From contig CACJMR010000003.1 of NCBI GenBank assembly GCA_902594605.1, forward strand, positions 1 through 64,000: a stretch of 64,000 bases of DNA. Direction: 5' to 3'. Every line of letters begins with the position of its first letter. The stretch's first letter is position 1. This document shows, one piece after another, positions 1-64,000 of the stretch. The notes beneath the pieces were generated by a model. It saw nothing but the letters and a program-made list of their open reading frames with translations. It was not told where the DNA came from and ran no database searches. Origin of the DNA: an uncultured Pelagibacteraceae bacterium. GTDB taxonomy: Bacteria; Pseudomonadota; Alphaproteobacteria; Pelagibacterales; Pelagibacteraceae. The position numbers and the translations under genes were made by a program.

Positions 1-1036
1 TACCAATTTTTTTTAACAAAATTAAGTTAATTTTTTCAGAATTATTTTTTTTATCTTTGATCATAAAAGATAAAATCTTATTTAAATCTCTGATAGAAAA
101 ATATTTTTTTATGGAAGAAGGTAGACTAGAGTCATCAATATGATTTATAATTAAATTATATTCATTTTTACTGAGCATATTTTCTTTTAAACTAAAATTA
201 AGTGCTGTCTTCATTCCAAGTATCACGGCTTCACCATGATTTAGTTTATGGCTGTACCCTAAGCCTGCCTCATAAGCATGGGCAAATGTATGACCAAAAT
301 TTAATACCTTTCTTAATGCTGTTTCTTTTTCATCTTTTTCGACTACCTTTTTTTTAATTTTACAACTTTCATAGATAGCTTTTTCAATAAATGGAGATGA
401 AAGATTTAAAATTTTTTTAAGATTTTTATTCAAGAAATTAAATAATTTTTTGTTATCAATTAATGAATGCTTCAATATTTCTCCATATCCACAAATTATT
501 TCTCTTTTTGATAAAGATTTAAGAAATTGAATATCTGAGAGAACCAGTGATGGTTGATAAAAGCTTCCTATTAAATTTTTACCATATTTAGAATTAACTC
601 CAGTCTTCCCCCCGATTGATGAATCAACTTGAGCTAAAAGAGTTGTTGGAATATTTGCAAACTTAAGGCCCCTTTTAAAAAGACTAGCTGCAAAACCACT
701 TACATCACCTGTAATTCCGCCTCCTAAAGAAATTAAAACATCATTTCTTGAAAAGTTTTTATTTAATAAAACTTCTAGAATTTTATTAACGCTATTAATA
801 TTTTTATTTTTTTCACTAGCATTAAAAAATAACACAAAAATACTTTTATTTTTAAAAGACCTTTTAATATTTGAGACAAATTTTTTTGGAACATTTTTAT
901 CAACAACAATCAAACATTTATCAAAATCAATTGAATTTGATTTAAAAATTTTTGATATGTCTGAGGTTAAATTTGATCCAATAATTATTGGATATTTTTC
1001 GGTTTTAGTTACTATATTTAATCTAGTTTGTTTCAT
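1..1036 (-). CDS. aroB: 3-dehydroquinate synthase (partial, C-terminus beyond window)
   Basis: Second step of the shikimate pathway: cyclises DAHP to 3-dehydroquinate using NAD and a metal, in the cytosol. I translated the minus strand from the ATG at 1036; about 345 codons are visible and the gene runs off the left edge. Visible family motifs are the NAD-binding glycine stretch SLGGGITGDVSGF, the FGHTFAHAYE segment and the metal-binding HKLNHGEAV segment. The start overlaps the end of aroK by 14 bp, so the two are co-transcribed and probably translationally coupled, the usual aroK-aroB pair. Only the last few residues are missing (the family is about 360 aa). Confidence 0.95.
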   Translation of the reverse strand, partial: MKQTRLNIVTKTEKYPIIIGSNLTSDISKIFKSNSIDFDKCLIVVDKNVPKKFVSNIKRSFKNKSIFVLFFNASEKNKNINSVNKILEVLLNKNFSRNDVLISLGGGITGDVSGFAASLFKRGLKFANIPTTLLAQVDSSIGGKTGVNSKYGKNLIGSFYQPSLVLSDIQFLKSLSKREIICGYGEILKHSLIDNKKLFNFLNKNLKKILNLSSPFIEKAIYESCKIKKKVVEKDEKETALRKVLNFGHTFAHAYEAGLGYSHKLNHGEAVILGMKTALNFSLKENMLSKNEYNLIINHIDDSSLPSSIKKYFSIRDLNKILSFMIKDKKNNSEKINLILLKKIG

Positions 1037-1535
1037 AAATTTCTACAATTTTATTTACTATTTCACTTTTAGTAAGATTATCACACTTTATCTCATATAA
1101 AGCTTTAGAATAAATGTTAGATCGTTTCTTAATTAAATCAATTAACTCAGTATCTGTTGCATTAATCGCTAATGGTCTTTTTTTACTGTTTTTAATTCTA
1201 TTTAACAATGTTTTATCATCCCAATTTAGCCAAAAAGATAAATGATTTTTTAAAATTTCTTTTCTAATATTGTTATTTGTAAAACCCCCGCCACCAAGTG
1301 AAATCACAGTAGAGTTTAATTTAAGTTTTTTTAAAGTTGTTTGTTCCTCAATTTTTCTAAAATAATTCTCACCCTTAACTTCAAAGATTTTTTTTATTGT
1401 GATATTTAAATTTTTTTCAATTTCTTTATCGATATCGACAAAATTTAATTTTAATTTCTTAGCTACTAACGATCCAATAGAGCTCTTACCAGAACCCATC
1501 ATCCCTAAAAAAACTAGATTTTCTTTTGATTTCAT
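1023..1535 (-). CDS. aroK: Shikimate kinase
   Basis: Phosphorylates shikimate with ATP in aromatic amino-acid synthesis. The 170-aa protein starting at the ATG at 1535 has the P-loop GMMGSGKSSIG near its N-terminus, the DIDKEIE segment and the shikimate-binding SLGGGGF segment, all typical of the family. The open frame continues 21 codons upstream to 1598, but the family normally begins just before the P-loop, so the internal ATG is preferred. It is followed by aroB with a 14-bp overlap and sits divergently, about 57 bp from a small membrane-protein gene on the plus strand. Confidence 0.93.
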   Translation of the reverse strand: MKSKENLVFLGMMGSGKSSIGSLVAKKLKLNFVDIDKEIEKNLNITIKKIFEVKGENYFRKIEEQTTLKKLKLNSTVISLGGGGFTNNNIRKEILKNHLSFWLNWDDKTLLNRIKNSKKRPLAINATDTELIDLIKKRSNIYSKALYEIKCDNLTKSEIVNKIVEIYETN

Positions 1536-1592
1536 AAGTTTCTTTATTGAAAAAACATAAATATGTCTTAATTTGAAATTATCTAAAAGTAT

Positions 1593-1775
1593 ATGCAATT
1601 CATTAAAAACACAAGTTCAGGCAAAGCAAGTATCATAGGACTTGTGATTAAATCTATAATTGGATTAGGGGTTATTTTAGGTATTATTTTTTTTCTAAGT
1701 ACAATTGATTTTCCTGCACCTAAAAAAGAAATTGAAAAAATTATTCCAAATGAAAACTTTAAAATTGTTAAATAA
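1593..1775 (+). CDS. Small single-pass membrane protein, unknown function
   Basis: A 60-aa protein with a short polar N-terminus, one hydrophobic segment (about residues 14-38) and a lysine-rich C-terminal tail. I do not recognise the family. Its end overlaps the start of the following secreted-protein gene by 26 bp, which suggests coupling and perhaps a joint role in the envelope. The gene is short, but the membrane segment, the overlap arrangement and its exact fit between aroK and the next gene support it being real. Confidence 0.6.
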   Translation: MQFIKNTSSGKASIIGLVIKSIIGLGVILGIIFFLSTIDFPAPKKEIEKIIPNENFKIVK

Positions 1776-3513
1776 GAAAATTCCTTTAATTAAATTAGTT
1801 TGTCTTATTTTTTTTACACCCGCGTTTGCAGAGGAGAAACCGATTGATATTTGGAATATAGAAAAGAAAGATAATCAAGTTATTTCAGAAACAAATATTT
1901 CAAGTGAAAATTCTAGTGGCACTACTCAGAATAGTGTTTACGAACTACAAACAAATAAACAAACAGATACTATAAAACTAGATAAAGAATTTTCATCAAA
2001 AGAAATTAAAATTGTTGGACTATATGATCCTAGTGAATATGGTTTGAGTATGGATATGTGGTCAAATTCTGATGGAACTAAATTAAAAAATTTATTTCAG
2101 AATATTAATAAGTTTAATCTTTCAGAGGATGCATCTGAGATAATGCACATATCTTTATTAACCAACGCTTATTCTCCAACTCAAAATATTACAGAGCAAG
2201 AATTTATGAGCTTTAAATCTGATTGGTTAATAAAAGATGCAAACTTAGAATTAATAGAAGAATATTTAATTAAAAATCAAATAATAAATTTGCATCCAAA
2301 TTTATCAAGATATTTGGTAGATACTTATTTATCAGAATCAAACGTAAAAAAATCATGTGAGTTTTTTTCTAAAAATTCTGAACCCATTCAAGATGAATAT
2401 CTATCAAAATTTAATTTATATTGTTTAATCAATTATGGAAAAAATGAAGAAGCACAACTAATCTTAGATTTAAAAAAAGAGTTAGGTTTTGAAGATAGTT
2501 ATTACGAAAACAAAATAAATTATTTATTTGGATATTTAGATGAGGCAGATAAAGAAATATCAATAAATTCAATTTTAGATTTTCATTTAGCTCATAGAAC
2601 TAATCCTGAGTTTTCTTATGAACCAAGTGACGATACACCTAAAATAGTTTGGAAATATCTTTCAGCCGCTAATTTACTTTTTAAAATTCAAGATATAGAA
2701 ATTACTGATGTAGAAAAAATTTCTACAATAGAAAAAGCTGTTAATGATAAAAATTATTCTGAGGAGGAGTTATTCGAATTTTATAAAAAATTCCAATTTA
2801 ATATTAATCAATTTTTGAATGCAAAAGAGGCATATAAATCTTTATCTTCAATCGAGGGACGCGCTCTTTTATATCAAAGAGCTCTTTTAACTGAAGAACC
2901 AAAAATCAAATTAGAATTTATAAAGATATTAAAAGATCTATTTATATCTGATGAAATAGGTGATGCCTTTGATTTAGAATTAAAAAAATTTTTAGGTGAA
3001 ATTAATGTTGAGGATGTGCCATCAAATTTTACAACATTTTATAATAGCAATCTAAATAAGAAAGAGACGGCAGATAAAAAGATTAAATATAATAGTAAAA
3101 TTTTACATCAATCAAAACTTATAAATTATTTTAATGGGGACTATGCAAAATCTAAAATTGAAGAGGATCTAGATAAATTTTTAAAGAAAATAAAAAAAGA
3201 TAAAAAATATTTTTTATCAAAAAAAGATATAATTTTTTTAGAGGCACTTAAATCTGATGGAGTTAAAATTTCAAAAAAATATGACAGTCTATATGAGGTG
3301 AAGCAATCAGAAATGCCTGCTGATATTCAAACAATGATAGATAATAATGAGATAGGTGCTGCATTGTTGAGAATAATTGAGGTAATTGGACCTGATAAAA
3401 TTGAAAATATTGATGAAGATACAGTTTATTTTATTATCAACACTTTAAATCAATTAAATGTTGATTTAATTAGAAATAAACTATTGCTAAAAGTTCTTCC
3501 TTTAAAAGTATAA
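1750..3513 (+). CDS. Secreted/periplasmic protein of unknown function
   Basis: A 587-aa protein that I do not assign to a family. From the ATG at 1750 it has a clear signal peptide: lysine-rich start, hydrophobic core and an AFAEE cleavage region about residue 27. The open frame begins at 1705, but only the 1750 start places the signal peptide at the N-terminus. The rest is acidic, lysine/asparagine-rich and probably mostly alpha-helical, with no cysteine-rich or transmembrane stretch. It overlaps the upstream membrane-protein gene and ends 21 bp before def. A periplasmic helical-repeat scaffold is possible, but this is inference. Confidence 0.75.
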   Translation: MKTLKLLNKKIPLIKLVCLIFFTPAFAEEKPIDIWNIEKKDNQVISETNISSENSSGTTQNSVYELQTNKQTDTIKLDKEFSSKEIKIVGLYDPSEYGLSMDMWSNSDGTKLKNLFQNINKFNLSEDASEIMHISLLTNAYSPTQNITEQEFMSFKSDWLIKDANLELIEEYLIKNQIINLHPNLSRYLVDTYLSESNVKKSCEFFSKNSEPIQDEYLSKFNLYCLINYGKNEEAQLILDLKKELGFEDSYYENKINYLFGYLDEADKEISINSILDFHLAHRTNPEFSYEPSDDTPKIVWKYLSAANLLFKIQDIEITDVEKISTIEKAVNDKNYSEEELFEFYKKFQFNINQFLNAKEAYKSLSSIEGRALLYQRALLTEEPKIKLEFIKILKDLFISDEIGDAFDLELKKFLGEINVEDVPSNFTTFYNSNLNKKETADKKIKYNSKILHQSKLINYFNGDYAKSKIEEDLDKFLKKIKKDKKYFLSKKDIIFLEALKSDGVKISKKYDSLYEVKQSEMPADIQTMIDNNEIGAALLRIIEVIGPDKIENIDEDTVYFIINTLNQLNVDLIRNKLLLKVLPLKV

Positions 3514-3534
3514 AAATTATAATAAAATCAAGTT

Positions 3535-4053
3535 ATGGCTATCAGAACTATAATAACAGAACCTAATAAATTACTTAGACAAATTTCTAAACCAGTTGAT
3601 CGTGTTGGTAAAGAAGAACAAAAATTAATGGATGATATGCTGGAGACAATGTATGACGCAAACGGAATTGGTCTCGCAGCGATACAAGTTGGTGTACCAA
3701 AGAGAATTATTGTAATGGATATAAGTAAAGATGAGAGTAAAAAAGAGCCAAGATATTTCGTAAATCCGGTTATCAAAAATAAAGATCCAGAAAAAGCAAC
3801 TTATGAAGAAGGATGTCTTTCTGTGCCAAATCAGTTTGCAGAAATAGATAGACCTAGTAAGTGTGAAGTAGAATATCTTGATTACGATGGAGAAAAGAAA
3901 TTGCTAAAGGCTGATGGTCTTCTGGCAACATGTATTCAACACGAGATGGACCATTTAGAGGGAATCCTATTTATTGATTATCTTTCAAAATTAAAAAGGT
4001 CAATGATAATTAAAAAATTATCAAAATTAAAATCCACTTCTGTAGAAGCTTAA
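3535..4053 (+). CDS. def: Peptide deformylase
   Basis: Removes the formyl group from the N-terminal methionine of nascent proteins. The 172-aa sequence carries all three family motifs: GIGLAAIQVG (about 44-53), EEGCLSVP (91-98, metal-ligand Cys94) and QHEMDHLEG (135-143, metal ligands His136 and His140, catalytic Glu137). In motif 1 the usual Pro is Ile. It is followed 3 bp later by fmt, the enzyme that adds the formyl group, and then truA; def-fmt is a very common operon. Confidence 0.97.
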   Translation: MAIRTIITEPNKLLRQISKPVDRVGKEEQKLMDDMLETMYDANGIGLAAIQVGVPKRIIVMDISKDESKKEPRYFVNPVIKNKDPEKATYEEGCLSVPNQFAEIDRPSKCEVEYLDYDGEKKLLKADGLLATCIQHEMDHLEGILFIDYLSKLKRSMIIKKLSKLKSTSVEA

Positions 4054-4056
4054 TCA

Positions 4057-4980
4057 ATGCTAAAAAAAATAGTTTTTATGGGTACTCCCATGTTCGCTGT
4101 TCCAATTTTAAAATCACTTTATCAAAATGGATATCCTATTTCTTGTGTTTATACACAACCACCTCAAAAATCTAAAAGAGGTCAAAAAATTAACAAGTCA
4201 CCAATTCAATTAATTTCAGAGACTTTAAATATAGAATTTAGAACACCAAATTCATTAAAAGAAAACTTAGATGAATTAGAATATTTTAAATCTTTAGAGG
4301 CAGATTTGGCAATAGTTGTTGCTTATGGTCAAATTATACCAAAGTCATATTTAAATTTAACTAAAAAAGGATTTATTAATATACATGCATCTATTCTTCC
4401 AAAGTGGAGAGGCGCTGCCCCTATTCAAAGATCAATTATGAATTTAGATAAAGAGACAGGAATTAGTATTATGAAAATAGGGGAGGAACTAGATACAGGA
4501 CCGGTATGTAATATTTATAAAATTAATATCGAAAATAATTTAAATGCTGAAGATATTAATGAAAAGCTATCAAGTTTGGCTGCAGAGAAAATTTTAGATA
4601 ATATAGATGATATATATGAGGATAAAGCAAACTTTATAGAGCAAGATCACTCATCAGCAACATACGCATCAAAAGTTCAAAAAATAGAGGGGCAAATTAA
4701 CTGGAAAGAGGATGCTAAAATTATAATTGGTAAAATAAATGGACTATATCCAGTTCCGGGAGCTTATTTCATGTTTAACGGTGAGAGATATAAAATATTA
4801 AAAGCAGAAATTGGACAAGCGCAAGGAAAACCAGGTGAGGTTTTATCTGACTATTTAGAAATTTCGTGTGGAGACAAAAAATCAATAAAAATTAAAGAAA
4901 TACAAAGACAAGGAAAAAAGCCTCAAAGTATTGGAGAATTTGTTTTAGGAACACAAATTAAAAAGGGTTCATTTATATAA
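4057..4980 (+). CDS. fmt: Methionyl-tRNA formyltransferase
   Basis: Transfers a formyl group from 10-formyl-tetrahydrofolate to initiator Met-tRNA. The 307-aa protein has the Rossmann-type N-terminal start (FMGTPMFAVP), the YGQIIP segment and the family signature around HASILPKWRGAAPIQRS with its catalytic His, followed by a C-terminal tRNA-binding domain. The length is normal for the family (about 310). It lies 3 bp after def and its stop overlaps the ATG of truA. Confidence 0.97.
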   Translation: MLKKIVFMGTPMFAVPILKSLYQNGYPISCVYTQPPQKSKRGQKINKSPIQLISETLNIEFRTPNSLKENLDELEYFKSLEADLAIVVAYGQIIPKSYLNLTKKGFINIHASILPKWRGAAPIQRSIMNLDKETGISIMKIGEELDTGPVCNIYKINIENNLNAEDINEKLSSLAAEKILDNIDDIYEDKANFIEQDHSSATYASKVQKIEGQINWKEDAKIIIGKINGLYPVPGAYFMFNGERYKILKAEIGQAQGKPGEVLSDYLEISCGDKKSIKIKEIQRQGKKPQSIGEFVLGTQIKKGSFI

Positions 4981-5720
4981 TGAATAGATATCAAATACTT
5001 ATTGAGTATGTGGGAACAAATTTTAGAGGATGGCAAATTCAAAAAAAGGGCCCAACAATTCAAGGATTAATTCAAGAAAAATTATCAAAATTATTAAAAG
5101 AAAAAATTGTTTTACATGGTCAAGGAAGAACTGATGCAGGGGTTCATGCATTTGAGCAATCTGCACACTTTGATTGCAAAAATAAAATAACCGATAAAAT
5201 TAAATTTTTAAAATCCATTAATCATTTTTTGAACTTAAAAGACATTGCAATTAAAAATATTAAAAAAAGAAATAATAAATTTCATGCGAGATTTTCAGCA
5301 AAACAAAGAATTTATAAATACTTTATTTTTAATCAAATAAGCCAACCAATAATTGAAAAAAATAGAGCATGGCATGTTCGTAGGCCTTTAAATTTAGAAT
5401 TAATGAAAAAGGGTGCAAAAAAGTTATTAGGAACTAATGATTATTCAACTTTTAGATCTTCAAGCTGTCATGCTAAAAGTCCAATTAAAACTATTAAATC
5501 AATTAAAATTAAATCATCAAAAAATAAAATTGAATTTCAATTTAGTTCTCAATCATTTTTACAACATCAGGTTAGATCCATGGTTGGTTGTTTAAAATAC
5601 TTGGGAGAAAATAAATGGGATTTGAAAACTTTTGAAAAGAGATTTAAGTCAAAAAAAAGAACGCTGTGTGCCCCTCCAGCACCACCAAGCGGTTTATTTT
5701 TATTTAGAGTTCTTTATTAA
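4980..5720 (+). CDS. truA: tRNA pseudouridine synthase A (positions 38-40)
   Basis: Converts uridines in the anticodon stem-loop (38-40) to pseudouridine. The 246-aa protein has the catalytic motif GQGRTDAGVHA with Asp52 and the family C-terminal region with the QHQVRSMVG segment. The start codon overlaps the fmt stop (TAATG). The gene end overlaps the 3' end of the convergent SET-domain gene by 21 bp. Confidence 0.96.
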   Translation: MNRYQILIEYVGTNFRGWQIQKKGPTIQGLIQEKLSKLLKEKIVLHGQGRTDAGVHAFEQSAHFDCKNKITDKIKFLKSINHFLNLKDIAIKNIKKRNNKFHARFSAKQRIYKYFIFNQISQPIIEKNRAWHVRRPLNLELMKKGAKKLLGTNDYSTFRSSSCHAKSPIKTIKSIKIKSSKNKIEFQFSSQSFLQHQVRSMVGCLKYLGENKWDLKTFEKRFKSKKRTLCAPPAPPSGLFLFRVLY

Positions 5721-6191
5721 TTTATTTTTATTGCTCATAGCAAACTTTTTATTTATTCGCCATCTAGACTCAGCTCTTACAATATACCCACAACAGTTTT
5801 TTGATTTACATTTACAAGGAAATTGTTTGTAGTTTTCATCATAACCAAATCCATAATCACAGGTAAACTCCTCACCTTTTTTAATATCTTTGATTGCTTT
5901 GACCCAAATTTTCAATCCCTTTCCATCGTAATCACAATTATTATCACAAGAATGATTAATTAAACCTGCGGTATTCCATGGAAAATCTCCATCTAGATCG
6001 TATCTTTTATTTATTGTGAATAAATATATTGGTTTACTATTATCGTATTTATCAGAATCTTGTGTTTGTTTTTTTGTTATAAGTTTTCCGACATAGTCAA
6101 TTATTTTGGTTCCTTCTTTAATGTCACGAGTTGCATAAAGTCCTCTTCCTTTATTATCAATTCCAGATCTTTTTATTTTATATAATTTCAT
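5700..6191 (-). CDS. SET-domain protein lysine methyltransferase
   Basis: Predicted S-adenosylmethionine-dependent lysine methyltransferase. In 163 aa the SET core can be read in order: N-terminal GRGLYATRDIKEG, the LINHSCDNNC knot motif (77-86), GEEFTCDYGF (106-115) and a cysteine-rich post-SET-like motif CKCKSKNCCG (126-135). These are the SAM-binding and catalytic elements of the family. The substrate in bacteria is unknown; a ribosomal or DNA-binding protein is possible. It is convergent with truA (21-bp overlap) and lies 33 bp downstream of a deacetylase-like gene on the same strand. Confidence 0.88.
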   Translation of the reverse strand: MKLYKIKRSGIDNKGRGLYATRDIKEGTKIIDYVGKLITKKQTQDSDKYDNSKPIYLFTINKRYDLDGDFPWNTAGLINHSCDNNCDYDGKGLKIWVKAIKDIKKGEEFTCDYGFGYDENYKQFPCKCKSKNCCGYIVRAESRWRINKKFAMSNKNKLIKNSK

Positions 6192-6224
6192 GAAGATTTT
6201 TATTTAGAGTTTTCTAAAGAATTA

Positions 6225-7154
6225 TCAATTAAATTCTAAAAGAGCATCAACGTGTCTTTTAGTGCTGTCTCGAAGTGCATTTAGGTCGTAACCACCCTCT
6301 AAAATTGAAACAACTTTTCCATTACAAAATTTTTTAGAAGCCTCTAATATTCTTTTGGTAATAGTAAAATAATCCTCTGTTTTTAGATTAAATTGAGCAA
6401 GAGGGTCATCTTCATGGGCATCAAAACCAGCGCTAATCAATATAAACTCTGGTCTAAACTCTTCTAATTTTTTTAATACACGGTCAAATACGTTTAAATA
6501 TTCTTCTGAACTTATGCCAGCTGGCAAAGGTATATTATAGATATTGTTAAATTTACCTTTTTCTTGTTCTGAACCAGTTCCTGGGTAGTAGGGATATTGG
6601 TGAGTTGATATAAAAAGAACATTTTCATTTTCATAAAAAATATCTTGTGTTCCATTACCATGATGTACATCAAAATCTATTATTGCAACTTTCTTATATT
6701 TATATTTTTTCAACAAATAATTTGCACCAATACTTACTGAATTTAAAATACAAAAACCAGCAGCCTTATTTTGTGAACTATGATGTCCAGGAGGTCTAAC
6801 ACTACAGAATGCATTTTTAAATTCTTTTTTTTCCACCCCATCAATTGCAGCAATTATTGATCCAACTGCATCGAAGGTTGCGTCTTTGCTTCCAGGTGAA
6901 ATGATTGTATCACCATCAAGTGAAGAGAAACCTTTTTTTGGGAAAGAACTTTTTACTAAATTTAAGTAATTTGTTTCATGTGTGGTTAATAGAATATCAT
7001 CTGAAACTTTTGATGGTTTCTTCCATATAAGATTTTTATTATTAAGTTTTTTAAAATTTTCTACTATGACTGATACTCTCGCTATTTGTTCTGGATGCCC
7101 AGGACCTGTATCATGATTTTGAGATGTATCTGATGTAATTAAGCCAGTTTTCAC
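6225..7154 (-). CDS. Histone-deacetylase/acetylpolyamine amidohydrolase family protein
   Basis: Zinc hydrolase of the arginase/deacetylase fold, expected to remove acetyl or other acyl groups from amines. The 309-aa protein shows RPPGHH (tandem catalytic histidines), DFDVHHGNGT (zinc Asp/His), SAGFDAHEDDPL (second zinc Asp) and LEGGYD near the C-terminus, so the active site is complete. The substrate cannot be decided from sequence: acetylpolyamine, acetoin-related or protein lysine. Its start overlaps the dapE stop by 4 bp, and the SET-domain gene follows downstream. Confidence 0.92.
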   Translation of the reverse strand: MKTGLITSDTSQNHDTGPGHPEQIARVSVIVENFKKLNNKNLIWKKPSKVSDDILLTTHETNYLNLVKSSFPKKGFSSLDGDTIISPGSKDATFDAVGSIIAAIDGVEKKEFKNAFCSVRPPGHHSSQNKAAGFCILNSVSIGANYLLKKYKYKKVAIIDFDVHHGNGTQDIFYENENVLFISTHQYPYYPGTGSEQEKGKFNNIYNIPLPAGISSEEYLNVFDRVLKKLEEFRPEFILISAGFDAHEDDPLAQFNLKTEDYFTITKRILEASKKFCNGKVVSILEGGYDLNALRDSTKRHVDALLEFN

Positions 7155-8308
7155 TTAAAGTAATTATCTAAGATTTTAGTATAAATTAAAGTTAATCTTT
7201 TTAAATCAGATAAGGACACACATTCTCCTACCTTATGCATAGTTTTTCCTACTAACCCAAATTCTAAACATGGAGCTATTTTTCTTATGAATCTAGCATC
7301 AGATGTACCACCAGTTGTAGATAGTTTTGGTTTAATTTTAGTAATTTTCTTAATTGTATTTTGTATCATAAATGTGGTTTTGTTAGGCTTAGTTAAAAAG
7401 GCCTCACCAGAAACACTATATTCAATTTTATATTTTGATTTATTTTTATTACAAATTTGTTTTATTATTTTGTTAATTTTATTCTTTAATTTGTAAGATG
7501 TGTGTTTGTTATTAAATCTAATATTAAAGGATGCGCTAGCTAATCCTGGAATTACATTATCAGCTGAATTATCAATATTAATTTTTGTTATTTCTAAATT
7601 TGTAGGTTGAAAATCTTTTGTTCCTTTATCAAATTTAACTTCTTTTAACTCTTTTAGTATTCGAACCAAAGCTGTTGATGGATTGTTTGCTCTATTAGGG
7701 TAAGCTACATGACCTTGAATACCAATGACAGTCAATTTTCCAGTCATACTACCTCTACGACCAATTTTAATCATTTCTCCTAATTTATTTGGATTCGTAG
7801 GTTCTCCTACTAAGCAAAAATCTATTTTTTCTTTTCTTTTCCTCAAATATTCAACAACTTTTTTCGTCCCATTAATTGCAATTCCTTCCTCATCCCCAGT
7901 AATTAAAAGGCTGATGGATCCACCAAATTTTTTGTTTTCCTTAGAAAAATTACTTACCGCAGTAACAAATGCAGCTATTGAGCTTTTCATATCATTTGCA
8001 CCTCTGCCAATTAGGTATCCTTTCTTAACAGCAGGTTTAAATGGATTAACAGTCCAATCATTCAAATTACCAGGTGGCACTACATCCAAATGACCTGCAT
8101 AACAAAAATTTGGACTTGAGGTACCAAGTCTTGCGTAAAGATTTTTTACTGGATAACTATTTTTATCTTTAAACTCGAGAATTTTAGTTTTAAAGCCAAT
8201 TTTTTTTAATTTTTTTTCTAAAAATTTAATAACACCGGCATCAGTTTTTGTAACAGATGGAAACCTAATTAGCTCTTTAGCTAATTGTAATTCATTTATT
8301 GTTGGCAT
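7151..8308 (-). CDS. dapE: Succinyl-diaminopimelate desuccinylase
   Basis: Hydrolyses N-succinyl-L,L-diaminopimelate in lysine and cell-wall precursor synthesis. The 385-aa M20-family metallopeptidase has the metal-binding HLDVVPPGN segment, GRGANDMKSS (bridging Asp) and TGDEEG (catalytic Glu pair), followed by the dimerisation domain. It lies 1 bp downstream of dapD on the same strand, so two consecutive users of the succinylated pathway are adjacent. Its end overlaps the start of the deacetylase-like gene. Confidence 0.95.
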   Translation of the reverse strand: MPTINELQLAKELIRFPSVTKTDAGVIKFLEKKLKKIGFKTKILEFKDKNSYPVKNLYARLGTSSPNFCYAGHLDVVPPGNLNDWTVNPFKPAVKKGYLIGRGANDMKSSIAAFVTAVSNFSKENKKFGGSISLLITGDEEGIAINGTKKVVEYLRKRKEKIDFCLVGEPTNPNKLGEMIKIGRRGSMTGKLTVIGIQGHVAYPNRANNPSTALVRILKELKEVKFDKGTKDFQPTNLEITKINIDNSADNVIPGLASASFNIRFNNKHTSYKLKNKINKIIKQICNKNKSKYKIEYSVSGEAFLTKPNKTTFMIQNTIKKITKIKPKLSTTGGTSDARFIRKIAPCLEFGLVGKTMHKVGECVSLSDLKRLTLIYTKILDNYFK

Positions 8309-8309
8309 T

Positions 8310-9137
8310 TTAATCTCTTAAAAGATCGTTAACTGATGTTTTAGATCTCGTTTTTTCATCAACTTGTTTAATAATCACTGCACAGCTTAAAGATGGTGCA
8401 GATGGATTGTTTTTATCTGGTAAAGAACCTGGTACAACAACTGAGTATGGAGGAATTTTCCCATAAGTAATCTCTCCTGTTGAACGTGTTACTATTTTAG
8501 TACTTTGAGTAATTAGCATACCCATACTTAATACAGAGCCTTCTCCAACTATCACACCTTCAACAACCTCAGACATCGCCCCAACAAAAACATTATCCTC
8601 AATAATTGTTGGTAATGCTTGAGCGGGTTCCAAGACGCCCCCAATTCCAGAACCTGCAGAGATATGACAATTTTTTCCAATTTGACAACAGCTTCCAGCA
8701 CGACTAAACGTGTCCATCATCGTCCCTTCATCAATATATGCACCAATATTTACATAACACGGCATCAAAACGGCATTCTTTCCTACAAATGATCCTTTTC
8801 TTACTGGCGAATTAGGTACCATTCTAAAACCAGCTTTTTCATGATCTTCTTTTGTCCATCCAGCTGTTTTTCCTTTAAGTAAATGAGCTTTGTCATACCA
8901 GCTACTGTATGGTCCATTTAAATTTTCCATTGGATACATTCTAAAACTTAACATGATAGCTTTTTTCAGATGTTGATGAGTAACCCATTCACCATTGATC
9001 TTTTCAGCTACTCTTGCTTTTCCACTGTCTAAATCATCAATAATTTGATTTACAGCATCTTTTAAAGATTTATCTGAATTTTGGCCTACTTGGTCTTTAT
9101 TTTCCCAAGCTTCATTTATAATTTTTTCTATACTCAT
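8310..9137 (-). CDS. dapD: 2,3,4,5-tetrahydropyridine-2,6-dicarboxylate N-succinyltransferase
   Basis: Succinylates tetrahydrodipicolinate from succinyl-CoA in the lysine/diaminopimelate pathway. The 275-aa protein has the usual N-terminal helical domain, the FRMVPNSPVRKGSF entry segment and a left-handed beta-helix of hexapeptide repeats (about 105-220; GKNAVLMPCYVNIGAYI, then SAGSGIGGVLEP). The length matches the family (about 275-285). It precedes dapE and follows the HAD gene with a 4-bp gap. Confidence 0.97.
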   Translation of the reverse strand: MSIEKIINEAWENKDQVGQNSDKSLKDAVNQIIDDLDSGKARVAEKINGEWVTHQHLKKAIMLSFRMYPMENLNGPYSSWYDKAHLLKGKTAGWTKEDHEKAGFRMVPNSPVRKGSFVGKNAVLMPCYVNIGAYIDEGTMMDTFSRAGSCCQIGKNCHISAGSGIGGVLEPAQALPTIIEDNVFVGAMSEVVEGVIVGEGSVLSMGMLITQSTKIVTRSTGEITYGKIPPYSVVVPGSLPDKNNPSAPSLSCAVIIKQVDEKTRSKTSVNDLLRD

Positions 9138-9141
9138 AATT

Positions 9142-9813
9142 TTATGAGTTTTTTAATAACCTTATTTCTTTTAAAAATAAAGAAAGATTTTCTATTTTGT
9201 AATCAATGTATTCTTGTTCAGACTCTTTTTTGCCCCAGTATTCGTCATTGATTAACCAAACTGTTTTTGCTCCTCTTTCTTTTCCAATAGATAAGTTTTT
9301 TGCGATGTCTTCAATGTAAAGTGTCTCAGTTGGATCAATTTGAAATTTTTTGACCATCAGATCAAATGCTTTTGCCTCAGGTTTTGGGCTGTACTCAGCA
9401 TCAACAATGTCAAATACACCGTCAAATTGATCATCAATTCCTAAGTGAGTAGTAATATTTTTAACATGTTCTTTACTGCCATTTGTAAAGACAAATTTGT
9501 TCAGATTAATATTTTCAAGCTCATTCCTTAAACCAGTATCTTTTTCTAAAAAATCTAAATTAATATCATGCACATAGTCTAAAAATTCTCTTGGAGGTAT
9601 ATCGTGATGTATCATTAAACCATTAAGGCTAGTGTTATATTTATGAAAATAATTTGTTTGTAATTCTTTTGCCTCTTTTAAATCTACATTTAATTTATTC
9701 GAAATATATTGAGTCATTTTTTTACTTACCTGACCAAATACTCCTTCAAGATCACTATAGAGTACCCCATCACAATCAAATAATATGTTTTTGATATTCT
9801 TTAATTCTTTCAT
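9142..9813 (-). CDS. HAD-superfamily hydrolase, pyrimidine 5'-nucleotidase type
   Basis: A 223-aa haloacid-dehalogenase-fold phosphatase. Motif I is LFDCDGVLY, motif II is the FTNG segment, and the motif III/IV region is SPKPEAKAF followed by LYIEDIAKN. The overall pattern resembles the pyrimidine 5'-nucleotidase (SDT1-like) group that dephosphorylates UMP/CMP or modified nucleotides; the precise substrate is inference. It overlaps argB by 4 bp upstream and precedes dapD by 4 bp. In alphaproteobacteria a gene of this type commonly follows argB. Confidence 0.85.
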   Translation of the reverse strand: MKELKNIKNILFDCDGVLYSDLEGVFGQVSKKMTQYISNKLNVDLKEAKELQTNYFHKYNTSLNGLMIHHDIPPREFLDYVHDINLDFLEKDTGLRNELENINLNKFVFTNGSKEHVKNITTHLGIDDQFDGVFDIVDAEYSPKPEAKAFDLMVKKFQIDPTETLYIEDIAKNLSIGKERGAKTVWLINDEYWGKKESEQEYIDYKIENLSLFLKEIRLLKNS

Positions 9814-10658
9814 TGTCTTATTAGGGTCCCAGAGCCCTTGTCAGAGAATATTTCCCATAAACACGAATGTGGCTTTGTGCCATTGATTATACCAACTGCT
9901 GTTACACCATTATTTACGGCGTCTAAGCATGCGTTTATTTTAGGTATCATACCTTCTGTAATTATTTCATCTTTAATCATTTTAAGAACCTCAGATGAAG
10001 AAATTTCCTCTATTAATTTCTTATTTTTATCTAAAACACCATCAACATTCGTCATTAACAATAGTCTTCTAGATTTTAAAGATTTTGCTATAGCCATCGC
10101 AGCTGTATCTCCATTAATATTATATGTTTGGTTTTCTTTACCTAATCCTAACGGAGAAATTATAGGAATTTTATTTTGATTAATTATATTTAATATTTGT
10201 TCATTATTAATCTCATTTGGTATTCCTACAAATCCTAGCTCTTCTGCTTCTGGTATAGTTTTTATAACATTATTATTTTTTGTGTGAATAGAGATTGCCC
10301 CTGTGTCTTTGTCTTTTAAAGAATTAACTATGTCATTATTAAAATCAATCAAAACAGATTCAACAATATCAATTATATTTTTGTCAGTTACTCTTAGTCC
10401 TCTTATAAATTTTGATTGAATATTTGATTTTTCTAGCTCTCTTTTAATCCTAGGTCCACCACCATGAATTACCACAGTTGCAAGGCCTAATTTATTTAAA
10501 ACACTAAGATCAGTTATAAAATTATTAAATACGTTTCTATCAATTAAAACATTTCCACCGTATTTAATTACTATTAAATCATTTTTATATTTTTCAATAT
10601 ATTTAGTTACTTCATTAATTGGTGGCCCATCTTTAGGTAATATCTTTTCAAGGTCCAT
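9810..10658 (-). CDS. argB: Acetylglutamate kinase
   Basis: Second step of arginine synthesis: ATP-dependent phosphorylation of N-acetylglutamate. The 282-aa amino-acid-kinase-fold protein shows IKYGGNVL near the N-terminus, VIHGGGPRIK (substrate/nucleotide glycine loop), the NINGDTAA segment and MTNVDGVLD. In many alphaproteobacteria the GTPase gene engB lies between yidC and argB; it is absent here. Pathway partners elsewhere in the window are argD, argF and argJ. Confidence 0.96.
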   Translation of the reverse strand: MDLEKILPKDGPPINEVTKYIEKYKNDLIVIKYGGNVLIDRNVFNNFITDLSVLNKLGLATVVIHGGGPRIKRELEKSNIQSKFIRGLRVTDKNIIDIVESVLIDFNNDIVNSLKDKDTGAISIHTKNNNVIKTIPEAEELGFVGIPNEINNEQILNIINQNKIPIISPLGLGKENQTYNINGDTAAMAIAKSLKSRRLLLMTNVDGVLDKNKKLIEEISSSEVLKMIKDEIITEGMIPKINACLDAVNNGVTAVGIINGTKPHSCLWEIFSDKGSGTLIRQ

Positions 10659-10672
10659 TTATTATTTTTTAA

Positions 10673-12352
10673 TTAGGTTACAGTTTTAACTGTTGTACGT
10701 TTCATTATTACAACCTGCTGGGCCATTGTTAAAATGTTATTAACTGTCCAATAAATTACTAGCCCACTCGGGAATGGTGCAAGAATTACTGTTAAAAATA
10801 AAGGGAAGAACATAAATATTTTTGCTTGCATTGGATCTGTTGGAGCGGGATTTAACTTTTGTTGTACCCACATTGATACCCCCATTGCAACTGGCCATGC
10901 TCCAATTACAAGGAAAGAAGGCACGTCATAAGGAAACAATCCAAATAAATTAAATATAGAAGTAGGATCCTTAGCACTTAAATCTTGGATCCACCCATAA
11001 AAAGGCATATGACGCATTTCTATCGTTACAAATAAAACTTTATACAAAGCAAAAAATACAGGTATTTGAATCAGAATTGGCAAACATCCAGACATGGGAT
11101 TTACTTTTTCCTTCTTGTAAAGAGCCATCATTGCTTGTTGCAATTTCATCTTGTCATCTTTGTGTACTTCCTTAAGTCTTGCCATCTCAGGCTGAAGAGC
11201 TTTCATTTTAGCCATGCTTCTGAATGAAAAATTAGCAAGTGGAAAAAATGCTACACGAATACAAACTGTAACAGCAATAATTGCTAATCCATAATTACCA
11301 AATATTTTAAAGAAATATTCTAAAGCAGTAAACAAAGGACGTGTTAAAAAGTATAAGAATCCCCAATCAATCGTAAGATCAAATTTATCAATTTTTAATG
11401 ATTCTGCGTACCCATCAATTACATCAACTCTTTTTGCAGCTACTATTACTTGTAAGTTTTCTTCTATAGAAGAGTTTCCAGTTAACTCTAATGGTTCAGT
11501 TGTAACAAAGTTTATTCTGTACTTGTTTTTGTAATCCATCGTAGTTTTAAATTCTTTTTCTCTTGGTGGAATTAGAGTTGATATGTAATATTTATCTCCT
11601 AGACCTAACCATCCTTTTTGGGCAGTTCTTGAGAATTTTTTCTCTTCAATATCGTCATAATCTTCCTCAATTAATTCTTCGTCCAATGTAGCAATAGGGC
11701 CTTCATGAAGAATGTAAAAATCGGTTAAACCTTCTGGGATTTGATTTCTTATAATTTGTCCATAAGAATAGAAGTCATAGTTTTTATCAGTAGAATTTAT
11801 AACTCTTTGTTTTATTGTGAATAAAAACTTATCATCTAATGCAATTTCTTTTTCAAAAGTGATGCCTTGATCATTAGTCCAACTTAGTTTTATAGGAGAT
11901 TGATCAGTTAATTTTTTATTTCCAGAAACTGACCAAATTGAATCTGCATTTGGAATATCAATATTTTTATCAGTAGTTATAAAACCACTTTCAATTATAT
12001 AGCCTTCTTTAGAGCTTCGTGGTGCAAGAAATTTTACTTTTTCATCGCTTTCTAAACTAACATTATATTCTTTGAAAGTTAGATCGTCTATTGCGGCTCC
12101 TTTTAACGAAACAGATCCAACAATACTTTGGTTTTCAAATTGAATTCTTTCACTTTGTTGTAACGCTTCTTCTCGTGAAATTTCGGTTACATTTTCTTTT
12201 TGATCAAGACTAGGCGCATCTGAATTCTGTTCAGTCTTAGTTTTTTCGGTTAAATTTTCTTTCGTTACAGGAGGTGGTGCAAAAAATAGCGAGTATAATA
12301 TAATTACAGCAGCTGATAAACTTATTGCAGCGATTATATTTCTAGTTTCCAT
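10673..12352 (-). CDS. yidC: Membrane protein insertase YidC
   Basis: Inner-membrane insertase/chaperone that acts alone or with SecYEG. The 559-aa protein has one N-terminal transmembrane segment (about 5-23), a large periplasmic beta domain of the proteobacterial type (about 60-330) and five C-terminal transmembrane segments that include the conserved cytosolic loop MSGCLPILIQIPVFFALY. It follows yidD with a 1-bp overlap in the classic rpmH-rnpA-yidD-yidC group. Confidence 0.97.
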   Translation of the reverse strand: METRNIIAAISLSAAVIILYSLFFAPPPVTKENLTEKTKTEQNSDAPSLDQKENVTEISREEALQQSERIQFENQSIVGSVSLKGAAIDDLTFKEYNVSLESDEKVKFLAPRSSKEGYIIESGFITTDKNIDIPNADSIWSVSGNKKLTDQSPIKLSWTNDQGITFEKEIALDDKFLFTIKQRVINSTDKNYDFYSYGQIIRNQIPEGLTDFYILHEGPIATLDEELIEEDYDDIEEKKFSRTAQKGWLGLGDKYYISTLIPPREKEFKTTMDYKNKYRINFVTTEPLELTGNSSIEENLQVIVAAKRVDVIDGYAESLKIDKFDLTIDWGFLYFLTRPLFTALEYFFKIFGNYGLAIIAVTVCIRVAFFPLANFSFRSMAKMKALQPEMARLKEVHKDDKMKLQQAMMALYKKEKVNPMSGCLPILIQIPVFFALYKVLFVTIEMRHMPFYGWIQDLSAKDPTSIFNLFGLFPYDVPSFLVIGAWPVAMGVSMWVQQKLNPAPTDPMQAKIFMFFPLFLTVILAPFPSGLVIYWTVNNILTMAQQVVIMKRTTVKTVT

Positions 12353-12603
12353 TATTTATTATCCTTCATTTCTTTTTTAACTGGATCAAACCCTTCTCCA
12401 CCTCCTAAAAATTTTATTGGATGGCAGGATAAAATTCTTTTTATGCTAATTAATAAACCTTTAAAAAAACCGTATTCTTTTAAAGCATCTATGCTGTATT
12501 CAGAACATGTGGGTAAATATCTACAAGAATGACCCAATAATGGACTGATCAAATATTTATAGGCTTTGATAAATTTAATTAAAATTAAAGTAAATATATT
12601 CAT
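12352..12603 (-). CDS. yidD: Membrane protein insertion efficiency factor
   Basis: Small membrane-associated protein thought to assist YidC-dependent insertion. The 83-aa sequence has the family pattern: an amphipathic N-terminus with KAYKYLISP, then the cysteine-containing core [15 protein letters not shown] and a [18 protein letters not shown] tail. Gene ends overlap by 1 bp with both rnpA and yidC, so the four genes form one operon. Confidence 0.95.
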
Positions 12604-12944
12604 TATTTTATTTTTGCAAAATCCTGAAAAAGAGTTTCTTTTATAATTTTGTATTCATTATTTAGCATAGAAGACTTAGCTATAACAAGAAATGAATAAT
12701 CAAAGTTTATCTCTATTTTTTTAACAGCTTCATTCATGATGTTTCTTAATCTTCTTTTAATTTTATTTCTCTTTACTGCATTACCAATTTTTTTTTTAGT
12801 CACAAAACTGATATTTAGTCTTTTTTTATCTTTATTTAGTAATTTTCCAAAAAAAATACTTACGTATTTATTGGTAATCTTTTTTTGTTTAAGTAAATTT
12901 TTAAATTCTTCGTTTTTTGAAAGAGCAAGTATTTTGCTTTTCAT
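12603..12944 (-). CDS. rnpA: Ribonuclease P protein component
   Basis: Protein cofactor of RNase P, which trims tRNA 5' leaders. The 113-aa basic protein has the [18 protein letters not shown] segment, containing the conserved RNR-like RNA-binding motif. It lies 4 bp after rpmH and overlaps yidD by 1 bp, the conserved ribosome/RNase P/insertase gene order. The start ATG at 12944 fits the family length (110-120 aa). Confidence 0.95.
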
Positions 12945-12948
12945 TATT

Positions 12949-13089
12949 TTATACAGAAACAGTTAGTGATTTTCTTCCTCTTGCTCTTCTTCTAGCCAAA
13001 AGCTTTTTACCACCTTTAGTTTTCATTTTTGAACGAAAGCCGTGTTTTCGAGCTCTTTTTTTATTTGAGGGTTGATAAGTTCTTTTCAT
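12949..13089 (-). CDS. rpmH: 50S ribosomal protein L34
   Basis: Large-subunit ribosomal protein. I translated the minus strand from the ATG at 13089 to the TAA at 12949-12951, giving 46 aa starting [19 protein letters not shown] and continuing with the conserved [20 protein letters not shown]. This is a full-length, highly conserved L34. It leads the rnpA-yidD-yidC operon; the 97 bp up to the divergent membrane-protein gene must hold its promoter, with a TATAAA-like element visible but no clear -35. Confidence 0.97.
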
Positions 13090-13186
13090 AATTAGATTTG
13101 ATATAGTTTTTTATAATTTTTGCCCCTTTATATTAGTAATAATTAAAATAGCAAATAGAAGATTAAGCATTAAAATAAGAAGAATC

Positions 13187-13909
13187 ATGGAAAATACAAA
13201 AAAAATTAAATTATTTATTGGTTTGTCTTATTTATTAATTGTTTGCTTATTTTTGTATTTATTTTTTTCAAAATTTAGTCTCTCGGAAATCACATCCTAT
13301 GATTTTCTAAGAGATAACCAATCTTATTTTTTTGAACTTAAAAAATCTAACTTATTTTTAATTTTTATTATTTTTTTAGGATTAACTATTCTTTGGGTTT
13401 TCCCCTTTTTAGGATTTGGATCTCCAGTTGCTTTAATGGGTGGTTTTATATTTGGAAAATGGATAGGTACACTTGTTGTTGTTTTAGGCTTGAGTATCGG
13501 TGCTACTTTTTTGTATATTTTTGGAAACTATTTTTTAAAACAGCTTATTAGAGAAAAGTTTTTAAATAAGTTTCAAAACTTAGAAATAAAATTTAAACAA
13601 TCCGAATTTATTTATTTATTAATTTACCGTTTTATAGGTGGTATACCTTGGCAGCTGAGCTGTCTCTTACCAACTCTATTTAATGTTAAGGTTATAAATT
13701 TTTTCTTTGCTACATTGATTGGAATAATTCCACAAATTTTTTTAGCAGTTTCTATTGGGAGTGGTTTAGAAAAAATTATAGACCAAAATGCTGAAGTACC
13801 AGGAATAACTGATATAATATTTTCACCTAATATATATGTTCCTATTACAGCTTTCTTTATTTTAATTGTGATTACGATATTTTTGAGAAAGTTTTTTTAT
13901 AGAAATTAG
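13187..13909 (+). CDS. TVP38/TMEM64-family membrane protein
   Basis: Polytopic inner-membrane protein of the DedA/VTT (SNARE-associated Golgi protein) superfamily. The 240-aa sequence has an N-terminal transmembrane segment, the family core GFGSPVALMGGFIFGKWIG with paired glycines, the YRFIGGIPWQLSCLLP segment and a C-terminal membrane helix. Family members are linked to lipid scrambling or membrane homeostasis; the specific role here is unknown. The stop codon (13907-13909) abuts the 3' end of the convergent tRNA-Thr gene without a gap. Confidence 0.85.
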   Translation: MENTKKIKLFIGLSYLLIVCLFLYLFFSKFSLSEITSYDFLRDNQSYFFELKKSNLFLIFIIFLGLTILWVFPFLGFGSPVALMGGFIFGKWIGTLVVVLGLSIGATFLYIFGNYFLKQLIREKFLNKFQNLEIKFKQSEFIYLLIYRFIGGIPWQLSCLLPTLFNVKVINFFFATLIGIIPQIFLAVSIGSGLEKIIDQNAEVPGITDIIFSPNIYVPITAFFILIVITIFLRKFFYRN

Positions 13910-13983
13910 TGGTGCTCCCACCCTGTACTGACCAGGGAACTAGTCATTACCAATGACTTGTTATACCATTTAACTACAGGAGC
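13910..13983 (-). tRNA. tRNA-Thr (anticodon GGU)
   Basis: On the minus strand a 74-nt cloverleaf folds with acceptor GCTCCTG/TGGGAGC, D-stem GTTA/TAAC with loop AATGGTA, anticodon stem AGTCA/TGACT with loop TTGGTAA (anticodon GGT, read as GGU), T-stem CCCTG/CAGGG, discriminator A and encoded CCA. The T-loop is GTCAGTA rather than TTCRANN: T55, C56 and R57 are present, but T54 and A58 are both G. The acceptor start and A73 fit a bacterial tRNA-Thr. Confidence 0.88.
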
Positions 13984-13998
13984 TTAGAGACAAATTGT

Positions 13999-14028
13999 AT
14001 TTTATTGATAATAAAGCATTTTTTTCAA
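13999..14028 (-). promoter_or_regulatory. Possible promoter of tRNA-Thr
   Basis: On the minus strand a TTGAAA box (14023-14028) is separated by 18 nt from TAAAAT (13999-14004), 15 nt before the tRNA 5' end. It is a reasonable sigma-70-like match, but AT-rich sequence produces such matches by chance. Confidence 0.35.
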
Positions 14029-14128
14029 ATTATTGCCTTAATTTTTTGATGAATATGATTTATATCTATTTTAGGGAAATGTTATGGGAATTCATTACGA
14101 CTATAAATCAACTAAAGGTAATAAGCTT

Positions 14129-14284
14129 ATGGAAAAGCAAGCTAAAAGAGAGAGAAAGCTTGCTGAAAAAAAAGCTAAACGTTTAGCTAAAGAAGGCCCA
14201 AAAAAAGAAGAGGAAAAAGCACCTGCACTAGATCCCAATAAACCAATTTCTTTAGATTTCCTTACTAACCCAAACAAAGAATGA
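14129..14284 (+). CDS. Small charged protein, unknown function
   Basis: A 51-aa highly charged protein: a lysine/arginine/glutamate-rich helical N-terminal half followed by a proline-containing tail ending in NPNKE. The frame can be extended to an ATG at 14084; the ATG at 14129 is preferred because the sequence before it looks unrelated to the coherent helix, but this is a judgement. Its stop overlaps the ATG of the next tiny ORF (ATGA), suggesting coupled translation. I do not recognise the family. Confidence 0.55.
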   Translation: MEKQAKRERKLAEKKAKRLAKEGPKKEEEKAPALDPNKPISLDFLTNPNKE

Positions 14285-14382
14285 GTTCAAAAGAAAAAAA
14301 TGAGCGTTTAAGCCTGGCGCTTAGAAAAAATTTGAAGAAAAGAAAAATTTTCCAAAAAAAAAATAAAAAGAAAAATAAATAA
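14281..14382 (+). CDS. 33-aa basic microprotein upstream of dcd
   Basis: ORF read directly from the sequence: ATG at 14281, TAA at 14380-14382, 33 aa. Its N-terminal half contains [15 protein letters not shown] and the rest is almost only lysine and asparagine. Short proteins with an 'xLxxALRxNLKRRK' pattern occur in alphaproteobacteria, so I think it is real. It is joined by an ATGA overlap to the preceding gene and by a TAATG overlap to dcd, which strongly suggests a translated link in the operon. The function is unknown; RNA or ribosome binding is possible from its charge. Confidence 0.6.
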
Positions 14383-14942
14383 TGTCAATTCAACCTGATT
14401 CTTGGATTAAAAAAATGTGCAAAGAGCACAATATGATAGAGCCATTTTTGGATCATCAAGTTTCTGAGGGTAAAATTTCTTATGGATTAAGTAGTATGGG
14501 ATATGATGTAAGAATCTCTGATGAATATAGAATATTTACTAATGTAAATAGTTCTTTGGTTGATCCAAAGAATTTTTCTGATGATAACTTTATAGAACGA
14601 AAAGGACCACACTGTATTATACCACCAAATTCATTCGTATTAGCTAAAACAGTAGAGTATTTTAGAATACCAAAAGACGTTTTATGTATTTGTGTTGGAA
14701 AAAGCACTTATGCAAGGACAGGAATTATTTGCAATGTTACTCCAATTGAAAATGAATTTGAGGGCAATATTGTAATTGAGCTAAGCAATACAACACCTAA
14801 TCCTGCAAAAATTTATTCAAACGAGGGAATAGCACAATTTTTATTTTTCAAATCAGATACTCAGCCAGAAACAACTTATAAATCAAAGAACGGTAAATAT
14901 CAGGGTCAAACTACAATTCAAGTTGCTAAGATTAAAAAGTAA
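14382..14942 (+). CDS. dcd: dCTP deaminase
   Basis: Deaminates dCTP to dUTP, the precursor route to dTMP. The 186-aa protein has the trimeric dUTPase-like fold motifs [21 protein letters not shown] and [16 protein letters not shown], which contains the catalytic Glu. The length matches the family (about 185-190). The start overlaps the stop of the 33-aa ORF; murA follows after 3 bp. Confidence 0.96.
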
Positions 14943-14945
14943 TTT

Positions 14946-16205
14946 ATGGATAAATTTCTGATTAATGGCCCTTGTAAAATTAAGGGCAATGTTTCAATTT
15001 CAGGTTCGAAAAATGCATCCCTACCGATATTAGCTGCAACATTATTATTTGATAAACCTGTGGTTATCAAAAATTTACCAAGAGTTAGAGACATAAATAC
15101 AATGTTAAATTTATTAAAGTCTCTTGGTTCTAAAATAATTTTATCAAGAGATAAAAAAACAGCAAAAATTATAAATAAAAAAAATATGAAAACTTTTGCT
15201 AGTTATTCTTTAGTCAAAACAATGCGTGGTTCTATTTTAGTTTTAGGTCCACTTATTTCAAAATATAATAAATCTAAAATCTCTTTACCTGGCGGATGTT
15301 TAATTGGTGCTAGACCAGTTAATTATCATTTAGCTGCATTAAAAAAACTTGGTATGAAATATGAGTTAAAAGATGGATATATTCTTGCAAAATCAAAAGG
15401 AAAACTTAGTGGAACGACTATAAATTTTCCAAAGATAAGTGTTGGGGCAACTGAAAATTCTATAATAGCAGCATGTTTAGCAAAAGGAAAAACAGTTTTA
15501 AAAAATTGTGCAATAGAACCTGAGATTAAAGATCTTACAAATTTTTTAAATAAAGCTGGAGCGAAAATAAAATGGAAAGGAAGAGTTTGTAAAATCATAG
15601 GTGTAAATTCTTTACATGAAACTGAATATTCTGTAATGGCCGATAGAATAGAAGCAGGCACATTTTGTGTAGCTGCTACACTTGCAAAAGGTAATTTACA
15701 AATAAATAATTTAAATCCTAAAATTATTGGTACAGAAATAAAATTACTAAAAAAAGTTGGTGCTAAAATTAAAACTAGTGAAAATAAAATCTTAATTAAA
15801 GGACCTGAAAAAATAAAATCAATAAAAAGTATTAAAACTAAAGAGTTTCCTGGTATTCCTACAGATCTTCAAGCACAATTAATGGTTTTAATGTGCAAAG
15901 CAGTTGGCAAAAGTTCAATAACTGAAAGTATTTTTGAAAATAGATTTATGCATGTTGCAGAATTGCAAAGATTAGGAGCAAAAATAAATATTAAAAATAA
16001 TACTGCGACAATAGAAGGAAATACTAAATTCATTGGTGCCGAATTAATGTCTAGTGATTTAAGAGCTTCTGTTGCTTTGGTTCTAGCAGCTGTAGTTTCT
16101 AGTGGTAAATCATATATTAATAGAATTTATCACTTAGATAGAGGTTATGAAAAAATAGAAAATAAATTAAAAAAAATAGGTGTTAAAATTAAAAGATTAA
16201 AATAG
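14946..16205 (+). CDS. murA: UDP-N-acetylglucosamine 1-carboxyvinyltransferase
   Basis: First committed step of peptidoglycan synthesis. The 419-aa protein has the SGSKNA motif (19-24), the catalytic loop PGGCLIGARPVNYHL with Cys118 (the fosfomycin-target cysteine is present) and the family's inside-out barrel repeats. It overlaps the next gene by one base (TAGTG). Confidence 0.97.
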   Translation: MDKFLINGPCKIKGNVSISGSKNASLPILAATLLFDKPVVIKNLPRVRDINTMLNLLKSLGSKIILSRDKKTAKIINKKNMKTFASYSLVKTMRGSILVLGPLISKYNKSKISLPGGCLIGARPVNYHLAALKKLGMKYELKDGYILAKSKGKLSGTTINFPKISVGATENSIIAACLAKGKTVLKNCAIEPEIKDLTNFLNKAGAKIKWKGRVCKIIGVNSLHETEYSVMADRIEAGTFCVAATLAKGNLQINNLNPKIIGTEIKLLKKVGAKIKTSENKILIKGPEKIKSIKSIKTKEFPGIPTDLQAQLMVLMCKAVGKSSITESIFENRFMHVAELQRLGAKINIKNNTATIEGNTKFIGAELMSSDLRASVALVLAAVVSSGKSYINRIYHLDRGYEKIENKLKKIGVKIKRLK

Positions 16206-16597
16206 TGAATAAATATTTAGCAAAAATAATAGCAAGCGACCAAGAAGGTTTACAAATGATTTCAGCTTGTAGTTCAGGGGCTAAGGTTAAAATTGCAGAT
16301 ATAAAATATCTTGCATTCAATAAGGTTTTTTTATTATCAATTGAAAGAACCAAGGTTGAAAGTGATCAGGAAGATAAAAAAATCAATAGCATTTGTAGGT
16401 TTGATTTTGTTGACAAAGTAAGATCAAAGAACATTGATCAATCAAATCAAGAAACAGTTTTAGAACTAATCGGTATAGATTATTTGAAAAATAATGATGT
16501 TTATGAAATAAATCTTATTTTTAATAATAATGCTCATATTGCTTTAACTACAGAAACTATTGAAGCAAGATTAGAGGATCAAAGTGAAATTAAATAG
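16205..16597 (+). CDS. DUF2948-family protein
   Basis: A 130-aa protein starting with GTG that overlaps the murA stop. The N-terminal KIIASDQEGLQMISA segment and the position between murA and hisD match the alphaproteobacterial DUF2948 family, whose function is unknown. hisD begins 2 bp after its stop. In relatives this stretch often also carries a UPF0262 gene and a low-molecular-weight phosphatase gene before infA; both are missing here, in line with genome reduction. Confidence 0.85.
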   Translation: MNKYLAKIIASDQEGLQMISACSSGAKVKIADIKYLAFNKVFLLSIERTKVESDQEDKKINSICRFDFVDKVRSKNIDQSNQETVLELIGIDYLKNNDVYEINLIFNNNAHIALTTETIEARLEDQSEIK

Positions 16598-16599
16598 TT

Positions 16600-17883
16600 A
16601 TGAAGATACTAAATAATAAAAGTAAAAATTTTGATAAATTATTAGAGAATTTGCTTTTACAGAGAAAAAAAAAAATTCAATCAAACTCTGTTTCTGTAAC
16701 AAATATAATTAAAGATGTTAAAAAAAATGGAGATAAAGCATTATTAAAATACGAGAAAAGATTTAATCAAAACAACATAATTATCCCAAGCACAAAACAA
16801 ATAAAAAAATCTATAAATTCACTTGATAAAAAAGTAAAGAAAGCAATCGATACGGCTTATAATAGAATTTATAAATTTCATTCACTTCAAAAATTTAAAA
16901 ATATTTTTTATACAGATAAATTAAAAAACAAACTTGAATATAAATATGTGCCTTTAGAGTCTGTTGCAATTTATGTTCCTGGTTCTACTGCTTCATACCC
17001 ATCAAGTGTATTGATGAATGCTATTCCAGCAATTGTTGCAGGCGTTAAGAGAATAGTTATGATTAATCCAGGCTATAAAGGAAAACAAAATCCAGCCGTA
17101 TTATACGCTGCAAAAAAATGCAAAATAAAAGAAATTTATTCTATCGGAGGCCCTTCTGCTATTGCAGCAGTATCCTATGGGACTAAAAAAATTAAAAAAG
17201 TAAATAAAATAGTTGGTCCAGGAAACGCCTATGTTGCGGCTGCAAAAAAAGAAGTTTTTGGTGTTGTTGGAATTGAAGGTATGACCGCAGGTCCTTCAGA
17301 AGTGACTGTCGTTTGTGACAAATTCTCAAATCCTGAGTGGGTTGCAAGTGATTTAATTGGACAAGCTGAACATGATATTCTTGCACAATGTATTTTGATT
17401 TCAAAAGATAAAGATTTGCTAAATAAAGTAAAAATTGAAATTACTAAACAACTAAAAGAAATTCCAAGAGCTTCTGTTGCAAGAAGAAGTTTAATTAATA
17501 ATGGAATTCTTATGCATATTTCTTCAGACGCTAAAATAATTAGTGTTGTAAATAAAATTGCACCAGAACATTTAGAATTAAATATTAAAAATTATAAATC
17601 GTTAGTTCCAAAAATAAAAAATTCAGGATCAATATGTTTAGGAAAATATGCGGTGATGGCAATGACTGATTATAATGTTGGATCAAACCATGTGTTGCCA
17701 ACAAATGGTTCTGCAAAATACTCAAGCGGTATAAGTGTAAATGAATTTTATAAAAGGATTTCATACATAAACTTATCAAAAAAGGGTATTGAAAGTCTTG
17801 GACCATCAGTTATAACACTTGCAAATTACGAAGGATTAGTTGGACATGCTCAATCTGTAGTAAAAAGAATTAGGAGAAAATAG
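16600..17883 (+). CDS. hisD: Histidinol dehydrogenase
   Basis: Last two oxidations of histidine synthesis, NAD- and zinc-dependent. The 427-aa protein shows [20 protein letters not shown], the [20 protein letters not shown]-binding segment, AEHDILAQ with its zinc and catalytic residues, and [16 protein letters not shown] near the C-terminus. The length is typical (about 430). It is followed 1 bp later by the TTG start of infA. Confidence 0.97.
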
Positions 17884-17884
17884 T

Positions 17885-18150
17885 TTGTCAAAACAAGATT
17901 TATTAGAATTTAAAGGGACAGTAATTGATTTACTGCCGAACGCTATGTTTAGAGTAAAATTAGAAAATGGGCATACAGTTACTGCTCATACAGCAGGCAA
18001 GCTGAGAAAAAACAGAATTCGAGTTTTACAAGGGGGCTAACCCCCAACTCTATGAGTTGGGGGTTAGTCACTTTTTAAATTGGAGATAATGTTACAGTAG
18101 AAATGACTCCCTATGATCTTACTAAAGGAAGAATTATCTTTAGGGGGTAA
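17885..18150 (+). CDS. infA: Translation initiation factor IF-1, reading frame interrupted by a 50-nt hairpin element
   Basis: IF-1 occupies the ribosomal A site during initiation. From the TTG at 17885 the frame encodes a normal IF-1 N-terminus ([19 protein letters not shown], then [22 protein letters not shown]). After the Gly codon GGG (18032-18034) the frame reads one more Gly and stops at TAA (18038-18040). The missing C-terminus is present in another frame: after GGA (18082-18084) the sequence encodes [17 protein letters not shown] and ends IFRG at TAA 18148-18150. Joining 17885-18034 to 18085-18150 gives a 71-aa IF-1 with the family's L-x-G-D junction and normal length. The gap (18035-18084, 50 nt) begins exactly with a 16-bp hairpin. 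The gene sits in its conserved place after hisD and 5 bp before tRNA-Phe. It is either expressed through bypassing or another recoding/processing event, or it is broken. Confidence 0.85.
18035..18069 (+). other. Hairpin at the start of the infA intervening sequence
   Basis: CTAACCCCCAACTC (18037-18050), loop TAT, then its exact complement (18054-18067): 14 perfect pairs, extended to 16 by G36:U68 and G35:C69. It starts at the first base after the Gly codon GGG and contains the in-frame TAA. A T-rich but interrupted tract follows (CTTTTT at 18071-18076), so it also resembles a terminator, which would be odd inside a gene. Confidence 0.9.
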
Positions 18151-18155
18151 TAAAT

Positions 18156-18232
18156 GGCCGAATAGCTCAGCCCGGTAGAGCAGCGCCCTGAAAAGGCGTG
18201 TGTCACAGGTTCAAATCCCGTTTCGGCCACCA
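18156..18232 (+). tRNA. tRNA-Phe (anticodon GAA)
   Basis: A 77-nt cloverleaf with acceptor GGCCGAA/TTCGGCC, D-arm GCTC-AGCCCGGTA-GAGC, anticodon stem GCGCC/GGCGT with loop CTGAAAA (GAA, Phe), variable GTGTC, T-arm with canonical loop TTCAAAT (one A:C mismatch in the stem), A73 and encoded CCA. It lies 5 bp after the end of infA on the same strand, so it is probably released from the infA transcript. Confidence 0.95.
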
Positions 18233-18312
18233 CCAAAAAGTTTCATCTTGAAATAATCTTAAAAGAAATTACCTTCAGGAGATAATAAATAACAAAAGGA
18301 CTAAGAAATAAG

Positions 18313-18531
18313 ATGAGTGAAATATTGAAAGGTACTACTAAATGGTACAATGGCCGTAAAGGTTTTGGATTTGTTGAAAGGGAAGATGGACAAAAGGATG
18401 TGTTTATTCATGCATCGGCGATAAAAGCAGCTGGGTTAAGATTCCTTAATGAGGGAGATAAAATTGAATTTCAATTAAGTGAAGACTCTGGAAAAGGGCC
18501 TGCAGCAATCAATATTAAAAAGATAAGCTAA
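18313..18531 (+). CDS. Cold-shock-domain protein
   Basis: A 72-aa single cold-shock domain (OB fold) that binds single-stranded RNA/DNA, probably as an RNA chaperone. It has the RNP1 motif KGFGFV (about 16-21) and RNP2 VFIHASA (about 30-36), with TKWYNGRKG in place of the usual VKWFNxxKG. A GGACTAAG segment 7-10 bases upstream of the ATG can serve as ribosome-binding site. A terminator follows about 20 bp after the stop. Confidence 0.92.
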   Translation: MSEILKGTTKWYNGRKGFGFVEREDGQKDVFIHASAIKAAGLRFLNEGDKIEFQLSEDSGKGPAAINIKKIS

Positions 18532-18549
18532 TTTAGAAATTATTTAAGA

Positions 18550-18587
18550 GGGCGTGTTATCTATAAAATAGATAAACGTCCTTTTTC
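18550..18587 (+). terminator. Rho-independent terminator after the cold-shock gene
   Basis: GGGCGT (18550-18555) pairs with ACGTCC (18776-frame equivalent 18576-18581) and TTATCTA (18557-18563) with TAGATAA (18569-18575) around a TAAAA loop, followed directly by TTTTT. This is a well-formed intrinsic terminator closing the infA/tRNA-Phe/cold-shock transcript. Confidence 0.8.
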
Positions 18588-18762
18588 TATTTAGAGCTTG
18601 AATATTAATTTTTTTTGTCTAAAAGACAGTCCATGAATATAAATATTACATACAGAAAGACTTTTAGAAGTACTCACATAAACTGTTTCCATAGCCAGTA
18701 GGCTATTTATTTATATTATAATTTTAAATCCACAAAAAATAAGATAAAACAAAAAAGGATAT
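18588..18762. promoter_or_regulatory. Intergenic region before tRNA-His: -10 element and small hairpin
   Basis: About 175 bp without a gene. A perfect TATAAT lies at 18717-18722, with no convincing -35 box at 16-18 bp. Just upstream, ATAGCC-AGTA-GGCTAT (18691-18706) is a perfect 6-bp palindrome that would overlap the -35 position, a possible operator or small terminator. A short TGTCT/AGACA hairpin next to a T-run lies at about 18615-18635 and would act as a terminator only on the minus strand. The region probably drives tRNA-His-hisS-hisZ-hisG. Confidence 0.4.
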
Positions 18763-18836
18763 GCCTTGGTGGTGAAATAGTATCACGTCGGTTTGTGGAT
18801 CCGAAGTCATAGGAGCGTAACCTATCCAAGGTACCA
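18763..18836 (+). tRNA. tRNA-His (anticodon GUG), alphaproteobacterial type
   Basis: A 74-nt cloverleaf: acceptor GCCTTGG/CCAAGGT (G1:U72), D-stem GTGA/TCAC with loop AATAGTA, anticodon stem TCGGT/TCCGA (last pair T:T) with loop TTGTGGA (GTG, His), T-stem ATAGG/CCTAT, A73 and encoded CCA. G1:U72 with A73, and no encoded G-1:C73, is the idiosyncratic tRNA-His of many alphaproteobacteria. The T-loop AGCGTAA is non-canonical and position 18 in the D-loop is A instead of G. The gene ends 4 bp before hisS, whose product charges it. Confidence 0.9.
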
Positions 18837-18840
18837 AAAA

Positions 18841-20235
18841 ATGAAACAAGAAAAAAAATTAGTTCCTGGATTACCTTCAGGATTTGAAGATCGTTGGGAT
18901 AAAAAACTTCTTCTCAAAAAAAAGCTTTTAAAAGCTATTGAGAATAATTTTATTAAATTTGGAGCTGAAGCTTTAGAAACCCCTTCGTTTGAGATAAGTG
19001 AAAATATAGGATCTTTTTTGGCAGAAGATGACTCTAATCCTATGTCTGATGTATTCTCATTTCAGGACGGAGAAAAAAGTATTACCCTTAGGTATGATCT
19101 TTCAAGTCCACTAGCTAGATTTGTTGCGCAAAATAATCAAGAGCTTCCATCAATCTTTAAAAGGTATGCTATTCAAAATGTCTTTAGAAATGAAAAGGCT
19201 GGTAATGGAAGGTACAGAGAATTTATGCAAGCAGATTTTGATATCGTTGGAAATGTTAATCCTGCCCAAGCAAATGCTGAGCTTTGTAATTTAATATCAA
19301 CTACTTTGTTAGATTGTGGTCTAAAAAAAGATCAATTTACAATTAACATCAGTAACAGAAAAATAGTTCAAGGATTAATTGATGATTTAAAAATATCAGA
19401 AGAAAAGCAAATTAAAGTAATTAGAGCAATTGATAAATTAGACAAACCAGGTTTTGGTTTAAAAGGTGTTGAAGATCTGCTTAAAAAAGAAAGAAAAGAT
19501 ATAAGCGGTGCAATCACTAAAGGTGCAGATTTAAACGATAAACAAGCTTCTGAAATACTAAATTTTTTAAAAATTAAAGATTTAAAAGAATTAAAAGAAA
19601 CATTAAAAAATCCATTATCTCAAGAGGGCATTAGTGAATTAGAGGAATTATATAAAATACTTAGTTATGGAAAAAACAAAGACCAAGTTAAGAGCAATTT
19701 CTGTATAGTGAGAGGTCTCTCGTACTATGATTCTTTTATTGTTGAAACAAATCTAAATTTTAAAGTTACAAATAATAAAGGTAAAGAAGTTTCAGTAGGC
19801 AGTTGCTGCTCAGGGGGGTCATACGCCAAGTTAATTTCGAGATTTAAAGGAGTGGATATTCCTGGTACAGGAATTAGTTTTGGAGTGGATCGATTGTTGT
19901 TTGCTTTGATGCAATTAGATCAAATAAAAGTAGATAGTCAAAAACCAGTTTTAGTTTGTGTAATGGATGAAAAATATCTTAAAAATTATTATGAAATTTT
20001 AGATCTATTAAGAGATAATAATATCAATGCTGAAATTTTTTTAGATACAAAAAAAAATTTAAGTAAGCAGCTTGATCTTGCCAATAAGCGTGATTTAAAT
20101 GTTGCGATTATTTGTGGAGAAAATGAGTTTAAAGATAACACTATTACCATCAAAAATCTTAAGGGTGTAAAGGGTCAAAATAATCTAACAATTCCCAAAG
20201 AAAAGTTAATCGATGAAGTCAGAAAATTTATCTAA
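18841..20235 (+). CDS. hisS: Histidyl-tRNA synthetase
   Basis: Charges tRNA-His. The 464-aa class II synthetase shows motif 1 around TPSFEISENIG, LRYDLSSPLARF, motif 2 in RNEKAGNGRYREFMQADFDIVG, the HisA-type loop VRGLSYYDSF, motif 3 GTGISFGVDRL and a C-terminal anticodon-binding domain. The frame is open back into tRNA-His, but the ATG at 18841, 4 bp after the tRNA, is the natural start. The alphaproteobacterial form recognises a tRNA-His lacking G-1:C73, as seen just upstream. It overlaps hisZ by 23 bp. Confidence 0.95.
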   Translation: MKQEKKLVPGLPSGFEDRWDKKLLLKKKLLKAIENNFIKFGAEALETPSFEISENIGSFLAEDDSNPMSDVFSFQDGEKSITLRYDLSSPLARFVAQNNQELPSIFKRYAIQNVFRNEKAGNGRYREFMQADFDIVGNVNPAQANAELCNLISTTLLDCGLKKDQFTINISNRKIVQGLIDDLKISEEKQIKVIRAIDKLDKPGFGLKGVEDLLKKERKDISGAITKGADLNDKQASEILNFLKIKDLKELKETLKNPLSQEGISELEELYKILSYGKNKDQVKSNFCIVRGLSYYDSFIVETNLNFKVTNNKGKEVSVGSCCSGGSYAKLISRFKGVDIPGTGISFGVDRLLFALMQLDQIKVDSQKPVLVCVMDEKYLKNYYEILDLLRDNNINAEIFLDTKKNLSKQLDLANKRDLNVAIICGENEFKDNTITIKNLKGVKGQNNLTIPKEKLIDEVRKFI

Positions 20236-21259
20236 TATTCTTAAATCAAGTGGTTTTAAGAATATTGAACTTGATAATATTATAGAGTCTAAGCATATCC
20301 TCAAAAGATCCGGAGGAAATTTTAGGCAATATTTATTTTCTTTCTACGATCAAAGAAACGTAGAGTGGAGCTTACGTCCTGATTTAACTCTATCCAGTGT
20401 TATAAAGTTTATTGGAACAAAAGATCAAAAAAAAACTAAATGGTCTTATAGTGGTGAAGCTTACCGAAAACAGAATAAAAATAATAAATCACCAATTATT
20501 AAACAAACAGGTTTTGAAATTTTTGGGTCTAATACTAAAGCTAAAGACGACCTTGAGATTATTAAAACTTCAATCGATATATTTAAAAAATCAAATTTTA
20601 AGAAATGTGAACTTAATTTAAGTAATATTGAAATATTTCATTTACTTGTTAATAAATTAACTTCTTTACCAATTAGATGGAGAGAAAAAATCAAAAGACA
20701 CTACTCAAGAGAAGTATACTTTGATCAATTGTTAAAGAAATTGTCTGATAATAAAGACATTAATCCTAAAATTGTTGAGCAAGATAAAGCAAAGGCTGAA
20801 CGATTAAGAAAAAAAGATCCATCGAAGATGTATTCTGGGAGATCTTTACAAGAAATTTTAGAGAGATTTGATTTAAAAAATTACCGAGATCCAAGAAATC
20901 TTTCTAATAAAAACAGTGTTAAAATAATTAAAGATTATTTGAAAATTTCTTGTCCAATTGAAAAAGCACCTAAAGTTTTAAATGATTTCTTTAAAATTAA
21001 CAATTTGAATATTTTTATCAGTTCAGATTATTTTCCAATAAAAAAAAATAATATTAAAAATATAAAAGTAATTTTTAATACGAATATTAATCGAACGGTT
21101 AGTTATTATACGGGGATGACTTTTAACATAGAGATAAAGACAAATGGTAAAAAAGAAGTTTTTTTATCAGGAGGAAGATTTGATAATTTGATAAAAGATC
21201 TTGGTAACAAGAAAGACTTAAATGCAGTTGGGGCGGCAATTAATAGAAGTATTTTATGA
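20213..21259 (+). CDS. hisZ: ATP phosphoribosyltransferase regulatory subunit
   Basis: HisRS-like protein that forms a complex with short-form HisG to make the first enzyme of histidine synthesis. The 348-aa sequence has a class II synthetase-like fold (LRPDLTLSSVIKFI, YSGEAYRKQ, GGRFDNLI) but lacks an intact synthetase active site and anticodon domain. It overlaps hisS by 23 bp and hisG by 4 bp, and the following HisG is the short form that needs HisZ. Confidence 0.9.
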   Translation: MKSENLSNILKSSGFKNIELDNIIESKHILKRSGGNFRQYLFSFYDQRNVEWSLRPDLTLSSVIKFIGTKDQKKTKWSYSGEAYRKQNKNNKSPIIKQTGFEIFGSNTKAKDDLEIIKTSIDIFKKSNFKKCELNLSNIEIFHLLVNKLTSLPIRWREKIKRHYSREVYFDQLLKKLSDNKDINPKIVEQDKAKAERLRKKDPSKMYSGRSLQEILERFDLKNYRDPRNLSNKNSVKIIKDYLKISCPIEKAPKVLNDFFKINNLNIFISSDYFPIKKNNIKNIKVIFNTNINRTVSYYTGMTFNIEIKTNGKKEVFLSGGRFDNLIKDLGNKKDLNAVGAAINRSIL

Positions 21260-21939
21260 ACAAAGAGATAATTAATATTTTAACTTTATCTAAAGGCCGA
21301 ATGAAAGCTGAGGCTGAACAAGTTTTTAAAAAAAATAAATTGAAAATAATTCAAGAAAGCGAACGATCATTGATTGGTTCTGTTAAAGGTTATCCAAATA
21401 TTCGTGTACTTTATATGAATGCTACTGAAATTATCGAAGCGTTAGGTAAAGGAATTGGAGATATTGGTATAAGTGGAAAAGATTTATGGCGTGAAAGTGA
21501 ACAAAGCATTCAATCAAATATTGCACTTGCAAAAGAATATAATTGGGGAAAATCTGATTTAGTAGTTGCTGTCGATAATATGTGGCTTGACTGTGTAAAT
21601 CCTACAGATCTTGAAGATATCTCGTACGAGTTTTATCAAAAAAAGAAGAGACTTATGCGTTGTGCAACTAAATTTAAAAACCTTGCTCATGGATGGTTTA
21701 ATTCTAAAGGGATCACTCAATATGAATTAATTACTTCATTAGGAGCTACCGAAGGGGCAAATAAATTAGGAACGGCAGACTTAATCGTAGATTTGAGTTC
21801 AACAGGAGAAACTTTAAGACAAAACAATCTAAAAGTTATTGATACAATTTTGAGCTCTTCTGCTTGTTTATTTTATTCTAAGAAATCAATTAAGAAAAAA
21901 GGTGTAAAGAAAATACTGAAATTACTTTCTAAAAATTAA
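21256..21939 (+). CDS. hisG: ATP phosphoribosyltransferase, short form
   Basis: First step of histidine synthesis, condensing ATP and PRPP. The 227-aa protein lacks the C-terminal regulatory domain of long HisG (about 300 aa) and therefore depends on HisZ, encoded directly upstream. Visible segments are LSKGRMKAEAEQ, DIGISGKDLW, the ATKFKNLAHGWF region and the PRPP-type loop GATEGANKLGTADLIVDLSSTGETL. Its end overlaps a small minus-strand ORF; the accessory island begins about 140 bp downstream. Confidence 0.95.
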   Translation: MNKEIINILTLSKGRMKAEAEQVFKKNKLKIIQESERSLIGSVKGYPNIRVLYMNATEIIEALGKGIGDIGISGKDLWRESEQSIQSNIALAKEYNWGKSDLVVAVDNMWLDCVNPTDLEDISYEFYQKKKRLMRCATKFKNLAHGWFNSKGITQYELITSLGATEGANKLGTADLIVDLSSTGETLRQNNLKVIDTILSSSACLFYSKKSIKKKGVKKILKLLSKN

Positions 21940-22053
21940 GTCTTTCCAATAAATAAGAATAATCTTAATAATATCCAAGTTTCTTAATACAGCGTAGCAT
22001 CCAATAATCAGTAAAAATATTACAAAAATTTTAAGTATAAAAATTAAGTCCAT
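21922..22053 (-). CDS. Possible 43-aa membrane microprotein
   Basis: ORF read on the minus strand from the ATG at 22053 to the TAA at 21922-21924, overlapping the end of hisG by 18 bp. It encodes 43 aa with one hydrophobic segment (about residues 3-23) and a basic C-terminal half. It fills nearly all of the hisG-to-island gap. No family is recognised; AT-rich spacers often yield such ORFs by chance, so confidence is low. Confidence 0.33.
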   Translation of the reverse strand: MDLIFILKIFVIFLLIIGCYAVLRNLDIIKIILIYWKDLIFRK

Positions 22054-22082
22054 AAAAAATTCTAATCAATTGATCAAAGTAT

Positions 22083-22451
22083 TCAATATTTATTTCGCCA
22101 ATAGTACTCTTTACTTCTTATTGTATCGCATTCAGAACAATTACTTCTTTTTTTATTAGTCGAGCCATATTTATCATTTGGAAAAACATCCAATGATTTA
22201 AATTTTTTACAAATTGAGCATTGCAATTTACCATTTTTATATTTTTTTTGATTACCAATATTTTTGAATACCAAACCTTGTCTTTCAGTTTCTGACCTTG
22301 TTAATATTTTGGTTTTGTTATTTTTTCCTTCTCCTCTAAAATCTTTTTTAGTCCAGGTTGGATGTTGGTTAATTATTTTTTGAATTTCCTCGTCACTTCT
22401 AGTAATCCATTGATTAGAGCCCTTTGGATTTCTATTAAAATTTTTAACCAT
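22083..22451 (-). CDS. Zinc-ribbon protein next to the methyltransferase
   Basis: A 122-aa basic protein with a four-cysteine zinc-binding segment: Cys78-x2-Cys81 and Cys105-x2-Cys108, in the style seen before the catalytic part of many HNH endonucleases (C-x2-C, K-x-L-x-x-F, G, C-x2-C, then a YY-containing helix). No HNH catalytic residues follow; the protein ends 14 residues later. It lies 5 bp downstream of the methyltransferase gene in the same operon. It could be a DNA-binding accessory factor or the remnant of a nuclease. Confidence 0.65.
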   Translation of the reverse strand: MVKNFNRNPKGSNQWITRSDEEIQKIINQHPTWTKKDFRGEGKNNKTKILTRSETERQGLVFKNIGNQKKYKNGKLQCSICKKFKSLDVFPNDKYGSTNKKRSNCSECDTIRSKEYYWRNKY

Positions 22452-22456
22452 AAATT

Positions 22457-23665
22457 TTAATCATTAAAATTAAATTTCATTTGTGGTCCTAATTCTTCTT
22501 TTCCTGTGAAGTATAAATCTTTACCTTTTGCTTTTATCATCCAGTCATGATGATGTGAGATTTGTTTTTTATTTTTTTTTAGGGCCATTTTGACTGCTTT
22601 CATTATTTTTTCAGCTCCTAATACAGGTACAGCCATTCCAATTTGTCTTCTAATAGATTCTTTTCCCCCTACAAAATTGTAGGTGAATGGAAATGTTTGT
22701 AAAGTTGCTCGTTCTCTATTTGTCAAAGCTCTATTTTCTTTATAATGGTATACATGTGTCCCACCACCTCCACTTCCAGTTATAGTGTAGGCAGGTTTTG
22801 AGCTGTCTAACCTTTTATAGATATGGCTCATTCTTGCCTTTTTAACTCCAGGAAGACCGTCTTCATCATCACCTAAATCCCATACATTTTTACCTTCAGC
22901 TGTTTTTTTTAGTCTTCTTATAACTCTCTCATCATGTTTAGTTTTTTCCGTATGTTCCACTCCATCAGGAATTTCTTCTAAAGCTTCTTTACATGTTTTG
23001 AAAGGACCTTTGTTTTTTTCAGGTTTTTCGAAGTTGATTTTATTTTTTCTAAAAAAGTCTTCTCTAAAACCAACAAGTATTATCCTATGTCTTGATTGTG
23101 GAACACCATATTCCTCAAATTTATAGTTATCTGCATATATTCTATATCCATGTTTAGAGCAATTAGCTAAATCACCCATTATTTTTTTAAAATTTTGATA
23201 ATTTTGGTTTTGGAGTTTTTCTTTATCAAAAACATCTTTGACTAATACTTGCTCTGATGAATTAAATTTAAGTTTTTTACTTAGAGAGGTAACATTTTCA
23301 GCAACAAAAAATTCCGGCTCAAAAAAGTTTAGAACTTTGCAAGCATACTTGTAAAGTCCTCCAAATTTACCTTCCATTTTTTCTTTTTTGCCAACTAAAC
23401 TAAAATCATTGCAGGGAAATCCAAATAGAAGACCATCAATTTTTCCAAAATCTTTTTTTATTTTTTTTAAATTCGATAGTCTTGAAAAATCTTCTATATT
23501 TTTATTAAAAGCTTCACACTTTTGATTTTTTTCAAAGGTTTTGCAGGAGTCTTCATGGTTATCTACGCCCCAAATATGCTCAAATCCAGCATTTTTTGCT
23601 CCTTCAGCAAAACCTCCGGCACCACAAAATAACTCTGCTAATTTTTTTTTATTCTCTCTTGACAT
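22457..23665 (-). CDS. C5-cytosine DNA methyltransferase
   Basis: Methylates cytosine at C5 in a specific DNA sequence. From the ATG at 23665 the protein is 402 aa with the motifs in order: I (LAELFCGAGGFAEG), IV (GFPCNDFS with the catalytic Cys), VI (VAENVTSL), VIII (YGVPQSRHRIILVGF), a variable target-recognition region, IX (LTNRERATLQTFP) and X (QIGMAVP). The frame extends to a TTG at 23704, but those codons are the promoter palindrome, so the internal ATG is chosen. Gene order with a Vsr endonuclease, GHKL ATPase and unknown proteins marks a restriction-like defence island. The target sequence is unknown. Confidence 0.93.
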   Translation of the reverse strand: MSRENKKKLAELFCGAGGFAEGAKNAGFEHIWGVDNHEDSCKTFEKNQKCEAFNKNIEDFSRLSNLKKIKKDFGKIDGLLFGFPCNDFSLVGKKEKMEGKFGGLYKYACKVLNFFEPEFFVAENVTSLSKKLKFNSSEQVLVKDVFDKEKLQNQNYQNFKKIMGDLANCSKHGYRIYADNYKFEEYGVPQSRHRIILVGFREDFFRKNKINFEKPEKNKGPFKTCKEALEEIPDGVEHTEKTKHDERVIRRLKKTAEGKNVWDLGDDEDGLPGVKKARMSHIYKRLDSSKPAYTITGSGGGGTHVYHYKENRALTNRERATLQTFPFTYNFVGGKESIRRQIGMAVPVLGAEKIMKAVKMALKKNKKQISHHHDWMIKAKGKDLYFTGKEELGPQMKFNFND

Positions 23666-23704
23666 ACTCACAGAAGATATATATATTACCTGTGAGTATG
23701 TCAA
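23659..23704. promoter_or_regulatory. Mirror-symmetric divergent promoter with 15-bp inverted repeat
   Basis: TTGACATACTCACAG (23659-23673) is repeated in perfect inverted form at 23690-23704, with 16 AT-rich bases between. Each arm starts with a consensus -35 TTGACA. Reading rightward, TTGACA (23659-23664), 17 nt, then TATATT (23682-23687); reading leftward, TTGACA (23704-23699), 17 nt, then TATATC (23681-23676). The two -10 boxes abut at the centre of symmetry. The leftward start would fall about 4-5 nt before the methyltransferase ATG, giving a nearly leaderless mRNA; the rightward start lies about 35 nt before the 95-aa gene. The arms are natural operators for a dimer. Confidence 0.8.
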
Positions 23705-23728
23705 ATGGATATTTTATAGGGAAAAATT

Positions 23729-24016
23729 ATGGTTAAACCCAAAAAAACAAGAACTAGTCATTTAAGTGCTGCAGAAAAATTTGAGTATTATTTTAATCTC
23801 AGAATGAGATTGCTTAAAAGCGCCTTAAGAGGAGTAGGAAATTTATCAAATAGAAATGTTTATGAGATTCCTGATGGAGCAAAAAAGATAATCGAAAGTC
23901 AATTGAAGGAATGGAGCAAAGAGTATGTTTTTGATAAATGGAATAAAAGTTCAAAAAAAATAGAAACTTTAAGAAAACCAGAAAGTCTTTACGACCAGTA
24001 TTTTAAGAAAAAATGA
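23729..24016 (+). CDS. 95-aa protein of unknown function, divergent from the methyltransferase
   Basis: A basic, probably helical 95-aa protein with an AGGG ribosome-binding site 8-11 bases before the ATG. I recognise no family and no clear helix-turn-helix. It shares the symmetric promoter with the methyltransferase, the usual place for a controller (C) protein or antitoxin-like regulator, but that role is only an inference from position. Downstream lies a 234-bp stretch with strong hairpin potential. Confidence 0.65.
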   Translation: MVKPKKTRTSHLSAAEKFEYYFNLRMRLLKSALRGVGNLSNRNVYEIPDGAKKIIESQLKEWSKEYVFDKWNKSSKKIETLRKPESLYDQYFKKK

Positions 24017-24019
24017 ATT

Positions 24020-24240
24020 ATGGAATTGATGCACGTTAAAAAGAAGAGGTTGTCATACACGGTGAGCAACAACATCGATAGAATACAAACAATACCTCTC
24101 GCCAGAGTGCATCCTGGTTTTGTCTTATGTTTGTATTCAAAAGTTGCAATTAGCAAGTTGACTATGCAAATTTTAATGCGTGCAAAGCTACATCTTTCTT
24201 TCTTTCTGTGTAGCTTGTACGTGTTAAAAAACAAACAAAT
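24020..24240 (+). ncRNA. Candidate structured RNA / leader between island genes
   Basis: This stretch has no convincing protein but dense inverted repeats: GTTGT/ACAAC (24049-24053/24069-24073); an 11-bp perfect pair GAATACAAACA/TGTTTGTATTC (24081-24091/24128-24138) with a CCAG/CTGG hairpin inside; TTGCA/TGCAA (24144-24148/24165-24169); and a long helix 24171-24192/24209-24229 of 21 pairs with one bulge. The left strand of that last helix (24171-24184) can instead pair with 24030-24041 (12 pairs, 2-nt bulge), enclosing the first three hairpins. An open frame crosses it (76 codons) but looks incidental. It may be an independent RNA or a regulated leader of the downstream operon; the strand is inferred from the flanking genes. 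Confidence 0.45.
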
Positions 24241-24250
24241 AGGAGTTTGA

Positions 24251-24535
24251 TTGAAGAAAGATTATTTTCATTCTTGTTTACAGGATAGATTGCAGTACGT
24301 CCAAGAATTTGCAAGGGAATATACAATATACTTACAAAGTGTTGAGTTTACAAAAAAAACTGACTCAGAATTTTACAAAAATAATAGAATATTGTTTTTA
24401 CTAAACAAAATCCTAAATTTACCAACTAATACATTAAAATTCTTAAAAGTTTTAAAAAGCAGATTCATTTTAAAAAAATGTTTAAATGAAATTGAAGTAA
24501 TAAAAAAAGAGTTAAAAAATTATGAGATGGATTAG
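24251..24535 (+). CDS. 94-aa protein of unknown function preceding the GHKL ATPase
   Basis: Starts with TTG at 24251 preceded by a good AGGAG ribosome-binding site (24241-24245). It encodes 94 aa, lysine/leucine-rich and probably helical, with no recognised motif. The end overlaps the start of the GHKL ATPase by 14 bp, so it belongs to the same operon. It might be a small partner or regulator of the ATPase; no function can be assigned from sequence. Confidence 0.6.
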   Translation: MKKDYFHSCLQDRLQYVQEFAREYTIYLQSVEFTKKTDSEFYKNNRILFLLNKILNLPTNTLKFLKVLKSRFILKKCLNEIEVIKKELKNYEMD

Positions 24536-26690
24536 AAGAGAACAAGCTCAAGATGTAACAAGTCAAAAATTAGAGGTTGATTTTCACTTTAAAGATGATG
24601 ACAATCTATCTGTAACAGATGAGGGGGGTCAAAATTCAAGAGATGGAGCAGTAAATGAACTAATACAAAATTCAATGGATAATTCTCTTTCTCCAGTTGA
24701 CCAAGAAAATATACCAATTATCAAAATTAAAAGGAAAAAAATTAATAAAGGAAAATTTAAAAGTTTAATTACGGATCGATTTGAAGAATGGTTTTTAGAC
24801 AGTAAACAAGTTACTGATGCTTATTTTTTAAAGAATTATTTTGAGAAAAATGAAGATATTGAAGTTCTTCTTTTTGAAGATTTCAATACGACTGGTATTA
24901 AAGGTGGACCTATTCCACATAATATCAAGATGCCTGATCAAACAAGAAATGATTACTATGCTTTTATTTGGGATGTTGGTTCAAAAATGGATAAGGGAGA
25001 TGATAAAGGTGGCAGCGTCGGTATTGGAAGACTTACTTTTGGTCTTTCCTCTAAAATAAATACTTTTTTTGTTTATACAAAACAACAGTTTAAAGATTAT
25101 AATAATACATTCTTCACAGGACTTGCTAATTTTGGACAAAGTGAAACTAATCCATATTTAGATCCAATAGCAAGATTTGGTATCGAGTATGGAGAAAATA
25201 AAATTCCACATCCAATAAGTGCTGATCGTGATCTTGAAATAATAAGACAAATTTTTCAATTAGATAGAAAAAAAGATGAACCAGGGACATCAATGATTGT
25301 TCCTTTCCCGATTGATGATTTAACAAATAAAAATATTATTCTTAATTTTATTAAAAGATACCGAGTTGGTTTTTATTTAAATCAATTTAAAGTTTATGTT
25401 GAGGAAGAATGTATTTCTAGGGACACTATAAAAGATATTGTAAAGAAATACATTCCATCGGAATATAGTAGCTATTGTTCTTTTTTTGATTTTATAGATC
25501 GATGTGCTGAAATACAAAAAAACAAACTTTTTCATATTCCTAAATTTGAAGAGCAAAATCCATCAGAGATAAAAAAGGATAATTTTAAAGAGGAAGATAT
25601 TACTGAAATAATAAAATCATTAGACTCACAAGAAACTATTGGAATTAGAATTAATTTAAACATTCATGAGAGAAAAAAAACGGGAAAGGAATACATAGAC
25701 GATATTAAGAAATCTTTTGTAGATGTTTATCTTCAGAAAACTGATATGGGACTTGGAAAGCAAGATACATTGAGAGGTATCATGTCAGTATCTGGCATAA
25801 GACATTTCGAAGGTAAGGATTACCACGCAATAATTGATATCCAAGATAAACCATCATCAAAGATGTTTAGAAAATTAGAAACTCCTAATCATAAGTTTTT
25901 TTCTAATCATAGTAAAGAATTTGAAAAACTTTACAGTAAATATAGAAATCAGGAGTTGTTAATTAAAAAAGCTCCAGAACGATTAAAAAACTTGTTTGAA
26001 GAAATGGAAGGTAAAATAGATAGTGATGCAGCAGATGATTTTTTTAATTTTGGGAGTGGATCAGATACAGGTAAATCTAAATCTAAAAAAGGTGGCACTG
26101 GCAGAGATACAGAATTTTCAATTCCTGATAATTTATTCTCCAATCCAAAAAGCTACGAAATAAAAAAAATAACAAAAAATAATTTAAGTGGTTTTAGAAT
26201 TTATAATCTAGACTTTAAAGAACAATGTAAAAAAACAATACAAAAAATTGAAGAATTTTTAGAAAATAACAAAGAGGAAAAAAATTTTACAAAAAAAGAA
26301 AAAAGAAGACTTGAGACGCAACTTGAAAAAAATGAAGCATGGTTAAAAGATGAAAATTTAGACGAGCTATTTCCTTCAAAAATATTTATATCAGTTGCTA
26401 AAGATTTAGAGGGTATGGATGATAAAAGTTTCAGATATCATAACAACGATCTTGATTTTGATTTATCTAATAATTTAAGACATAAAATTGAAGCTAAAAA
26501 AGAGGGAGACATTTCAGATGTTGAGTTAACCGGAAATCAAATAGACATTTCAATTACTGGACCAAACTATTCATATGAATTTTTAGCAGATATTCTTGAT
26601 ATCAAAAAAACAAGTGAGGCAAGTGATTTAAGAATTTTTGCCTATATGAAAACTTATAAAAAAGATGAAAAAAATATTAAACTACACTGA
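24522..26690 (+). CDS. GHKL-type ATPase of a defence island (MutL/MORC-like)
   Basis: A 722-aa protein with an N-terminal ATPase domain of the GHKL (gyrase, Hsp90, histidine kinase, MutL) fold: N-box ELIQNSMDNS (about 46-55), a motif II-like EDFNTTG (119-125) and the glycine lid KGGSVGIGR (162-170). A long charged C-terminal half with a glycine/serine-rich stretch (about 505-530) and coiled-coil-like lysine/glutamate segments follows. Related ATPases occur beside C5 methyltransferases and Vsr nucleases in restriction-like islands, where a conformational switch acting on DNA is proposed. It overlaps the next gene by 26 bp. Confidence 0.8.
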   Translation: MRWIRREQAQDVTSQKLEVDFHFKDDDNLSVTDEGGQNSRDGAVNELIQNSMDNSLSPVDQENIPIIKIKRKKINKGKFKSLITDRFEEWFLDSKQVTDAYFLKNYFEKNEDIEVLLFEDFNTTGIKGGPIPHNIKMPDQTRNDYYAFIWDVGSKMDKGDDKGGSVGIGRLTFGLSSKINTFFVYTKQQFKDYNNTFFTGLANFGQSETNPYLDPIARFGIEYGENKIPHPISADRDLEIIRQIFQLDRKKDEPGTSMIVPFPIDDLTNKNIILNFIKRYRVGFYLNQFKVYVEEECISRDTIKDIVKKYIPSEYSSYCSFFDFIDRCAEIQKNKLFHIPKFEEQNPSEIKKDNFKEEDITEIIKSLDSQETIGIRINLNIHERKKTGKEYIDDIKKSFVDVYLQKTDMGLGKQDTLRGIMSVSGIRHFEGKDYHAIIDIQDKPSSKMFRKLETPNHKFFSNHSKEFEKLYSKYRNQELLIKKAPERLKNLFEEMEGKIDSDAADDFFNFGSGSDTGKSKSKKGGTGRDTEFSIPDNLFSNPKSYEIKKITKNNLSGFRIYNLDFKEQCKKTIQKIEEFLENNKEEKNFTKKEKRRLETQLEKNEAWLKDENLDELFPSKIFISVAKDLEGMDDKSFRYHNNDLDFDLSNNLRHKIEAKKEGDISDVELTGNQIDISITGPNYSYEFLADILDIKKTSEASDLRIFAYMKTYKKDEKNIKLH

Positions 26691-27462
26691 TAGAAAAGAC
26701 TCAATTATTATAAGTGGAGATAATCCTGAGGTCAAAATTAATATAATTGAGGAAGATGGTGAAACTTTTTTTGAACCAGAAATAAAATTTGAAGAAAATA
26801 AATTTCCTAGTGATGGTGAAATTTTTATTCAACCATATACCGTTCATGGATATGTTGGAAAACCAGTATATTATGGAAATGTAAAAGAACCATTAAATAT
26901 AAAAACTTTAGAGCCTTATGCATCAAAAGATGAATTATACTTTCGAGTAAAAATTGTTCAAAAACAAATTGATCCAACAATAAAAATTAAAAAAGTCATA
27001 AGTTTTAAAGATAAAATTAGATCTGCTGGAAGTAAAAATTTGATTCAATTTGGTGAGGCAGAAATAGAATCTATTTTTGAAATAAGAATGAAACCAAATT
27101 CAATTCCTATCGTGATGTTTAAAAAGGGATTGGGTTTAAAATCAGATTTAAAATCATCCAATTATCTTAAGGGAATAATTTTTACTGGAAGTGTTAGAGA
27201 AATTTTGATGAGATATATTTTTGACGCTGATACCTTTTTAGAATGTGATGTAAGAGAAGATTATGTAAAACATTTTAAGATGCTTACCAAAGAACCCTTC
27301 CCAAAAAAAGATGATGAAAATGATGATATATTTAATTGGATAGATTTAGCTCTAAGAAGATATTCAAATTATTATGTTAAAAAAAATAAAAATTTACTCA
27401 ATATAATGCCTACTAGCGATATTAAGATCGAGGATAAAATTACGTTCCCCAATAAATCATGA
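26665..27462 (+). CDS. Island protein of unknown function (265 aa)
   Basis: A 265-aa protein, probably beta-rich in its first half and helical at the end, without motifs I recognise. It overlaps the GHKL ATPase gene by 26 bp and the following gene by 4 bp, so all are translated from one mRNA and are likely to form one complex or pathway. It is a candidate effector or adaptor of the system; no nuclease motif is visible. Confidence 0.75.
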   Translation: MKKILNYTDRKDSIIISGDNPEVKINIIEEDGETFFEPEIKFEENKFPSDGEIFIQPYTVHGYVGKPVYYGNVKEPLNIKTLEPYASKDELYFRVKIVQKQIDPTIKIKKVISFKDKIRSAGSKNLIQFGEAEIESIFEIRMKPNSIPIVMFKKGLGLKSDLKSSNYLKGIIFTGSVREILMRYIFDADTFLECDVREDYVKHFKMLTKEPFPKKDDENDDIFNWIDLALRRYSNYYVKKNKNLLNIMPTSDIKIEDKITFPNKS

Positions 27463-28556
27463 ATATAAAAAAGTTTAACACAAAAGGAAATGAACAATAT
27501 AAGATTTTATTACAGTCTGTAATTTCAAAAGATATTGTAACCAATTCAGATTATAAAAGTTTTGACGATCTTGCCAGAAACAGGAATTACACCGAGGAGC
27601 TTGCATGTACAAAAAGTATTGAGCTAAAAGATTTTGAAACCAGATATGAATTAGGTAAATATTTAAATGATGCTCTATCTGACTGTAAGCATTCAGAAAT
27701 AGAAAATAATGAAAAAATGTGGAATTGGATTTCTTGTTTTTATATGAGAAAAATTTTGAGTGCAAAAGGTGGAAGAGATATAGCAAGATTTCAATTTACA
27801 AGGGCAAGAGAAGGGAGAAGAAATTTAATTAGAACTCCATGGATGCTTTATAATATAAACGGAGAAAACTCTAAGTTTGCTTTACCATCAGCTTTACATA
27901 TTCATTCTAACGAATGTGAAACTTATTCATCTAGACCTGAACTTTATAGAAATGCAGTTGTAGGAAATTTATGTATGGAATTATATTGGGATAAAAAAAA
28001 TAATAGAGTTTTTGCAAATGCTACTGACCATAGAAAGCAGGGACGTGCAGGTGTATTATACCCAAGACTGTACAAAAAAATTTTAGAGTTATCAAAACTC
28101 TATGATTTATGGTCAATTGATATGGAGACTTTAAGGGAACTTGTTGGTGACGAATTTGATAGTATTAAAAAAGAGGCTGCTAACAAACAAGATACTAAAT
28201 CAAAAAATCCGGTTTGGAAAAGAAATGAACAAATTGTAGTTTTAAAACACTATTTTGAGTCTGATGATCCAATAAAGCTCTCTAAAAATAAACAGGAAAT
28301 TAAAAAAATAAGTTTATTACTTAAATCTTTAGATGAAAATAAAAAAATTGAAACACAGAGTAATTTCAGAAGTGAAGAGGGTGTTAGAAGAAAAATTTTA
28401 AATTTTTGTTCTATTGATCCGAGAGTTGATGACGATGATGGCTTAGATCATTATTCAAAAGGAGACGAAAAAATTTTTATGGAATTTTATAATAATGATA
28501 AAAAATTAAATGAAATTAAAACTATTTACGATGTCATTATTAAAAATGATACTTAA
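27459..28556 (+). CDS. Island protein of unknown function (365 aa), restriction-system-associated type
   Basis: A 365-aa protein. Around residues 85-165 it has the pattern W-x-W-[IL]-[SA]-x-F-Y, R-x-L-[IL]-x-x-P, a short PSALHIHSNECE-like segment, S-R-x-E-L and N-x-A-V-V. From memory this resembles an uncharacterised family found beside cytosine methyltransferases, Vsr and GHKL ATPases; the function is not known to me. It overlaps the 265-aa gene by 4 bp and ends 3 bp before vsr. It may act as a DNA-recognition or structural subunit. Confidence 0.75.
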   Translation: MNIKKFNTKGNEQYKILLQSVISKDIVTNSDYKSFDDLARNRNYTEELACTKSIELKDFETRYELGKYLNDALSDCKHSEIENNEKMWNWISCFYMRKILSAKGGRDIARFQFTRAREGRRNLIRTPWMLYNINGENSKFALPSALHIHSNECETYSSRPELYRNAVVGNLCMELYWDKKNNRVFANATDHRKQGRAGVLYPRLYKKILELSKLYDLWSIDMETLRELVGDEFDSIKKEAANKQDTKSKNPVWKRNEQIVVLKHYFESDDPIKLSKNKQEIKKISLLLKSLDENKKIETQSNFRSEEGVRRKILNFCSIDPRVDDDDGLDHYSKGDEKIFMEFYNNDKKLNEIKTIYDVIIKNDT

Positions 28557-28559
28557 TAA

Positions 28560-28937
28560 ATGAAAAAAAAAACTATATCTAAAAATACTAAACCAGAAAA
28601 ATTAATAAGATCTAAACTATATGAGAACGGATACAGATTTAGAATTCATGTAAAAAAACTTCCTGGTAAACCAGATATAGTTCTTCATAAACATAAAACA
28701 ATTTTAAATGTTCACGGTTGCTATTGGCATTATCATGGCTGTGTTCATAGCAATGTACCAAAAACTAAAACTCAATATTGGATAGAAAGATTGGAGCTTA
28801 ATAAGAAAAGAGACTTTTTGAATAAAAGTAAATTAATTAAATTAGGCTGGAAAGTAATTGATGTATGGGAGTGTACTTTAAAAAGAAAGAATATCGATAA
28901 AACTTTTAACACTCTGGAACGTCTAATCATTGCCTAA
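28560..28937 (+). CDS. vsr: Very short patch repair (Vsr) endonuclease
   Basis: Nicks DNA 5' of T:G mismatches that arise by deamination of 5-methylcytosine; partner of C5 methyltransferases. The 125-aa protein aligns well by eye with E. coli Vsr: LPGKPDIVL (catalytic Asp39), NVHGCYWHYHGC (His/Cys zinc region), TQYWIERLE, LGWKVIDVWECTL. The N-terminus is shorter than in E. coli. In these islands Vsr-type nucleases may also serve as restriction enzymes, which the operon with the GHKL ATPase would allow. Confidence 0.93.
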   Translation: MKKKTISKNTKPEKLIRSKLYENGYRFRIHVKKLPGKPDIVLHKHKTILNVHGCYWHYHGCVHSNVPKTKTQYWIERLELNKKRDFLNKSKLIKLGWKVIDVWECTLKRKNIDKTFNTLERLIIA

Positions 28938-28953
28938 AGATATTTACCAAATC

Positions 28954-29220
28954 ATGGATAAAAGTTACTTAATGGAATTGAAACTATCTGAACTTAAAAC
29001 AGAAAATCAAAAAGAAGTTTTCTTTAGGTATTTATCTATAGCTGAGCATTATATTTCAACTGAAAATGAAAAAGAGGCTAAAGATATTCTTAAAAATTTA
29101 GGTTTTGATAAAAAAACAATTAACTCTTTTATAAAAACAGTTCAAAATCATGTTGCGTCGGAATTTTCTGATATGAAAGAAATTATGATGGGAAAGGTTC
29201 CAAAAAGGTTACTCAATTAA
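28954..29220 (+). CDS. 88-aa protein of unknown function
   Basis: A probably all-helical, acidic/basic mixed protein starting at the ATG 28954 (16 bp after vsr); the open frame reaches a TTG at 28930 that would overlap vsr, but the ATG is preferred. No family is recognised. It overlaps the next gene in a TAATG arrangement. It may belong to the conserved nuclease cluster that follows rather than to the island. Confidence 0.55.
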   Translation: MDKSYLMELKLSELKTENQKEVFFRYLSIAEHYISTENEKEAKDILKNLGFDKKTINSFIKTVQNHVASEFSDMKEIMMGKVPKRLLN

Positions 29221-29429
29221 TGCTTATTTTTAATTATAGTTCAAAAAAAGAGCTTAAAGCTAATATTGGTAAAAAGCTTAATTACACAGAAACTAGCATT
29301 TTTGGGCTGGAATATAAGTCTAATGGCATTTTGGTTGGTAGCAATAGACCTCATTTAACAAGTAATTCTGGGAGAGAATTTTTTGCAGAAGTTACTTTAA
29401 AAAACAATCTAATCGTAAAGGTAAATTGA
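29220..29429 (+). CDS. 69-aa protein of unknown function
   Basis: A short protein with a compact pattern: KELKANIGKKLNYTETSIFG, then Y-K-S-N-G, N-R-P-H and FFAEVTLKNNLIVKV. The pattern looks like a small conserved beta-fold domain rather than random coding, and I have the impression of similar small proteins in marine phages and bacteria, but I cannot name the family. Translation is coupled to the gene before it (TAATG). Confidence 0.6.
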   Translation: MLIFNYSSKKELKANIGKKLNYTETSIFGLEYKSNGILVGSNRPHLTSNSGREFFAEVTLKNNLIVKVN

Positions 29430-29471
29430 AAAAAACTTTAAATATAATCAAGGAGGTATAACATACGAATC

Positions 29472-30569
29472 ATGGATACAGTTTTATTAATTATTTTGGT
29501 TTTATTATTAGGAGTCGCTTTAGCTATCCTGTACTTAAATTTAAAATCTAAAACAAAAGATGAAAATCAAAATAAAGAAGCAGAAGAAATAGCTAATTTA
29601 AAATTAGAAATTTCAAGTTTAAAAGATACTTTAAATACCACAATCAATACATCACTTGGTGCAATGTCTACTTCATTCAATAACTTGTCGACAGGTGTCA
29701 CCAAAGATATGACAGCAGCTTTAACAAAAGTAGATGAAAAGGTTGGAAACTTTAACCAACAAGTTCAATTACTAAATCAAAGCCAAGAGGGAATTACGAA
29801 AATCTTTGCTGGAGTGAAAAAATATGGAGTTTTGGCAGAATTTTCTTTAGAGGCTTTAATAAAAGACCTTTTACCTTCATCGCAGTTCATGACTAATGTG
29901 AAGATGAAAGATAATACTAGTGAGAATGTAGAATTTGCTATTAAGCTTCAAGGAGATGTTTTGGTTCCAGTAGATAGTCATTTTCCAGTAGAAAAATTTA
30001 AAGCAATTACCGATGGTCATGACGCGGAAGACAAAAAAGCTGTTGCAGATGCAAGAGCAAAATTAGCCTCAGCATTTAAGGCAAAAGCTAAAAGTGTAAA
30101 TGAAAAATATATTTCACCACCAAAAACTACTGATTTTGCAATTGTATATGCACCAACAGAAAGTTTGTATAAAGAGTTAACGGAATATCAAGATCCAACT
30201 ACAAAAGAATTATTAACTCAAGAGTTAATGAAAAAATATAAAGTTGTTATATGTGGGCCCAATACTCTTTCTGCATACTTACAATCTTTGCATATGGGAT
30301 TTCAATCTCTCAAGATTTCAAAAAATGCCACAGAGATTTATGATCATTTAAAAACAATTAGTACAAGATTTTCTAAACATTTTGACAACATTATAGTTCT
30401 TAGAAAAAAATTAGAGGATGCTATGGGAGTTGTTGATAAATTTGGAACGGATGCAAGATCAATTTCAAGAACTTTAGAAAACATTAAAGATCCCGAGCAG
30501 GTTGAGAAAGCAGTACAAACTGAAAACGTGGAAAAATTTGTTGAAAGAAATAGGCAGCTTAAAAATTAA
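29472..30569 (+). CDS. rmuC: RmuC-family DNA recombination protein
   Basis: RmuC limits DNA inversions and is a predicted nuclease of the PD-(D/E)XK type anchored to the inner membrane. The 365-aa protein has an N-terminal transmembrane segment (about 3-24), a coiled-coil linker (30-110) and the conserved core around GVKKYGVLAEFSLEALIKD, PVDSHFPVEKFKAI and the KVVICGPNTLSAYLQSL segment. A perfect AAGGAGGT (29450-29457) lies 14 nt before the ATG, further than usual. It heads a group of DNA nucleases. Confidence 0.9.
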   Translation: MDTVLLIILVLLLGVALAILYLNLKSKTKDENQNKEAEEIANLKLEISSLKDTLNTTINTSLGAMSTSFNNLSTGVTKDMTAALTKVDEKVGNFNQQVQLLNQSQEGITKIFAGVKKYGVLAEFSLEALIKDLLPSSQFMTNVKMKDNTSENVEFAIKLQGDVLVPVDSHFPVEKFKAITDGHDAEDKKAVADARAKLASAFKAKAKSVNEKYISPPKTTDFAIVYAPTESLYKELTEYQDPTTKELLTQELMKKYKVVICGPNTLSAYLQSLHMGFQSLKISKNATEIYDHLKTISTRFSKHFDNIIVLRKKLEDAMGVVDKFGTDARSISRTLENIKDPEQVEKAVQTENVEKFVERNRQLKN

Positions 30570-30606
30570 TTTCTTTTTTTTTGTAATAACGTCTATAAGA
30601 AATCTC

Positions 30607-31293
30607 ATGCAGTGGAATAAAAAGTATGATTATCCTAAATCCATTAGATCGACAGAGGATGGTATAAGAAGATACCTTATAGGTGAAAAAAAATTACCAA
30701 GCGTCACCTCAATTTTAGATGCAACAAAGTCAGAAGAAGATAAAGCAGCATTAGCTAATTGGAGAGAAAGAACTGGCCAGAAAGAAGCTGAAGCAATTAC
30801 AAAAGCAGCAAGCAGTAGAGGTTCAAAGATGCACGCTTATCTTGAGTCCTATCTTTTAGGACGTGAAAATATGAGTTTTTTTGATGATGATGAAAAATAT
30901 AAAATCATGGCAAAACAAATTATAGAAAAAGGATTGAAAAATAGATTTGAGGAAATTTGGGGTGTAGAATGCACTTTGTATAAAGAAAACTCTTATTCTG
31001 GAACTTGTGATGCTGTTGGTATTTTTGATGGCAAGGAATCGATTATTGATTTTAAACAAGCTAACAAACCTAAAAAGGCAGAATATATAGACTCATGGCT
31101 TCTGCAAACAGCTGCTTATGCATTAGCACACAACAGTGTTTATAACTCTAATATAACATCTTGTGTAATTCTAGTTTGCACAGTAGATAATTTGTTCCAA
31201 GAGTTTAAAATTCAAGGTCACGATTTGATTATTTATCAAAACTTATTTTTAGGAAGATTAAAAAAATTTAATGAACTTTATAATTTAACTTAA
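30607..31293 (+). CDS. PD-(D/E)XK nuclease, MGME1/Cas4-like
   Basis: A 228-aa exonuclease-type protein starting at the ATG 30607; the longer frame from 30502 overlaps rmuC and is not supported. Its C-terminal half carries the nuclease signature GTCDAVG followed by IIDFKQ (Asp ... Asp-x-Lys), with a preceding WGVEC segment; an N-terminal region LPSVTSILDAT and RGSKMHAYLE resembles the mitochondrial MGME1 and related phage-encoded exonucleases. It probably degrades single-stranded DNA ends. It lies between rmuC and sbcB. Confidence 0.8.
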   Translation: MQWNKKYDYPKSIRSTEDGIRRYLIGEKKLPSVTSILDATKSEEDKAALANWRERTGQKEAEAITKAASSRGSKMHAYLESYLLGRENMSFFDDDEKYKIMAKQIIEKGLKNRFEEIWGVECTLYKENSYSGTCDAVGIFDGKESIIDFKQANKPKKAEYIDSWLLQTAAYALAHNSVYNSNITSCVILVCTVDNLFQEFKIQGHDLIIYQNLFLGRLKKFNELYNLT

Positions 31294-31299
31294 GATTTT

Positions 31300-32736
31300 A
31301 TGGATAAAATAGTAATTTACGATACAGAAACAACAAATAGCACAATTTGGGGCTCAATAATTGAAGTGGGTGCTGTAGTTGTCGATAAAAACTTAAAAGA
31401 AATTGGTAAGCTTAATATTCGTGGCAGAATGCCCGAGGGTGAGGTTCCAAGTGCAAAAGCCTTATTAGTTAATTCAACAAGTATTGATTTACTTACTAAA
31501 GGCAATTATTCGCATTACGATTTTTTAGGAGCTGTAGAAAACTTTTTTTCCAAGGCTGGCCCAGCATTGTTTATGGGTTGGAGTAACTTAAATTTTGATA
31601 GGAGAATGTTTCATTTTAATTTTTTTAAAGGGAACAGATATCCTTATATTACACACTCATCACCTAATAAAGAACACGATGGTTTACATATTGCAAGGGT
31701 GGCCCAAACCTTAAATCCTGAAACGTTAAAGACTGAATTAACAGAAGCTGGTAATGAAAGTCTCGCTCTAGAGGGTTTAGCTAGACAACAAGGATTTGAT
31801 ACATCTCAACAACACACAGCTTATCATGATGCATTCACAAGCTTAAAAATTCTCAGAATTATAAAAGATAAACACAAAGATAATTGGGAAAATTTTTTAA
31901 GCACATCGACAAAAAATAGTGTTGAAACTATTTTAAAAACTGAGGGGATTTATTCAATATTTGAAAATGTTAAAGGAAAAAATATGATGTATCTTGTTTC
32001 TACATTGCATCCAGATCATTGTTTTCATCCATCATATGCATCTTGGGGATATTTATTTGATTTAAGAAGAGATCCCGAACCATTATTAAATTTATCAGTA
32101 AATGATCTTAAAGTTTATTTAAAAAAATTTAGTCCAAAAGCACTTAGAGTAATAAAAACCAACAAAGCTCCTGTAGTTTTAGATAAAAAGTTTGCATTAA
32201 AAGAGAAGGCATATGCTGACTTAGATTTAGAAACAATCCAGAAAAGAGCAAAAATGGTTAGAAATAGTGAAAATTTTTGTAAAAATATTCAAATCATTAA
32301 TAGAGAGGCCGCTGAAGAAAAAGCTCAAACTCAAACCCAGGAAGATCTGTTACCTGAAGAAACTTTATATGAAAAATTCATTCCCAATAAAGACACCCAA
32401 TTATTTAAAACTTGGCATAGCTCTTCTTGGGAAGATAAATTAAGAATGTTGGATAAGTTTCAAGATAAAAGATGTAGTTGGTTTGGTCAAAAAATTATCT
32501 ATCAAGAAGCACCACAAATTTTGCCACCAGATTTATATAAAAATATTAAAAGTGAAATCGCCAGAAGAATTTTAAGTAAAAATAGAGAAAAATGGCAAAC
32601 TATAGGAATGGCTTACCAAGAAATTGACACCTTAAGAGATCAAGCATCAAATCGAGATGATGAAGAGGAGCTAAAAAAATTAGATGAAATAAATGAATTT
32701 ATTATGTCTATAGAAAAAAAATATGAAATTGCCTAG
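31300..32736 (+). CDS. sbcB: Exodeoxyribonuclease I
   Basis: 3'-5' single-strand DNA exonuclease used in repair and mismatch correction. The 478-aa protein has the DEDD-type active site: YDTETTN (Asp8, Glu10), NLNFDRRMF and HTAYHDAFTS, followed by the ExoI-specific SH3-like and C-terminal helical domains. The length is typical (about 475). It follows the MGME1-like nuclease by 6 bp. Confidence 0.94.
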   Translation: MDKIVIYDTETTNSTIWGSIIEVGAVVVDKNLKEIGKLNIRGRMPEGEVPSAKALLVNSTSIDLLTKGNYSHYDFLGAVENFFSKAGPALFMGWSNLNFDRRMFHFNFFKGNRYPYITHSSPNKEHDGLHIARVAQTLNPETLKTELTEAGNESLALEGLARQQGFDTSQQHTAYHDAFTSLKILRIIKDKHKDNWENFLSTSTKNSVETILKTEGIYSIFENVKGKNMMYLVSTLHPDHCFHPSYASWGYLFDLRRDPEPLLNLSVNDLKVYLKKFSPKALRVIKTNKAPVVLDKKFALKEKAYADLDLETIQKRAKMVRNSENFCKNIQIINREAAEEKAQTQTQEDLLPEETLYEKFIPNKDTQLFKTWHSSSWEDKLRMLDKFQDKRCSWFGQKIIYQEAPQILPPDLYKNIKSEIARRILSKNREKWQTIGMAYQEIDTLRDQASNRDDEEELKKLDEINEFIMSIEKKYEIA

Positions 32737-32770
32737 TTGACTTTAAGACTGCAATTTATAGAAAGGATAT

Positions 32771-33088
32771 ATGCTTACAAATTTTAAAGACGAAGATTTT
32801 GATACTAAAATTAAAAATGAAGATGTTTCAGTAATTCAATTTTCAGCCGAGTGGTGTGGACCATGCAAGGTATTAAAACCAGTAATGGATAAATTATCTG
32901 ATGAATATAAAGATAAAGCTGGTTTTTATTATGCTGATGTTGAAGATGGTGGGATTAATACAGGTTCAGCTGCTGGCATTAGAGGTGTTCCAACAGTTAT
33001 TATCTATAAAAAAGGTGTTGAAGTAGATAGAAAAGTTGGTGGAGTTCCTGAGAGCCATATGAAAGAATTTTTAGATAAAAATATTTAA
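32771..33088 (+). CDS. Thioredoxin
   Basis: A 105-aa cytosolic thiol-disulfide oxidoreductase with the active site WCGPC (Cys29 and Cys32) and the cis-proline segment GVPTVIIY. It lacks any signal peptide. In many alphaproteobacteria trx lies beside folC; here folC is convergent and overlaps the end by 4 bp. Confidence 0.95.
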   Translation: MLTNFKDEDFDTKIKNEDVSVIQFSAEWCGPCKVLKPVMDKLSDEYKDKAGFYYADVEDGGINTGSAAGIRGVPTVIIYKKGVEVDRKVGGVPESHMKEFLDKNI

Positions 33089-34353
33089 TTTAAACTTAAT
33101 ACTTCTGCAGCCCCATACAAAGATCCTGTAACTAATAAAAGATCACCTTCTTTTAAATCAATTGATTTAATCGCTTGCTTGATGTCTGGTTGATATTGAA
33201 CATTGGTCATACTTTTGAATTTTTCTTTCAAATCTTTTCCACTAATAGAGTTAGGCTGAGTTTTTAAATCTATAGTTGTTATGGAAGAAACATCTTTAAA
33301 GTAACTGATATATTTTTCATGTTCCTTGTTTGCCATCATTCCAATTATAACATGTTTGTTACAATCCAAGCTTTGAAGATATTCATTTAATGCTTTAGCA
33401 CCACCTTCGTTGTGGCTTCCATCTACTATAAATCTGTTGTTTTTAACTAATTCTTTTAATTTACCAGATTTAATTTCCTGAAGCCTAGCTAAGCTAGATA
33501 TATTTTTAATACCTTTTTTTATGTGTTCATCCTTAATTTTAAGATCTAGAGTTCTTAAAGTGGCTATAGCAGTTGATATATTTTCTAATTGAAATTGACC
33601 AAGGACATTTGGCAATGGAAGTTTTAAACCACCAAATTGATCTTCATAATAAAAGAAACCATTTTCTTTAATTGAATAGCTAAAATCCTCATTAAAAAAT
33701 AACTTATTAGAAGAGTTATTTTTTATAGTTTTTTTAATACATTCTAAAGTTTCGATATTGTTTTGCTTTGCAACAATTATATTTGAATTAAGTAGCGCTG
33801 ATGTTTTTTCAAATACAATTTGTTCAAGGGTTTGCTTATCTTTTGGCAACCAGTCGAGATGGTCCTTGCTTATCGATGTTACAATACTTGCAAGATTATT
33901 TTTAAGAATATTAGTGGCATCAAAACGGTGAAATAAACCAGCTTCCACTAAGTTAATATTATCTGGATATTGAGCTGCTTTATAAAAGAAACAAGCTGTA
34001 AGCATCTCAAACACAGTAATATTTTGATTATCATTTATTTTTTCAACTTTTTCCAACAAATCAGATAATTCGTCATCACTTAACTCATTGTTATTAAAAA
34101 TATATCTTTCATTTAATTTTTGAATATGAGGACTTTTGAAGACATTACATTTAAAATTTGCTTCTTTAAGAATCGCATATAGAGACTCAATTGTAGAGCC
34201 CTTACCATTCGTTCCACATACAGATATTACTTTAATTTTATCCTGTGGATTACCTAATTTTTTTTCACAAAGATTTTTTATACGATCGAGTGATAGATCG
34301 ATTTCTTTAGGATGCAACTTTTGAAAGTTGCTGAGTATCTTCTGAAGTTTCAT
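33085..34353 (-). CDS. folC: Folylpolyglutamate/dihydrofolate synthase
   Basis: Adds glutamate to dihydropteroate and folates. The 422-aa Mur-ligase-family protein has the P-loop VCGTNGKGST, the SKDHLDWL segment with its metal/ATP residues and a C-terminal ligase domain including VDGSHNEGGA. The start overlaps the end of accD by 47 bp; the N-terminal HPKEIDLSLDRI motif, normal for the family, supports the long start. It is last in the trpF-trpB-trpA-accD-folC series. Confidence 0.95.
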   Translation of the reverse strand: MKLQKILSNFQKLHPKEIDLSLDRIKNLCEKKLGNPQDKIKVISVCGTNGKGSTIESLYAILKEANFKCNVFKSPHIQKLNERYIFNNNELSDDELSDLLEKVEKINDNQNITVFEMLTACFFYKAAQYPDNINLVEAGLFHRFDATNILKNNLASIVTSISKDHLDWLPKDKQTLEQIVFEKTSALLNSNIIVAKQNNIETLECIKKTIKNNSSNKLFFNEDFSYSIKENGFFYYEDQFGGLKLPLPNVLGQFQLENISTAIATLRTLDLKIKDEHIKKGIKNISSLARLQEIKSGKLKELVKNNRFIVDGSHNEGGAKALNEYLQSLDCNKHVIIGMMANKEHEKYISYFKDVSSITTIDLKTQPNSISGKDLKEKFKSMTNVQYQPDIKQAIKSIDLKEGDLLLVTGSLYGAAEVLSLN

Positions 34354-35236
34354 TTTCTTCAGAACTTATAGCAGAATTTTTCTTTAACAATATCGATAAT
34401 AACGTTCCAATTGTTGAAGCTGTATCTTTACGATTAACAATTAAATCTACAAAGCCAGTTTTCTGGACGTACTCCGATCGTTGGAACCCCTCTGGTAATT
34501 CCTGCTTGACAGTTCCCGCTATCACACGCGCCCCGGCGAACGCAATGAGCGATCCAGGCTCTGCCAAATTTATATCACCTAGCATCGCATAGCTTGCCGT
34601 GATTCCCCCCGCCGTGGGGTCCGAAAGTAAAACTATATAAGGTAGTCCTGCAGCTTTGACCTCATTGATTGCAAGTGTTGTACGGGTCATTTGTGATAAT
34701 GAAATTAAAGATTCTTGCATTTTCATCCCGCCACCTTGAGTAACAACTAGGAGAGGCTGTTTATTTTCAATAGCATGTTGAGCTGCATATAAAAAAGCTT
34801 CTCCTTCGGCTGCGCCTATACTTGCTCCCATAAAATCAAAATCAGATGCAATAGCTGTAATTTTAATATTATTAATTGAACCTGAGGCTACAACCATACT
34901 GCAATCTAATCCAGTTTTCTTTCGAGCACTTTTTAATCTTTCTTTATAAGGTTTTGAATCCGTCCAATTCAAAGGGTCATCTTTAGGTATAGGTGTTTTA
35001 AATGTTTCGTAGTTACCTTTCCCAAAAAGTAATTCGAAGCGTTGATGTGGCTTTATTTTATGATGTCGGTTGCAGTCCGCACAGACCCATAGATTAGCCT
35101 CTAAATCTTTTTTTAAAATTGGACCCTTGCAACACGATGTCCAATCACTTTTTGCAATATCTTCTTTAGTAGCTCTATCTCGGATAGCAGTTTTAATTTT
35201 TTCACCTGCTCTAATTAACTTTGTTAACCAATTCAT
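34307..35236 (-). CDS. accD: Acetyl-CoA carboxylase, carboxyltransferase beta subunit
   Basis: Zinc-binding half of the carboxyltransferase that makes malonyl-CoA with AccA (encoded at 56605). The 309-aa protein has the four-cysteine zinc finger SCCKGPI ... VCADCN, and the crotonase-like core with TQGGGMKMQES, DPTAGGITASYAM and EPGSLIAFAGARV. The segment encoding that last core (about 34455-34625) is markedly GC-rich and uses rare GC-ending codons, unlike the rest of the gene and the window. Gene order with trpA and folC is the alphaproteobacterial standard. Confidence 0.96.
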   Translation of the reverse strand: MNWLTKLIRAGEKIKTAIRDRATKEDIAKSDWTSCCKGPILKKDLEANLWVCADCNRHHKIKPHQRFELLFGKGNYETFKTPIPKDDPLNWTDSKPYKERLKSARKKTGLDCSMVVASGSINNIKITAIASDFDFMGASIGAAEGEAFLYAAQHAIENKQPLLVVTQGGGMKMQESLISLSQMTRTTLAINEVKAAGLPYIVLLSDPTAGGITASYAMLGDINLAEPGSLIAFAGARVIAGTVKQELPEGFQRSEYVQKTGFVDLIVNRKDTASTIGTLLSILLKKNSAISSEENETSEDTQQLSKVAS

Positions 35237-35239
35237 ATG

Positions 35240-36043
35240 TTATTTTAATACCTCTGAAAAACTTTTAACTTGTTTCCCAAAACTTTGTGTTAAATCTGGG
35301 GCACTCAAGTTATCTTGAATATATTTTACAAATGTTGATCCAACAATAACTCCATTACAACCGCTATTGGCTACTTTTTTTGCATCTTCAGGGCTTTTAA
35401 TTCCAAATCCAGAACAAACAGGAATATTTGTTATTTTTTTGATTCTTTTAACAAAATTTGTAACATCAGTTTCATTAGCAGATTTTACTCCAGTAACACC
35501 ACTAACGTTTACTTGATAAATAAAACCAGAGGATATTTTAATAATATCTTTAAGCCTTTTTTGATCTGTAGTAGGTGCTGCTAATTTAATAAGTGATAAA
35601 CCATTGTCATTTAAAGCATCTCTTAATTCATTTTCTTCTTTTAATTCATGAGGTGCATCAACTACTAGCACAGCATCTGCGCCAGCTTTTTTAATATCAG
35701 TTACAAATTTTTTTATTGGGTATTTATATAGATTAGCAATGTAGCCCATCAAAAGGATCCCTACATCTTTGTTGTAAGACCTTATTTTATTAACAAGTTT
35801 AATAGTATCGTTTAAAGAATATCCACTTTTTAAAACATGATCATGAGCAGCCTTGATTACAGGTCCTTCTGCTGAAGCCTCTGAAGTACAATACCCAATT
35901 TCTAAAATGGAGACCCCATTGTCAATTGCTTCCTTGATTAGTTCAAAACTTTGATCTGGAGTAGGGTAGCATCCAACAAAATAGGAAACTAGTTTTGTTT
36001 TTGGATTTTTATTTTCAAATATTTTTTTAAATCGTTCACTCAA
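35240..36043 (-). CDS. trpA: Tryptophan synthase alpha subunit
   Basis: Cleaves indole-3-glycerol phosphate to indole, which is channelled to TrpB. The open frame starts at 36097, but the natural start is the TTG at 36043 (SERFKKIFENKN), giving 267 aa like other TrpA proteins and an 8-bp overlap with trpB. Motifs: catalytic Glu in ILEIGYCTSEASAEGP, Asp in VVDAPHEL, VSGVTG and the phosphate-binding GFGIKSPEDAKKV. Confidence 0.93.
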   Translation of the reverse strand: MSERFKKIFENKNPKTKLVSYFVGCYPTPDQSFELIKEAIDNGVSILEIGYCTSEASAEGPVIKAAHDHVLKSGYSLNDTIKLVNKIRSYNKDVGILLMGYIANLYKYPIKKFVTDIKKAGADAVLVVDAPHELKEENELRDALNDNGLSLIKLAAPTTDQKRLKDIIKISSGFIYQVNVSGVTGVKSANETDVTNFVKRIKKITNIPVCSGFGIKSPEDAKKVANSGCNGVIVGSTFVKYIQDNLSAPDLTQSFGKQVKSFSEVLK

Positions 36044-37229
36044 AATCTTTACCAATATGTTCTTGGATAGTATCCAGATCTTTTTCACCACGCCCACATA
36101 GAGATAAGCAAATAGTATAATCTTTAGGTTTATTGTTTGCTTGTCTGAAGATAACTTCTGCAGCTGCTGCCATAGGTTCTAATGCAGAGCAAATTCCCTC
36201 AGTTCTTGCTATAATTTTATATGCTTCAAGCATTTCTTGATCAGTAGCTGATGAATAAGTAACTGCTTTTTGATCTCTTAAATAAGAGTGAAGCGGACCA
36301 ACTGAAAAGTAAGTTATACCTGCACCCAAACTCATGCCTCCTAAAGATTTTGCACCATCGTCGGTTTGCAGCATGTAAGTTTTCATTCCCTGCATAATTC
36401 CAGGTGTCCCATTTGAAAGTGCTGCAGTTTCATGAGCCTCAACCCCAATTTTAGATACACTAGGTTCATCAAGAAAATCATATATTGCTCCCGCAAAATT
36501 ACTTCCTCCACCAACACAGCCAACAATCATATCTGGTAATTTTCCCTCTTGTTCAAGTGATTGTTCTCTTATTTCTCTTCCTATAATACTTTGTGCAAAT
36601 GCAACAATTTTAGGAAATGGATGCGAGGAAACAACAGACCCACATATATAAGCAAAGTCTGGATTTGTGGTCCAAGTTTTAATTGCATCTGTTATAGCTT
36701 CCTTCAAAGTTCCTGGTACGGCTTTTAACTTTGCTCCATAGTGTTTTGCTTTAATAATATTTTGGTTTACTCTTGCTATATCTACTTCGCCCATTACTCC
36801 AATTAAAGGCATTCCAAATTTGGCAGCTACAGCTGCAGTTGCACTATAATGTTGTCCTGCGCCACTTTCACAAATTAAACTTTTTTTACCCATTCTTTTT
36901 GCAAGTAATACTTGAAACAAACTATTTGTGATCTTGTGGCTGCCCGTGTGATTTAAATGTTCTTGCTTGAATAAGATTCGTGCACCACCTAATTCTTTAG
37001 TAAGGTTTTCAGCAAAATATAAAGGGGATGGTCTTCCTATATAGTGTTTACAGTAATAAGCAAATTCATCTAAAAATTCTTTATCTTTTATTGCTTCTTC
37101 AAATCCTTGATTTAACTCATGTAAAGCTGGCATCAAAGTCTCACCAACTGCCATACCGCCCATTGCAGCATCACCTTCGCCATAATAACCAAGCTCATCT
37201 GGACCTGTTTTATAAGAATTTTTTGTCAT
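36036..37229 (-). CDS. trpB: Tryptophan synthase beta subunit
   Basis: PLP enzyme that joins indole and serine. The 397-aa protein has the PLP lysine in HTGSHKITN, the CESGAGQHYSATA segment, the phosphate loop VGCVGGGSNFAG and the C-terminal SLCGRGEKDL. It lies 7 bp after trpF and overlaps trpA. Confidence 0.97.
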   Translation of the reverse strand: MTKNSYKTGPDELGYYGEGDAAMGGMAVGETLMPALHELNQGFEEAIKDKEFLDEFAYYCKHYIGRPSPLYFAENLTKELGGARILFKQEHLNHTGSHKITNSLFQVLLAKRMGKKSLICESGAGQHYSATAAVAAKFGMPLIGVMGEVDIARVNQNIIKAKHYGAKLKAVPGTLKEAITDAIKTWTTNPDFAYICGSVVSSHPFPKIVAFAQSIIGREIREQSLEQEGKLPDMIVGCVGGGSNFAGAIYDFLDEPSVSKIGVEAHETAALSNGTPGIMQGMKTYMLQTDDGAKSLGGMSLGAGITYFSVGPLHSYLRDQKAVTYSSATDQEMLEAYKIIARTEGICSALEPMAAAAEVIFRQANNKPKDYTICLSLCGRGEKDLDTIQEHIGKDFE

Positions 37230-37236
37230 ATTTATT

Positions 37237-37860
37237 TCAAGAATTAATATTATGTACTGTATTTAGAAACTTATCAATTTTATTAATATCTTTTACTCCT
37301 TTTGAGCTTTCTAAACTTCCACTTACATCCAATATGTAGTGTTTATTTTTAAAATTTGTAACATCTTCTATTTTTATATTTCCTGCAATCATTTTTTCTG
37401 TGTGATCATCTACCTCATCAAGCAAATTATGATCAAAACTCATTGATTTCTCATAACCTTTACTATCAAATAAAATTATCTCAGATATATTTTCATACTC
37501 TTTATATTTTTTTATATCTTCTTTATTTTCAATAGTAAGAGCAGCAATTATTTTTTTATTATATTTTTCTTTAATTTTAATTATTTCTTCTGGAGAACAA
37601 TCATACATTTGATAATAGTCAAAAGGTAAATCCTTTATTTTTTCGAGAGTAGACTCATCATTTTTCACAACAACAGCAACGTATTTACTTTTTTTTTTAT
37701 CTATATTTAAGAGCTCTTTTAATCTATCAAGTTCAACATAACGTAAGCTTGCTTTCCAATTTACAATAAAACCTACAAATTGAGGTGGGTGAGGGTGATC
37801 AACAATATAATTTAAAGTTTTAGGATCTGATATCCCACAGATTTTACAACCTTTGATCAT
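37237..37860 (-). CDS. trpF: Phosphoribosylanthranilate isomerase
   Basis: Isomerises phosphoribosylanthranilate in tryptophan synthesis. The 207-aa TIM-barrel protein starts IKGCKICGI with the catalytic Cys and ends in the family's ILDVSGSLES segment (catalytic Asp, then phosphate binding). It is more diverged than its neighbours, but the position before trpB and overlap with pyrF (4 bp) support the call. Confidence 0.9.
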   Translation of the reverse strand: MIKGCKICGISDPKTLNYIVDHPHPPQFVGFIVNWKASLRYVELDRLKELLNIDKKKSKYVAVVVKNDESTLEKIKDLPFDYYQMYDCSPEEIIKIKEKYNKKIIAALTIENKEDIKKYKEYENISEIILFDSKGYEKSMSFDHNLLDEVDDHTEKMIAGNIKIEDVTNFKNKHYILDVSGSLESSKGVKDINKIDKFLNTVHNINS

Positions 37861-38549
37861 TTGTTTAAATGATCAATAAGTTTTTTAGTATTGTTTCTAA
37901 TATTACCTTTTGTAAGAGATCTTCCTACAACAATACCAGAAACCTTATTTTCAAATGCTTGTTTAGGAGTCATAACTCTCAATTGATCATTTGACCCATC
38001 ACCAGGCAATCTTATTCCTGGGGTTATGATTAATAAATTTTTGTGTCTTTTACGAACCATCATAGCTTCTTGAGCAGAACAAACTATACCATCACAGCCT
38101 GATTTTTTAATTAATGCTGCTTGCCTTAAAACTAACTGTTTGACATTTTTTGTATGACCTATTTCTTTAAGAGATTTATTATTAAGACTTGTTAAAATTG
38201 TAACTCCTAAAACTTTTAAGTTTTTATTTATTTTTTTTGCCTTTTTTTTTATTGCTTTAAGCATTCCTAAACCACCATTTACATGGACTGTTATATATTT
38301 ACATTTTTTTAAATCTTTTAAGCTGTCAATGGCAGATAATGCAGTTTGGGGGATATCATTTATCTTTAAATCTAACCAAAAATCTTTTTTAAATTTTTCT
38401 AAAAATTTTCGTCCATTTTTCGAATAAAAGAATTGAAGGCCAAATTTAGGGATTATTTTTAATTTATTTGAGTTGGTTTGATTAATTATTTTTTTTATTT
38501 CATTTAAATTTGAAGTATCGCAAGCAACAAAAATATGTTTATTCTTCAT
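37857..38549 (-). CDS. pyrF: Orotidine 5'-phosphate decarboxylase
   Basis: Last step of UMP synthesis. The 230-aa TIM-barrel protein has FWLDLKINDIPQT with the catalytic Asp/Lys pattern D-x-K-x-x-D, the TVHVNGG segment and the C-terminal ITPGIRLPG and IVVGRSLTK phosphate-binding segments. It overlaps ihfB by 11 bp and trpF by 4 bp; pyrF next to trpF is common in alphaproteobacteria. Confidence 0.95.
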   Translation of the reverse strand: MKNKHIFVACDTSNLNEIKKIINQTNSNKLKIIPKFGLQFFYSKNGRKFLEKFKKDFWLDLKINDIPQTALSAIDSLKDLKKCKYITVHVNGGLGMLKAIKKKAKKINKNLKVLGVTILTSLNNKSLKEIGHTKNVKQLVLRQAALIKKSGCDGIVCSAQEAMMVRKRHKNLLIITPGIRLPGDGSNDQLRVMTPKQAFENKVSGIVVGRSLTKGNIRNNTKKLIDHLNK

Positions 38550-38829
38550 TATTCAGTTTTTTAAACAAGTCTTTTGACATTTTAAAGTGAATTGTTTTTT
38601 TTTCAGGTGTGTTTACTTTTTCTCCAGTTTTTGGATTTCTAGATAATCTAGCTTTTTGAATATTTGTTGAAAAAACTCCAAATCCCCTAAGTTCCACTCT
38701 ATCTCCTCTTTTTAGAGCTCTTTTTATTTCGTCTAAAATTATGTCTGTAAATTTGGAAAGATCTTTCTTTAAAAAATTTGGATAGTTGTTTGAGAGTTGT
38801 TTTAAAAGCTTTGATTTTACAATAGCCAA
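38539..38829 (-). CDS. ihfB: Integration host factor beta subunit (HU/IHF family)
   Basis: DNA-bending nucleoid protein. The 96-aa sequence has the family's beta-arm segment VELRGFGVFSTN, the DNA-contacting ARLSRNPKTGEKV and the HFKMSKDLF end. Placement directly after rpsA is the classical ihfB position. An IHF alpha partner is not visible in this window. Confidence 0.92.
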   Translation of the reverse strand: MAIVKSKLLKQLSNNYPNFLKKDLSKFTDIILDEIKRALKRGDRVELRGFGVFSTNIQKARLSRNPKTGEKVNTPEKKTIHFKMSKDLFKKLNNEE

Positions 38830-38845
38830 TTTAAATCTTCTTATA

Positions 38846-40573
38846 TTATTCTTTGTCTTCTTCTTTTTTCTTTAAATCTTCAGATAAAGACGAGAAAGGA
38901 AGATTTTTACCCGATCCTTCTGATCCATATTTTTCTAAAGCTTCTTTTTTTTCTATTTCTTCAAGTAGTTTAATACTTAAAGTTACCTTTCTTTTATTTA
39001 AATCCAGTTCAGCTATTGCACAGTCTAATTTTTCACCACCTGTCCATCTTGTAGGTCTCGCATCTGCTGCATTAATAGCAATTGCTGATTTTTTGATTTG
39101 CAAATTCATTTCACTATTTTCAGGACTTACTATTAGGCCCTTATTATCTGTAGAAACAACTTTTACAGTTATGATTTGATTTATTGATTTATCTTTAAAC
39201 CAATCAAATGGGTCTGGTTGTGTCTGTCTATATCCAACTCTAATTTTTTGTTCTGGAACTTTAATCTCTAATACTTTTACTTTAATCTTATCACCCTTTT
39301 TGTACTTAGTGAGTTCTTCCTCACCGTTGTTTTGATAGGTTAAATCATTACAGTGTAAAAACGTATCAATATCTAGGTCCTCTATTTTAACAAAAAGTGA
39401 GTATTCATTTTTATTTATAATTTCTCCCTCAACTATTGTGCCAACAGGATACTTTTTCTCAAAACTTAAAAAGGGATTTTCTTGTGTTAATCGATGTGAA
39501 ATAGCAACTCTTCTTTTTTCTTTATCTATCTCAGTAATTACACAATCTATTTCGTCTCCTACCTTAAACAATTTTTTTACTGATAAATTCTTTTTTGTCC
39601 AGCTTAGTTCACTTGAGTGTAATAGTGTTGTTAAACCTGGTTCTAATTCACAAAATGCACCAAAGTCCATTAATTTAACAACTTTAACTTTATAAATTTT
39701 ATTTAACTCATAATTTTGGATATGTTCGAAAGGATCTGGTGAAAGTTGTTTTACAGAACATCCAACTTGCAGTTTTTCTTTATCGACACTTATCACTTTT
39801 AAATCATGTTTTTCACCAATATTAAAAACTTCATCAGGATGATTTACTCTTGAATATGATATTTCCTGCAAATGAACAAGAACATCTAATTCTCCATTTA
39901 CATTAAAAAAACAACCAAATGAACTATAACCTTTAACTTCAGCTCCTTTAATTATGTCACCAATTTTATATTTTTCTATTATTTTTGCTTTATCTTCTTT
40001 TTTAAAGTTTGAAATAATTTCTCTTCTTGAGACACAAGCATTACCTCTAACTTTATCTAATTTTATTAATGCAAATTTTTGTGGCTCATTCATTAGATGG
40101 CTAATATCCTTTAATGGTTTATCTGAGATTTGTGATCCAGGTAAAAACATAAGAGAGCCTGTATCAATATGCTCAACAATGCATCCACCCTTACATTTAG
40201 ATGTAATTTTACCCATTATTGGTTCATTTTTTTCATAAGCTTCAACTAATTTATCCCAACCTTTTATTTTATGTGCTTTACTTGCTGAAACTAAAACTTC
40301 ACCATTTTTATCCTCAATTTTTTCTAACAAGACTGGTATTTTTTCTCCAATTTTAATTTTGTCTGACATACCCATGCTTTTTAGCTCATTTATGTCTAGT
40401 ACAGGTTCTGATTTTAATCCCTCCACAAAAAGAAAAACAAATTTTTCAGTTATTTTATTTATTTTTCCTTCAATTATCTTACCTTCTTCTATTTGGATTT
40501 TAGAAAGTTGGCTGTTTAGTAATTTTTCGAATTCTTGAGATGCAGGGCTTGACAGGTCTTTGTATATTTCCAT
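38846..40573 (-). CDS. rpsA: 30S ribosomal protein S1
   Basis: mRNA-binding ribosomal protein that helps initiate on weak Shine-Dalgarno sites, relevant here because many genes lack clear sites. The 575-aa protein consists of repeated S1 (OB-fold) domains: two degenerate N-terminal repeats and about four well-conserved ones (for example GAFCELEPGLTTLLHSSELSW). The start overlaps the cmk stop by one base. Confidence 0.95.
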   Translation of the reverse strand: MEIYKDLSSPASQEFEKLLNSQLSKIQIEEGKIIEGKINKITEKFVFLFVEGLKSEPVLDINELKSMGMSDKIKIGEKIPVLLEKIEDKNGEVLVSASKAHKIKGWDKLVEAYEKNEPIMGKITSKCKGGCIVEHIDTGSLMFLPGSQISDKPLKDISHLMNEPQKFALIKLDKVRGNACVSRREIISNFKKEDKAKIIEKYKIGDIIKGAEVKGYSSFGCFFNVNGELDVLVHLQEISYSRVNHPDEVFNIGEKHDLKVISVDKEKLQVGCSVKQLSPDPFEHIQNYELNKIYKVKVVKLMDFGAFCELEPGLTTLLHSSELSWTKKNLSVKKLFKVGDEIDCVITEIDKEKRRVAISHRLTQENPFLSFEKKYPVGTIVEGEIINKNEYSLFVKIEDLDIDTFLHCNDLTYQNNGEEELTKYKKGDKIKVKVLEIKVPEQKIRVGYRQTQPDPFDWFKDKSINQIITVKVVSTDNKGLIVSPENSEMNLQIKKSAIAINAADARPTRWTGGEKLDCAIAELDLNKRKVTLSIKLLEEIEKKEALEKYGSEGSGKNLPFSSLSEDLKKKEEDKE

Positions 40574-41232
40574 TATTTTTTAATTTTATTGTCTATAATT
40601 TTTTTTATTTTAAAAAAACATGCCCTTTTAGTAAGGTTTGTCGTATTAATCAATAGTGAATCTTTTGTTTTCTTAAGGGGAGAAATTCTTCTATTTATGT
40701 CACTTTTATCGCGTTTTTTAATACTTTTTAAAACATCATTAAATTTAATTTTTTTTTTTAGATCTTTAAGTTCTTTATATCTTCGAATGGCTCTTACCTT
40801 AACATTTGCAGTTATAAAAAATTTTAAATCTGCATCTGGTACAATTTTATATGTAATATCTCTTCCATCAAGACAAGATCCCTTATATTTTTTAGGAGGA
40901 TTGTAAGCACATTTTTGTTGAAATGAATGAACCATTTTTCTAATATTTTTGTCTTTTGATATAATTGAGGCTTCATTCCCAATTTCATTAGATAACAACA
41001 TTTTATTTAATAGATTTCTAGAATTTAATGATTTTATTTTTAATTTTATAAATTTTTTATTAAATTCTTTTGGAAATTTTAACTTAAGATAAGCCAAGTA
41101 CCTATAAATTTTTCCAGTATCAAGATAGAAAAGACCATAGTGTTTAGAAATAGCTTTTGCTATCGTTCCAGCTCCTGCGGCGGCAGGTGAGTCTATAGCA
41201 ATTTTTAATATATTTTTTCTTTTAGTAATCAT
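40573..41232 (-). CDS. cmk: Cytidylate kinase with altered P-loop
   Basis: Phosphorylates CMP/dCMP. The 219-aa protein aligns with CMP kinases (LDTGKIYRYLA, SCLDGRDITYKIVPDADLKFFITA, R-x-x-R segments), and its position between rpsA and aroA is canonical. The Walker A loop is unusual: where the family has G-P-x-x-x-G-K-[GS]-T, this protein reads SPAAAGAGT, so the phosphate-binding lysine is alanine (codon GCT, checked in the raw sequence). Either the enzyme uses another residue or its activity is altered. It overlaps aroA by 4 bp. Confidence 0.9.
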   Translation of the reverse strand: MITKRKNILKIAIDSPAAAGAGTIAKAISKHYGLFYLDTGKIYRYLAYLKLKFPKEFNKKFIKLKIKSLNSRNLLNKMLLSNEIGNEASIISKDKNIRKMVHSFQQKCAYNPPKKYKGSCLDGRDITYKIVPDADLKFFITANVKVRAIRRYKELKDLKKKIKFNDVLKSIKKRDKSDINRRISPLKKTKDSLLINTTNLTKRACFFKIKKIIDNKIKK

Positions 41233-42548
41233 CCTTTGATGCTTTTTATGATCTTAAGAAAATCTGGAAAAGAAGTATTGATAGACTCTTTGTTGTGTAT
41301 CACCCAATTTCCACCAAATACAAGTGCAGCAATCACTGATGTCATAAATATTCTGTGATCATGCAAATAGTTTTTTATAACAATTTTTTTATTTATTTTT
41401 AAATCTGGGTTACCATAAATTTTAATTGAACTTTTAGTTAGTTTAGTTTTTATTCCCATCAAGTTAAGGATTTTAGAACCCCATTTTAGTCTTGGACTTT
41501 CTTTTTGATCAAGTTCAGCCAAGTCTTTAAAATAGGATACACCTTTTGCTTTTGCTGCAACTAAAAAAATAATAAGAAATTCATCTATAGCCCCTGTATT
41601 TAATTTTACAGGACAATTAATAGACTTAATTTTTTTTGTCCCTTCAATTTTAATATCTCCGTTTGGTTCACCCTTATATATTTTTTTATTTTTTATTAAA
41701 ATTTTAATTCCCATTTTTTTTAGAATATAAATAATCCCAGTTCTTGTTGGATTAATATTTACATTTTTAATAATTAGCTTCGATTTGTCAGTTAAAGCTG
41801 TGAGAACTAAAAAAAATGCACTCGAGCTTATGTCAGAAGGAATGTTATAATTTAGTGTATTAATTTTTTTTGCTTTCTTTATTTTTATAAAATCATACTT
41901 TTTATTATTCTTAATGCTAATTGGCATTCTTAGATGCTTGCATAGTAGTTCAGTATGATTTCTTGATTTGATAGCTTTTATTTTTGTAACTCCCTCTGTT
42001 CTTAAACCTCCCAAGATCACAGCACTTTTACATTGTGCTGATCCTTTTGTTTCAAAATAATTAATTGATTTTAAAACTGATGAACCCTTTATTTTTAATG
42101 GAAGGGTTTTATTATCTCGTAAATTAAATTTTGCTCCAAATTTCGTTAACGGATCCGCAACTCTTTTAAAATCTCTTTTTGACAAACTCTTGTCGCCTAT
42201 TACTTTAATTGAATATGGTGAATTAATAAGTAGGCCTAAAATTAATCTCCCAAGAGTTCCAGAATTTTTTGAATTTATATTGATATTTTTTTTGTACTTA
42301 TATCCATCAATTCCTTTTCCATAGATTTTACAAATATTTTTTTTTACAATTACTTTTATACCTAATTTTCTTACAGCGCTAATTGCTGTTAATACATCTT
42401 CTGACATTAAGAGGTTTTTTGCTTTTGATAACCCAGATCCTAAAGATGCAAATAAAACCCATCTGATACTCAAACTCTTATCACCGCTAACTTTAATTAT
42501 TTTATTAAAAGAATTAATTTTTTTTTTTACTATTAAAGGATTTGCCAT
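41229..42548 (-). CDS. aroA: 3-phosphoshikimate 1-carboxyvinyltransferase (EPSP synthase)
   Basis: Penultimate step to chorismate. The 439-aa protein shows SGDKSLSIRWVLFAS (substrate Lys/Ser), the NSGTLGRLILGLL segment, TKGSAQCKSAVILG, and C-terminal HDHRIFMTSVIAALV. The order aroA-cmk-rpsA-ihfB is standard. It lies 6 bp after lptB. Confidence 0.96.
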   Translation of the reverse strand: MANPLIVKKKINSFNKIIKVSGDKSLSIRWVLFASLGSGLSKAKNLLMSEDVLTAISAVRKLGIKVIVKKNICKIYGKGIDGYKYKKNININSKNSGTLGRLILGLLINSPYSIKVIGDKSLSKRDFKRVADPLTKFGAKFNLRDNKTLPLKIKGSSVLKSINYFETKGSAQCKSAVILGGLRTEGVTKIKAIKSRNHTELLCKHLRMPISIKNNKKYDFIKIKKAKKINTLNYNIPSDISSSAFFLVLTALTDKSKLIIKNVNINPTRTGIIYILKKMGIKILIKNKKIYKGEPNGDIKIEGTKKIKSINCPVKLNTGAIDEFLIIFLVAAKAKGVSYFKDLAELDQKESPRLKWGSKILNLMGIKTKLTKSSIKIYGNPDLKINKKIVIKNYLHDHRIFMTSVIAALVFGGNWVIHNKESINTSFPDFLKIIKSIKG

Positions 42549-42554
42549 CTATTT

Positions 42555-43331
42555 CTAATTAAACTTAAAGCTATCACCAAAATAAGCGTTTTGGGCATTA
42601 GAGTCTTTTACTAAATTAGAAGGAGTATTTTGTGCAATAATTTTACAATTACTCAATATCATTGCAACATCAACACAAGCTAACAAATCTCTAGCCTGAT
42701 GATCACAAATACATATTGTTATTTGATTCTCTTGTTGCAGATTTACAATTATTTCTTGCAACATTTTTATAGTTAGGACATCTAATGCAGCAAAACATTC
42801 GTCTAAAAGTAAAACTTTTGGATTACTTAACAAAGATAGAGCAATAACTAATTTTTTTTTTTGACCTCCAGATAAAAATTTAGCTTTGATATTTCTTACA
42901 TTTTCAAGCTCAAATCTTGATAGTAAACTGTTTACTTTATCATTAATCTCTTTTTTATTTTCAATTACTATTTCACCAATAGCTTTCATATTGTCAAATA
43001 AAGATAAATTATTAAAGTAACCTCCGTATTGAGGAACATATCCTACTTTAAATTTTTTTGTTCTAAGATAAATTGGAAAGTTTGTTACATCTTCTTCATT
43101 TATTTTAATTTTACCATTTACTGGCTTTATTAGTCCTGTAATTAGGTTAAATATAGTGGATTTTCCAACTCCATTTGGTCCCAGCATTCCGAAAATTTGA
43201 CCTTCATTTATCTTAAAATTTATATTATCTAAAATCAGTCGGTTTCCATAAGAAAGAGAAACATTTTCAAATTCAATAATAGTTTTTTTTTTTTTAAACG
43301 ATTTAATTCTAAATTTTTTAATTACAGCCAT
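42555..43331 (-). CDS. lptB: LPS export ABC transporter ATP-binding protein
   Basis: ATPase of the LptB2FG extractor that moves lipopolysaccharide from the inner membrane. The 258-aa protein has Walker A GPNGVGKST, signature LSGGQKKKL, Walker B VLLLDECFAALD and a switch-region His in ICDHQARD. It follows lptC with a 1-bp overlap. An lptA gene normally lies between lptC and lptB in proteobacteria; it is missing here. Confidence 0.9.
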   Translation of the reverse strand: MAVIKKFRIKSFKKKKTIIEFENVSLSYGNRLILDNINFKINEGQIFGMLGPNGVGKSTIFNLITGLIKPVNGKIKINEEDVTNFPIYLRTKKFKVGYVPQYGGYFNNLSLFDNMKAIGEIVIENKKEINDKVNSLLSRFELENVRNIKAKFLSGGQKKKLVIALSLLSNPKVLLLDECFAALDVLTIKMLQEIIVNLQQENQITICICDHQARDLLACVDVAMILSNCKIIAQNTPSNLVKDSNAQNAYFGDSFKFN

Positions 43332-43903
43332 TAATCCAAACTTTTAATATTTACTTTTTTATTCTGCTCATACATAAAAATTTTTGTATCTTTTGTCTCA
43401 ATATTTACTTCAACAGAGTCTGCTTTTAAAATATTTTCTAAATTAGTATAAACTACATTTTTTGAAACAATCATAGAATTTCTTCCTAAAGAAAAATCAG
43501 CATAATTTCCAGTAATATTATTATCTAGATATTTAATTATGACATTTTTGGAAAATATTGTATCAAAATTGTTAATATTATACTTTCCATAATCAGAAGA
43601 AATAGTGATTATTTCAGAGTTACTCATTTTTATTAATGCTTTTACCTTTGTGAGAAAAATAATATTACTATCTGAAATATCTATTTCCCCTTTTTCAGCA
43701 TCAATTATATACTCATTACCATTAGAGTCTTTTGACTGATAATTGACCCCATCAATAACATTTGAGTTATAAATCTCTTCTTTTGTGTCATCCTCTGTTT
43801 GCTCTACTTTTTTTATTTCATTTTTATTAAAATAAAAAAAATATAAAACAACAAGTAACAGTATGATGATAAAAATGATGAAAAATAATAAATTTTTCCT
43901 CAT
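43331..43903 (-). CDS. lptC: LPS export periplasmic protein LptC-like
   Basis: A 190-aa protein with one N-terminal membrane anchor (about 5-24) followed by a periplasmic beta-rich domain of the LptA/LptC OstA fold (repeated short strands, for example GEIDISDSNIIFL and TGNYADFSLGRNSMIV). With the anchor it fits LptC, which passes LPS to LptA. The assignment rests on domain look plus position between kdsD and lptB, the usual LPS cluster. Confidence 0.75.
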   Translation of the reverse strand: MRKNLLFFIIFIIILLLVVLYFFYFNKNEIKKVEQTEDDTKEEIYNSNVIDGVNYQSKDSNGNEYIIDAEKGEIDISDSNIIFLTKVKALIKMSNSEIITISSDYGKYNINNFDTIFSKNVIIKYLDNNITGNYADFSLGRNSMIVSKNVVYTNLENILKADSVEVNIETKDTKIFMYEQNKKVNIKSLD

Positions 43904-43907
43904 TAAT

Positions 43908-44876
43908 TTATGTAATATTAAATTGTAAAATATTATGGATATGTACTATTCCTATAGCTTTAAATCGATTTTTATTGTCAAAAACATACAAAGAAGTAAT
44001 TTTTTTTTCGTTCATTAAAGAAAGAGCTTTTGCTGCTAACGCACTTTTTTCAATACCTATTGGATTTTTTGTCATTATATCCCTTACTTTAACTGAATGT
44101 ATATTATTTTTTTTCTGGCTAAATCTTCGTATTTGCCCATCAGTTATAATTCCACTAGTTTTCTTTTTTTTATTTTGGACAATTAAAACTCCCAACTTTT
44201 TTTTACTTAAAATTTTAATCGCTTCTTTCATTTTTAAAGTTTCTTCTACAAAAGGTATGTTTTTGCCAGTTAACATAATATCTTCAACAGTCTTAAGTTG
44301 TGCTCCAAGATTTCCAGCAGGATGAATTTTTTTAAAATCAAGCTTTCCAAATTTTTTATATTTCATTGCTGCTATAGCTAGTGCATCACCTATTGCAAGT
44401 TGTGTTGTGGTGCTTGAAGTAGGAATTATACCTTCAGATTCTTTGACCTGAGGAATTAAAATTTTTATATCCGAAGCTTTATATAAAATTGAATCTTTTT
44501 TTGAGACAATACCAATTAAAAATATTTTATTTCTATTAGCATATTGTATAACATTTTTTAATTCGGAAGTTTGTCCAGAATTGCTAATTAAAATTAATAT
44601 ATCTTTTTTAGATATACTGCCAAGATCCCCATGTGATGAGTCACTTGCAGATAAGGTAAATGACGGAGTACCAACAGAAGAAAGAGTAGACGCAACTTTT
44701 GATGCAATAAGACCACTTTTTCCAACTCCACACAATATAACTTTTGATTGGCATTTTGAAATTTTAATTACAGCATCAATAAATGATTTATTTATATTTT
44801 TTTTTAATTTCTGTAATGCTTTAAGTTGGAGATTGATTACGTTTTTTGCTGTTAATAATATTTTTTTATTGTTCAT
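43908..44876 (-). CDS. kdsD: Arabinose-5-phosphate isomerase (KpsF/GutQ family)
   Basis: Makes arabinose 5-phosphate, the precursor of KDO in lipopolysaccharide. The 322-aa protein has an N-terminal SIS sugar-isomerase domain (CGVGKSGLIASKVA, then SSHGDLG and ISNSGQTSEL) and two C-terminal CBS domains (about 205-322). kdsB, which activates KDO, is at 49901. It overlaps the RNase D gene by 1 bp. Confidence 0.94.
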   Translation of the reverse strand: MNNKKILLTAKNVINLQLKALQKLKKNINKSFIDAVIKISKCQSKVILCGVGKSGLIASKVASTLSSVGTPSFTLSASDSSHGDLGSISKKDILILISNSGQTSELKNVIQYANRNKIFLIGIVSKKDSILYKASDIKILIPQVKESEGIIPTSSTTTQLAIGDALAIAAMKYKKFGKLDFKKIHPAGNLGAQLKTVEDIMLTGKNIPFVEETLKMKEAIKILSKKKLGVLIVQNKKKKTSGIITDGQIRRFSQKKNNIHSVKVRDIMTKNPIGIEKSALAAKALSLMNEKKITSLYVFDNKNRFKAIGIVHIHNILQFNIT

Positions 44877-45487
44877 TAATGTGACCAGATATCATCTTTA
44901 AATAAAGCTAAATCAAGATCAACTCTAGTTTTTAAAAATTTTAAACAATCTTGATAGAGCTTTATTCTATTTTCTCTTTTAAGTATTTTTTCAAGTTCTT
45001 CATGTATTTTATGAAGGTATAAAACATCATTGGCGCAATATTTAAGTTGAGCAGGCGTAAGCTCCCCTCCAAAATCTGAATTTTGAAATTGTTTGCTTAT
45101 ATCTATATTTATAAATTCTTTTATTAAAATTTTTAAAGAGTGGTTATCTGAATAGGATCTTGCTAACTTTGATGCAATTTTTGTATCAAGGATGTTGTTT
45201 GTCTCTGTTTTTAAATAATGTTTAATATGAGCCATGTCAGCTCTACCAAAATGAAATATTTTTGTTATTTTTTCATCATTTAATAAATTAACTAGATTTG
45301 GTGCATTATAATTGTTTCTATCAAATTGAATTATATGTGCATCTGAATTGCCCGAAGATAATTGTATTAAACATAATGGGTCACGCCTAACATTCAGCCC
45401 CATAAATTCACCATCAACAGCAATTATATTGCCTAATTTCAAATCATCTGGTAGATCGTTTTTGTGTAATTGAATATTATTACTCAT
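44876..45487 (-). CDS. rnd: Ribonuclease D-type 3'-5' exonuclease (catalytic domain only)
   Basis: A 203-aa DEDDy exonuclease: VDGEFMGL (Asp/Glu), HFGRADMAHI, and YCANDVLYLHKI (Tyr-x3-Asp). It lacks the HRDC domains of E. coli RNase D (375 aa), as is usual in alphaproteobacteria. It probably trims tRNA or other RNA 3' ends. Its ATG is only 16 bp from the ATG of the divergent NDUFA9-like gene. Confidence 0.88.
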   Translation of the reverse strand: MSNNIQLHKNDLPDDLKLGNIIAVDGEFMGLNVRRDPLCLIQLSSGNSDAHIIQFDRNNYNAPNLVNLLNDEKITKIFHFGRADMAHIKHYLKTETNNILDTKIASKLARSYSDNHSLKILIKEFINIDISKQFQNSDFGGELTPAQLKYCANDVLYLHKIHEELEKILKRENRIKLYQDCLKFLKTRVDLDLALFKDDIWSH

Positions 45488-45503
45488 TATAAAATATATA
45501 TAT

Positions 45504-46490
45504 ATGAAAGCAAAAAATTGTCTAATTTTTGGTGGCAGTGGTCAAATTGGCAGAAACTTAATAAGAAAGCTTACCAAGAATAACTATAAAGTTACTGTAG
45601 TTACTAGGAATTTACATCAAAAGAGCTATATAATCAAAACTCAAGCTAACGCAGGTTATTTAGATATTGTGGAAGCCAATATTTTTGATGAAAAAAAAAT
45701 AAGAAAACTTTTTGAAAAGTCAGATATTTGTATAAATTTAATTGGAATTTTATTTGAAAAGAAAAAAGGAAATACTTTTAAGAATATTCATTCTATATTT
45801 CCATCAATATTAGCAAAGCTGTGCAAAGAATATAATCTTAAACACTTCATACATTTGTCAGCCTTAGGGATAAATGAAGCACAGGACTCTAATTATGCTA
45901 AAAGTAAACTTGAGGGTGAAAATAATATTTTTCAAAATTTTCCACTTGCTACTGTTCTTAGACCTTCAGTGGTATATTCATCAGGTGATAATTTTACCAC
46001 GAGTTTCATGACTTTATTAAACAGACTTCCTTTTTTTCCACTTTACTATAAAGGAAATACAAAATTTGCTCCAATTCATTGTTCTGATTTAACTGATATT
46101 ATTTATAAAGTGATTTCGAAAAATATTTATTCAAAAATCATTGAATGTGTGGGACCAGAGATAATGACTTTCAGGCAAATTTTAGAAAAATTATTAAGTT
46201 CTATTGGCAAGAAGAGGTTGTTAGTACCTTTTCCACTAAAAATAGCTGAATTATCTGCAGGTTTCTTAGAAATAATGCCTAATCCTTTGCTTACAAAAGA
46301 TCAATTAAGGCTTTTAAAATATAACAACATCTCATCAGGAAAATATAAAACCAATTTCGATATAGGTACACCAAGCTTAAAATACTTTGATGAAGAAGTT
46401 AAAAAATATTCATATATGTGGCGTGATGGTGGTCAATTCTCTACAGAAAAATATAAAATAGAAAATGATACAGAGAATAAAACTAATTAA
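45504..46490 (+). CDS. NDUFA9-like NAD(P)-binding protein
   Basis: A 328-aa atypical short-chain dehydrogenase/reductase with the Rossmann loop IFGGSGQIGRNL at the N-terminus and a later YAKSKLEGE segment (Tyr-x3-Lys). It resembles the complex I NDUFA9-type proteins found in alphaproteobacteria and mitochondria, which bind NADPH and may support quinone or complex I assembly. The substrate, if any, is unknown. Its start lies 16 bp from the divergent RNase D gene; the convergent gcrA begins immediately after its stop. Confidence 0.85.
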   Translation: MKAKNCLIFGGSGQIGRNLIRKLTKNNYKVTVVTRNLHQKSYIIKTQANAGYLDIVEANIFDEKKIRKLFEKSDICINLIGILFEKKKGNTFKNIHSIFPSILAKLCKEYNLKHFIHLSALGINEAQDSNYAKSKLEGENNIFQNFPLATVLRPSVVYSSGDNFTTSFMTLLNRLPFFPLYYKGNTKFAPIHCSDLTDIIYKVISKNIYSKIIECVGPEIMTFRQILEKLLSSIGKKRLLVPFPLKIAELSAGFLEIMPNPLLTKDQLRLLKYNNISSGKYKTNFDIGTPSLKYFDEEVKKYSYMWRDGGQFSTEKYKIENDTENKTN

Positions 46491-46988
46491 TTAGGCTGTT
46501 TGTATTTTTTTTTCTATAAATTCAGGAACTTCCTCTTTTTCTGTTACTTCATCTTTCTTACCTTTAGGCTGGTAAGCGTACAAAAGATGTAATTTGCAAT
46601 AAGAAAAGTCTTTCAAAGAAGATCTTCCACAAAAATAAAATGATTTTTCGTCAGGGTGACCAATTGGCCATTTACAAGAATTTTCATCCAGTTCCTCTAA
46701 TGATTTAGGATTTTCTGGTTCAAAGTCTTTGTCAATTATTAGCGATTTAAATTTGCTCTTGCGCCCTTTTTTTGTGACTTGAATATTTTTTTCAATTGAT
46801 GAATTATCAAAATTTTGACTTGATGTAGCTGCTCGAGTTTTTATTTTTGCAGATAAGTTTAATCTATGAGCTTTACCTATAACTGCGTTTCTGCTTAGGC
46901 CTCCAATTATTTCTGCAATTTGACTTGCTGTGTTACCTTTACCCCATAGCTCTTTTAGTTTTGCTACTTTTTCATCTGTCCAACTCAT
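46491..46988 (-). CDS. gcrA: Cell-cycle transcriptional regulator GcrA
   Basis: Alphaproteobacterial transcription factor that recruits sigma-70 RNA polymerase to GANTC-methylated promoters. The 165-aa protein has the N-terminal helix-turn-helix WTDEKVAKLKELWGKG followed by GLSRNAVIGKAHRL, a linker, and the C-terminal cysteine-containing sigma-interacting domain (CKWPIGHP, FCGR, YCKLH). About 170 bp of AT-rich sequence separate it from argD. Confidence 0.93.
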   Translation of the reverse strand: MSWTDEKVAKLKELWGKGNTASQIAEIIGGLSRNAVIGKAHRLNLSAKIKTRAATSSQNFDNSSIEKNIQVTKKGRKSKFKSLIIDKDFEPENPKSLEELDENSCKWPIGHPDEKSFYFCGRSSLKDFSYCKLHLLYAYQPKGKKDEVTEKEEVPEFIEKKIQTA

Positions 46989-47158
46989 ATTACTATATAT
47001 TGTATATTAATTTATTGATGCAACAATATACTGATATAAAATTAAATTAAACAATTAAAAAATGAGACTTATCAACATTATATTTACATAATAATTACAC
47101 ATATATTTTCAATCCTAACTTGTATTAATAATTAAACTTTATAAAACAAATTAAATTT

Positions 47159-48325
47159 ATGAGTTATTTGACAAAAAATTATAATAGAAAAAAAATTTCC
47201 TTCAAATTCGGTAAAGGTAGTTACTTATACTCTAATGATAAAAAAAAATACTTAGATTTTGTTCAGGGAATAGCTGTTAATTCTTTAGGCCATGCACATC
47301 CTAAATTAGTAAAAGCTATAAAAAATCAATCAAAAAAATTATGGCATGTATCTAATGCATTTCAAATTCCTGAGGGAGAAAAATTAGCTAAAAAGTTATG
47401 TAAAAAAACTTTTGCCGATTATGTAATGTTCCAAAATAGTGGAACTGAAGCTACAGAAGCAGCAATTAAAGTTGCTAGAAGATATTTTTACTCAATTGGC
47501 AAACCAAATAAAAATAGAATTTTGTGCATCAAAAACTCTTTTCACGGAAGAACTTTAGCAGCAATTTTTGCTAGCGGATCAAAGAAAATGACGGAAGGAT
47601 TTGGTCCAAAAGTAAAAGGTTTTGATCACTTTAGCTTTGGAGATCATAATTCTCTTAAAAAGAAAATTAATAAAAATACAGCAGCTATTATGGTTGAAAC
47701 TATTATGGGCGAAGGTGGTATAAAAGTGATACCAGATTGGTGCTTAAAAGAATTAAGATCATTATGTAACAAGAAAAAAATACTATTAATTCTTGATGAA
47801 GTTCAGTGTGGAATAGGTAGATCTGGTGACTTTTTTGCTTTTGAAAAATCTAAAGTAAAACCTGACATTGTACCAATTGCAAAAGGAATAGGTGGAGGAT
47901 TTCCTATAGGAGCAGTTTTGATGAATAAAAAAGTTGCCTCAGGTATGATACCAGGTACTCATGGATCAACATTTGGAGGAAATCCTTTAGCTATGTCCGT
48001 TGGAAACACTGTAATGGATATAGTATCAAATAAGAAATTTTTAAATAATGTAAAAAGTTTATCAAAATATTTTTTATTTAATCTAAACAAAATTAAAGAA
48101 AAATATCCAAATGTTATTAAGCAAATAAGAGGAAAAGGCTTTTTGATTGGGATACAATTATATAAAGATCAAACTGAATTTATAAAAAAATTAATGAATA
48201 ATCAGTTACTGACTATTCGAGCAGCAGAAAATGTTGTTCGTATTTTACCTCCACTAAATGTTAAAAAAAATGAAATAGATTTAGCAATAAAAATTATTGA
48301 TAAAGTCTGTTCGCAGATAAAATAA
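47159..48325 (+). CDS. argD: Acetylornithine aminotransferase
   Basis: PLP-dependent transamination in arginine synthesis (possibly also in the diaminopimelate pathway). The 388-aa protein shows FQNSGTEATEAAIKVAR, the SFHGRTLA segment, LDEVQCGIGRSG (PLP Asp) and the PLP lysine in PIAKGIGGGFPIGA. It is followed after 1 bp by argF, the usual alphaproteobacterial pair. Confidence 0.95.
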   Translation: MSYLTKNYNRKKISFKFGKGSYLYSNDKKKYLDFVQGIAVNSLGHAHPKLVKAIKNQSKKLWHVSNAFQIPEGEKLAKKLCKKTFADYVMFQNSGTEATEAAIKVARRYFYSIGKPNKNRILCIKNSFHGRTLAAIFASGSKKMTEGFGPKVKGFDHFSFGDHNSLKKKINKNTAAIMVETIMGEGGIKVIPDWCLKELRSLCNKKKILLILDEVQCGIGRSGDFFAFEKSKVKPDIVPIAKGIGGGFPIGAVLMNKKVASGMIPGTHGSTFGGNPLAMSVGNTVMDIVSNKKFLNNVKSLSKYFLFNLNKIKEKYPNVIKQIRGKGFLIGIQLYKDQTEFIKKLMNNQLLTIRAAENVVRILPPLNVKKNEIDLAIKIIDKVCSQIK

Positions 48326-48326
48326 T

Positions 48327-49256
48327 ATGAAACATTTCATTAATTTAAAAGATATACCTGCAAAAGATTTAAGAAAGATTATTATTGATGCTAAAAAAAG
48401 AAAAAGTTTAAGAAAAAAACTTAGTACATTAGAGGTTGATAAGGGTGCACCTCTAAAAGGAAAATTATTAATTCAAATGTTTGAAAAATCTAGTTTGCGA
48501 ACAAGATTAAGCTTTTATTTAGCTATTAAACAATTAGGTGGTGGTACTTTGACTTTGAGATCTAATGAGCTTCATTTAGGTCAAGGTGGAGAGAGTATTG
48601 CTGATACAGCTAAAATTCTTTCGACCTATGGTGATGGATTTATGCTTAGAACTGATAGCGATAAAAAGGTTGAAAATTTTGAAAAATATTTATCTATACC
48701 CATTATCAATGGCTTAAGTCCTTCATCTCATCCAACACAGGTTTTATCAGACGTTTTTACTGTTGAGGAAATAATGAAGAAACCTATCTCAAAATTAAAT
48801 ATTTGCTGGATAGGTGACTCCAACAATGTTTTAGATAGTTTAATAACTGCTTCAGTAAAATTTTCTTTCAAGCTGAGCATTGGTTGTCCAAAAAAATTTG
48901 AACCAGGAAAAGAAGTTACAGCTTGGGTCAAAAGAAATAATAAGAAAATTAATATTTATAATGATGCTAAAAAAGCAGTGTCTGGTGCAGATGTAATTTT
49001 TTCTGATAAAGTTATTTCTTTAAATGACAAAGTAAATAAGAAAAAAAAAATAAAAGAATTTAAAAATTTTAAAATTGATAAAAAATTAATGAGTTACGCA
49101 AAAAAAAGTTGCATTTTTTTACATTGTTTACCTAGAGGAGACGAAGTGAGTGACGATGTTTTTTTGGGAAAAAAATCTCACGTATGGCAACAAGCACTTA
49201 ATAGAGTTCACGTACAAAAAAGTATTTTATTATATTGTTTTGGAAAATTAAGGTAG
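48327..49256 (+). CDS. argF: Ornithine carbamoyltransferase
   Basis: Makes citrulline from ornithine and carbamoyl phosphate. The 309-aa protein has the carbamoyl-phosphate loop EKSSLRTRLSF (S-x-R-T-R), SSHPTQVLSD, the ornithine-binding WIGDSNNVLDS segment and HCLPRGDEVS. It overlaps the convergent cytochrome gene by 9 bp. Confidence 0.95.
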   Translation: MKHFINLKDIPAKDLRKIIIDAKKRKSLRKKLSTLEVDKGAPLKGKLLIQMFEKSSLRTRLSFYLAIKQLGGGTLTLRSNELHLGQGGESIADTAKILSTYGDGFMLRTDSDKKVENFEKYLSIPIINGLSPSSHPTQVLSDVFTVEEIMKKPISKLNICWIGDSNNVLDSLITASVKFSFKLSIGCPKKFEPGKEVTAWVKRNNKKINIYNDAKKAVSGADVIFSDKVISLNDKVNKKKKIKEFKNFKIDKKLMSYAKKSCIFLHCLPRGDEVSDDVFLGKKSHVWQQALNRVHVQKSILLYCFGKLR

Positions 49257-49787
49257 TGGCAAAGGGCTGTCTGAATTCTCATTTAGATATTTTATTACAG
49301 AAGCTCTATCTTTTTCTTTTCTAAGACCTGCATACGCCATCTTTGTTCCCTTTATCCATTTAGCAGGTTTGATTAAAAATCCATTCAGTTCTTCAAAAGT
49401 CCAATTCTTATCATATACAGCTAATGCTTTAGAATATTTATAATCTTCAACCGCTCCAACTTTTCTTCCCACAACATTATATAAAGCGGGTCCTATAGCA
49501 TTCTTCCCTCCTTTAACAATTGAATGACAAGCTGCACATTTTTTAAAAACTTTTTCACCATGAGCAATATCTCCCATTGCCATTAAAGCTGATATATCAA
49601 TTTTGTCTGATGTCGAACTTGAGCTAGTTGTGGATACGGTGGTTGCAGTTTCTACCTCAACTGAATAACCAGGTGTTTCAGGTTTCTCTACATGGAATAT
49701 AACATCAGATAATTTTCCAATACCAATAACAAGCAGGGCAACCATTAAGACTGCAGCAACTATTTTATTTATTTCGAAAGAATCCAT
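49248..49787 (-). CDS. cycM: Membrane-anchored cytochrome c
   Basis: A 179-aa class I c-type cytochrome with an uncleaved N-terminal anchor (about 9-27; start MDSFEINKIVAAVL, very like CycM), a serine/threonine-rich linker, the haem motif CAACH and the Met axial ligand in GTKMAYAG. CycM-type cytochromes carry electrons from the bc1 complex to cytochrome oxidase at the periplasmic face. Its 3' end overlaps argF. Confidence 0.9.
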   Translation of the reverse strand: MDSFEINKIVAAVLMVALLVIGIGKLSDVIFHVEKPETPGYSVEVETATTVSTTSSSSTSDKIDISALMAMGDIAHGEKVFKKCAACHSIVKGGKNAIGPALYNVVGRKVGAVEDYKYSKALAVYDKNWTFEELNGFLIKPAKWIKGTKMAYAGLRKEKDRASVIKYLNENSDSPLPLP

Positions 49788-49856
49788 TTTTTCTAAATTT
49801 TGTAGTGAACGTATAACATGATAAATTAAAAAATAGCTAAAATTTAATGTATAAAT

Positions 49857-49886
49857 TTGCCTCTATAGTTGTTTAATGAGTATAAT
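49857..49886 (+). promoter_or_regulatory. Probable promoter of kdsB-pheA
   Basis: TTGCCT (49857-49862), 18 nt, then a perfect TATAAT (49881-49886), 14 nt before the kdsB ATG. Transcription would start about 8 nt before the start codon, so the leader is very short. Confidence 0.5.
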
Positions 49887-49900
49887 AATTCGAAAATATA

Positions 49901-50632
49901 ATGAAAACTTTAGTAATTATACCATCTAGAATGTCTGCTACTAGGCTGCCTGGTAAACCTTTACTGAAAATAAATGGTTTATCAATTATTTCTCATGTAT
50001 CTAAAAAAGCTGAGGAGGCCAATATTGGAGATGTGATTGTAGCTGCAGAGGACCAGGAAATTATTGATGATGTAAGAAGCAATGGTTTCAATGCTATTTT
50101 AACTAGCAACAAACATAAGACAGGTACAGATAGAATTTATGAGGCACTAAAAAAATCAAATATTAGAGATGTTGATTTCATTATGAATTTGCAAGGTGAT
50201 GAACCAGCAATTGAAATTCAAGATATCGTAAGATTGAATGATAAAATGTTAAAAAATACTTTTAATTTAGGAACTCTTGCTGCAAAAATAAATAACAAGA
50301 AAAACTTGAGAAATGAAAATATTGTAAAAGTCATTACTGAAAATACTCTAAGAGAGAACAATTTTCCAAAGGGCATATCTTTTTTACGAAAGTCTGAGCA
50401 GATAGATAATATTTATCATCATATTGGAGTTTATTGTTATTCAAAAGACACACTCGAAAAATTTGTTCAATTAAGTCAATCTAAAAATGAAATAGAAAAT
50501 CGGTTAGAGCAATTAAGAGCATTAGATAATAATATTGATATCAACGTTTCACTTGCTAAATCATCTCCAATAGGAGTAGATACAGAGGAAGATTATCTAG
50601 CCTTGAAAAAAATAATGGAATATAAGAATTGA
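49901..50632 (+). CDS. kdsB: 3-deoxy-manno-octulosonate cytidylyltransferase
   Basis: Activates KDO with CTP for lipopolysaccharide synthesis. The 243-aa protein starts with the nucleotidyltransferase motif IIPSRMSATRLPGKPL and includes MNLQGDEPAI, HIGVYCYSK and the GVDTEEDY end. It overlaps pheA by one base (TGATG). Confidence 0.96.
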   Translation: MKTLVIIPSRMSATRLPGKPLLKINGLSIISHVSKKAEEANIGDVIVAAEDQEIIDDVRSNGFNAILTSNKHKTGTDRIYEALKKSNIRDVDFIMNLQGDEPAIEIQDIVRLNDKMLKNTFNLGTLAAKINNKKNLRNENIVKVITENTLRENNFPKGISFLRKSEQIDNIYHHIGVYCYSKDTLEKFVQLSQSKNEIENRLEQLRALDNNIDINVSLAKSSPIGVDTEEDYLALKKIMEYKN

Positions 50633-51465
50633 TGAGTAAAATTTATTTTCAAGGAACGTTTGGTGCATATTCTCATCTAGCAGCGCTTTCAATTGATGCT
50701 AAAGCAGAAATCTTGCCTTGCAAAACTTTTGATGATTGTTTTAACAAAGCATCTGAAGAATCTGATAGCAGAATTATAATTCCTGAGTCAAATAGAATTA
50801 CTGGTAACATTGGAATTGAATATTTAATTTTTAAGCATAGGCTAAATATTTATAAAGAGCATTTCCAAAAAATTGAGCATAATTTATTAGGACAGCCTGG
50901 AGCAAAATTAAATGATATTAAAGAGGTTTATTCTCACGCACAAGGATTATCTCAATGTTCAAAGTTTATAAAAGAAAATAATTTAGCAGAACATATTAGA
51001 GCGGATACTGCTGGATCTGCTGAAATGATTTCTAAAACAAAAGATATAAAACAATCTGCGATAGCATCTTCATTAAGTGCTGAAATTTATGGCTTAGAGG
51101 TAATTAAAAAAAATATAGAAAACGAAAGTGGAAATTTGACAAGATTTTTGGTTATGGGAAAAAATATTTCTCAACCAGAATTTAAAGATAAAACTTACAT
51201 AACCTCTTTTTTATTTAAATTGAAAAGTAAGCCAGCCGCACTCTATCAATCACTAGGAGGTTTTGCTATTAATGGTGTAAATTTAACTAAACTACAAAGT
51301 TATCCAGAAAAAAATAGTTTCGACTCTTATTTTTTCTTATGCGATTTAGATGGACACATTGAAGATCCAAAAGTTCAGAAATCTCTTGAAGAGCTAGGAC
51401 TACATTGTGAGGATTTTCACGTTCTAGGTGTTTTTGAAGCAGATAATTTAAGACAAAAAAAATAA
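50632..51465 (+). CDS. pheA: Prephenate dehydratase
   Basis: Converts prephenate to phenylpyruvate for phenylalanine. The 277-aa monofunctional protein has the N-terminal FQGTFGAYSHLA segment, the LTRFLVMG motif (Thr-Arg-Phe) and a C-terminal ACT domain for phenylalanine feedback (about 185-277, PAALYQSLGGFAINGVN). An in-frame TTG lies one codon earlier, but the ATG overlapping the kdsB stop is the better start. Confidence 0.95.
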   Translation: MSKIYFQGTFGAYSHLAALSIDAKAEILPCKTFDDCFNKASEESDSRIIIPESNRITGNIGIEYLIFKHRLNIYKEHFQKIEHNLLGQPGAKLNDIKEVYSHAQGLSQCSKFIKENNLAEHIRADTAGSAEMISKTKDIKQSAIASSLSAEIYGLEVIKKNIENESGNLTRFLVMGKNISQPEFKDKTYITSFLFKLKSKPAALYQSLGGFAINGVNLTKLQSYPEKNSFDSYFFLCDLDGHIEDPKVQKSLEELGLHCEDFHVLGVFEADNLRQKK

Positions 51466-51475
51466 GAAACTTTTC

Positions 51476-51505
51476 TTGTAGATTAGAAATTTTAACTGCT
51501 ATAAT
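51476..51505 (+). promoter_or_regulatory. Promoter of the SRP RNA gene
   Basis: TTGTAG (51476-51481), 18 nt, then a perfect TATAAT (51500-51505), 6 nt before the first base of the SRP RNA helix. The spacing from -10 to RNA end is what is expected of a real start site. Confidence 0.7.
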
Positions 51506-51511
51506 GGTTTT

Positions 51512-51595
51512 GGAGGCTAGAGGTGGATGCTGCTTGAACCCGACCAGATCTTAACGGAAGCAGTCGTAGAGACAGTTATTCAGGTTCTAGTCTCC
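51512..51595 (+). ncRNA. ffs: Signal recognition particle (4.5S-type) RNA
   Basis: About 84 nt closed by GGAG-x-CTAGA at the 5' end and TCTAG-x-CTCC at the 3' end. The middle holds the Ffh-binding domain: GACCAGATCTTAACGGAAGCAGTC corresponds to the conserved GGUCAGG...GGAAGCAGC apical region (segments given in two parts: GACCAGATC, then ACGGAAGCAG). A good promoter stands directly upstream and dnaX starts 10 bp downstream, the classical ffs-dnaX arrangement. No terminator is seen between them, so read-through into dnaX is likely. Confidence 0.9.
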
Positions 51596-51605
51596 TTATA
51601 GATAT

Positions 51606-53258
51606 ATGAATAATAACTCAAAAGTATTAGCATTAAAATATAGACCACAAACTTTTGATGATCTTATTGGTCAAGATGTTGTTGCAGAAACTATTACCAA
51701 TTCGATTAAAGCTGACAAAATACCCAATGCATATTTGTTCACTGGAATAAGGGGAATTGGAAAAACCACAACTGCAAGAATTGTTGCAAAAGCACTTAAT
51801 TGCTTAAATGGAATAGAAAATAAATGTAAAATTAAATGTGATAATTGTGATGCGATTACAAACTCAAATCATATCGATGTTCTTGAGATGGATGCGGCAA
51901 GCAAAACAGGTGTTGATGACGTAAGAGATTTAATCGAATTTTCAAGATATGGGCCGACCTCGGCTAAATATAAAATCTTCATTATTGATGAAGTTCATAT
52001 GTTAAGCAAACAAGCATTTAATGCTTTATTAAAAACTTTAGAAGAACCACCAGAATATCTAAAATTTATTTTTGCAACTACAGAAATTAAAAAAATTCCA
52101 ATTACAGTTGTATCTAGATGTCAAAGATTTGATCTATCTAGAATTAAATCCTCAGAATTATTCGAGTTTATTAAAAAAATTAAAGACAAGGAAAATGGAA
52201 AAATAAGCGATGATGCTTTAAAGCTTATAGTAAAAATTTCAGAGGGCTCTGTTAGAGATGCTTTATCATTATTGGATAGAGCATTATTAAGTTTGGATGA
52301 TGGAAAAGAATTAGATTTAAATTCAGCTCAGAAAATTTTTGGATATTTCGATAAATCTCAATTAATTGATTTGTTTGAGTTAATTTTAAAAGGTGAAGAA
52401 ACAAAAGTAATAAGTATTTATAGAAAAATTTATGACCAAGGTGTTGAACCAAAGGTTTTTATTAATGATTTCTTAGAGTTACTTTATTACTTTAAAAATA
52501 TTAATTCTCTAAACTTAGAAAGTACAAACTTCTCATTAAATGATGAAGAATTTTCTAAAATTAAAAATTTATCAAATCAAATTGACTCAGACGTATTAAT
52601 ATTATTTTGGCAATTTGCCATCTCTTCTCTCGAAGAGATAGACATAGTATCTAATCAACACCTTTCAATTGAGATGTTCTTGATAAGACTAATGCATTTA
52701 AGTTATGTAAAATCTGAAAATAAAATTGAAAATGTTGAGACTAATTTGAATAGTGAAAATTTTGTAAAGAACACAGAAAGTGAATTATCCTCTAAAACAA
52801 TTAATCAAATCAAGAATGTTGCACAGGAAGAAAAAACCAAACCAGAAGTTCAGACAGAAATTAAAGCAGAACATAAAATTAATATAAATGCATTCGAGGC
52901 TTTAATTGAAATATGTGCAAAAAAAAAGGAGATTAAACTTAAATACGAATTAGAAAAAAATGTTAACCTTGTAAAATTTGAAAAAAATAGAATTGAAATA
53001 TCTTTTAATGAAAGTTTAGATAAAGATTTTGTAAAAGATTTATCATCAAAGCTTTTTGAATGGACCGGTGAAAGATGGATTATTACGTTTAGTAAATTGA
53101 GAGGGCAAATGTCAATAAAAGATAAACAAAAAAATGTTAAAAAACAATTAATCGACGAAATGAAAAATTCAGAAATATTTAAAAGTATGATGGATAAATT
53201 TCCTGATGCCGAGTTAATAGATGTAAATTCAAAGAAAGATGGAGTTAATAATGACTGA
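51606..53258 (+). CDS. dnaX: DNA polymerase III subunits gamma/tau
   Basis: Clamp-loader ATPase. The 550-aa protein has Walker A GIRGIGKTTTARI, the four-cysteine zinc module (CLNGIENKCKIKCDNC), Walker B IIDEVHML, the SRC sensor in VVSRCQRFDL, and a lysine/glutamate-rich tau-like tail. It is shorter than E. coli tau (643 aa). It overlaps the YbaB gene by 8 bp, in the conserved dnaX-ybaB-recR order. Confidence 0.95.
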   Translation: MNNNSKVLALKYRPQTFDDLIGQDVVAETITNSIKADKIPNAYLFTGIRGIGKTTTARIVAKALNCLNGIENKCKIKCDNCDAITNSNHIDVLEMDAASKTGVDDVRDLIEFSRYGPTSAKYKIFIIDEVHMLSKQAFNALLKTLEEPPEYLKFIFATTEIKKIPITVVSRCQRFDLSRIKSSELFEFIKKIKDKENGKISDDALKLIVKISEGSVRDALSLLDRALLSLDDGKELDLNSAQKIFGYFDKSQLIDLFELILKGEETKVISIYRKIYDQGVEPKVFINDFLELLYYFKNINSLNLESTNFSLNDEEFSKIKNLSNQIDSDVLILFWQFAISSLEEIDIVSNQHLSIEMFLIRLMHLSYVKSENKIENVETNLNSENFVKNTESELSSKTINQIKNVAQEEKTKPEVQTEIKAEHKININAFEALIEICAKKKEIKLKYELEKNVNLVKFEKNRIEISFNESLDKDFVKDLSSKLFEWTGERWIITFSKLRGQMSIKDKQKNVKKQLIDEMKNSEIFKSMMDKFPDAELIDVNSKKDGVNND

Positions 53259-53568
53259 TTTTAGTAAAATATTAGACAAGGCAAAAGAACTTGAGGCAAA
53301 AATGAAAGAAAGCCAACAAAAAATTAAGGAAATTAGAGTTGAAGGAGTTTCGGGTTCAAATTCTGTGAAGATAACTTTGGATGGTGAGGGAGAGATGCAA
53401 ACAATAAAGTTATCTGATGAAATTATGAAAGAGGACAAAACCATCATTGAAGATTTAATTGTTGCAGCACATAATAGTGCTAAATCTCAACTTAAATCAA
53501 AAACAACTGAGGAAATTTCAAAAGCAACAGGTGGGTTTGGAATTCCAGGTTTCAAATGGCCCTTATAA
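53251..53568 (+). CDS. ybaB: YbaB/EbfC nucleoid-associated protein
   Basis: Small DNA-binding dimer. From the ATG at 53251 it is 105 aa with an N-terminal helix (KAKELEAKMKESQQKI), a central three-strand segment including VSGSNSVKITLDGEG, and the conserved VAAHNSAKSQ. The start overlaps the dnaX stop; recR follows 3 bp later. Confidence 0.93.
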   Translation: MTDFSKILDKAKELEAKMKESQQKIKEIRVEGVSGSNSVKITLDGEGEMQTIKLSDEIMKEDKTIIEDLIVAAHNSAKSQLKSKTTEEISKATGGFGIPGFKWPL

Positions 53569-53571
53569 AAT

Positions 53572-54189
53572 ATGGAAAATGGTAATGAGATAGATGATTT
53601 AATTAAACTGATATCAAAATTGCCTGGCTTGGGTCCTAAATCAGCAAAGCGGATTGTATTAAAGTTAATTAATAATAGAGATGAACTAGTAAAACCTTTA
53701 GCAAAATCATTAGCGGATGTTTATAAAAATATTTCTAGATGCACAATTTGTGGTGCCTTAAAATCTATTTCAATAGAGTGTGATTATGAAAATTGTAAAA
53801 TTGTAGATAAAAAATATGAAAAAATTTGTGTAGTAGAAAATATATCTGACCAGTGGAGTATAGAAAGTTCAAATATATATAAAGGTTATTTTCACATTTT
53901 AGGAGGCACTATTTCATCAGCTGGACAAAAAAAAGAGGATTTATTAATTAATTCTTTAGTGCAAAGAGTTAAAAAAGATAAGATAGAAGAAGTCATACTC
54001 GCAACTAGTGCAACTGTTGAAGGTCAAACAACTGCATATTATATTCAAGATAGTTTAAAAAATTTGAATGTTAAGATTACTAAATTAGCACAAGGATTAC
54101 CTGTTGGTGGAGAAATTGAAAGTTTAGATGATGGAACTTTATTTTCTGCTTTTAAAAATCGATCTAATTTGGTTTCGAACTCAGATTAG
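53572..54189 (+). CDS. recR: Recombination protein RecR
   Basis: Clamp-forming component of RecFOR gap repair. The 205-aa protein has the helix-hairpin-helix [14 protein letters not shown], the cysteine zinc motif (CTICGAL ... CDYENC), a Toprim domain ([14 protein letters not shown]) and the C-terminal [15 protein letters not shown]. Its end overlaps the convergent glcB end by 26 bp. Confidence 0.95.
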
Positions 54190-56359
54190 ATTTTTTTTTC
54201 AATCTATTTAAATGCAGTAATGGTTCAGTATAACCTGAAGGTTGTTCTTTACCTTTAAACACTAAATCACACGCAGTTTGAAATGCTATAGAGTTTTCAT
54301 AATCACTGCTCATTTTAACATATAGTGGATCATCTTTGTTCTGGTCGTCTACTATTTTTGCCATCTCTTTCATTATTTCAGTTACTTGTATTTTGGTTGT
54401 AATACCATGATGTATCCAGTTTGCGATATGCTGAGATGAAATTCTCAGAGTGGCCCTGTCTTCCATCAAACCTATATTGTTAATATCTGGCACTTTAGAA
54501 CAACCTACACCCTGATCGACCCATCTCACAACATACCCTAATAGAGTTTGTGCAGAATTGGAAATTTCTTTATTTATATCTTCAACAGACCAATTAGGTC
54601 TATCTGCTATTGGGATGGTTAAGAGATCATCCAGCTTAGCAGGTTCTCTATCAATTAATTTTTTTTGTTCGTTAAAAATATTTATTTCATGATAATGTAA
54701 AGCATGTAAAGCAGCTGCTGTTGGAGAAGGAACCCACGCGCAGTTTGCACCTGCTTTTAAGTGTCCTGTTTTTTGCTCCATCATATCTTTCATTTTGTCT
54801 GGCATTGCCCACATTCCTTTTCCAATTTGAGCTTTACCAGAAAACCCACAACTTAAACCAATATCAACATTGTTATTTTCGTATGCAGTAATCCACTTAG
54901 ATGATTTCATATCACCTTTTTTAATCATAGGACCAGCTTCCATTGATGTATGCATTTCATCACCAGTTCTATCTAAGAAACCAGTATTGATAAAAAAAAC
55001 TCTATTTTTAAGACTTCTAATACATTCTTTTAAATTTGCCGATGTTCTTCGCTCTTCATCCATAATCCCAATCTTACATGTGTACTTAGGTAAATTTAGA
55101 ACTTCCTCAACTTTAGAAAAAATTAAATCTGTAAATGCTGTCTCGTCTGGTCCATGCATTTTAGGTTTTACAATATAAACTGATCCAGTTCTTGAATTAT
55201 TTTTATTTTTAATATCATGAAGCGCAGCTGCTGTAGTTATAAAAGCATCCATAATTCCTTCAGGTATTTCACTTCCATCACTTAATAAAATTGAAGGGTT
55301 AGTCATCAGATGACCAACATTTCTTACTAGCAAAAGACTTCTTCCATGTAATTTTAAACCTTTACCATCTTTTGAGATATAACTTCTATGCGGATTTAAT
55401 TTTCTCTCAAATAATTTCCCTTCTTTTTCAAATTTTGACTTAAGGTCTCCTTTCATTAGGCCTAGCCAATTTCGATAACAAATAATCTTATCCTCTGAGT
55501 CAACAGCTGCTACACTATCTTCATTATCACAAATTGTTGACACTGCTGATTCTAGTATAATATCACTAATACCTGCATGATCTTGTTGAGCAGCAAAAGC
55601 TCTTGAGTCTTTTAGAATTTCAATATGTAAATTATTATTTTTTAAAATAATTGCAGACGGATTATCGCTTTCACCTCGGTGACCAACAAATTTATTTTCG
55701 TCCTCCAAATCAAAAATATCAGCACCTTTTAAAACTTTTAATTTTCCATATTTTACAGCAAAACTTGTAATTTTATTCCAACTTAATCCTGCTAATGGAA
55801 AGTATTTATCTAAAAAATCTCTTCCATATTTTATAACCATTTCACCTCTTAAAGGGTCATACCGTTCAGATACGCTGTCTTCAGACTGTTCAATTACATC
55901 TGTACCATAAAGACTATCATATAAACTCATCCATCTTGCATTAGCAGCATTTAATGCATACCTCGCATTCATGACAGGTACAACTAGCTGAGGTCCAGCT
56001 ATACTTGCAATTTCTTCATCAACATTTTCAGTTTCTATTTTAAAATCAGGTCCTTCATTTTTTAAATAACCAATTTCTAATAAAAATTTTTTGTACTCAT
56101 CTAAATTAAATTCTTTACCTTTATTTTTGATATGCCAATCATCTATTTTCTTCTGTAAATCTTCCCTAAATTTAATTAATTCTTTATTTTTTGGTGCAAG
56201 TTCATCAAGTGTTTTTTCTAGACCTGACCAAAAATTTTCTGAAGATACATTTGTATTTTTTAATAATTCATCATTTACAAAGCTTGATAGCTTTTCAGAT
56301 ACTTGAAGATTATTAATTTTAATGTATTTTTTTTGCATAGCACTTAATTCGTACCCCAT
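54164..56359 (-). CDS. glcB: Malate synthase G
   Basis: Condenses glyoxylate and acetyl-CoA to malate. The 731-aa protein has the MSG-specific layout: N-terminal clasp, [17 protein letters not shown], a central inserted domain, and catalytic segments including [28 protein letters not shown] and [20 protein letters not shown]. The start is either the ATG at 56359 or the ATG at 56338, which matches usual N-termini better; neither has a good ribosome-binding site. A tandem glycine riboswitch stands directly upstream, linking glycine level to glyoxylate use. Confidence 0.95.
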
Positions 56360-56360
56360 C

Positions 56361-56496
56361 TGTATTTTTGCCTGAGAGCTTTACTCCTTCGGCGGAAATC
56401 AATCTCTTTCCAGAGTGTTATGCTTTAATCGGTCCTTTTGCCTGAGAGTTTCCGGGGTGGTTGCTCCTTCGGCGCTATAAATAGTCTCTCCCGATA
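56361..56496 (-). promoter_or_regulatory. Tandem glycine riboswitch upstream of malate synthase
   Basis: On the minus strand two consecutive aptamers each end in the hallmark pattern GCCGAAGGAGCAA...CTCTCAGGCAAAAGGAC: the first (about 56496-56429) has CGGGAGAGAC, CGCCGAAGGAGCAA and CTCTCAGGCAAAAGGAC; the second (about 56420-56361) has CTCTGGAAAGAG, CGCCGAAGGAGTAA and CTCTCAGGCAAAAATAC. The second aptamer ends within a few bases of the glcB start, so it probably acts on translation or very early transcription. A glycine-activated riboswitch on malate synthase has been described in SAR11 and tied to its glycine/serine requirement. Confidence 0.95.
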
Positions 56497-56604
56497 ATGA
56501 ATTTGTATCTGTTAAATGATTTAAGTCAATTAATAAGAATTACACCTTATTTAATATCATTTTATTGCCTTTTTTGTATTTTAACCATCCGCTATAAATA
56601 AAAC

Positions 56605-57699
56605 ATGAAAAATTATCTAAATTTTGAAACAGAAATTAAAGATCTAGAAAACGAACTAGAAAAATTGAAAGATCCTTACAATCAAGAGGGATTATCAGAA
56701 GTCGACACTCAAAAAATTTCAAGCACTCAATCAGAAATAGATGAAAAATTAAAAAATATTTATTCTAATTTAGATCCTTGGCAGACTACTATGGTTGCTC
56801 GTCATGAAGATAGGCCTAAAGCAAAATTTTTTATTGATAATTTGTTTGAAGACTTCATTTCATTATCCGGGGATAGATATTATGGAGAGGATAAATCAGT
56901 ATTAACCGGATTTGCAAAGTTCAATGGAAAATCTGTTTTAGTAATAGGTCAAGAAAAAGGAGAAGATTTAGACAGTAGGATTGAGAGAAATTTTGGGATG
57001 ATGAGACCAGAGGGTTATAGAAAAACAATAAGATTAATGAACTTAGCAAACAAATTTAATATTCCCATAATCTCTTTTATTGATACTCCAGGAGCATATC
57101 CAGGTGTAGGAGCAGAAGAGAGAGGACAAGCTGAAGCAATTGCAAAATCAATCGAATGCTGTATGGAGCTTAAAGTTCCAACTATTGCAATAATTATAGG
57201 CGAAGGTGGTTCTGGTGGAGCAATTGCATTAGCTTCATCAAATAAAGTCCTTATGCTAGAAAATGCAATTTATTCAGTAATATCCCCCGAGGGATGCGCG
57301 ACTATTCTATGGAGAGATCCAAAAAAAATGCTTGATGCTGCGAAAGCTATGAAGCTTTCAGCTAAAGATTTACTTAAGTTAAAAGTTATTGACGAAATAA
57401 TTGACGAACCATTAGGTGGTGCCCACAGAGATAGAGATATAATATTAAACAATGTTAGACAAACTTTAACAAAAAATTTAAATTATTTTGACGAATTATC
57501 CTCAGAAGAAATAATGACTGAGAGAAAAAATAAATTTCTAAAAATTGGAAGGAATGATGGTTTTATGACTAGTACTGAAGATCTAAGTACATTAACAATT
57601 AAGAAAAATAACTTTGATCAAATTTTTAAATCAAAAAAAATATTACTAGCGATTATTGGTGGATTAATTTTAGTTTCTTCAATCTTTTTACTAATTTAA
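56605..57699 (+). CDS. accA: Acetyl-CoA carboxylase, carboxyltransferase alpha subunit, with C-terminal membrane segment
   Basis: Partner of AccD in malonyl-CoA synthesis. The 364-aa protein has the AccA N-terminal helical region, FEDFISLSGDRYYGED, FIDTPGAYPGVGAEERGQAEAIA and GEGGSGGAIALA, then SPEGCATILWRD. The usual family ends about residue 315-320 (here near KFLKIGRNDGF). About 50 further residues follow, ending in a hydrophobic stretch LLAIIGGLILVSSIFLLI (about 345-364), which looks like a membrane anchor. No frameshift is seen. It is convergent with secA. Confidence 0.93.
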   Translation: MKNYLNFETEIKDLENELEKLKDPYNQEGLSEVDTQKISSTQSEIDEKLKNIYSNLDPWQTTMVARHEDRPKAKFFIDNLFEDFISLSGDRYYGEDKSVLTGFAKFNGKSVLVIGQEKGEDLDSRIERNFGMMRPEGYRKTIRLMNLANKFNIPIISFIDTPGAYPGVGAEERGQAEAIAKSIECCMELKVPTIAIIIGEGGSGGAIALASSNKVLMLENAIYSVISPEGCATILWRDPKKMLDAAKAMKLSAKDLLKLKVIDEIIDEPLGGAHRDRDIILNNVRQTLTKNLNYFDELSSEEIMTERKNKFLKIGRNDGFMTSTEDLSTLTIKKNNFDQIFKSKKILLAIIGGLILVSSIFLLI

Positions 57700-57702
57700 A
57701 TT

Positions 57703-60267
57703 CTATAAAGCTCCACAACAGTTTTTAAATTTTTTTCCTGTAGCCTCACATCTATCGTTTCTAGAAATTTTTTGATTTTTTTTTATTAACAATAAACATT
57801 TTGGATTATCAGATGGATTTATTTTCTTAGAATTTTTTTCTTCGTTATTTGGCTCCATTACTACCTTTAAGTTCATTAAAATAGTTACATAATCTAATTT
57901 TAATTTTTCTAAAAGATTTGAAAATAATTCAAATGCTTCTTTTTTATATTCAACTAATGGATCTCTTTGACCATAAGATCTTAAACCTATAACTTGTCTT
58001 AATTGCTCCAAATATTGAATGTGTGATTTCCAGTTTAAATCAATTGATTGAAGAAAAATTCTTTTTTCAATTTCTTTTGCATGATCTTCACCTAGAAGTT
58101 TAATCCGTTCGTTTCTAGTTTCTTGAAATTTATTAGAAATTTTTTCTCTAAAATCTTTATCTTTTGACTCAATTAAATCCTTAAATTCAGTTTCTTCAAA
58201 GCTTTTCCCAACTATTTGCTTAGTTTTATTATAAAATTCATTACTTTTCGGATTGGATAAATTTGAAATTTTTAACTTTATTAAATCATCAGCTATTTCT
58301 TTTAAAAATTCATTTGAATAATCAAAGATATTTTCACTATTCATCGCATTTTTTCTTTGTGAAAACACAACATGCCTTTGATCATTAAGAACATTATCAA
58401 ATTTGATAAGCGTTTTTCTTATATCAAAATTTCTAGCTTCCACTTTCTGCTGCGCTCTCTCTAATGCTTTGTTAATCCATGGATGATCAATACTTTCACC
58501 ATCTTTAAGTCCAAGTTTTTCAAGCATACTATTCATAGACTCTGATCCAAAAATTCTCATCAAATCATCCTCTAGACTTACGTAAAACACAGAACTACCT
58601 TCATCTCCTTGTCTTCCAGATCTTCCTCTTGCCTGGTTATCTACTCTTCTAGACTCCATTCTTTCTGTACCAATTACAAATAAACCGCCTAAGGATTTAA
58701 TTTTATCTTTATTTATTTTAAGTTGGCCTTCTGGAATAGAACCTTTCTTACCGCCAAGTTGAATATCAACTCCTCTTCCAGAAATACTTGTTGTAATTAT
58801 TAATGAATTTTCTTTTCCTGCATTTGCAATTATTTCAGCTTCATTTTCATGATTTTTTGCATTTAAAACAACATGTTTAATATTTTTTTGATTTAATAAA
58901 TTTGAATAAACTTCAGATTTATTAATGCTTGAAGTAAATACTAGAATAGGTTGACCCAATTTATTTCTTTCAATTATTTTTTCTATAATTGCGTCATTCT
59001 TTTCTTTTTCTGTTCTAAAAATTAAATCATTAAAATCCTTTCGGATCATTTCTTTATTTGTTGGAATAACTACAACGGGCAGATTATAGATTTCAAAAAA
59101 TTCCTCAGATTCTGTAGCAGCTGTACCAGTACAACCAGATATTTTTTTGTAAAGTTTAAAATAATTTTGATAAGTTATAGAAGCTAAAGTGTGATTTTCA
59201 GCTCGTACTTGAATTTTTTCCTTAGCTTCTAATGCCTGATGCAATCCATCTCCAAAACGTCTTCCTTCTAAAATTCTGCCTGTAAGTTCATCAATGATTT
59301 TAAGATTCCCATCTTTAACAATATAGTCTCTACCCTTTTCAAATAAGTGATTTGCTCTTAAAGCTTGGTTAACATGGTGAACTAAATGCAAATTTTCTGG
59401 ATCATAAAAATTATTATTTTTTAAAATACCTGCACTAGAAAAAAGTTTTTCGACATTATTAATGCCATCATTTGTTAATAAAACACTTTTTTCTTTTTCA
59501 TCTATTTCAAAATCTTTATTATTTAACATTCTAATTAGTTTATCAATTACTAGATACTGGGCAGTTTTATCTTCAGCTGCTCCAGAAATTATTAAAGGTG
59601 TTCTTGCTTCGTCAATCAAACATGAGTCTATTTCATCGACTATTGAAAAGTTATGATCTCTCTGAACCATTTGCTCTTCAGAAAATTTCATATTATCCCT
59701 TAAGTAATCAAAACCTAATTCACTATTAGTCGCGTAAGTAATATCACAATAATAATTTTTTTTACGTTCAGCATCATCTTGATTGTTGTTAATAAATCCT
59801 GATGAAAGACCAAGAAAATTATAAATTTGTCCCATTTCTATCGAGTCTCTTTTTGCTAGATAATCATTAACAGTAACTATATGAACACCTTTTTCGCTTA
59901 AGGCATTTAAGTAAGCAGCTAATGTGATTGTTAAAGTTTTCCCTTCACCAGTTCTCATTTCAGCGATTTTACCCTCATGCAAAGCAACACCTCCAATTAA
60001 CTGAACATTAAAGTGTCTCTCGTTACGTGTTCTTTTAGCAGCTTCCCTAACTAAAGCAAAAGCTTCAGGAAGTAACTCGTCTAAAGTTTTTCCATCTTTT
60101 AACTGATTTCTAAATTCATTAGTTTTTTTTGGAAAGTCGTCGTCGTTTAAATTTTTAAAATTTTCCTCGTGTGAGTTTATTTTTTCAACAATTTTACCAA
60201 TTCTATCTAGCTCTTTTTGATTACTAGATTTGATAAATTTTGTTATTAAATTTAATGGGTTAAACAT
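57703..60267 (-). CDS. secA: Preprotein translocase ATPase SecA
   Basis: Motor of the Sec pathway. The 854-aa protein has Walker A MRTGEGKTLT, the VNDYLAKRD segment, DEIDSCLIDEARTPLI, the helicase-like ISGRGVDIQLGG and RGRSGRQGDEGSS. The C-terminal SEC-C zinc tail is present but altered: RNDRCEATGKKFKNCCG, where the family has C-x-C-x8-C-[CH]. The second cysteine is absent. Confidence 0.96.
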   Translation of the reverse strand: MFNPLNLITKFIKSSNQKELDRIGKIVEKINSHEENFKNLNDDDFPKKTNEFRNQLKDGKTLDELLPEAFALVREAAKRTRNERHFNVQLIGGVALHEGKIAEMRTGEGKTLTITLAAYLNALSEKGVHIVTVNDYLAKRDSIEMGQIYNFLGLSSGFINNNQDDAERKKNYYCDITYATNSELGFDYLRDNMKFSEEQMVQRDHNFSIVDEIDSCLIDEARTPLIISGAAEDKTAQYLVIDKLIRMLNNKDFEIDEKEKSVLLTNDGINNVEKLFSSAGILKNNNFYDPENLHLVHHVNQALRANHLFEKGRDYIVKDGNLKIIDELTGRILEGRRFGDGLHQALEAKEKIQVRAENHTLASITYQNYFKLYKKISGCTGTAATESEEFFEIYNLPVVVIPTNKEMIRKDFNDLIFRTEKEKNDAIIEKIIERNKLGQPILVFTSSINKSEVYSNLLNQKNIKHVVLNAKNHENEAEIIANAGKENSLIITTSISGRGVDIQLGGKKGSIPEGQLKINKDKIKSLGGLFVIGTERMESRRVDNQARGRSGRQGDEGSSVFYVSLEDDLMRIFGSESMNSMLEKLGLKDGESIDHPWINKALERAQQKVEARNFDIRKTLIKFDNVLNDQRHVVFSQRKNAMNSENIFDYSNEFLKEIADDLIKLKISNLSNPKSNEFYNKTKQIVGKSFEETEFKDLIESKDKDFREKISNKFQETRNERIKLLGEDHAKEIEKRIFLQSIDLNWKSHIQYLEQLRQVIGLRSYGQRDPLVEYKKEAFELFSNLLEKLKLDYVTILMNLKVVMEPNNEEKNSKKINPSDNPKCLLLIKKNQKISRNDRCEATGKKFKNCCGAL

Positions 60268-60332
60268 TAATATTTGATTTATTCTTTACTTATATTGTTT
60301 AATATATGTATTAAATAATTAATTTAAACAAT

Positions 60333-61634
60333 ATGGGAATTAATTTAACAAATTTTTTATCATCTCAATCAAAAAATACTAAAATGATTGATTTTCAAGA
60401 CCTTGATCATTTAGATGGTCTTTCAATTTCAGTTGTTTCCGCAAATTTATATAAAGATATCAGAGATGATTTAACAATGTTCTATTTCAGAGAAGGTGCG
60501 AATTACGCTTCTGTTTATACTCAGTCAAAAATAGTATCTGAAAATATAAAATGGAATATTAACCAAAGACCAAAAAAAATATATTCCCTAATTGTAAATA
60601 CAAGAAATGCAAATGCTTTCACGGGAAGGCAAGGTTATGAAAGTTTAAAAAAAATAGCAGAGTTAACGGCAAAACAATTGAATAAAAAACAAGAGGAGGA
60701 TGAGGATGATCCAAAGAAAATTTCTACAAAAAATATAATTTTTGGTTGTACTGGAACTATTGGAGAAATCTTTCCTTATGAAAAAATATCTAACAATATT
60801 CCAAATTTAATAAAAAAAATTACTTATACTCAAAATAAATTTATTTGGATGAAGGCAGCACTTGCAATCATGACTACAGATACAAAGCCAAAATTAGCTA
60901 TGGAGGAATGTTATATTGGAAGTGAAAAAGTAAAAATATATGGAATTGCTAAAGGTTCAGGAATGATACATCCGAATATGGCTACAACACTTGCGTATAT
61001 ATTTACTGATGCAACATTATCTAATGATATTTTAGGAAAGCTTTTAAAAAAAAATATAACCAATACATTTAATGCAATTTCTTGTGATGGAGATACTAGT
61101 ACTAATGATATGGCAACTATCTTTGCAACTAATGAAGTTAAAAATTCTCAAGTAAAAAATGTGAATGAAAATAAAATTAAAAATTTTGATAAAGCATTAA
61201 ATAATGTTCTTTTGAATTTGGCCAAAAGAATTGTTTCAGATGGTGAAGGAGCATCAAAATTCATAACAATAAATGTTAGCAAATGTAAAAATGAGATAGA
61301 TGCAAAAAAAATTGCTTTCTCAGTTGCAAATTCTCCACTAGTGAAAACTGCAATTTCTGGAGAAGATCCAAATTGGGGCCGAGTTATAATGGCAATCGGC
61401 AAAGCTGGACCTAAAATTAATTTAAAAAAATTATCTGTTAAATTTGGAAATATAACAATTGTAGAAGGTGGAAAATTAAATCAAAGTTATGATGAAAAAC
61501 AAACAGCAAATTATATGAAATCTGAAAATATAGAGATAAACATTGAAACTTTTACAGGGAATAAAAACTTCGCAGCTTATACTATGGATTTTACAAAAAA
61601 ATATATTGAAATTAATGCAGACTATAGAAGTTAA
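60333..61634 (+). CDS. argJ: Glutamate N-acetyltransferase / ornithine acetyltransferase
   Basis: Recycles the acetyl group between acetylornithine and glutamate in arginine synthesis. The 433-aa precursor self-cleaves at KGSGMIHPNMA-T, where the Thr becomes the nucleophile of the beta chain. Further motifs are FGCTGTIGE, CDGDTSTNDM and GEDPNWGRVIMAIG. With argB, argD and argF this window encodes most of the cyclic arginine pathway. Confidence 0.95.
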   Translation: MGINLTNFLSSQSKNTKMIDFQDLDHLDGLSISVVSANLYKDIRDDLTMFYFREGANYASVYTQSKIVSENIKWNINQRPKKIYSLIVNTRNANAFTGRQGYESLKKIAELTAKQLNKKQEEDEDDPKKISTKNIIFGCTGTIGEIFPYEKISNNIPNLIKKITYTQNKFIWMKAALAIMTTDTKPKLAMEECYIGSEKVKIYGIAKGSGMIHPNMATTLAYIFTDATLSNDILGKLLKKNITNTFNAISCDGDTSTNDMATIFATNEVKNSQVKNVNENKIKNFDKALNNVLLNLAKRIVSDGEGASKFITINVSKCKNEIDAKKIAFSVANSPLVKTAISGEDPNWGRVIMAIGKAGPKINLKKLSVKFGNITIVEGGKLNQSYDEKQTANYMKSENIEINIETFTGNKNFAAYTMDFTKKYIEINADYRS

Positions 61635-61672
61635 CTTATTGAAAACTCAAATTTTATAATTAACTAATAATT

Positions 61673-62101
61673 ATGATTAAATATAAACTTTTTTGTAAAG
61701 AATGTAATTTAAAATTTGATAGTTGGTTTGCATCTTCAAACGAGTATGAAAGACTAAAAAAGAAAAAACTTTTAAATTGTCATAATTGTAATTCAGAAAA
61801 AGTTGAAAAAACAATTATGGCACCTCAGTTAATAAGTAATAAATCAAAAACTGATGAAAAATTAAACTTAGAAAAATATAATAAAGTTAAAAAAACTATA
61901 AAAGATTATCAAAAATTTATTAAAGATAATTTTAATTATGTTGGTGATAATTTTGCTTATGAAGCGAGATCAATTCATTATAATGGTAAAAAAAAATCAA
62001 AGGGTATTTACGGAAGTGCATCAAAGGAAGATTTGAAAGAATTAAAAGAGGAAGGTATAGACGCTCAAATGATCCCTTGGATAGATGAAAAGGAAAATTA
62101 G
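61673..62101 (+). CDS. DUF1178-family zinc-ribbon-like protein
   Basis: A 142-aa protein with an N-terminal CxxC pair (FCKECNLKFDSWFASSNEY) and a second pair CHNCNSEKVEK, then IMAPQL and a charged C-terminal region containing FAYEARSIHY and GIYGSASKEDLKELKEEGI. This matches the DUF1178 family common in alphaproteobacteria; the function is unknown. It is convergent with ubiG and overlaps it by 4 bp. Confidence 0.88.
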   Translation: MIKYKLFCKECNLKFDSWFASSNEYERLKKKKLLNCHNCNSEKVEKTIMAPQLISNKSKTDEKLNLEKYNKVKKTIKDYQKFIKDNFNYVGDNFAYEARSIHYNGKKKSKGIYGSASKEDLKELKEEGIDAQMIPWIDEKEN

Positions 62102-62820
62102 TTTTTAATAAACTTTGCTATATAGTTTACAGATAAATCTCTAGAAATATTCCATTCATCCTTAATAATGTTAAAATTCATTCCCTCCAATTTATTGAGA
62201 GATAAATCATATTTCATTAAAATTTTTTTAAGATCCTCAGGTTTAACAAATTTTTCCCATTCGTGTGTTCCAATTGGAAGCCATCTTAGTATATATTCTG
62301 CTCCAACAATTGCAAAAATATAAGATTTTAGAGTTTTATTTATTGTTGCAACAAACATTAGTCCATTTTTTTTTAAAAGTTTTGAGCAGGACTTTAGAAA
62401 AAAATCTATATCTTCCACATGTTCAACAATTTCCATATTTAAAATTACATCAAATTTGTTTTTAATTTTAAGTTTTTCAGGCGAAGAACATAAATAATTA
62501 ATTTTTAGTTTATTTTTTTTTGAATGGAGTTTTGCAATTTTTATATTTTTATCAGATGCATCAATACCTGTTACATTTGCACCCATTTTTGACATTGGTT
62601 CTGATAATAATCCTCCTCCACATCCAATATCTAAAATATTTATTCCTGACAAAGGTTTGAATTTATTTTTTAATTTGAAATTATTAATAATATTTTCTTT
62701 AATATATTTAATTCTTGTTGGATTAAACTTATGAAGTGGTTTGAATTTACCCTCTGGATCCCACCATTCATTGGCCATTTTAGAAAATTTATCTATTTCT
62801 TTTTTATTTATACTAGTCAT
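62098..62820 (-). CDS. ubiG: Ubiquinone biosynthesis O-methyltransferase
   Basis: SAM-dependent methyltransferase for both O-methylations of ubiquinone synthesis. The 240-aa protein has the N-terminal EWWDPEGKFKPLHKFNPTRI signature of UbiG, SAM motif I LDIGCGGGLLSEPMS, GIDASDKNI, and EIVEHVED. The neighbour on the right, lysC, is divergent, as in many alphaproteobacteria. Confidence 0.95.
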   Translation of the reverse strand: MTSINKKEIDKFSKMANEWWDPEGKFKPLHKFNPTRIKYIKENIINNFKLKNKFKPLSGINILDIGCGGGLLSEPMSKMGANVTGIDASDKNIKIAKLHSKKNKLKINYLCSSPEKLKIKNKFDVILNMEIVEHVEDIDFFLKSCSKLLKKNGLMFVATINKTLKSYIFAIVGAEYILRWLPIGTHEWEKFVKPEDLKKILMKYDLSLNKLEGMNFNIIKDEWNISRDLSVNYIAKFIKN

Positions 62821-62895
62821 TGTGATAAATAGTTGACATAATAATTTAGATGTATTTTATCCATTATTTATTAAATATTAATAATTAAAGCTAGC

Positions 62896-64000
62896 ATGAA
62901 AACCATCGTATTAAAATTTGGAGGAACATCTGTAGGAACTATAGATAGAATTAAAAAGGTATGCAAAATTATTGCTTTTTTCAAAAAGAAAAAAAATAAG
63001 GTAGTAGTTGTTTCATCGGCAATGAGTGGTGTGACAAATGAGTTAGTTAATAAATCTAAACTTATAAGTAGCAATTTTGATAGAGCAGAATATGATGCAT
63101 TAGTTTCGACTGGAGAACAAGCTTCATGTGCACTTATTGCTGGTAGACTTAAACATAATGGATTTAAATCAAGATCTTGGACATCATGGCAATTGCCTAT
63201 TTTAACAGTTGGTCCGCACTCAAGTGCAAGGATTAGTTCAGTAGGTATTAAAGCACTTAATAAATATATAAATTCAGGCGGAATACCTGTAATCACGGGT
63301 TTTCAAGGTGTTAGCAATGATTTTAGAATTACCACTATAGGAAGAAGCGGATCTGATGCAACTGCAATTATGCTTGCAAAATTTATCAAAGCTGATGAGT
63401 GTATAATTTATACTGATGTAGATGGAGTTTATACAACGGATCCAAGACAACATAAAAAAGCAAAAAAAATTAAAAAAATTTTTTATGATGAGATGTTAGA
63501 AATGGCATCACTTGGGTCAAAAGTAATGCAGCCTACTTCAGTTCAGGATGCAAAATTAAATAAAATTAATATCAAAGTTAAATCCTCTTTTGTTTCAAAT
63601 AGTGGAACTTTAATAACAGGTTCAAAAAAGACTTTTAGCAATCAAATTATAACTGGAATTTCTTCTACAAAAAATGATGCTAAAATCACAATTGTAGGTG
63701 TTAAAGATAGACCTGGAGTAGCAGCTTCGATTTTTAGACCATTATCTAAGAATTTGATTAATGTTGATATGGTTGTTCAAAATATCTCTCAAAATGGGAA
63801 AGAAACAGATTTAACATTTACAATTAAGTCTGAGGATTTGAAAAAAACTGAGGGATTAATCAAAAAGAATAAGTCAATTTCATATAAAAAATTTTCTTTT
63901 GATAAAGATTTATCAAAAGTTTCTATTATTGGAGTAGGGATGATAACTACACCTGGAATAACTTATAGGATGTTTCAAGCATTAGCTTCGAAAAAAATAA
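62896..64000 (+). CDS. lysC: Aspartate kinase (partial, 3' end beyond window)
   Basis: First step of the aspartate family (lysine, threonine, methionine, diaminopimelate). From the ATG at 62896, 368 codons are visible before the edge. It shows LKFGGTSVG, SAMSGVTNEL, STGEQASCALIAG, GFQGVS and GRSGSDATA, then DGVYTTDPR, followed by the start of the ACT regulatory region (KDRPGVAASIFRPL). The family is about 400-410 aa, so about 40 residues are missing. dapD and dapE elsewhere in the window use the same pathway. Confidence 0.95.
   Translation, partial: MKTIVLKFGGTSVGTIDRIKKVCKIIAFFKKKKNKVVVVSSAMSGVTNELVNKSKLISSNFDRAEYDALVSTGEQASCALIAGRLKHNGFKSRSWTSWQLPILTVGPHSSARISSVGIKALNKYINSGGIPVITGFQGVSNDFRITTIGRSGSDATAIMLAKFIKADECIIYTDVDGVYTTDPRQHKKAKKIKKIFYDEMLEMASLGSKVMQPTSVQDAKLNKINIKVKSSFVSNSGTLITGSKKTFSNQIITGISSTKNDAKITIVGVKDRPGVAASIFRPLSKNLINVDMVVQNISQNGKETDLTFTIKSEDLKKTEGLIKKNKSISYKKFSFDKDLSKVSIIGVGMITTPGITYRMFQALASKKI

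Follow-up and report, generated by a model that had tools for sequence, protein, structure and literature searches.

Alternative elbow bases in a tRNA-His gene of SAR11 bacteria

Two tRNA contacts, G18-Psi55 and T54-A58, are commonly regarded as near-universal. Neither is encoded by a tRNA-His gene located in a 64,000-nucleotide stretch of DNA (hereafter, the window) from an uncultured Pelagibacteraceae bacterium of the SAR11 group, which raises the question of whether this gene is a decaying copy or a working tRNA whose elbow is assembled from other bases. The evidence collected here, i.e. the gene itself, its uniqueness in one complete genome, the conservation of its stems and the covariation of its bases, was established directly and strongly favors the second answer: the tRNA-His is very probably functional and essential, with its hidden elbow contacts replaced by an alternative set.

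The tRNA-His gene and its surroundings

Read directly, the gene consists of GCCTTGG-TG-GTGA-AATAGTA-TCAC-G-TCGGT-TTGTGGA-TCCGA-AGTC-ATAGG-AGCGTAA-CCTAT-CCAAGGT-A-CCA, and it matches the Rfam tRNA model (RF00005) from end to end with 50.2 bits, compared to a gathering cut-off of 29, which places it among the cloverleaf tRNAs. All of its helices are paired with the exception of a U31·U39 mismatch. The initial annotation had described the loops AGCGTAA and AATAGTA with A54, G55, U58 and A18, a perfect T-stem, and the retention of G19 and C56, all of which agree with our reading. The gene therefore lacks the canonical G18-U/Psi55 and U54-A58 combinations (A18, G55, A54, U58), and it keeps G19-C56 together with a purine at position 57 (G57). 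Two extra departures are present without visible compensation, namely the U31/U39 mismatch and A15/C48, the latter at a position where canonical SAR11 tRNA-His has A15-U48. As the D-loop is only 7 nt long, its register is slightly ambiguous in the window copy alone. However, the tRNA-His of relative L334 (genus g9) carries a full 9-nt D-loop, AGTTAGTTA, together with the T-loop TGCAACT, which removes most of the doubt that position 18 is an A rather than a missing G. In L331, the corresponding loops are AGTTGGTTA and TTCGAAT, a form of tRNA-His that is present in genera g5, g7 and g12. RNAfold predicted no cloverleaf for the unmodified sequence, a result that says little for any tRNA.

Since hisZ-like and hisG genes directly follow hisS, the tRNA-His can be considered to head a histidine gene cluster (Table 1). 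Its expression and its charging with histidine by HisRS are presumed; what the sequence shows is the linkage of the gene to hisS. Beside the his genes, the region 22083-24016 contains a C5 cytosine DNA methyltransferase gene plus two small ORFs without a Pfam match, which possibly represent a restriction-modification remnant.

Table 1. Features of the window that bear on the tRNA-His gene
Feature	Position	Strand	Evidence
tRNA-Thr(GGU), G18/U55 with T-loop GTCAGTA (G54, G58), a further elbow variant	13910..13983	-	ARAGORN, relatives
tRNA-Phe(GAA), canonical G18/U55; A18/G55 at the same site in most relatives	18156..18232	+	ARAGORN, relatives
Cold-shock-domain gene, between tRNA-Phe and tRNA-His	18310..18528		
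tRNA-His(GUG), encoded CCA, no G-1, G1/U72, A73	18763..18836	+	direct reading, Rfam
D-loop AATAGTA: A14 A15 U16 A18 G19 U20 A21, A18 instead of G18	18776..18782	+	sequence; register via L334
T-arm with a perfect stem of 5 bp, ATAGG/CCTAT; in sister sequences, pair 49-65 is a compensatory G-C	18809..18825	+	alignment
T-loop AGCGTAA: A54 G55 C56 G57 U58 A59 A60	18814..18820	+	sequence
hisS (histidyl-tRNA synthetase), start 4 nt past the tRNA-His CCA	18841..20235	+	TIGR00442, 333.7 bits, over cut-off
hisZ-like and hisG genes, directly 3' of hisS	20213..21939		
C5 cytosine DNA methyltransferase gene	22457..23704	-	

Covariation of 18/55 and 54/58

It is evident that the unusual loops are not a product of chance, as they reappear in other species as well as in other isoacceptors. 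Among 150 loci with tRNA-His, representing 26 distinct genes, 16 of the genes encode G18/U55, 10 encode A18/G55, and none encodes a mixture. The same holds true for a combined set of 67 distinct Pelagibacteraceae tRNAs (His, Phe, Val-GAC and Thr-GGU), which includes 34 with G18/U55, 33 with A18/G55 and none with a mixed state. On a tree of these short sequences, which is poorly resolved, each of the two positions changed about 12 times, and all 7 independent pairs were concordant (p=0.016). For positions 54 and 58, the 67 tRNAs encode U/A (48), A/U (16) or G/G (3), again with none mixed, and 5 of 5 independent pairs were concordant (p=0.06). On these data, bases 18 and 55 are mutually dependent in the SAR11 variants, as are bases 54 and 58. 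G19-C56 and a purine at 57 are almost always kept.

The 18/55 rule extends well beyond histidine. In tRNA-Phe, the D-loops AGTAGTA or AGGAGTA accompany TGCGA T-loops, and AGTTGGTA and similar D-loops accompany TTCRA, while tRNA-Val(GAC) and one tRNA-Thr(GGU) (L290) likewise obey the rule. Since related tRNAs repeat the same swaps, the swapped elbow is best regarded as a working alternative and not a broken gene. The elbow changes had initially been described as linked. This is true within each pair, but the two swaps, 18/55 and 54/58, can occur one without the other: TGCRA loops combine A18/G55 with U54/A58, whereas the GUCAGUA loop of the window's own tRNA-Thr combines G18/U55 with G54/G58. 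The commonest alternative 54/58 pair is A54-U58, which occurs in tRNA-His and tRNA-Val; G54-G58 is found in tRNA-Thr(GGU) and in the tRNA-His of L286.

Several additional variants were encountered along the way. The tRNA-Thr(GGU) with the T-loop GTCAGTA recurs in several genomes (the window, L292, L298), and others have the canonical TTCGATT. A tRNA-Thr(GGU) of L303 (7476-7550), having the T-loop TTAGATT with A56 and the D-loop TAGTGTTA, may have replaced G19-C56 with U19-A56; its position 18 is ambiguous, and the final tally does not include it. A class-wide scan with a strict 7-nt D-loop pattern yielded nothing outside the genus, although with so strict a pattern this silence does not show absence. 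Among viral contigs (L346-L353), tRNAs for Asp, Ile and Asn encode A18/G55, having been picked by pattern and thus not constituting evidence of covariation, and the tRNA-Ala of L347 and tRNA-Asn of L351 encode A54/U58 with G18/U55. Consequently, the alternative elbow pairs also occur outside of SAR11.

Competing explanations and the role of modification enzymes

Could the gene nonetheless be decaying, with a canonical functional copy residing elsewhere? Its covariance-model score is low (50 bits versus about 55-74 for most tRNAs), and ARAGORN gives no call for the AGCGTAA tRNA-His, either in the window, where it calls only the tRNA-Thr and tRNA-Phe, or for the counterpart in a complete relative, G298 (one contig of 1,199,990 bp, 99%). 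The window's own genome (762 kb, 43 contigs, 56% complete) yielded one tRNA-His, the copy described here, and because this genome is incomplete, uniqueness was examined in the whole of G298. There, the 31 tRNAs called by ARAGORN cover every amino acid save histidine, and the sole tRNA-His, detected by Rfam and a pattern search, is of the AGCGTAA type, with no second canonical tRNA-His(GUG) of the kind that the initial annotation had named as a sign of decay. In addition, among seven distinct sequences of the AGCGTAA/GGCAGAA type, pairing is complete (100%) in the acceptor and T stems, four stem pairs have changed on both sides (1 of 500 shuffles scored as high), and the loops are nearly invariant, with identical loops conserved across many species. 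Neither the broken stems nor the redundancy of a pseudogene is therefore seen, and with a sole copy and compensatory stem changes the decay reading can be discarded as extremely improbable, in agreement with the earlier proposal of a re-engineered elbow. The same copy number bears upon a further scenario, in which the tRNA-His is specialised for a role outside of ribosomal translation. Specialised tRNAs of this kind, such as the cell-wall tRNA-Gly of staphylococci, do lose the usual elbow bases, as has happened here. However, as the only tRNA-His of G298, the AGCGTAA type must serve translation, and the same kind of elbow is found in tRNA-Phe, which is also the only one in G298. The probability of such a specialisation is close to negligible.

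The functional reading leaves the matter of how the swap arose, for which the T-loop modification enzymes are of obvious relevance. A TruB profile matched all 14 control genomes as well as genera g5, g7, g9 and g12, but none of 51 genomes from the window's own genus (50 of which are at least 94% complete), nor several sister genera. In G298, the infB-rbfA-rpsO-pnp region is intact and truB is cleanly missing between rbfA and rpsO (about 113817-113830; G298 tiles L210-L269). TrmFO was found in none of 29 genomes searched, truB-positive genera included, and its weak matches fall in open frames of MnmG size (500-640 aa). Motif searches of G298 detected no open frame with a TrmA-type DPPR motif and no TruA, and they revealed only a single RluA-like motif for a pseudouridine synthase. 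The genus thus appears to be without both T-loop uridine modifications. It had been proposed that the altered loop abolishes the TruB and T54 methylation sites; U55 and U54 are indeed replaced by G55 and A54, but since TruB was found in none of the 51 own-genus genomes and TrmFO in none of the 29 searched, the loss of these sites is probably moot.

Given these absences, it is conceivable that the loss of TruB drove the switch, whereby the constraint upon U55 was relaxed without Psi55 and the elbow drifted to A18-G55. The clean gap in G298 and the lack of TruB throughout the genus and in several sister genera would fit such a sequence of events, as would the tRNA-Phe genes, in which G55 is limited to genera that gave no TruB match and U55 is kept in all listed TruB-positive genomes. 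Yet A18/G55 is likewise found in TruB-positive genera, namely in the tRNA-His of g9 (L334, L335) and the tRNA-Val of g12, which excludes TruB loss as the sole cause. Furthermore, the TruB-negative G298 retains U55 in most of its tRNAs, and the genera are not independent of one another. We consider TruB loss as the driver possible, if rather unlikely. Another potential source of the odd tRNA-His is the wholesale import of the gene from a phage or some distant donor, followed by its maintenance through horizontal exchange. Evidence of exchange is plentiful: the HisS tree is discordant with tRNA-His type and requires 15 changes of type; L022 and L024 encode HisS proteins that are 96.8% identical next to tRNA-His genes of only 67% identity, with and without the swapped elbow; and in L091 and L297, flanks of 91-96% identity surround tRNA-His genes that are 64% identical. 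Phage contigs carry A18/G55 tRNAs as well. Conversely, none of 53 viral-contig pattern matches to the AGCGTAA tRNA-His is tRNA-like, and a viral origin of this type was rejected on that basis. Intermediates exist inside the family, and the identity set of alphaproteobacteria is retained by the alleles. SAR11 strains are likely to exchange the gene among themselves, presumably through recombination at the tRNA-His locus, whereas a distant origin is unsupported and importation as a whole seems quite improbable. Block transfer of tRNA-Phe together with tRNA-His was rejected, as their elbow states occur in all four combinations. A more speculative extension, to which we assign a low probability, would be that tRNA-His (and tRNA-Phe) constitutes an old multi-allelic locus, in which canonical and swapped-elbow versions, very different yet fully functional, pass from strain to strain as replacements of nearly the whole gene beside almost the same HisRS. 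Active maintenance of this diversity would also be part of such a scenario, and could for instance reflect an escape of the altered elbows from tRNA-cutting enzymes that phages or rivals deploy.

A proposed elbow and its precedents

In the canonical elbow, base 18 is inserted between bases 57 and 58, where it contacts Psi55; the T-loop is closed by U54-A58, and the exposed face is formed by G19-C56 (PMC4810234, PMC7912444). In the proposed alternative elbow, A18 would enter the same gap of the T-loop and pair with G55, thereby substituting for G18-Psi55, with A54-U58 taking over as the closing pair of the T-loop. The exposed G19-C56, which is contacted by the ribosome, RNase P and other partners, is unchanged. 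The swaps came about as paired substitutions, probably stepwise, with 18/55 changing first (A18 plus a TGCRA loop), followed by 54/58 (AGCGU loop), although both the base-pair geometry and the order of steps are extrapolated from the sequences. The synthetase-facing parts have been kept throughout. GUG, U72 and A73 are invariant across the 26 distinct tRNA-His sequences, and the window gene has all three, with a T at position -1 in place of an encoded G-1. Measurements in Caulobacter crescentus identified U72, A73 and GUG as histidine identity elements (PMC9976931), and SAR11 has been reported to share A73 and the lack of G-1 (PMC3937112). The window gene resembles the alphaproteobacterial tRNA-His of these papers in each of these features. 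Both papers deal with the acceptor end of the tRNA and with HisRS, and their passages on these describe no elbow change.

As nearly identical HisS proteins adjoin both types, either tRNA-His is evidently used with nearly the same HisRS in closely related strains, which amounts to a natural double-mutant experiment on elbow requirements. Its outcome suggests that the outer G19-C56 is retained and that the inner pairs can be swapped. In these very abundant free-living bacteria, essential single-copy tRNAs carry covarying elbow substitutes, in a genus that apparently lacks the Psi55 synthase TruB, and annotation with ARAGORN overlooks both the window gene and its G298 counterpart.

A close precedent reportedly exists among the "specific purine trap" suppressor tRNAs selected in vivo in E. 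coli (Doyon, Zagryadskaya, Chen and Steinberg, J Mol Biol, 2004), in which purine 18 is said to depend upon base 55, the combinations being G18/U55 and A18/G55. The natural SAR11 tRNAs exhibit the same 18/55 rule, with A18 and G55 found together in all 33 distinct tRNAs that carry either. The selected clones reportedly kept U54-A58, as do the TGCRA relatives, whereas the window tRNA-His has A54-U58; the SAR11 variants are also natural, essential and recurrent. Similarly, Zagryadskaya, Doyon and Steinberg (NAR, 2003) are said to have found U54-A58 replaceable by G54-A58 or G54-G58. G54-G58 is present here also, but A54-U58 is not known to be among their selected combinations. A literature search returned no report of swapped elbows in SAR11, and natural A18-G55 may be described in the Steinberg papers; natural elbows that combine A18-G55 with A54-U58 appear to be new. 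Other departures from the G18/Psi55 contact or TPsiC are found in several of the tRNA-Pyl, mitochondrial type II, tRNA-Sec and allo-tRNA molecules (PMC7609411). However, tRNA-Pyl and the mitochondrial type II tRNAs lose or rebuild the D/T contact, whereas the SAR11 tRNAs retain a standard cloverleaf and G19-C56 and have swapped the inner pairs alone.
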